Positions 1 through 20,122 of a stretch of 20,122 bases of DNA are shown here, in pieces; position 1 is the first letter of the stretch; every line of letters begins with the position of its first letter. Made by a program: the position numbers and the translations under genes. This stretch comes from a virus. The stretch covers positions 1 to 20,122 of IMG/VR virus record IMGVR_UViG_3300025570_000153; one strand, given 5' to 3'. The notes under the pieces are model-generated. The model had not been told where the DNA came from and searched no databases. It saw only the letters and a list, made by a program, of their open reading frames with translations.

Positions 1-123
1 CTTAAATTGTTCCCACACTTGTTTGATTGTCTTAGGGTATTGCTCTAATCCAAAAGCAAACGTATTGGTTTTCGTTTGTTTTATCTTTCCAGTTGTCAAT
101 CCTTTGATGACCTCGCTAATCAT
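1..123 (-). CDS. Partial ORF, N-terminal 41 residues, unknown function
   Basis: An open frame begins with ATG at 123 and runs off the left edge of the window without a stop. It begins MISEVIKGLT and is mildly basic. The gap to the upstream adhesin gene is 35 nt and contains the AAAACTAAA-like leader seen before many starts here. By position it should be another tail gene, but 41 residues are not enough to recognise a family. I cannot tell whether it is the tape measure protein. Confidence 0.6.
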   Translation of the reverse strand, partial: MISEVIKGLTTGKIKQTKTNTFAFGLEQYPKTIKQVWEQFK

Positions 124-158
124 AAATAGTAAAATTTAGTTTTTATACTTATTATTAT

Positions 159-1484
159 TTATCCCTCTATAATTTGTACTCCATCTATCGTTAAGTCTCC
201 CCTCCAACTTGTAGCGTTTTGACTTACAAAATATATGTAATAATCTGTTGTATTACTTCTGTAATTATTTAGACTGATTATTTTTTCTTGGTAATTACTA
301 CTTGACGATGTAAAACCACTCCAACTCTCATAAGCAGCTAATTCAGTTGCACTACTATGATTTGATGTAGCAGCATCGTCTATATATACGTACAAATCTC
401 CCATTGCAGACCCGTAAGCGTGTACCCAAAACTTTAATGTTAAGTCGCTAGATTCGTTATTCATTGTAGGGATTACGGGTGTTCTCGCTACAAAACAATA
501 TGCGTTTCTACCACTTGAAACCTCTGTATAAATGTATTTAGTAGCAGAATTTTGCGTACCTCCAGGTATTACGACACCTCCTAATGGACCAGTTGTGCTA
601 GATGGAGTTGAGCCAAAATCACAATTCCACCCTTTTACAGTTTTATTAGAGCTTCTACCCCAATAAGTACCACTTGTTGCTGAATTACCGTTAACCCAAT
701 CATTAGATGGAATCCAACTTGAGGTTGGGTTTACCTGCGTTGCTTCCCCCTCAAATTGGTATATTTTATCTATTGGTGCAACCCAAGTGTTAGGAAAACT
801 TCTATTTAATATACTTGTGGTTTCTACTGTTGTAACCTCGTCTATATCGTTTGGTGCTATACCAGTAACTATATTTGGGTAATTACTTGACACACTATAA
901 GTAACCCTCAACCCCATGTCGCCTTGACCAGACAAAATTCCTACTGGAGTATTTACCTTTGCGTTTGTCAGTATAACAAACCCAAAGTTATTTTGATAAT
1001 ATGGACTCCAGTTTAAACCTGACAAAGATGTAGATGAACCAGCTAGAATATCTAACCCCGTACTATTGTTTCTATAATACCTATTTGCACCAGTTAGAGT
1101 CAATTCATATCCATTAGAACTTAATGAGCCACCAAAAGGGGTAGATAGGAACTGTACTGGGGCGTAGTCAATACCATTATATAAATACATTCTGTAAGTT
1201 AAGGATTCAGTAGAGCCAGTAGAACCAGCATTACCAAACCTTGCGTTTACATCTGCAACCAATTCAATTCCAGTTATAACAGCATCAACGGGTATGTTAG
1301 CCGTAAAGCAACCAGACCACAAATTACCTCTATTACCAGCAGTAGACCCCGAAGCCACACACACATTAGTACCTGACGAATACATTCTCTCTGGATATGT
1401 CCAAGAAACATAATTATTTCCGTCACCTAACGATGTTCCCAAAGTGGTATTTGATGTAGGTGCTTCTATACTTGTAACTGCCAT
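159..1484 (-). CDS. Tail adhesin / fibre-like protein with C-terminal MAM-like domain
   Basis: A 441-residue protein rich in Ser, Thr, Asn, Gly and Tyr, as is common in secreted or virion surface beta-structures. Residues 1-200 form a beta-rich N-terminal region with three cysteines (42, 59 and, further on, 288 and 330 in the second half). Residues 245-441 resemble a MAM/jelly-roll domain: a TTGPLGG segment near 297-303, YIYTEVSSGR at 317-326, LKFWVHAYGSAMGDLYVYID at 350-369, a Trp/Gly-Phe segment near 388-391, and a final SWRGDLTIDGVQI at 426-438. That order matches the family hallmark (FWxHxYG, then GDxxIDxVxI). It starts 1 nt after the stop of the previous small gene and ends the visible tail operon apart from one partial ORF. 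The likely role is host-surface or glycan binding at the tail tip. The adhesin role is inferred from composition, domain and position. Confidence 0.8.
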   Translation of the reverse strand: MAVTSIEAPTSNTTLGTSLGDGNNYVSWTYPERMYSSGTNVCVASGSTAGNRGNLWSGCFTANIPVDAVITGIELVADVNARFGNAGSTGSTESLTYRMYLYNGIDYAPVQFLSTPFGGSLSSNGYELTLTGANRYYRNNSTGLDILAGSSTSLSGLNWSPYYQNNFGFVILTNAKVNTPVGILSGQGDMGLRVTYSVSSNYPNIVTGIAPNDIDEVTTVETTSILNRSFPNTWVAPIDKIYQFEGEATQVNPTSSWIPSNDWVNGNSATSGTYWGRSSNKTVKGWNCDFGSTPSSTTGPLGGVVIPGGTQNSATKYIYTEVSSGRNAYCFVARTPVIPTMNNESSDLTLKFWVHAYGSAMGDLYVYIDDAATSNHSSATELAAYESWSGFTSSSSNYQEKIISLNNYRSNTTDYYIYFVSQNATSWRGDLTIDGVQIIEG

Positions 1485-1485
1485 T

Positions 1486-1680
1486 TTATATTACTTTTAT
1501 ATAACCCGTTAAATCATCAAAAAAACCATCAGGTATAAAATCGTCAACTACTGTATCCCAAACCCCCTCTGTATCAGATACACCCTCTTGTGTCTTCCAA
1601 TACTTATCTTGTGGGTACGCTTTGCCATTCACGTAAGCGGTTTCAGTATCTGGGTCAAATGTTGCTTTTTTAAATATCAT
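1486..1680 (-). CDS. Small tail-cluster protein, unknown
   Basis: A 64-residue acidic protein beginning MIFKKATFDP and containing a YVNGKAYPQDKYW segment. A longer frame could start at 1695, but the ATG at 1680 forms an ATGA overlap with the stop of the 968-residue tail protein, the usual coupling in this operon, so I prefer 1680. The sequence is rich in Asp, Trp and Gly-Phe and looks like a small folded beta-domain. It lies between the large tail protein and the MAM adhesin, so it may be a fibre adaptor or fibre chaperone. That role is inferred from position only; I do not recognise the family. Confidence 0.7.
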   Translation of the reverse strand: MIFKKATFDPDTETAYVNGKAYPQDKYWKTQEGVSDTEGVWDTVVDDFIPDGFFDDLTGYIKVI

Positions 1681-4583
1681 ACTAATACTATCCAATCTTG
1701 TGACGGGTTAAAATAAATATCAATGTTATTTTGAACTGACTCTAAAGCATATCCAACAACTCTGACCACGTTTCCACTTGCAGTAGGTGCTGTGACGTAC
1801 ACTTGACCAGAATAATAACCACTACTTTGCAAATAAAGAACCCCACCAGTTGTTGAGTAAGCTGGTGAAATATTTGAAGCAACCGTACAAAAACCTCTTA
1901 AAAGCATTCCGTCAACGCTAGGGTTTGTACCTAGTGCAACGGCAACAAATCCAATCGACCTACTAACTGTATTTGCATTGGTTGTTTCCCAAGTGTTGTT
2001 AGATTTTAAATAATATATATATCCAGCGACAGTAGTTCCAGTACCTTGATATATAATTTCACTACCACCACCACTAGGTGCATCTACCCACTCCGTATTA
2101 CCATCCGTAGTATTCCAACTTAATATTTGCCCATCAGTAGCGTTATCACTATCACTCAACTCTGTAACTCTACCTTTTACTTTGGTGTCTCTATTTTCTA
2201 TTCCTAATCTAGAATTTTGATTGATTCTGCTACGTTCGGCAGTTGGGGGTTGTGTGTTTATTCTAGAACCTTTTTTACCAATACATTTAGATGTGTAGCC
2301 ATACCATGTGTAATTGTTTGCTTCGCAACAAACCTTATTACCAGCAGATATTGTTCCAGTTGTGGGGTCTGTGAAAGTTACTTCTCCGTACTCATCGGGT
2401 ACGTTAGGTTGCAAATTACAACCAGCAATAGATAAAGTGTTTACAAAATTAAGAATCTTTATCAACTCAACTCTGGTAGTTACATCTTTACCAATAGCGT
2501 AGTTGCCAATCTTATTTATTCGATAGTACGTATCTTTAACGAATATTCTATCATTGTATTTAAACCTTGCTATGTCAATCGCAGAAAGTTTAAAATTTGC
2601 TATTAAAATACGAGCATCTTTATCAAATATATTATGTAAGTATTCGCTCCAACATTTGGTAAATGTATCTATACTTGGAGATTTAACCAAATACTCTTTC
2701 TCTCCTATTGGTTGATCTGTTTTAAATCTTATATCAAAATCTGTGTCTTGTATTGAATTTCCAGCCATTGAATAAGATGAACAAAACGGCATCTGTGTAA
2801 AACTAGATGGGGATGCACTACCTAAAGACTCCCATAAATACCAATTACCTACATTTTTTTTTCCAGAATAATAAAACAACTTTGGCTTCGCACTTACTCT
2901 TTCTATTTCATTATCAGTATTTTTATATATTCTAGGTATTAAAAAATTTGTACGGTCTACTTTTGTATTAGTAAAAGATGAAAAAATAGAAAAGTTTTCT
3001 AAATTACTTCCCTTTTGTTTAAAATCTGAATCTATTTCTATACTATAATAGTTGTAAGGATGCCCAAATTTTTTCTCATATTTTTCTGTAAAATGGTCTG
3101 CACTTTCTAAATCCTTAAATATTATCTTGTCCTTTTGAAACTCATATGTAGGTTTTATTATAACTGGTTTAGATGTATCTAGTTTCTCAGTCCAATCTAT
3201 TGAGGATGCAAAGGGTGAATCAAAAAAATCTTGAATAGGTTCAATATCTAATGTGTACGGTGCAACTCTATTAGGCTGCATTATCATGTTATACCTTGAT
3301 AAAATAGATTTTAAAAAGTCTATTTGTGTTGATTGTGGCATTATATTATTACCAGAAGAAAAATCTATTGTAGTACCTATGTTTGATGTAGGTGCTTCAA
3401 CCAATTCAAAACTTGTTTGTGTAGAGAAATTAGTACTTGATTGTAATATATTTATAGTTGACGTACTTACAACACCACCATATAGAAACTTTAATGTTAC
3501 TAATTGACCAGCCTCTAAATATATTAAATCAGTTGTGTAGCTTACAAATCTATTTGTACCAGATAATCTTCTGTCTCCAGCCACCTTTGTTTCAACACCT
3601 CCAATATCAAAATACAACCCAAGACCTACATATTGTATACCGCCATCATTTATTGTAGTGTAGTTTAAATCAATTTTAAACCTATAAAATCCATCTGCTG
3701 CTGGTGTGTAACCACCACTTGAATTTAAGTTGCCGTTACCATCATAAAAAGGCTTACCACTACTTACTGATTGGTCTGTAAATAAAATTGATTGTAATGA
3801 GTTCGGAGTAAATGTTTGGGTAGTACTTGCTCCAATTCTAAACGCATCCTCTGGGGCAGTATCAATACTTTCTTTGTCAGTTGTCAAAGTCATGTACTGA
3901 TTAGTAAAAAAATCAGAATCTAAAAAAGTAGAATTTATAACTGTGTATCCTACATTGTTAAGTATTTTTTTAAGTACCGTTTTTACCTTAATTGTTGGTT
4001 TTAAATTTTCACAAACAATAGGGTTGTTTAAGTTAGATGTGCTACTAGACTCTAAACTATTTACATCATAACCATATCCATAATCAATAATTGGATAAAG
4101 TATCTCATCACCAGTAGAGGCATCGGTGTAAGTTATTGCACCATCCCACGAATCGGTAACATTATCAAAATTTAAAACATGGTTGTAGGCAGATAAATCT
4201 AATTCGTTTAGTTTACTATCTGAAAGCTGGTTTACTATATTAGCGATAACACCATAAACAACCACCTCATAAATTTGCGTCGTGGTATTAACAGATAATA
4301 ACTGTAAATAACCCTCTATAACTTCGATACTATCAACCGATACTATTGCGTTGGTCTTTACGTTTACATCAAAATCCCCAGTTGCATTAACATTGTAAAA
4401 GTGTGAGAAAAAATCGTTATTAGTTTCTGTAAATGGTAATGTAAAGGCTTGTGTATTTTCTGACTTTCTTTGTGTTATATCTTGTATCTCAAGAATAGAA
4501 TAGTCAGCTTTCATACTTACATCTCCTAAATCTAAGTAATGAGCATTCTCTGTGCCTTGTGTTTCAACTCTTAGTAATACCAT
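1677..4583 (-). CDS. Large tail structural protein (tail-tip / fibre-bearing)
   Basis: A 968-residue protein starting MVLLRVETQG. Its first part contains SILEIQDITQRKSENTQAFT (29-48), a pattern I associate with long tail proteins of Bacteroidota phages. The middle is beta-rich. The C-terminal 130 residues (about 841-968) form a separate domain after a Gly-Gly-Gly-Ser linker. Just before it lies DGQILSWN...WVDAPS, a linker motif common in tail fibres, and then repeats with VDGMLLRG, GGVLYLQSSG and GNVVRVVGYAL, suggesting a compact beta-domain for display or oligomerisation. The ATG overlaps the preceding stop by one base (TAATG). Cysteines cluster near 745-785. The likely place is the distal tail or baseplate. 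No enzymatic motif is seen. Confidence 0.8.
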   Translation of the reverse strand: MVLLRVETQGTENAHYLDLGDVSMKADYSILEIQDITQRKSENTQAFTLPFTETNNDFFSHFYNVNATGDFDVNVKTNAIVSVDSIEVIEGYLQLLSVNTTTQIYEVVVYGVIANIVNQLSDSKLNELDLSAYNHVLNFDNVTDSWDGAITYTDASTGDEILYPIIDYGYGYDVNSLESSSTSNLNNPIVCENLKPTIKVKTVLKKILNNVGYTVINSTFLDSDFFTNQYMTLTTDKESIDTAPEDAFRIGASTTQTFTPNSLQSILFTDQSVSSGKPFYDGNGNLNSSGGYTPAADGFYRFKIDLNYTTINDGGIQYVGLGLYFDIGGVETKVAGDRRLSGTNRFVSYTTDLIYLEAGQLVTLKFLYGGVVSTSTINILQSSTNFSTQTSFELVEAPTSNIGTTIDFSSGNNIMPQSTQIDFLKSILSRYNMIMQPNRVAPYTLDIEPIQDFFDSPFASSIDWTEKLDTSKPVIIKPTYEFQKDKIIFKDLESADHFTEKYEKKFGHPYNYYSIEIDSDFKQKGSNLENFSIFSSFTNTKVDRTNFLIPRIYKNTDNEIERVSAKPKLFYYSGKKNVGNWYLWESLGSASPSSFTQMPFCSSYSMAGNSIQDTDFDIRFKTDQPIGEKEYLVKSPSIDTFTKCWSEYLHNIFDKDARILIANFKLSAIDIARFKYNDRIFVKDTYYRINKIGNYAIGKDVTTRVELIKILNFVNTLSIAGCNLQPNVPDEYGEVTFTDPTTGTISAGNKVCCEANNYTWYGYTSKCIGKKGSRINTQPPTAERSRINQNSRLGIENRDTKVKGRVTELSDSDNATDGQILSWNTTDGNTEWVDAPSGGGSEIIYQGTGTTVAGYIYYLKSNNTWETTNANTVSRSIGFVAVALGTNPSVDGMLLRGFCTVASNISPAYSTTGGVLYLQSSGYYSGQVYVTAPTASGNVVRVVGYALESVQNNIDIYFNPSQDWIVLV

Positions 4584-6202
4584 TATACCCTTTGCTTTAA
4601 ATCGTGAGCATACTCAAAAGTAAATGAGTATTGAACTAATTTGTCCTTTAAATTTGTTTTAAACGTAAGCGATGTATCTTGTATGTTTATAGGAATAGGA
4701 ACTTGCTTAATATCATCATCACCTTTTTTAACTGGTGAGAGTAAAAGAACCTCATTAGACATAAGTAATCCATTAAAATAATCATTATACTCATCAGTAA
4801 TGTATCTCGTGTTTATGGTCGTTTGCTTAGTTCCGTTTACTTTTTGAACTTTACCTCTTTCAAATGAATCTATTGTAAAGGTAGCGTCTGACCACCCACC
4901 AGCTAATCTGTTATAATCTGTTTCCCTTTTATAGTTTCTTACATCTGTATGCTCACCATCAAACATATAATAATCCCAAGTACCGTACTTATTCTTCCAT
5001 GTTAAAGAATATTCATCAAACCTTGTCGAGTTGCAATTAGTATCGGATGCAATCTCAAATAAATATGTTTTAGATTCGTTTATTGGAAATCTTTTGTAAA
5101 AAGTACCTAAACCAGTAGTACCACCAGTTGCGTAGAATTGTGTTCCTAGGTTATTATTAGCTGCTCCTATTAAGGTGTAATCTATTCCTCCAGCAGAAGC
5201 GATAAGTATTTTATCCCCAGCTTTAATGGTTAAACCACTTTCACCTACGTAAAGTACATCAATGACAGTAGTATCATCTACATAATTTACTGTATAGTAT
5301 TTTACATTTGATGATTCTAGTAATTGATACCCTCCTTTATCTGGATATTTTATGTTCTTCACATTAGCACCACCAACACCACCAAACAAAAGATACTCAT
5401 CATCTGAGTTTGCCGTACTTGGTAGATGCCCTCCGTTATCAGAGTTATTATTAACTTGTATTGCACCCACATGATTTGTAGGTATTTTTTGCCCAGACTC
5501 TACAACGTAACTAGGAACATCATCAAAAAAGTAATACATCAAACTGCCATCTAACGTATCAAAATAAGTATTAAACTCATTAAACCAACTGAAAGTTTTG
5601 TAATCATTAAAACTAGTTAAGTGTGGAATTTTACCAACAGTAGAATTACTATGCAATGTATCAAAAGGTAACTCTGATAAAAATCTTCCTTGCGTATTAC
5701 TATTTAAACCAAATAAGTTTTCTTGCAAATCCTTTTCATCCTCCCACTCATTTGCGTAGTTTATGAATGGGTAAGTAACATCTACGGCAGTGCCTTGTAA
5801 AGATGGAGTTCCGTCTGGAGTAGTAGAATACTCTTCTCTACAAGAGAATAAAACGGTCATTATCGTATCATCATTTTTACTTATAGGAAAGTCCTCAATA
5901 TCTGGCGTTGTTGCCGTACCTACGTCAGTAGTATTTTGTGGCATCAAATGTATAGAGTCATAATCTACGCTACCAGTAATGGTATTAGCGTGTTTATGAG
6001 TTACCTTTAAGTAATTCTTTACCAACTTTTCAATATCAAAATGACCATTCCCTTGTGGGTTTTTCGATTGCCTTAATTGTACTGTTCCGATAGGACTTGG
6101 GAAAGTTGCAAATATTACATATTTAAACTTATATACTGTTCCCGTTCCAGTAGAATCTAAAGTTATTGTCCAATAATTTGGTCTAGTTACTGTTAGTGCC
6201 AT
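4583..6202 (-). CDS. Tail/baseplate-like structural protein, unknown exact role
   Basis: A 539-residue protein. The N-terminus (MALTVTRPNYWTITL) is followed by a beta-rich region with QSKNPQGNGHFDIEKLVKNYL near 43-64; an NPxGxGxFDI-like motif is typical of a family found next to large tail proteins in Bacteroidota siphophages. The central part is rich in Asp, Asn, Tyr and Gly. The C-terminus ends in a strand segment, LVQYSFTFEYAHDLK. Its start overlaps the gp10-like gene by 20 nt, and its stop shares one base with the next ATG. Position supports a distal tail or baseplate component. I see no catalytic motif, and the function is inferred from context. Confidence 0.75.
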   Translation of the reverse strand: MALTVTRPNYWTITLDSTGTGTVYKFKYVIFATFPSPIGTVQLRQSKNPQGNGHFDIEKLVKNYLKVTHKHANTITGSVDYDSIHLMPQNTTDVGTATTPDIEDFPISKNDDTIMTVLFSCREEYSTTPDGTPSLQGTAVDVTYPFINYANEWEDEKDLQENLFGLNSNTQGRFLSELPFDTLHSNSTVGKIPHLTSFNDYKTFSWFNEFNTYFDTLDGSLMYYFFDDVPSYVVESGQKIPTNHVGAIQVNNNSDNGGHLPSTANSDDEYLLFGGVGGANVKNIKYPDKGGYQLLESSNVKYYTVNYVDDTTVIDVLYVGESGLTIKAGDKILIASAGGIDYTLIGAANNNLGTQFYATGGTTGLGTFYKRFPINESKTYLFEIASDTNCNSTRFDEYSLTWKNKYGTWDYYMFDGEHTDVRNYKRETDYNRLAGGWSDATFTIDSFERGKVQKVNGTKQTTINTRYITDEYNDYFNGLLMSNEVLLLSPVKKGDDDIKQVPIPINIQDTSLTFKTNLKDKLVQYSFTFEYAHDLKQRV

Positions 6203-6713
6203 TGTTTATTTCGTCTATTGTAAAATTCAAAAAGTTTTCTAAATCCAAAGCGAATGCTTTAGTAATTTTTTTAGGTAGCTTCTTATAGCTTTGTGCAAAA
6301 GCATCGTCAAAGAAATGTGTACCCTTGTATCCAAATCGGTGTATCTTCCTAGTTACCACATAAGCAATACCACGTTGTTGTTGTTCCTTGTTTCTCCATG
6401 CCTCAAACTGCCCTTTGCTATTCCTAGGTCGTAATCCTTTACGCTTAACCCATTCCAATATCTTTGGGAATAAAACTCCAGATCCACCTCCAGATTTACC
6501 TCTACCATCATTTATAGCAAGACCATAATCCTCCATCCGTATCTTAAGGCTTATAGAATTAGCTGCAACACCTAAATCATAATCCAAGGATTTAAATAGC
6601 TTTCCAGTATCGTAACCTTTTCGTCTAGTCTTTAGATACGTTGCTGCCTTGATTATAACATCCTTACCGAACTTGGATAAGGCTTTTTGCGTTGCCTCTA
6701 ACTCTAATTTCAT
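6183..6713 (-). CDS. HK97 gp10-like tail completion protein
   Basis: A 176-residue basic protein. Features seen are an N-terminal helix (KALSKFGKDVIIKAATYLK, about 10-28), DTGKLFKSLDYD at 36-47 (the "TGxLxxSL" hallmark of gp10-type head-tail/tail proteins), strand IRMEDYGLAINDGRGKSGGG at 58-77, and a C-terminal segment with RKIHRFGYKGTHFFDDAF. The combination of xGxLxxS, YGxxxNDGRGK and a late HFF element fits HK97-gp10-like proteins, which act at the head-tail or tail-terminator interface. ATGA overlap with the preceding gene and a 20-nt overlap with the next mark it as part of the tail operon. The family assignment is from motifs seen by eye. Confidence 0.75.
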   Translation of the reverse strand: MKLELEATQKALSKFGKDVIIKAATYLKTRRKGYDTGKLFKSLDYDLGVAANSISLKIRMEDYGLAINDGRGKSGGGSGVLFPKILEWVKRKGLRPRNSKGQFEAWRNKEQQQRGIAYVVTRKIHRFGYKGTHFFDDAFAQSYKKLPKKITKAFALDLENFLNFTIDEINNGTNSN

Positions 6714-7165
6714 ATAGGGCTATTACAAGCGTTATTATGACTTGGAACTGTTATGCTTATAGTTCCTTTCCATCCAGCAAGCAAGTTCTCAAATCGGTCT
6801 GTAAACGGCTCACATGATACGCTTTCGTTTATTGAATAAGTTCGAGAATCAATCGGTGATGTACCCCTACCTAATCCATTCTTGAACTCTCTATATATAT
6901 CAGCCATTATAAGGAATGTGTTGTTCAGTACATCAGTTTCATTTGAGCCGTCAGCAGCCACCAAGTCCATTACAAGCAAGTCAAAGGTAAATACAAAATC
7001 TCTATTGTTGATTGTAGAGGGTTGCTCTATCAAGTGAGCCTTTGCAAAGTCAACTTCGTTAGATAGGTCAACCTCGAATATATCTCCGAATGTAAACGAG
7101 TTAAGTTGCTTGTGAGCGTTACATATCTTTTCGAACTGCTCTACTATGCTTTTAAATGATTTCAT
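6710..7165 (-). CDS. Tail terminator/completion-like protein
   Basis: A 151-residue protein with an N-terminal amphipathic helix (SIVEQFEKICNAHKQL), then FGDIFEVDL and a hydrophobic strand (FVFTFDLLVMDLVAAD, about 58-73). It continues with a helix (NETDVLNNTFLIMADIYREF) and ends in a strand with WKGTISITVP. This helix/strand order is typical of the small tail-completion proteins that sit just after the tail assembly chaperone in Bacteroidota phages. ATGA overlaps at both ends couple it to the frameshifted chaperone frame and to the gp10-like gene. The role is inferred from fold pattern and synteny; no enzyme motif is visible. Confidence 0.65.
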   Translation of the reverse strand: MKSFKSIVEQFEKICNAHKQLNSFTFGDIFEVDLSNEVDFAKAHLIEQPSTINNRDFVFTFDLLVMDLVAADGSNETDVLNNTFLIMADIYREFKNGLGRGTSPIDSRTYSINESVSCEPFTDRFENLLAGWKGTISITVPSHNNACNSPI

Positions 7166-7386
7166 TTCTTTGCGTTTTCTTTATCCTTTATATAAGTTAA
7201 ATAGGTAAAGCATTTGTTTATACTCATTTCAGACGCTTCGTCTATCTTTAAAATATTATCGTTAGCCAATGTCATGAGGATGGCATACCAACCCCATTTT
7301 TTACTGAATCTTTGTTGCTTGTCTGAACTTTGCCCTCCGATGAAGACCGAAGAATATCTGTCAAATAATCTTTCCCTAAAGTCCAA
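7162..7386 (-). CDS. Tail chaperone -1 frame extension (T-like part of G-T fusion)
   Basis: A 74-codon open frame, -1 relative to the upstream chaperone gene, that begins inside the T9 run; its only start would be TTG at 7386. It reads DFRERLFDRYSSVFIG, then SKKWGWYAILMTLANDNILK and a helix with ECYTYL-like spacing (MSINKCFTYLTYIKDKENAKK). The KKWGWY...LA segment looks like conserved coding sequence, not a shadow. Slippage at the T-run would join residues 1-163 of the upstream product to this frame, giving a fusion of about 237 residues. It ends in an ATGA overlap with the next gene. A stand-alone protein from TTG is possible but less likely, because no leader sequence precedes it. Confidence 0.7.
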   Translation of the reverse strand: MDFRERLFDRYSSVFIGGQSSDKQQRFSKKWGWYAILMTLANDNILKIDEASEMSINKCFTYLTYIKDKENAKK

Positions 7387-7874
7387 AAAAAAACCATTGC
7401 ACCATTTACTACGTTTGCCGGCAACTTGCTTTTAAACAACTCAGCACGTGCCTCAGTTCCTTTGTATGGCTCTATATCGTACTTCCCAGCTTTGTCTATC
7501 GTTACTGGTCTGTAAAGAACTGCCATAACATAATGCAAGTTGTTGTTTAAATCCTTGCAGAAAGTATCAAGATCGGCAAACTCTCCAGTAGTGATATTTG
7601 ATAGGTTAGGATGAAAGCCGTATTTAACACCCTCTATTGTAACGAATTTAATAAGCCTATTGTCTTGCCTAGACAAATACAGAAGTTTATCGTAAACGCT
7701 CTCTAAATCGCTTAAACGGAATCTATCAAGTGTTCCTCTATCAACTCCAGTTAGTAACTCAATGGTTTGTTTCTGCTTCTCCAGATTGCCAAGTTCAGCC
7801 TCTTCTATTTCTGTGAGCCTTTGTAATTGCCCTAAAGTAATCTCGCTTGTATCTGTCGGAATTGTTAGCTTCAT
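7272..7874 (-). CDS. Tail assembly chaperone, zero-frame (G-like) product
   Basis: A 200-residue protein starting MKLTIPTDTSEITLGQLQRL. The start resembles a family of tail-associated proteins in Bacteroidota phages whose N-terminus reads "LTxxQxxxL". It holds a mostly helical core with FRLSDLESVYDKLLYL and GEFADLDTFCKDL. At residues 160-164 the minus-strand frame reads ATG GTT TTT TTT TGG, i.e. a T9 run, and beyond this the zero frame has a low-complexity tail (SSSEGKVQTSNKDSV) that looks like read-through of a secondary frame. A second conserved-looking frame continues after the run (see the 7162-7386 entry). The pattern matches the G/G-T arrangement of siphophage tail chaperones, where a short product and a -1 extended product are both made. 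It lies after the terminator that closes the moron. Confidence 0.75.
   Translation of the reverse strand: MKLTIPTDTSEITLGQLQRLTEIEEAELGNLEKQKQTIELLTGVDRGTLDRFRLSDLESVYDKLLYLSRQDNRLIKFVTIEGVKYGFHPNLSNITTGEFADLDTFCKDLNNNLHYVMAVLYRPVTIDKAGKYDIEPYKGTEARAELFKSKLPANVVNGAMVFFWTLGKDYLTDILRSSSEGKVQTSNKDSVKNGVGMPSS
7385..7393 (-). other. Candidate -1 frameshift slippery site (T9)
   Basis: On the minus strand the zero frame reads GTT TTT TTT TGG, with nine T in a row. This contains the heptamer T TTT TTT in the correct phase for tandem -1 slippage (P and A site tRNAs can re-pair). After slippage the frame reads TTG GAC TTT AGG and stays open to 7162. A sequencing error in a homopolymer is the main alternative. 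Confidence 0.6.
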
Positions 7875-7911
7875 ATTATTAAATAGTAAAAAGTTAATTA
7901 TGTATAAAAAT

Positions 7912-7937
7912 AAAAAAAGCCCTACTTTCGTAAGGCT
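7912..7937 (-). terminator. Rho-independent terminator with GAAA loop
   Basis: On the minus strand AGCCTTAC, loop GAAA, GTAGGGCT form an 8-bp stem with one G-U pair, followed by TTTTTT and then more T/A. It lies between the 59-residue small gene and the tail chaperone gene, so it closes the small gene's transcript and would reduce read-through from the terminase into the tail genes. Confidence 0.8.
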
Positions 7938-7957
7938 ATTGTGAGATGGTATTGGGT

Positions 7958-8137
7958 TTATATTTCTTGGTAGTTTATCAACCCCTTTGTTTCTGTGTAA
8001 GAGTAGTTGTCATCGCAGTAGTAAAGCGTACCGTTAGTTTTTTTCATCTCATCTCTTGCCTCAGTATGTGAATCAAAGTCTTGAACGAATTTATGCATTG
8101 TATTTCCAGATTTAAAAGTGTAGATTAAAGTGTACAT
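7958..8137 (-). CDS. Small moron-like protein, unknown
   Basis: A 59-residue protein starting MYTLIYTFKSGNT and ending with NDNYSY-like and GLINYQEI segments. The frame opens upstream to 8218, but a strong promoter lies at 8178-8208, so translation of the upstream part is impossible from that transcript. The ATG at 8137 has the AAAACTAACT leader used elsewhere here and is therefore preferred; a start at 8164 would leave almost no leader. The protein shows an N-terminal beta-strand pair and then a helix (SHTEARDEMKKT), and has one cysteine. It sits alone between the terminase and tail genes with its own promoter and terminator. I do not recognise a family; a host-interaction function is only a possibility. 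Confidence 0.7.
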   Translation of the reverse strand: MYTLIYTFKSGNTMHKFVQDFDSHTEARDEMKKTNGTLYYCDDNYSYTETKGLINYQEI

Positions 8138-8177
8138 GAGAGTTAGTTTTAATAATTGCTTCATTGCAATTACATTA

Positions 8178-8208
8178 CAAATATAAAACATTTTTTTATA
8201 ATACCAAA
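8178..8208 (-). promoter_or_regulatory. Bacteroidota-type promoter of the moron
   Basis: On the minus strand TTTG (8205-8208) is followed after 19 nt by TATATTTG (8178-8185), matching the known Bacteroidota -33/-7 consensus (TTTG and TAnnTTTG). Spacing is identical to that of the promoter at 17320-17349. The start codon at 8137 lies 40 nt downstream. Confidence 0.8.
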
Positions 8209-8235
8209 CAAATATCAAATAAATATTAAAATAAT

Positions 8236-9402
8236 TTATCGAATAGAGTATTTACCTACGTTTGGTTTACTCTTGACCATAGTAACGGCATAGCGTAAAG
8301 CATCAATTGCGTGATTGTTATTATCCATAGGTTTGTTAAGTAGGTAACCGTTCTTATCCTCTTGCCATTTGTAGCCGTTGAACTCTGATATTAGGTTTGT
8401 GCTTTTGGTTGTTACGCATAGCTTAAATCGTTTCAGTAGGTCTATCCCTATGTTAATTGAATCCCTACCCTTTACGCATGGTTTTACGTTGTACCCTAAG
8501 CGATATAGCTCTTCGATGGACTTAGGCTCTGAACTGTCTGCAAATACAACTCTTCGCTTATCAGTCCAGAAAGCATCCATTCGGTTAGCAATGTCAGAGT
8601 TAGTGAGTCCTCGTTCATATAGTAATTCGTTAAATATTAATTTATCTTCTAATTCGTAAACCTCTACCATAGAACTAGGGTCATTTGTATATCCAAAGTC
8701 TAAGCCAGTAGATATTAGCGTTGCCTCTTCCGGTACTTTGCTCATCATTTCAACTCTTGGGAATATGATAGACTTTGAGAAACCTCTTTCCCCTAATCCG
8801 TATATCTTCCAATAATCCTCGTCCGTTTCTCGTAGCCTTTCAATCTCCTTGACTAATTCATCTGGTAAGAATGGATTATCCTTGTACGTTGATTTAATGA
8901 ATGTACAATCTTCTCTGTTTAGTATCTTATCATATAACCAGTGATGTGTTTCAGATGGGTTATAGTCAATGTATATCTTTTCCTCTGTCCTTACCAGAAG
9001 CTGGAAGAAATCTTCCCAGGTTAATTCGTTTGCCTCGTTACAAAATAGATAGTGCCGTTTAGCACCTCTCTTCTTTTGTGGCTGATCTAAAGATATAAAC
9101 TCAAATGTATTGCCGTTAAGCGTATAGGTATGGTCTGACTTATTGTGCTTTGTTTCATCGTATAAGCCATGAGCATTAAGTATCTCAAAAAAGTCTTTCA
9201 TTACCGATAGCTTCAAACTGGGTAATGACTTCCTTACGATGCTGAACCTTTTACCAGTTTCCTCAAATGCCTTGACAATAAGAAGCTGACAAAGTGAGTA
9301 GGTTTTACCACTTCGCGTACCACCTTGATTAACTACCAGCTTTGTAGGTGCGTTGTAGTTCCTCTCAAATACGTTACTCGTCTGTATTTTTAGATTGGAC
9401 AA
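8236..9402 (-). CDS. terL: Terminase large subunit
   Basis: A 388-residue protein with the complete set of large-terminase motifs. Walker A is QGGTRSGKT (26-34), and Walker B with the catalytic acid is HYLFCNE (117-123). The nuclease part has GLDFGYTNDPSS (233-244, D235), VFADSSEP (286-293, D289) and HAIDALRYAV (364-373, D367), the usual three acidic residues. The length is on the short side for PBSX/Terminase_3-like enzymes but all motors and metal ligands are present. It packages DNA into the head with TerS. Its start overlaps the TerS gene by 29 nt. Downstream come a moron and tail genes instead of the expected portal. Confidence 0.95.
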   Translation of the reverse strand: MSNLKIQTSNVFERNYNAPTKLVVNQGGTRSGKTYSLCQLLIVKAFEETGKRFSIVRKSLPSLKLSVMKDFFEILNAHGLYDETKHNKSDHTYTLNGNTFEFISLDQPQKKRGAKRHYLFCNEANELTWEDFFQLLVRTEEKIYIDYNPSETHHWLYDKILNREDCTFIKSTYKDNPFLPDELVKEIERLRETDEDYWKIYGLGERGFSKSIIFPRVEMMSKVPEEATLISTGLDFGYTNDPSSMVEVYELEDKLIFNELLYERGLTNSDIANRMDAFWTDKRRVVFADSSEPKSIEELYRLGYNVKPCVKGRDSINIGIDLLKRFKLCVTTKSTNLISEFNGYKWQEDKNGYLLNKPMDNNNHAIDALRYAVTMVKSKPNVGKYSIR

Positions 9403-9733
9403 TCTCTATCTCTATTTTGTTAATCTTATCACCTTGCGTTGTTACATCTATCTGCTGACGTTCACTTAATCCAAGTTGTGTTTTAGCTGCGTGAATTACA
9501 ACGCTTGGTACTTTATCCTTTATACATTCGTAATATTTAGAGCGTATGAAATCATGCTCTATCTGTTCAATCTCTTTGACCTTATCAGCAAACTCTTCAT
9601 CCTCTTTGAGCCATTTGTAGTAATTAGTTCTTGATAGGTCTGTCATTTTTAAAGCCGTTGATACAATACCCAAAGATTTTTCTAACGCTTTGAGCATTCT
9701 ATCCTTTGCTACTTTTGTTCTATTTTGTTCCAT
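9374..9733 (-). CDS. terS: Terminase small subunit
   Basis: A 119-residue protein with an N-terminal helix-turn-helix (LGIVSTALKMTDLSRTNYYKWL, about 21-42), followed by a helical oligomerisation region (EEFADKVKEIEQIEHDFIRSKYY) and LGLSERQQIDVT, typical of small terminases of the phBC6A51-type helix-turn-helix group. It lies directly upstream of terL with a 29-nt overlap and overlaps the HNH gene by 14 nt. Its role is recognition of the packaging site and stimulation of TerL. The assignment is from HTH pattern, length and synteny. Confidence 0.85.
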   Translation of the reverse strand: MEQNRTKVAKDRMLKALEKSLGIVSTALKMTDLSRTNYYKWLKEDEEFADKVKEIEQIEHDFIRSKYYECIKDKVPSVVIHAAKTQLGLSERQQIDVTTQGDKINKIEIEIVQSKNTDE

Positions 9734-9983
9734 ATACTTCCATATATTTTAAGTGTATCTTCTTTAACATATCTTTTAAATCGGTTATATCTCCGTACTC
9801 AATATGACAACCTCTACACAATGCTTGTAAGTTTTCGATGTAGTCTTTAGTCTTACTCCCTCCCATTCCTCTGGCATCTATATGGTGAATGTCTGTTGCT
9901 GGATTATCACATACTTCGCAAGGGATAAAATCGCACCTATCAAAGCTAAAGTAATCTAGATATATTTTAGTGTGCTTTTTCAC
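9720..9983 (-). CDS. HNH endonuclease
   Basis: An 87-residue protein with a standard zinc-finger HNH core: C22-E-V-C25, then DIHHIDARGMGG (31-42, the catalytic H33/H34), YIENLQALC (49-57; N51) and CRGCH with C56 and C59. Such small HNH proteins beside TerS/TerL support DNA packaging in several phages by nicking or cleaving DNA with the terminase; this one is in that place. It overlaps the dioxygenase gene by four bases (ATGA) and TerS by 14 nt. It could be a homing nuclease, but the lack of flanking disruption and its tight coupling argue against that. Confidence 0.9.
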   Translation of the reverse strand: MKKHTKIYLDYFSFDRCDFIPCEVCDNPATDIHHIDARGMGGSKTKDYIENLQALCRGCHIEYGDITDLKDMLKKIHLKYMEVYGTK

Positions 9984-10762
9984 TTACAATTTTTAAAAGC
10001 CTTTAGAGGGTAAAATACTAAACTATTTCGGTAGCCATCTTTCTCAGTTGGTACAATAGGTGTTACTCCATGTACGTTTCTCCAAGCTGGATAAACTAAC
10101 ATAGAATTATCTCTACTATCTACTGTCGCTCCATAATCTGGTACAGTTGTGTTACCTCCAGTAGCATTTTCTTTTTTAGCGATTATTACATTTACGCATC
10201 CAACTAAGTTACCAGCGTCTCTGTGAAAAGGGGCTGATATATTATAATTTGAAATACTACTGGTAAACATCTTGCCAAATCTCCACTTAGCTGGTATATT
10301 ATCTTCTATAATTTTTACTTGCTCTTCGTATATTTTTGGTGCTATCTTTTTTATTAGTTCTTCACTTTCTTTACAAGCTAATAACATCGCCTTTACAAAG
10401 ATTTCTGCACTCTTTACTTTGTGTACGCTGCTCATTGTAGCATATGGTCTTCTCATGTGTGGCTTTGGTGGAACACCCCCTATAATAGTAGAATACTGTA
10501 ACACCTCTTTTTCTTTGTTATGCAACCCACTACTTCTTTTCATGACTGACTTTGGTACTCTTTTACTTCTGAGTTCTGTGTTAGCTATGTTTACATATTT
10601 GGATAGCTTCTCACTATGCTTAGAAATGTCTTTAATGTAAAACCCTACTACCTCTCCATCTTGAGTGAATAGTGTATCTTCTGTAATATTAGGCTCTATA
10701 TCTCCACATATATCGCCTATCTTTACACCATGCTCTAATTGTATTAACTCTACCTCTTTCAT
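9980..10762 (-). CDS. 2OG-Fe(II) dioxygenase, TET/JBP-like
   Basis: A 260-residue protein. The C-terminal half carries the double-stranded beta-helix signature: F179-H180-R-D182 (HxD), the GGN motif near 202-204, H231 (RNVHGV), and R245 (GYRNSLVFYPL), giving H180/D182/H231 as iron ligands and R245 to bind 2-oxoglutarate. Upstream, YSTIIGGVPPKPHMRRPY (90-107) and SSVH (111-114) resemble the N-terminal element I associate with phage TET/JBP-type oxygenases. These enzymes hydroxylate the methyl group of thymine or 5-methylcytosine in DNA. It is coupled by ATGA to the ParB-like gene and to the HNH gene, next to the terminase. No DNA methylase or glycosyltransferase is seen, so the substrate is unknown. 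A protein-hydroxylating relative is the main alternative. Confidence 0.75.
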   Translation of the reverse strand: MKEVELIQLEHGVKIGDICGDIEPNITEDTLFTQDGEVVGFYIKDISKHSEKLSKYVNIANTELRSKRVPKSVMKRSSGLHNKEKEVLQYSTIIGGVPPKPHMRRPYATMSSVHKVKSAEIFVKAMLLACKESEELIKKIAPKIYEEQVKIIEDNIPAKWRFGKMFTSSISNYNISAPFHRDAGNLVGCVNVIIAKKENATGGNTTVPDYGATVDSRDNSMLVYPAWRNVHGVTPIVPTEKDGYRNSLVFYPLKAFKNCK

Positions 10763-11331
10763 TTTTCTAAAATTTCAATTAGTAATCCACCAATGTATTT
10801 ACCCTCTGACCTTGCTTCCCTTACAAGTTCTTTAGCTTTTTCATAGTCATCTGCATTGAACTCAATTTGTATTGCACTCTTTACTCCATCTTTCAGAGAG
10901 CCGAGTTCATCAGATATATCTTCTTCATCCAATATAGAGTAATCTACATCATCATAGGTCTGACCGAACTCATACGGCTGGAATCCCCAATCCTTTAAAG
11001 CATCCATATCAAAATAATTAGCCAACATATCAAAGTCAAACTCTCCAGTATTTTTGTTTAGCCTTACGTTCAGCTCCATCTCTCCAGCTTCGGCAAGTTC
11101 TACCTCTACTGTTGGAATAGTTTTGTTCCCTAAGTCTGCCCAAACTTTACAACGCTGATGCCCTCCGATAATTACATCCCTACGCATAGGGTTTGAATTT
11201 ATTACAACTGGCTCAACACAACCGAAAGTCTTTAACGACTTCTTTAATTGTTTGTATTGCTTATCTGTCAGTTGTCTTGGATTGTACTCTGCTGGGTTTA
11301 AATCAGCAATTAATCTTTCTTTAATCTTCAT
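10759..11331 (-). CDS. ParB/Srx-like domain protein
   Basis: A 190-residue protein. The N-terminal 85 residues match the ParB-like N-terminal domain: LNPAEYNPRQLTDKQYKQL (11-29), FGCVEPVVIN (36-45) and VIIGGHQRCKVWADLG (53-68, with the GGHQR motif). Residues 85-190 are acidic and helical and lack an HTH, so it is not a full partitioning ParB. In phages this domain often accompanies DNA-modification enzymes, sometimes fused to a methylase; here it is translationally coupled to a dioxygenase. It may nick DNA or help the modification machinery choose sites, but that is inference. It overlaps the Cys-rich gene by 11 nt. Confidence 0.85.
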   Translation of the reverse strand: MKIKERLIADLNPAEYNPRQLTDKQYKQLKKSLKTFGCVEPVVINSNPMRRDVIIGGHQRCKVWADLGNKTIPTVEVELAEAGEMELNVRLNKNTGEFDFDMLANYFDMDALKDWGFQPYEFGQTYDDVDYSILDEEDISDELGSLKDGVKSAIQIEFNADDYEKAKELVREARSEGKYIGGLLIEILEK

Positions 11332-11695
11332 AACTCTCTAATAATTGTTTCAAATCTTTTACCATATCCCTAACGCATCCACCACATGATGATACGTTTT
11401 TTCTCATTCCGAATATCTCATTATATAAATTAGTAAGCCCTACGTTCTGCTCATGCGATACTTTAGTGTTCTCTAAGCTATTTACAAGCCGTCTAAGGAT
11501 AGATAACTGGTCTTGGGTTATATCCTTTTCCCTTTCCCATTTTCCGACTGGACAACGTGTAAAAGCAATAGCACCCTTTATCTTCATAAAACACCCACAT
11601 TTTTTACATTGAGCAACTGACTTGCGAAAATGGTTGCATTTCTTACAAATCTCCATTCGCTCGTTATATACCTTATTGCTTGTCTTTAACTTCAT
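11321..11695 (-). CDS. Cys-rich zinc-ribbon-like protein
   Basis: A 124-residue protein with two Cys clusters. C17-KK-C20 is followed by C30-KK-C33-G-C35 and then CPVGKW at 48-53, a treble-clef/zinc-ribbon type arrangement often seen in short phage proteins. A helical region (60-100) ends with C104-GG-C107. The number and spacing of cysteines suggest two metal sites. Its function is unknown; it is coupled to the sigma-like gene (23 nt overlap) and to the ParB-like gene (11 nt), so it belongs to this late-control/packaging operon. Binding of nucleic acid or of RNA polymerase is conceivable. Confidence 0.75.
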   Translation of the reverse strand: MKLKTSNKVYNERMEICKKCNHFRKSVAQCKKCGCFMKIKGAIAFTRCPVGKWEREKDITQDQLSILRRLVNSLENTKVSHEQNVGLTNLYNEIFGMRKNVSSCGGCVRDMVKDLKQLLESYED

Positions 11696-12200
11696 TCTTT
11701 ATATAGTTTCTTACGTTCTTGATGGTGTTAAATATAGACGTTGTACTTATGCTTGTGGATTCTGATAGACTTCTTATTGAGTGATCGGACTCGTAGTAAA
11801 CCTTAAACAATGTCTTGTCGTAAAAATGTAGGTCTTTCATTGCATCCTCTACCATTTGCAGACGTTCCTCAAATAGTATCTTATCTTGGATTGCCTCTTC
11901 GGTATTGTCGTGAGCTAAATCGTTGACTATTGCGTTGGCATCTTTAAGGTAGGAATGATGTTTCTTTTTAAATGGTGATGTGCTTCTAAGATATTGGTTG
12001 AGCATTACCCTTGCAACCCAATAGTTGAGATGACCATTATCGTAGATTGTTTGTAGCTTCTCCTGGTCGTATTCTAACATTATAACATAGACCTCTTGTG
12101 TTAGGTCTTGTGCATCTATGTCGTTACCCTTTGTAATCTTTAAGGCAATGTCATGTACTTTATCGTACTCCTTGCCTAGCAAATACTTTAATTCGCTCAT
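11673..12200 (-). CDS. Sigma-70-like RNA polymerase sigma factor
   Basis: A 175-residue protein with region 2-like sequence: NDIDAQDLTQEVYVIMLEY (26-44), LNYWVARVMLNQYLRS (58-73), then a basic turn SPFKKKHHS (75-83). The C-terminal part (residues 140-169) has an HTH-like SIRSLSESTSISTTSIFNTIK segment in the position of region 4, with an acidic linker between. The length is typical of ECF-type or phage sigma factors. Its place at the head of the terminase operon, after a terminator, suggests it directs host polymerase to late promoters. The start ATG at 12200 is supported by an A-rich AAACAGAAGAT leader. It could bind polymerase as an adaptor instead of acting as a full sigma. Confidence 0.8.
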   Translation of the reverse strand: MSELKYLLGKEYDKVHDIALKITKGNDIDAQDLTQEVYVIMLEYDQEKLQTIYDNGHLNYWVARVMLNQYLRSTSPFKKKHHSYLKDANAIVNDLAHDNTEEAIQDKILFEERLQMVEDAMKDLHFYDKTLFKVYYESDHSIRSLSESTSISTTSIFNTIKNVRNYIKNEVKDKQ

Positions 12201-12333
12201 ATCTTCTGTTTAGAGCCTTTTGCCCTATGTTGATTTTGTGATATATATATAAATAGCGTTCTATGACTTTTATTCCTTTACCTCTGCGTATCGCTTTGAG
12301 AATGATTCTATTTATTAATCCTTTTTGTATCAT
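12160..12333 (-). CDS. Possible small basic protein
   Basis: A 57-codon open frame starting MIQKGLINRI directly after the T-run of a terminator. It is very basic (many Lys and Arg) and overlaps the start of the sigma-like gene by 41 nt in another frame. It occupies the only longer gene-free stretch around here. Coding is uncertain because the overlap is larger than the norm in this genome, its composition could be accidental in AT-rich DNA, and no clear leader motif is present. If it is not coding, the interval 12201-12333 would be a long leader for the sigma gene. Confidence 0.35.
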   Translation of the reverse strand: MIQKGLINRIILKAIRRGKGIKVIERYLYIYHKINIGQKALNRRYERIKVFARQGVR

Positions 12334-12337
12334 AAGT

Positions 12338-12376
12338 AAAAAAAAGGTGGAATAAAGATTTCTCTCTACCCCACCT
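12338..12376 (-). terminator. Rho-independent terminator
   Basis: On the minus strand AGGTGGGGTA and TATTCCACCT form a 10-bp stem (two G-U pairs) around a 12-nt loop, followed by T8. It ends the operon of the MazG-like gene and separates it from the sigma/terminase operon. Confidence 0.8.
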
Positions 12377-12416
12377 CAAAACTAACTATGTGAAAACCTT
12401 ACATTGCTAATATACT

Positions 12417-12620
12417 TTATTTCTTAGCATTTTGTTCTCTTGTTAATAACTCCAATATTTTCTCTAGATAAACTGCTAAATCCATGGCCTCCTCTTGTGC
12501 GTGTTTTATCCAGTCAGCAGTAGATAAATCTGTTCTATCCATTGTAGTACCGTATTTCTTTTCACCTACCTCTGCTCTGTCTAGTATCTTTAGACATACT
12601 CTGTTTTCTACACTACTCAC
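12417..12620 (-). CDS. MazG-like / DUF550-like small protein
   Basis: A 67-residue protein. The central motif GEKKYGTTMDRTDLSTADWIKHAQEEAMDLAVYL (20-53 of the longer frame) fits a family of short phage proteins similar to the N-terminal domain of dATP/dGTP diphosphohydrolases: "KYGxTxDRxD...W..H...E..D...Y". The EEAMD acids could bind a metal as in MazG/dUTPase-like all-alpha NTP pyrophosphatases. The frame is open to a TTG at 12629, but a GTG at 12620 forms a GTGA overlap with the stop of the upstream gene, the coupling style used throughout, so I chose it. A role in nucleotide pool control is inferred. Confidence 0.7.
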   Translation of the reverse strand: MSSVENRVCLKILDRAEVGEKKYGTTMDRTDLSTADWIKHAQEEAMDLAVYLEKILELLTREQNAKK

Positions 12621-12742
12621 GAGCCACAATTTTCACAATCTGGATTATCTACTGAACAAGCATCTGGTTGCTCTCTATCGCTCATATCGTTTAGCCACGC
12701 ATCCCATGTAGTATCTACGTCTGTTTCTCTTTCTTTGCTCAT
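12617..12742 (-). CDS. Small acidic Cys-tailed protein
   Basis: A 41-residue protein, MSKERETDVDTTWDAW at the start and CSVDNPDCENCGS at the end. The frame extends upstream to 12850, but that part lies inside a tRNA and has no meaning as protein; the ATG at 12742 follows a TTTAAAACTAAACAA leader. The C-terminal three cysteines (CxxxxxxCxxC) could bind a metal. It starts 22 nt after the tRNA 3' end and its stop overlaps the following GTG start. Function unknown. Confidence 0.6.
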   Translation of the reverse strand: MSKERETDVDTTWDAWLNDMSDREQPDACSVDNPDCENCGS

Positions 12743-12763
12743 TTGTTTAGTTTTAAAGTTTAG

Positions 12764-12856
12764 CAGTAGGGGAACGATTCGAACGTTCATAGAGGCATTT
12801 CTGCTTTCTCTACCTCCGAGACAAGGAGGCGTGTCTGCCAGTTCCACCACCCTACT
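12764..12856 (-). tRNA. Type II tRNA with anticodon GUC, Leu-like body
   Basis: A complete 93-nt cloverleaf on the minus strand. The acceptor is AGTAGGG/CCCTACT (7 of 7 pairs), with discriminator G and no encoded CCA. The D arm is GTGGAACTGGCAGACAC, very close to bacterial tRNA-Leu. The anticodon arm is CCTCC, loop TTGTCTC, GGAGG, so positions 34-36 read GUC. A 24-nt variable region carries a 5-bp stem (TAGAG/CTCTA). The T arm is GAACG, TTCGAAT, CGTTC. GUC is the aspartate anticodon, and G2-C71, G10, G34, U35, C36, C38 and G73 match the known E. coli Asp identity bases, but Asp tRNAs are type I and do not have this D arm or a long variable arm. U37 is unusual. Identity is therefore uncertain: Asp, a mutated Leu, or (by long arm and G73) Ser. 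Confidence 0.85.
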
Positions 12857-12932
12857 TCGTAGTAAAGTACATACCTAATATGTACGTTATTGGTAATAAT
12901 ATTGCGACTGCGTAAATGTAATTTTCTGCCAT
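12852..12932 (-). CDS. 26-residue single-pass membrane peptide
   Basis: A 26-codon ORF starting MAENYIYAVAILLPITYIL and ending in MYFTTK. Nearly all of it is one hydrophobic helix. The ATG is preceded by an AAAACTAACT motif some 20 nt upstream. Its TAG stop lies within the first bases of the tRNA, so tRNA 5' processing would cut at the end of this reading frame. Short ORFs of this kind can be chance, but the hydrophobic helix, leader and position support it. Function unknown. Confidence 0.5.
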   Translation of the reverse strand: MAENYIYAVAILLPITYILGMYFTTK

Positions 12933-13057
12933 AGCTATAAATAGATTAAAGTTAGTTTTGTTTAAGTTGGGGAGTTCCCACGCTCCCCCTCTCAATCGCT
13001 GATTTATAAATCCTATTAAGATTTAAAATAGTTGCAGCACTCTAGTAGCTTACTCAC
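12933..13057 (-). other. Non-coding interval with GC-rich hairpin
   Basis: A gap between the 105-residue gene and the small membrane peptide. On the minus strand it contains the hairpin GGGGAG, loop CGTGGGAA, CTCCCC (12969-12988), followed by AACTTAAACAAAACTAAC. No T-run follows, so it is not a standard terminator. It may be a processing or stability element. Nothing else is recognised. Confidence 0.5.
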
Positions 13058-13375
13058 TTACTTCCCAAGCCTATCGGCTGGAAAATGTCTTAGCATCATA
13101 TCCGTATCAACTTTTTGCTCTTCTGGTCTTTCGTTTCCAGACCAATCGCACCTACCTTTTATAAATACATTTCTTAACTCTTGTATTATTAGGTCTTTAT
13201 GCTCGTGGTTTGATGCCTCCAATTCTTTTAATCTACTCTTATATACTTTCATAAGCAAATCTAAATTCTCTGCTCTGTCTATATAATGGTCTACTAAAAT
13301 CTTTACGTGACCAACTGGAAACTCACCTCTAGAATCTAAATAAGTTTTGCAGCTTGTATCAATCTTTACTTCCAT
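13058..13375 (-). CDS. Unknown protein, helical
   Basis: A 105-residue protein starting MEVKIDTSCKTYLDSRG. It has a predicted long helical middle (ILVDHYIDRAENLDLLMKVY and SRLKELEASNHEHKDLIIQE) that could form a coiled coil. It ends in charged PEEQKVDTDMMLRHFP. There is no known motif. It is the first gene after a TATATTTG promoter and its ATG follows the triple AAAACT leader. Its neighbours (VRR-NUC upstream; tRNA and MazG-like downstream) suggest an early accessory role. Confidence 0.7.
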   Translation of the reverse strand: MEVKIDTSCKTYLDSRGEFPVGHVKILVDHYIDRAENLDLLMKVYKSRLKELEASNHEHKDLIIQELRNVFIKGRCDWSGNERPEEQKVDTDMMLRHFPADRLGK

Positions 13376-13403
13376 AGTTTTAGTTTTAGTTTTGTCAAAT
13401 ATA
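13376..13403 (-). promoter_or_regulatory. Promoter -7 element plus repeated AAAACT leader
   Basis: On the minus strand TATATTTG (13396-13403) stands 20 nt before the ATG of the 105-residue gene. The intervening leader is ACAAAACTAAAACTAAAACT, three AAAACT units. No TTG is found at the usual -33 spacing, so the promoter may depend on another factor or may be weak. Confidence 0.6.
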
Positions 13404-13409
13404 AAAAAA

Positions 13410-13826
13410 TTATTCTAAATTGTAGTAATCATCAATACATTTTTTAGCATCATCGAAGCCAGTACATACCTTTGCCATATACCCTCGATCGTTTAATCTC
13501 TTAATCCAGTTCTTCTGCTTTTGACTTGCGTAATTACCTTTAACCTTTAACTCTATCGCTAGACCATGATACCCACCTCTAGCATCGTAGCAAAATACAT
13601 CTGGGAATCCAGCTACATATCCAGTCCTTTTGGCTTTCATTCTTTGAGAGTGATATTTTTGATATTGACCACCTAGAGAAGAACAGTATAATGCTTTCTT
13701 ATCCAACCGTAGGTATGTTATTACTGCCGTTTGCAGTTTGTCCTCTAATGCTTTCAATTCTGTTGCTTTATTACTTGGTAAAAATCTGCATCCAGTTCTC
13801 GTATTTCTTTTTGTATGTCTGTCCAA
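13410..13826 (-). CDS. VRR-NUC domain nuclease
   Basis: A 138-residue frame (138 from ATG 13826; about 115 if the TTG at 13757 is used). The core reads GYVAGFPDVF (69-78), GLAIELKVKG (88-97), and SQKQKNWIKRL (101-111), giving the PD-(D/E)xK triad D76, E92, K94 with a following Gln. This is the VRR-NUC family, structure-specific or recombination nucleases of phages and repair proteins; here it may resolve recombination or replication forks. The gene start is ambiguous. The ATG gives a 73-nt overlap with the preceding gene, while a TTG at 13757 overlaps its stop as TTGA, the typical coupling here, and puts the start right before the EDKLQTAV helix where family members usually begin. Confidence 0.85.
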   Translation of the reverse strand: MDRHTKRNTRTGCRFLPSNKATELKALEDKLQTAVITYLRLDKKALYCSSLGGQYQKYHSQRMKAKRTGYVAGFPDVFCYDARGGYHGLAIELKVKGNYASQKQKNWIKRLNDRGYMAKVCTGFDDAKKCIDDYYNLE

Positions 13827-13957
13827 GCCTTATTGAATTCTGATTTGGTTCTCAGGTCATGCTTACTCTTTGTTCCAAAGTTCGCTACGTTCCTTGCATT
13901 TTGTTCCAGTAGCTTGTCAATCTTTTTGCGTGTTCGCTTGTCTGTGTTGTACTTCAT
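13754..13957 (-). CDS. Small basic protein, unknown
   Basis: A 67-residue protein, MKYNTDKRTRKKIDKLLEQN at the start, basic N-terminal half and acidic middle (IQKEIRELDADF). Likely helical. It is linked by ATGA to the preceding 222-residue gene and overlaps the VRR-NUC frame. No motif recognised; nucleic acid binding by the basic segment is only a guess. Confidence 0.6.
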   Translation of the reverse strand: MKYNTDKRTRKKIDKLLEQNARNVANFGTKSKHDLRTKSEFNKAWTDIQKEIRELDADFYQVIKQQN

Positions 13958-14622
13958 AATAATTTATTTGCTTCCGTTCTTAAATCAAAGTTTTCTTTTC
14001 TCCATTTACTAAAGTATGTCATTAATGTTTTTTCTCTACACATTATTACTGGATGAAATTTCTTACGCTCGTTATGTACAAATTTCTTCTTTTGTTTTAT
14101 CTCCTCTTGTATCTCATCCCACAACTTCTCTTTCTCTTTTAAAGTTAAGGAAATTAACCCCACACTTTCACACCAGTTAAAAACTTGGCTTACTCCTTGG
14201 AACTTAAACTTCTCTCCAGCAACATACTGCTCGTATATCTCAATCAAACATAACTCAACAAACTCCCTTAGAACCTCCTTACGGTCGATTTGCTGGCACT
14301 TCTGTTCTATCTGCACCCTTTCGCTTTCTTGAGATGATTCGATGCGTACTGCGTTAGATTTTAGCTTCTGTTTATTTAGCCAATTAAACCACGTTCTTGG
14401 ATTGATAGCCATTTGGTCAGCTTCCCTTACACCATTGTGAAACGCTTTTGTAACGTCTTGAGTTGTAAGCCTATGGAATTTATCGTTCAAATCATTCATA
14501 AGGATATTAGCTAATATTTTTCTATCCTCTTCGGCTCTGTTTTGACTCATCTCAAACAATGCTTTGTTGATAGTTACGAAACAAAAGTTTAGTAAATCCT
14601 CGCTTGGCTCTTTTCCTATCAT
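13954..14622 (-). CDS. Replication-associated protein, unknown (helicase-loader-like position)
   Basis: A 222-residue mostly helical protein with a basic C-terminal half. Near residues 55-85 is a distinctive segment, DVTKAFHNGVREADQMAINP followed by RTWFNWLN, which I believe recurs in Bacteroidota phages after the winged-helix initiator. There is no Walker A, so it is not an AAA+ loader of DnaC type. Its start overlaps the initiator's stop as ATGA. Position after the initiator argues for a partner such as a helicase loader or primosome component, but the function is not shown by the sequence. Confidence 0.65.
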   Translation of the reverse strand: MIGKEPSEDLLNFCFVTINKALFEMSQNRAEEDRKILANILMNDLNDKFHRLTTQDVTKAFHNGVREADQMAINPRTWFNWLNKQKLKSNAVRIESSQESERVQIEQKCQQIDRKEVLREFVELCLIEIYEQYVAGEKFKFQGVSQVFNWCESVGLISLTLKEKEKLWDEIQEEIKQKKKFVHNERKKFHPVIMCREKTLMTYFSKWRKENFDLRTEANKLL

Positions 14623-15263
14623 GATATTTGCTTTTGAGTATTAATACTGAATCCATATTGAGATGCTAAACCTTGCTTTTGCTTTGGCTTGTAATTTCTC
14701 ATCCAACGATTGGCTGCCAACTTCCATTTCTTCATTTTGTTCCTGCCTTGTTTCCAACCGTTGTTTTCATAATACTCAAAGAAATTAATTGCCTCTGACA
14801 AATCAAAATTTTTCTCTAAAAAATAATTATTGACCTCATCGAGCGAAGAGGGTTTACCCTCTATATTATTATTACTTGTAGTATTAATACTTGTAGTATT
14901 ATCTTTAACAATTTTGTTAATAGGGTGTTTAACTTTTTTGTTAATACCCCCCAAATCATTCTGGTTTACCCTATTAACATTTTTGTTAATGGTTATAATT
15001 CGTTTTTCAATCTGCTTAGTGTTAGCTACATATTTCATTGTAATTGATATGTAACCCTTTTTAGCGAGTTGATTTATAAGCCTTGAAATTGTTATAGGGC
15101 TTACGTCATATAGTTCTGCAAAGTAGCCATTTGACGCCCAGCATTTGCCGTTCTTGTTTGTAAGGCAAGTTATCTCTGAATAAAGTAGCTTTGCGTTCGG
15201 TGTAAGTTCTTTGTCATATCGAACTTCAGCCGTAAGGATTGAGTAATAGTTAGGTTGTTCCAT
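14619..15263 (-). CDS. Winged-helix replication initiator-like protein
   Basis: A 214-residue protein. The N-terminal region (about 5-75) is a winged helix: YYSILTAEVRYDKELTPNAK, then YSEITCLTNKNGKCWASNGY and a DVSPITISRLINQLAKKGYI recognition helix and wing. This is the HTH_36-like form found in phage replication initiators. A low-complexity linker (INKxV and NTTS repeats, about 92-135) is encoded by iteron-like DNA. The C-terminal part (about 150-205), FFEYYENNGWKQGRNKMKKWKLAANRWMRNY, resembles the DnaD-like/replisome organiser tail seen in such initiators. It is the first gene of an operon, with the ATG 14 nt after a TATATTTG element. By analogy with lambda O, it would bind the repeats inside its own gene. 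Confidence 0.8.
   Translation of the reverse strand: MEQPNYYSILTAEVRYDKELTPNAKLLYSEITCLTNKNGKCWASNGYFAELYDVSPITISRLINQLAKKGYISITMKYVANTKQIEKRIITINKNVNRVNQNDLGGINKKVKHPINKIVKDNTTSINTTSNNNIEGKPSSLDEVNNYFLEKNFDLSEAINFFEYYENNGWKQGRNKMKKWKLAANRWMRNYKPKQKQGLASQYGFSINTQKQIS
14873..14989 (-). repeat. Iteron-like repeats, candidate replication origin
   Basis: Three copies of the 16-bp imperfect palindrome TTAACWWTTTTGTTAA are seen at 14905-14920, 14929-14944 and 14974-14989. A 13-bp direct repeat TACTTGTAGTATT is present at 14873-14885 and 14888-14900. The surroundings are extremely AT-rich. All lie within the initiator gene, where the repeats encode INKxV and NTTS peptides. Candidate initiator binding sites and DNA unwinding element. 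Confidence 0.6.
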
Positions 15264-15277
15264 AGTTTAGTTTTTTA

Positions 15278-15285
15278 CAAATATA
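15278..15285 (-). promoter_or_regulatory. Promoter -7 element of the replication operon
   Basis: TATATTTG on the minus strand, 14 nt before the ATG of the initiator; the leader reads TAAAAAACTAAACT. No TTG at 19 nt upstream, where the preceding terminator stem lies. The transcript would have a very short leader. Confidence 0.6.
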
Positions 15286-15286
15286 G

Positions 15287-15317
15287 AAAAAAAGAAATGG
15301 AGGCTATAAAACCTCCA
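15287..15317 (-). terminator. Probable terminator after DUF3127 gene
   Basis: On the minus strand TGGAGGTT, loop TTAT, AGCCTCCA form an 8-bp stem with a G-U pair, followed by TTTC and T7. It lies 16 nt after the stop of the DUF3127 gene and abuts the next promoter. Confidence 0.6.
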
Positions 15318-15332
15318 AATCAAGTTTATCAA

Positions 15333-15644
15333 TTAGAACGGCAAGTTCTCTTTTTGCTCTTGCTCGTTTCCCTCTGCAACCTCTGTATCGTTGTTGCTAA
15401 TTGCGTAACATCTGATAGAAACAAAATGTCTGTCTTTCCATTCTCTTCCGTTAATGTTAATATTGAAAGTTTTAGTTTCACCAACTTGTAACTTAGATGC
15501 TAAATCTATTTTCTGGTTTATAAACTCTATTGGAATTATCGCATCAAATTTAGTGTCTTGCTCAACAAGAACAATCTGCTTTTGAAATTTATCACTAATA
15601 ACTTCAACGTCTTTGATGCTTACCACTTTTCCTTTTAATTGCAT
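15333..15644 (-). CDS. DUF3127-type OB-fold, SSB-like protein
   Basis: A 103-residue protein. The beta-rich N-terminus (MQLKGKVVSIKDVEVI) and LQVGETKTFNININGREWK (52-70, with GREW at 66-69) followed by DRHFVSIRCYAI (71-82) match the DUF3127 family, an OB-fold group common in Bacteroidota phages. The tail is acidic, EVAEGNEQEQKENLPF, ending in LPF, similar to the acidic C-terminal tip of bacterial SSB proteins that recruits partner proteins. It probably binds single-stranded DNA during phage replication. It overlaps the DnaA-like gene by 10 nt and ends its operon before a terminator. Confidence 0.85.
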   Translation of the reverse strand: MQLKGKVVSIKDVEVISDKFQKQIVLVEQDTKFDAIIPIEFINQKIDLASKLQVGETKTFNININGREWKDRHFVSIRCYAISNNDTEVAEGNEQEQKENLPF

Positions 15645-16105
15645 AACTGATTTAGATTTTTTGTTAATAATTTACTTGTTCTCTCTATTGATTGGATTCT
15701 CCTTTTGTACGTAATAATTTTCTCTTTTTGATTAGCTATAATTACGTGCAAATCTGCTAGGCTTTGCTGGTACTTTTCAACCAGTTCTTTATCAACGATA
15801 CTACCCTCGTCATCTAAGCCCATTTTATATCGTATATTATCAAATGTTTCTTGATAGTAGTTATATGTATTGTAATTGTATTCGTGCTTTTTAAGGCTAT
15901 GTATTACGGCAGCATGGTCGCGATTAAACAAATCTCCTATATACTGCTGAGTAAATCCATTATCTCGTAAAATTCTGTATGCCATACTTCGAGCCTCAAC
16001 TAAAAATCTAGTACGGTCTTTTGTTCTTAGCCTCTTCATTGATGTTCGGTTTTCAAAAGCTACTAACTCTAAAAACTCTTCTAAATTATCTTCTGTTATT
16101 TTCAT
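15635..16105 (-). CDS. DnaA domain IV-like DNA-binding protein (no ATPase)
   Basis: A 156-residue protein. Residues 34-75 match the DNA-binding domain IV of DnaA: FLVEARSMAYRILRDNGFTQ and IGDLFNRDHAAVIHSLKK, where NRDHAAVIHS (61-70) corresponds to the DnaA signature GGRDHTTVLHA. No AAA+ domain precedes it, so it can bind DnaA-box-like DNA but not hydrolyse ATP. Residues 100-156 form a helical, likely coiled-coil tail. It may act at the phage origin or block host DnaA. The ATG overlaps the stop of the HTH gene (ATGA), and AAAACTAATATC precedes its start. Confidence 0.85.
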   Translation of the reverse strand: MKITEDNLEEFLELVAFENRTSMKRLRTKDRTRFLVEARSMAYRILRDNGFTQQYIGDLFNRDHAAVIHSLKKHEYNYNTYNYYQETFDNIRYKMGLDDEGSIVDKELVEKYQQSLADLHVIIANQKEKIITYKRRIQSIERTSKLLTKNLNQLCN

Positions 16106-16320
16106 AGTAATGATATTAGTTTTATGATGCTAATATTTGCATCAGTTGAAATAGTTTTGATCTGTTTAAATGTAATACATTTTTCATCTGCCAACAAACG
16201 CATTAATGTAGGTTGCGATATTTGTAGCTTATTACTAATTGTACTTTTTGTTTTGTACGTTTCAAGCAATACGTCTTGCAGCTTTGTTTTGGGTTGCCAC
16301 CCTCTCCCTTTCTCGTTCAT
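16102..16320 (-). CDS. Small HTH (XRE/Cro-like) protein
   Basis: A 72-residue basic protein with helix-turn-helix: LLETYKTKSTISNKLQISQPTLMRLLADEK, in which SNKLQISQPTLMRLL is the likely HTH. The frame is open to 16350, but the ATG at 16320 (MNEKGRGWQP) follows the TAA of the preceding gene with one base between (TAATATG), so I chose it. A Cro-like repressor or replication regulator is plausible, but no operator has been identified. Confidence 0.7.
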   Translation of the reverse strand: MNEKGRGWQPKTKLQDVLLETYKTKSTISNKLQISQPTLMRLLADEKCITFKQIKTISTDANISIIKLISLL

Positions 16321-16321
16321 A

Positions 16322-16696
16322 TTATTTTCGTTTAAAATCATCAGCTTCATCTTCTCCGAAATGACCTAACTCATAGAATCCGGTCAGCTTTAATACTGCT
16401 CTACTCATTGCACGTTTTTCTGCCATTGCAACTGGATAAGCGTTTGATGTATTTGCTGGGCTTGATTCTCCATAAGTCTGAATTACCTTATCCCCACATT
16501 GAGCCGTTGCTTTTATAATAATACATTTGTTATCTGGTGAGTTGTGAGATAATTCGTAGTCAATTACGATATTGTTGTTGGCTTGTATTTTATCAATCCC
16601 AGCACGTGAGATAATCGTATAAAACTTATGCTTAAATACATCGTCTTTAGTTAAGCCATTCTTAACATACAATTCGTTTAGTTTACTTGCTTCCAT
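16322..16696 (-). CDS. Possible ssDNA-annealing (ERF-like) protein
   Basis: A 124-residue protein. It has a strand-rich middle (VIDYELSHNSPDNKCIIIKATA, 44-65) and AYPVAMAEKRAMSRAVLKLTGF (86-107), in which AxAEKRAxSRA(V)LKLxG recalls the helix of ERF/Rad52-like annealing proteins and related phage proteins. At 124 residues it is short for a full ERF. It sits two genes upstream of the DnaA-like gene, near the SSB-like protein, a place usual for recombination annealing proteins. The function is tentative. The start overlaps the preceding gene by 14 nt. Confidence 0.6.
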   Translation of the reverse strand: MEASKLNELYVKNGLTKDDVFKHKFYTIISRAGIDKIQANNNIVIDYELSHNSPDNKCIIIKATAQCGDKVIQTYGESSPANTSNAYPVAMAEKRAMSRAVLKLTGFYELGHFGEDEADDFKRK

Positions 16697-16883
16697 TGGT
16701 CGGTTTGTTTAGGTAGTTAAATTCGCTTATCGTTGCGTTTAAAGGTGAACGAGTACCTTGTTTCCATTCTTCTACGTAGTTAGCACATTCATCGTAATGA
16801 GCATTGTATTGCATCTCCAACATTTGCTCTCTGTCAATTTGTTGCTCTCTAGTACCTAGTAATAATTCTTTTAGCTTTCCCAT
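16683..16883 (-). CDS. Small unknown protein
   Basis: A 66-residue protein, MGKLKELLLGTREQQIDREQ, with an amphipathic helix-rich first half and a Tyr/Glu/Trp middle (HYDECANYVEEWK). The ATG overlaps the stop of the preceding ORF (TAATG), and the stop overlaps the annealing-like gene. No family is recognised. Confidence 0.65.
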   Translation of the reverse strand: MGKLKELLLGTREQQIDREQMLEMQYNAHYDECANYVEEWKQGTRSPLNATISEFNYLNKPTNGSK

Positions 16884-17053
16884 TATTCGTCTATTCTATA
16901 AGCAACAATGTGCCAGTTAGTACCATAAGCAATTCGGTATTCGCTTACTAAATACTCTTTATTTTTTTCTCCGTAGACTATTTCAATGTCTTCGTAATTA
17001 CCTCCATTGTAACTACCTACAATTTGAAAGGTGGGTGTTTGTGTCTGTGTCAT
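16883..17053 (-). CDS. Small unknown protein, beta-rich
   Basis: A 56-residue ORF starting MTQTQTPTFQIVGSYNGG and ending with GTNWHIVAYRIDE; it is strand-rich with many Tyr. The ATG follows AATAAACTAACT and a GC-rich hairpin lies just upstream. Its TAA shares a base with the next ATG, supporting a coupled operon. Function unknown. Confidence 0.65.
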   Translation of the reverse strand: MTQTQTPTFQIVGSYNGGNYEDIEIVYGEKNKEYLVSEYRIAYGTNWHIVAYRIDE

Positions 17054-17067
17054 AGTTAGTTTATTAA

Positions 17068-17085
17068 GGAGGGGTTGCCCCCTCC
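17068..17085 (-). other. GC-rich GNRA hairpin between genes
   Basis: On the minus strand GGAGGGG, loop GCAA (a GNRA tetraloop), CCCCTCC: 7 G-C-rich base pairs in AT-rich surroundings, flanked on both sides by AAACTAAC. No T-run, so not a normal terminator. The loop is GNRA only on the transcribed minus strand, in line with an RNA function (processing, stability or translation control). Confidence 0.65.
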
Positions 17086-17091
17086 GTTAGT

Positions 17092-17280
17092 TTATTTTAT
17101 CTTATTAATTTGTTTTTCAGCTTCAGCAATTAATCTTTTTGCAGTTTTCTCTCCACATCCAGAAACATCCTCTATTTCTCCGTCTAAAGAAACAAATATT
17201 TCTATGTCGCAATCGAATGTGTAATCAAATCCATAAACTTCGTTTCTAAATAATCTCGGTGTTTTGTCAAAAAATTCCAT
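17092..17280 (-). CDS. Small acidic unknown protein
   Basis: A 62-residue protein, MEFFDKTPRLFRNEVYGFDY and later FVSLDGEIEDVSGCGEKTAK. The GCGEKTAKRLI segment looks a little like a helix-hairpin-helix, but no DNA-binding domain is certain. The frame is open to 17322, but the part upstream lies over the promoter; the ATG at 17280 is used, preceded by a long CAAAACAAAACAAAAC-type leader. First gene of the early operon. Confidence 0.7.
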   Translation of the reverse strand: MEFFDKTPRLFRNEVYGFDYTFDCDIEIFVSLDGEIEDVSGCGEKTAKRLIAEAEKQINKIK

Positions 17281-17319
17281 AATGTTCAGTTTTAGTTGTT
17301 TTGTTTTGTTTTGTTTCAA

Positions 17320-17349
17320 CAAATATAAAAAAGATTTTTAGAATAACAA
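17320..17349 (-). promoter_or_regulatory. Bacteroidota-type promoter of the early operon
   Basis: TTG (17347-17349), 19 nt, TATATTTG (17320-17327) on the minus strand. Full match to the Bacteroidota consensus and the same spacing as the moron promoter. It follows the terminator of the phosphoesterase unit and starts the operon running to 15333. Confidence 0.8.
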
Positions 17350-17360
17350 CAATAATAAGC

Positions 17361-17391
17361 AAAAAAAAAGCACCTAATTTCTTAGATGCTT
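17361..17391 (-). terminator. Rho-independent terminator with GAAA loop
   Basis: On the minus strand AAGCATCTAA, loop GAAA, TTAGGTGCTT form a 10-bp stem (one G-U), followed by T7. It closes the phosphoesterase unit 21 nt after its stop and is directly upstream of the early promoter. Confidence 0.9.
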
Positions 17392-17411
17392 AGTTTTCAA
17401 TGTATTAGATA

Positions 17412-18491
17412 CTAAAAAAAGTGTGTAAGCCTTGCGACTTGACCATTATCATATTCGTGTATAAAGCCCTCAACGGCTTTTGGTGAGCCAGTAAACCCTT
17501 TGCGATTGTGCCATGAATCAGCTGCACTTGGGCTTCTTAGGTATTCAACCGTAACCCCTATAAAATCTTTGGCATCTCTCCACTTGTGCTTTACCTTGTG
17601 GTGTAAGTGGTGTAAATACCAGTATCTATATTTAGTATCTGCCCATTCTTGTGGCTTCTCTTGTGCCATTAACAAGGGTAGGTTATCCATCTTAGCACCA
17701 TCACCATGCTCAAGACCGATCAAGTTCTTGCCGTATCTATAATACTTACGATGATTAACCGTTGCATCTACACTTACATCGTCAGCTTTCCTAAACCAAC
17801 TCTTTAAAGCATGAGCCAAATGGAATCCAGATTGATAGTCATGGTTGCTCATTGAATGTACGCAATCAACTGGTGCAATCTGCCGAAGCATCTCCACACA
17901 TTTGACATATAACTGCAAAGCTACCTCGTAATGTTCCCACCATTTGCCATCGCAGTCTTGTGGCGTTCCTTTTGTTGTTGTGTTATATACATTATCAATA
18001 TGCAAAACATCGTTTCCTATACAGAATAAAACCCTATCAATAGTAAACCCTTTAGATTTTGCGATGATGCCCTCAATACCCTTTAAAACTCGTGAAACTG
18101 CAATAGGGATATTGTAGTCCTCGCCAGTTTCTTCGGAGTTAGCGTATTTACCAATATGTATGTCTGCTGGATTGATAACTAATAGGTGTCTACCAGCAAC
18201 GTGGTCAATCTTTGGGTATATAGGTGCGTGTTCGGATATGAATTTACCCACTCTTTTGAGTAGGTCGTTCTCACTAAATCCTTGCCCCTCTTTTGTAACG
18301 ACAGAAAAACGCAACTCACCGTTCATATTCTGCCAATGTTTGACAGATACAACGTCTTTCTTATCAATACCTCTATCCTTTAGATGTAAATCTAGGGCAG
18401 TATTGTCGTTAATGTTGTCTAAGGTTTTTGCTCGGTGTTGCTTAATTAACTCAAATTCGTGAGCCTTTAAGCGTATTCGATTGTTAGCCAT
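17412..18491 (-). CDS. Calcineurin-like metallophosphoesterase
   Basis: A 359-residue protein with the five expected blocks: NPADIHIGK (107-115; D110, H112), CIGNDVLH (157-164; GND), MSNHDYQ (214-220; N216, H217, D218), LEHGDGAK (260-267; H262) and YLHHLHHKVKH (292-302). This is the metal-binding layout of the SbcD/Mre11-calcineurin superfamily. The N-terminal 100 residues are a distinct helical domain (HEFELIKQHRAKTLDN and following) of unknown role. In phages such enzymes act as nucleases, phosphatases or effectors against host defence; here it stands after the lysis block and before the early promoter. The metal site appears complete. Which substrate it cleaves cannot be deduced from the sequence. 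Confidence 0.9.
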   Translation of the reverse strand: MANNRIRLKAHEFELIKQHRAKTLDNINDNTALDLHLKDRGIDKKDVVSVKHWQNMNGELRFSVVTKEGQGFSENDLLKRVGKFISEHAPIYPKIDHVAGRHLLVINPADIHIGKYANSEETGEDYNIPIAVSRVLKGIEGIIAKSKGFTIDRVLFCIGNDVLHIDNVYNTTTKGTPQDCDGKWWEHYEVALQLYVKCVEMLRQIAPVDCVHSMSNHDYQSGFHLAHALKSWFRKADDVSVDATVNHRKYYRYGKNLIGLEHGDGAKMDNLPLLMAQEKPQEWADTKYRYWYLHHLHHKVKHKWRDAKDFIGVTVEYLRSPSAADSWHNRKGFTGSPKAVEGFIHEYDNGQVARLTHFF

Positions 18492-18522
18492 AATTATTGA
18501 TTTGGTTACGGCTTCAATATAG

Positions 18523-18741
18523 TTATTTTTTTTCGAATACTGAGAAGCATAAAGGTAGTATGGAAATTAATGCTAACAATAAGGTGTTAATATCTAAGCC
18601 GTTAGCATCTATTTGCGTAACGCAAGCAATAGCTAGCACACCAGATACAGTCCTTTTACTGCTCCATTTCCCCTTATTGTCTTTAAGCATATCTGGTATG
18701 ATAGCGAAAAGTCCTTTGGCTAGTACCGATGATATTGGCAT
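18523..18741 (-). CDS. Holin-like membrane protein
   Basis: A 72-residue protein with two hydrophobic stretches: VSGVLAIACVTQIDANG (about 32-48) and LDINTLLLALISILPLCFSVFEKK (49-72). The cytoplasmic KWSSKRT loop before the first stretch matches an arrangement I associate with holin-like proteins of Bacteroidota phages (KxSSKR...FEKK). The ATG shares one base with the stop of the upstream gene (TAATG). It would form the membrane pore that lets the M15 endolysin reach the cell wall. Holin function rests on topology and neighbourhood. Confidence 0.7.
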   Translation of the reverse strand: MPISSVLAKGLFAIIPDMLKDNKGKWSSKRTVSGVLAIACVTQIDANGLDINTLLLALISILPLCFSVFEKK

Positions 18742-18902
18742 TACTTTGTCTTTTTATCTTTAATAAAATAGCTTACTAAATCGTCCAAATATCCAAACAT
18801 TTTGTTGTCCTTTTCCGTAGGAGTTACGTTTGCAATAACTTTAAAAAATGCCATTGCTCCGATCAGCAACTCAGCCCAGTTTGATTTTAAAATCTCAATC
18901 AT
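18741..18902 (-). CDS. Small lysis-cluster protein, unknown
   Basis: A 53-residue ORF starting MIEILKSNWAELLIGAMAFF, with one possible hydrophobic helix (9-27) and a charged tail ending KDKKTK. It overlaps the holin-like gene by one base and its ATG overlaps the stop of the preceding small ORF. Size and position support a role with the holin or endolysin, but there is no motif. Confidence 0.6.
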   Translation of the reverse strand: MIEILKSNWAELLIGAMAFFKVIANVTPTEKDNKMFGYLDDLVSYFIKDKKTK

Positions 18903-19032
18903 AATATGTATTTATTTCAATGAAAAAAAAAGGTAAATATAAACAATGCTGATACCCAGCTTCGTATTTAGATGTCCATATACCGACAAGTATTCCAGTA
19001 TATGTACCTATGCTCAAATCCCAACCAGTCAT
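18895..19032 (-). CDS. Very small membrane protein
   Basis: A 45-residue ORF, MTGWDLSIGTYTGILVGIWT, with two short hydrophobic segments (5-20 and 31-40). Its stop overlaps the start of the next ORF. It may be a holin/antiholin or spanin-like helper. Coding is likely from continuity of overlaps but unproven. Confidence 0.55.
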   Translation of the reverse strand: MTGWDLSIGTYTGILVGIWTSKYEAGYQHCLYLPFFFIEINTYYD

Positions 19033-19033
19033 A

Positions 19034-19384
19034 TTAATAAGTCCAAATTACACAATCCGTAAGTTCTTCGTCTACATCAGCGTGTATAAAATTACTGGCA
19101 ATACCTATCCTGGTGAAACCAGCATCTAATAACGCTTGTACTATTTTAAATCTATGGTATGAATTTTCACAATGCAAGTCTACTGCATTTCCTCTCAAAT
19201 GAGCTGACTTTTTAGAGCCTCCTACTTTCATGTTTGTTTCCTTATCTCTGTACGAAGAGGTTATAAAAAAAGGTACATCAGCTATGCCACGTGCTAAATC
19301 CAAACGCTTTATAAGTTCTGGATTCATTAAGTCGTAACAATCTACTCCGTTGCACTTAAATTCGCTCTCTGAAAAGTATTTCAT
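19034..19384 (-). CDS. M15-type peptidase endolysin
   Basis: A 116-residue protein of the peptidase M15 (VanY/D-Ala-D-Ala carboxypeptidase-like) family. Zinc ligands are seen as SAHLRGNAVDLH (60-71; H62, D69) and FIHADVD (99-105; H101, D103). FITSSYRD (40-47) before it is the usual strand/turn. It has no signal peptide, as expected for an enzyme released by holin. At 116 residues it is a single catalytic domain without a wall-binding domain. It should cleave peptidoglycan stem peptides. It overlaps the preceding small gene (ATGA) and is followed by membrane proteins, a lysis cassette. Confidence 0.9.
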   Translation of the reverse strand: MKYFSESEFKCNGVDCYDLMNPELIKRLDLARGIADVPFFITSSYRDKETNMKVGGSKKSAHLRGNAVDLHCENSYHRFKIVQALLDAGFTRIGIASNFIHADVDEELTDCVIWTY

Positions 19385-19521
19385 TTCTTAATTATCTTTT
19401 GCAAATTGAATATCAACGCAGTAATCAAAACCAACGTAGTTAAGACTGCATCCAAATCAGTAAAGGTAATCCCCAAAGCTGCGATATTTATACTATTAAC
19501 TTCTAATAACTCGCTTCTCAT
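19381..19521 (-). CDS. Very small single-pass membrane protein
   Basis: A 46-residue ORF, MRSELLEVNSINIAALGITF and later LTTLVLITALIFNLQKIIKK. A hydrophobic helix spans about 25-40 with a basic tail, N-out C-in or the reverse. The stop overlaps the M15 start (ATGA). It could be an additional holin-type or spanin-like protein. Good evidence for coding from overlap and topology, no family recognised. Confidence 0.6.
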   Translation of the reverse strand: MRSELLEVNSINIAALGITFTDLDAVLTTLVLITALIFNLQKIIKK

Positions 19522-19585
19522 CTTTTAATTTCTTTAAAAATACCTTTAGCTTCTTTATATTATTTTGCTTCGGCTTATATCTCAT
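19496..19585 (-). CDS. Possible 29-residue basic peptide
   Basis: A short ORF, MRYKPKQNNIKKLKVFLKK, very basic. Its ATG overlaps the stop of the connector-like gene (ATGA) and it overlaps the next small gene by 26 nt. Could be chance in AT-rich DNA; the coupled start is its only support. Confidence 0.35.
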   Translation of the reverse strand: MRYKPKQNNIKKLKVFLKKLKDEKRVIRS

Positions 19586-20088
19586 AATTTAATACCAGTA
19601 TAATACGCGTTTGATATTGGGTTCAAATCAGCACCAGTATTTTGGCTATACTCTGGGAATGAACTGCTATCGTTACATAAATACTCTACGATTCTCTGCC
19701 CGTAAAACTCTGCTGAATCTCTCTCTTTTTGTACTAAGTAATCTACATCTTGACGAGTTGCTGCCGTTCCGTTCTCGCTATTCTTTTGCGTAATGCTTCC
19801 GTTCTTAATCTGGAACGATATAAAAGGCAAAGCCTCTACTAGAGCGTAGTGAATTATTGCATCTTGTACATAGTCATCAACTAAAATCTTGTAAACCCCA
19901 ATTAAAGAAGCACCATCCACGCCAGCAATGTCATTCTGTAATTTATCATATAGCCTAGTACCTAGAATAATTTGTAGGTGCTTGTCTTGTGCTATTTTTA
20001 AAAAAGGTAGTAAAAAGGCAGTATCAACATTGTAGTTGATTGCCGTTGAACTCTTTAATTTATCTTCGTTTACGAATAATACTGCCAT
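19582..20088 (-). CDS. Head-tail connector-like protein (DUF6712-like)
   Basis: A 168-residue helical protein. Features include the N-terminal MAVLFVNEDKLKSSTAINYN, then TAFLLPFLKIAQDKHLQIIL and GTRLYDKLQ, a helix-rich middle (YKILVDDYVQDAIIHYALVEALPF), and KNGSITQKNSENGTAATRQDVDYL. This order resembles the DUF6712-type proteins common in Bacteroidota phages, thought to be head-tail connectors (similar to gp6-like proteins). It would join the portal to the tail. It is the first complete gene here and lies upstream of the lysis cassette, while terminase and tail genes lie about 10 kb away; portal and capsid genes should be further upstream, outside the window. Confidence 0.75.
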   Translation of the reverse strand: MAVLFVNEDKLKSSTAINYNVDTAFLLPFLKIAQDKHLQIILGTRLYDKLQNDIAGVDGASLIGVYKILVDDYVQDAIIHYALVEALPFISFQIKNGSITQKNSENGTAATRQDVDYLVQKERDSAEFYGQRIVEYLCNDSSSFPEYSQNTGADLNPISNAYYTGIKL

Positions 20089-20089
20089 C

Positions 20090-20122
20090 TTATTTTTTAT
20101 TTACAAATCCTCTGTTAGGCAT
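20090..20122 (-). CDS. Possible 3' end of an upstream gene
   Basis: The frame reads MPNRGFVNKK and a stop at 20090-20092, two bases before the ATG of the connector-like gene. It is open to the right edge, so these residues may be the C-terminus of a larger protein. Too short to assign. Confidence 0.35.
   Translation of the reverse strand: MPNRGFVNKK

Follow-up and report, generated by a model that had tools for sequence, protein, structure and literature searches.

A family of type II tRNA-like genes with aspartate identity bases in Bacteroidota and their phages, and its possible role in asparagine synthesis

Results

A type II tRNA-like gene in a tailed phage

The window, i.e. the whole stretch of DNA analysed here, is a virus record of 20,122 bases that a terminase gene assigns to the tailed phages, and its main genes lie on the minus strand. 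ARAGORN calls a single tRNA in it, tRNA-Asp(gtc) at 12763-12856 (-). The features of the locus, in window coordinates, are:

8236-9402: terminase, the basis for the tailed-phage call
12764..12856 (-): whole RNA, a type II tRNA-like gene with the AspRS identity set and anticodon GUC; discriminator at 12764
12850..12856 (-): 5' strand of the acceptor stem, AGUAGGG, with A1-U72 (family norm U1-A72) and G2-C71
12831..12847 (-): Leu-type D arm, GUGGAACUGGCAGACAC, with GGCAGA and without U20a
12818..12824 (-): anticodon loop UUGUCUC, with G34 U35 C36 at 12822-12820, U37 at 12819 and C38 at 12818
12789..12812 (-): variable arm of 24 nt, towards the short end of the family range of 15-130 nt
12772..12788 (-): T arm GAACG UUCGAAU CGUUC, covarying among relatives
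12764..12771 (-): 3' strand of the acceptor stem, CCCUACU, and discriminator G73 in the sequence; no encoded CCA

Free folding returns a full 7/5 type II cloverleaf with a 7-bp acceptor, a 3-bp D stem, a 5-bp anticodon stem (CCUCC/GGAGG) extended by a G26-U44 pair, a 5-bp T stem and a long variable arm in the form of a bulged hairpin; G10 pairs with C25, and the anticodon loop reads U32 U33 G34 U35 C36 U37 C38. The fold energy is -30.9 kcal/mol, and 4 of 200 shuffled sequences were equally stable. Against a covariance model of 50 other members, with the window left out, the RNA scores 100.3 bits (E = 6e-29), and this match together with eight relatives at the syntenic place puts it far beyond chance. 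An Rfam search with the window RNA matched no family, even at E <= 10, and among the eight viral loci compared with Rfam a single copy (L153) matches the generic tRNA model RF00005, at 33 bits. A sequence-only reading of this locus had described a perfect cloverleaf with a 7-bp acceptor, a Leu-like D arm with a long variable arm and the loop TTGTCTC with anticodon GUC; fold and sequence bear this out, and the ARAGORN class call that it proposed as a check agrees. It had also listed G2-C71, G10, G34, U35, C36, C38 and G73 as Asp identity bases, with the right bases and coordinates.

Relatives and family

That reading recommended a comparison with homologous phages. Among 80 relatives fetched by means of the terminase, eight carry the same tRNA in syntenic position. 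Both the anticodon stem (CCUCC/GGAGG, CCCUC/GAGGG, CCCAC/GUGGG) and the T stem (GAACG/CGUUC, GUACG/CGUAC, GUAGG/CCUAC) change in a compensated manner among the eight, and GUC, U37 and G73 are unchanged. Since the stems covary while GUC, G73 and G2-C71 are kept, the anticodon loop is under selection, which argues against the inactive relic that had been considered; the idea of an attP site or relic was likewise set aside because the stems covary. In L016 and L018 a diverged copy with the same loop follows the terminase. In the related phages L013, L015, L025, L036 and L039, which lack the RNA, the opposite strand bears a tRNA-Gly(tcc) close to the terminase.

This RNA is a member of a large family of tRNA-like genes, so far without a name, in Bacteroidota and their viruses; at least 100 viral contigs carry it, as do at least 120 from Bacteroidota chromosomes. 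Among the matches listed in the bacterial genome scan, all named records are Bacteroidota, and the named carriers include Pedobacter, Chitinophaga, Cyclobacterium, Belliella, Spirosoma, Marivirga, Aquirufa, Saprospiraceae and others; chromosomal copies often stand in tandem, two or more together. At least 215 distinct copies, 128 from chromosomes and 87 from viruses, all selected by pattern in degenerate scans, were analysed. In counts unforced by the search patterns, G2-C71 and G73 are each present in 215 of the 215 distinct copies listed, and pair 1-72 is UA in 205, AU in 9, AxA in one and GC in none. The oddity of U37, already remarked on in the sequence-only reading, is a family trait: position 37 is U in 207 and C in 8 of the listed copies and never a purine, and C38 is present in 211, with positions 37 and 38 left free by the pattern in the viral scan only (U37 in 82, C37 in 5 and C38 in 83 of 87 copies). 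The U33-G34-U35 loop is intact in family copies. In a separate viral scan that left the anticodon free, 68 of 69 distinct copies had GUC, which speaks against a point-mutated Leu tRNA, for which related phage tRNAs with Leu anticodons had been named as the telling case. One viral copy (L376) has AUC in place of GUC.

Across 50 sequences and 24 pairs, 98.5% of the cells are paired and 19 pairs have two-sided changes, and none of 500 shuffles was as good. The model built on these 50 sequences gives 93-144 bits in genomes with the RNA and tRNA-Leu-like matches of about 60 bits or less in other genomes. Rfam holds no entry for the family, the phage and plasmid collections searched contained no match to the RNA, and a search of the open-access journal literature found no description of it. 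A Bacteroidota-type promoter, TTG-N17-23-TAnnTTTG, lies upstream of 34% of the chromosomal copies versus 0.8% of shuffled sequences.

The variable arm ranges from 15 to 130 nt across the 215 distinct copies listed. In L126, L146, L203, L266 and others it contains extra hairpins and the recurrent motifs AUAAA...CUAA and GGGUUGACCAC, and such arms look like a structured domain. Several viral and some chromosomal copies keep the body with a minimal arm; as the viral ones show, the body can do its work, whatever that may be, without a full arm. The viral copies are embedded in ordinary phage operons, and clustering of their neighbour genes for asparagine-related partners returned no AsnC-type or asparagine-metabolism neighbour.

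Two further genes, L132:4247-4331 (-) and L090:203-292 (+), have Leu-type bodies with the GTC loops CTGTCAA and CTGTCAT, A37 and A73. They were set apart from the family as a different kind and are perhaps true anticodon-shifted Leu tRNAs.

Identity bases for charging and amidation

Bacterial Asp identity consists of G73, G34, U35, C36 and C38 with G2-C71; LeuRS requires A73, and SerRS requires C72 (PMC9976931). U1-A72 makes an Asp-tRNA a target for amidation by GatCAB, and tRNA-Asp is barred from it by G1-C72, which is strictly conserved in bacterial tRNA-Asp, and by U20a (PMC9976931). The family shares G34, U35, C36, C38, G73 and G2-C71 with ordinary tRNA-Asp(GUC), whereas the latter is of type I and, in the genomes with the RNA, has G1-C72, U20a and the purine A37. 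With tRNA-Leu, the likely origin of the RNA body, it shares the D arm and the type II architecture and differs in U37, in G73 for A73 (215/215 listed copies) and in GUC for a Leu anticodon (68/69). All listed copies have A or U at position 72, in contrast to the C72 that accompanies G73 and a long arm in tRNA-Ser and allo-tRNAs, and the acceptor branch covaries as 7/5 and not as the 8/4 or 9/3 of allo-tRNAs. With the Asp identity set present and both A73 and C72 absent, the RNA reads as an AspRS substrate. Neither block to amidation is present in the family, which has U1-A72 in 205 of the 215 listed copies and the D loop GGCARA. The window copy likewise lacks U20a; the A1-U72 that it has in common with its clade is not a documented amidation determinant. 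By sequence, then, we infer an AspRS substrate with a GatCAB-compatible first pair, and the earlier reading was right to name an unusual class of Asp tRNA as one option.

Linkage to GatCAB and AspRS type

In a phylum sample of 43 genomes (17 with the RNA, 26 without), GatB is present in 17/17 genomes with the RNA versus 20/26 without it (p=0.07); among the GlnRS-bearing genomes of this sample the counts are 15/15 versus 4/10 (p=0.001). Within the bacterial family that includes Pedobacter zeae (G002/L216), the RNA occurs in 64 of 111 genomes, and among the 80 tested GatB is present in 38/39 genomes with the RNA versus 8/41 without it (p=9e-14, species not being independent). If genomes without the RNA are restricted to those of at least 3 Mb, GatB is found in 2/31 (p=3e-16, again with non-independent species). 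The exceptions in this family are one genome with the RNA and without GatB (G425) and eight with GatB and without the RNA. One of the two large genomes of the latter kind, G414, has a partial copy at locus L372 (G414:C10), where the RNA breaks off after its 5' half and unrelated sequence takes over; this is probably a remnant.

AsnRS is encoded in 17/17 genomes with the RNA of the phylum sample and GlnRS in 15/17, the two without GlnRS being G008 and G010. The His31 motif is a mark of non-discriminating AspRS. It is absent from the AspRS of the genomes with the RNA, which is thus of the discriminating type by motif, and present in several genomes that have GatB, lack the RNA and fall outside the AspRS clade that follows. 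In the AspRS tree, 15 genomes with both the RNA and GatB and four with neither form one clade, and the four absences lie in two separate places only. Given AsnRS, GlnRS and a discriminating AspRS, GatCAB would be idle in most of these genomes without this RNA; G008 and G010, which have AsnA and lack GlnRS, point to another job for GatCAB there. In total, the data establish a strong genomic link between the RNA and GatCAB in bacterial carriers.

An AsnC-type regulator and asparagine synthetases

At 73 of 116 chromosomal loci a gene for an AsnC/Lrp-family regulator lies upstream of and divergent from the RNA gene, at a distance of 132-349 nt with one exception at 1793 nt. The best NCBIfam match of the five regulator members tested is AsnC, at 143-179 bits, while no other model exceeds 93; the AsnC scores lie below the equivalog cut-off of 227. 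In E. coli, asnA is divergent from its AsnC regulator in a similar arrangement. Among the 17 genomes with the RNA, AsnA is encoded by G008 and G010 only, in four (G004, G006, G260 and G389) no AsnA or AsnB passes the cut-off, and the remaining ones have AsnB-like proteins, which may in many cases be true synthetases. AsnB length was dropped as a class marker, the AsnB of B. subtilis being long.

Discussion

Starting from the observed family, its conservation, structure and identity bases, and its linkage to GatB, AspRS type and an AsnC-type gene, we infer the following route: (i) AspRS would aspartylate the RNA by means of G34, U35, C36, C38, G73 and G2-C71, (ii) GatCAB would accept the Asp-RNA, on account of U1-A72 (in the window, A1-U72) as its first pair and the absence of U20a, and convert it to Asn-RNA, (iii) U37 and the large variable arm would exclude the RNA from decoding Asp codons, so that asparagine is not inserted there, (iv) a putative release step would set asparagine free for use, and (v) the phage copy would presumably sustain asparagine supply, or flux through the route, during infection. 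As the best explanation of the data, and as somewhat better than an even bet, we suggest a non-decoding tRNA that is reserved for asparagine synthesis by AspRS and GatCAB and that phages also carry. That the family is a tRNA class for metabolism, i.e. a non-decoding carrier for asparagine synthesis with its own chromosomal AsnC-type regulator and a phage-spread RNA auxiliary metabolic gene, we would call an even chance; supply during infection as the reason for carriage by the phage is our guess. The sequence-only reading could not reveal the family as a whole, its chromosomal members, the GatCAB-compatible first pair or the fact that GatCAB and an AsnC-type regulator co-occur with the RNA.

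In Staphylococcus, non-proteinogenic glycine tRNAs serve peptidoglycan. They are similar in that altered bases set a tRNA aside for a non-ribosomal job; they differ in being type I tRNAs for glycine and the cell wall, and they lack a giant variable arm, a link to GatCAB and a spread into phages. In tRNA-dependent asparagine synthesis as known from Bdellovibrio, Deinococcus and Staphylococcus aureus, a non-discriminating AspRS and GatCAB act on tRNA-Asn (PMC4206432). Charging with Asp, amidation by GatCAB guided by U1-A72 and, putatively in some genomes, use where an asparagine synthetase is missing would be common to both routes; however, the known one employs a decoding tRNA-Asn, whereas here the substrate would be a separate RNA, the Asp anticodon of which a discriminating AspRS should accept. 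Allo-tRNAs (Mukai 2017, via PMC7609411) are likewise tRNA-like genes of type II; they share G73 and have GUC among their non-Ser anticodons, but they have 8/4 or 9/3 branches and Ser identity and occur in Clostridia, Proteobacteria and Acidobacteria, whereas the present family has a 7/5 branch, an Asp anticodon and A72.

The AsnC-type neighbour, the GatB linkage and the elaborate variable arm with its recurrent AUAAA...CUAA and GACCAC motifs could fit a regulatory or sensor RNA of an asparagine/nitrogen circuit, the charged or amidated state of which a partner would read, e.g. via the variable arm. We consider this unlikely: phage and some chromosomal copies are minimal-armed and yet keep the body, no readout partner was seen, and tandem copies suggest dosage. 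An ordinary decoding Asp isoacceptor with a type II body, reading GAU/GAC and supplementing the host tRNA as tRNAs common in phages might, would account for the full AspRS identity set and the perfect cloverleaf. It would not explain the linkage to GatB and the AsnC-type gene, and the pyrimidine at position 37 in every listed copy, arms of up to 130 nt, the consistent lack of G1-C72 and a normal tRNA-Asp with A37 in the same genomes make it rather improbable.

Other non-decoding tRNAs, such as those of Staphylococcus, feed further aminoacyl-tRNA-dependent reactions, and a donor of Asp or Asn for lipid, wall or peptide aminoacylation is therefore conceivable; we regard it as very unlikely in that the recurrent neighbour is the AsnC-type regulator and no conserved transferase lies beside the gene. 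Still less probable is an anti-defence decoy or nuclease-resistant tRNA-Asp replacement, which carriage by phages and the intact U33-G34-U35 loop would suit; against it, the gene is also abundant in chromosomes, where it is linked to the AsnC-type regulator and to GatB. A mutated Leu or Ser tRNA, mistranslating or inactive, is hardly credible despite the Leu-like D arm: the loop is conserved and the stems covary over the 215 distinct copies listed, and the proposed mischarging fails on the absence of both A73 for LeuRS and C72 for SerRS, so that the earlier remarks that G73 is wrong for Leu and that SerRS reads G73 with a long arm hold, the latter for true tRNA-Ser and not for this RNA with its A72 or U72 (PMC9976931).

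Many Bacteroidota keep GatCAB despite having AsnRS and GlnRS, which has been a puzzle (PMC4206432). If asparagine is indeed made on this RNA, the retention of GatCAB would be explained, a tRNA would be kept for biosynthesis and not for decoding, an RNA gene would join the metabolic repertoire of phages, and the annotation of asparagine auxotrophy in Bacteroidota would need revision.

Two minor observations concern other viral genes. At 9980-10762 (-) of the window, adjoining a ParB-like gene, lies a gene with a Tet/JBP-type 2OG-Fe(II) oxygenase domain (Pfam PF12851, 44.5 bits), possibly for DNA base modification; its PHROG label, queuine tRNA-ribosyltransferase, looks wrong. Another viral contig (L002) contains a 9-kb stretch in which 18 tRNA genes are interleaved with small HNH-like ORFs.
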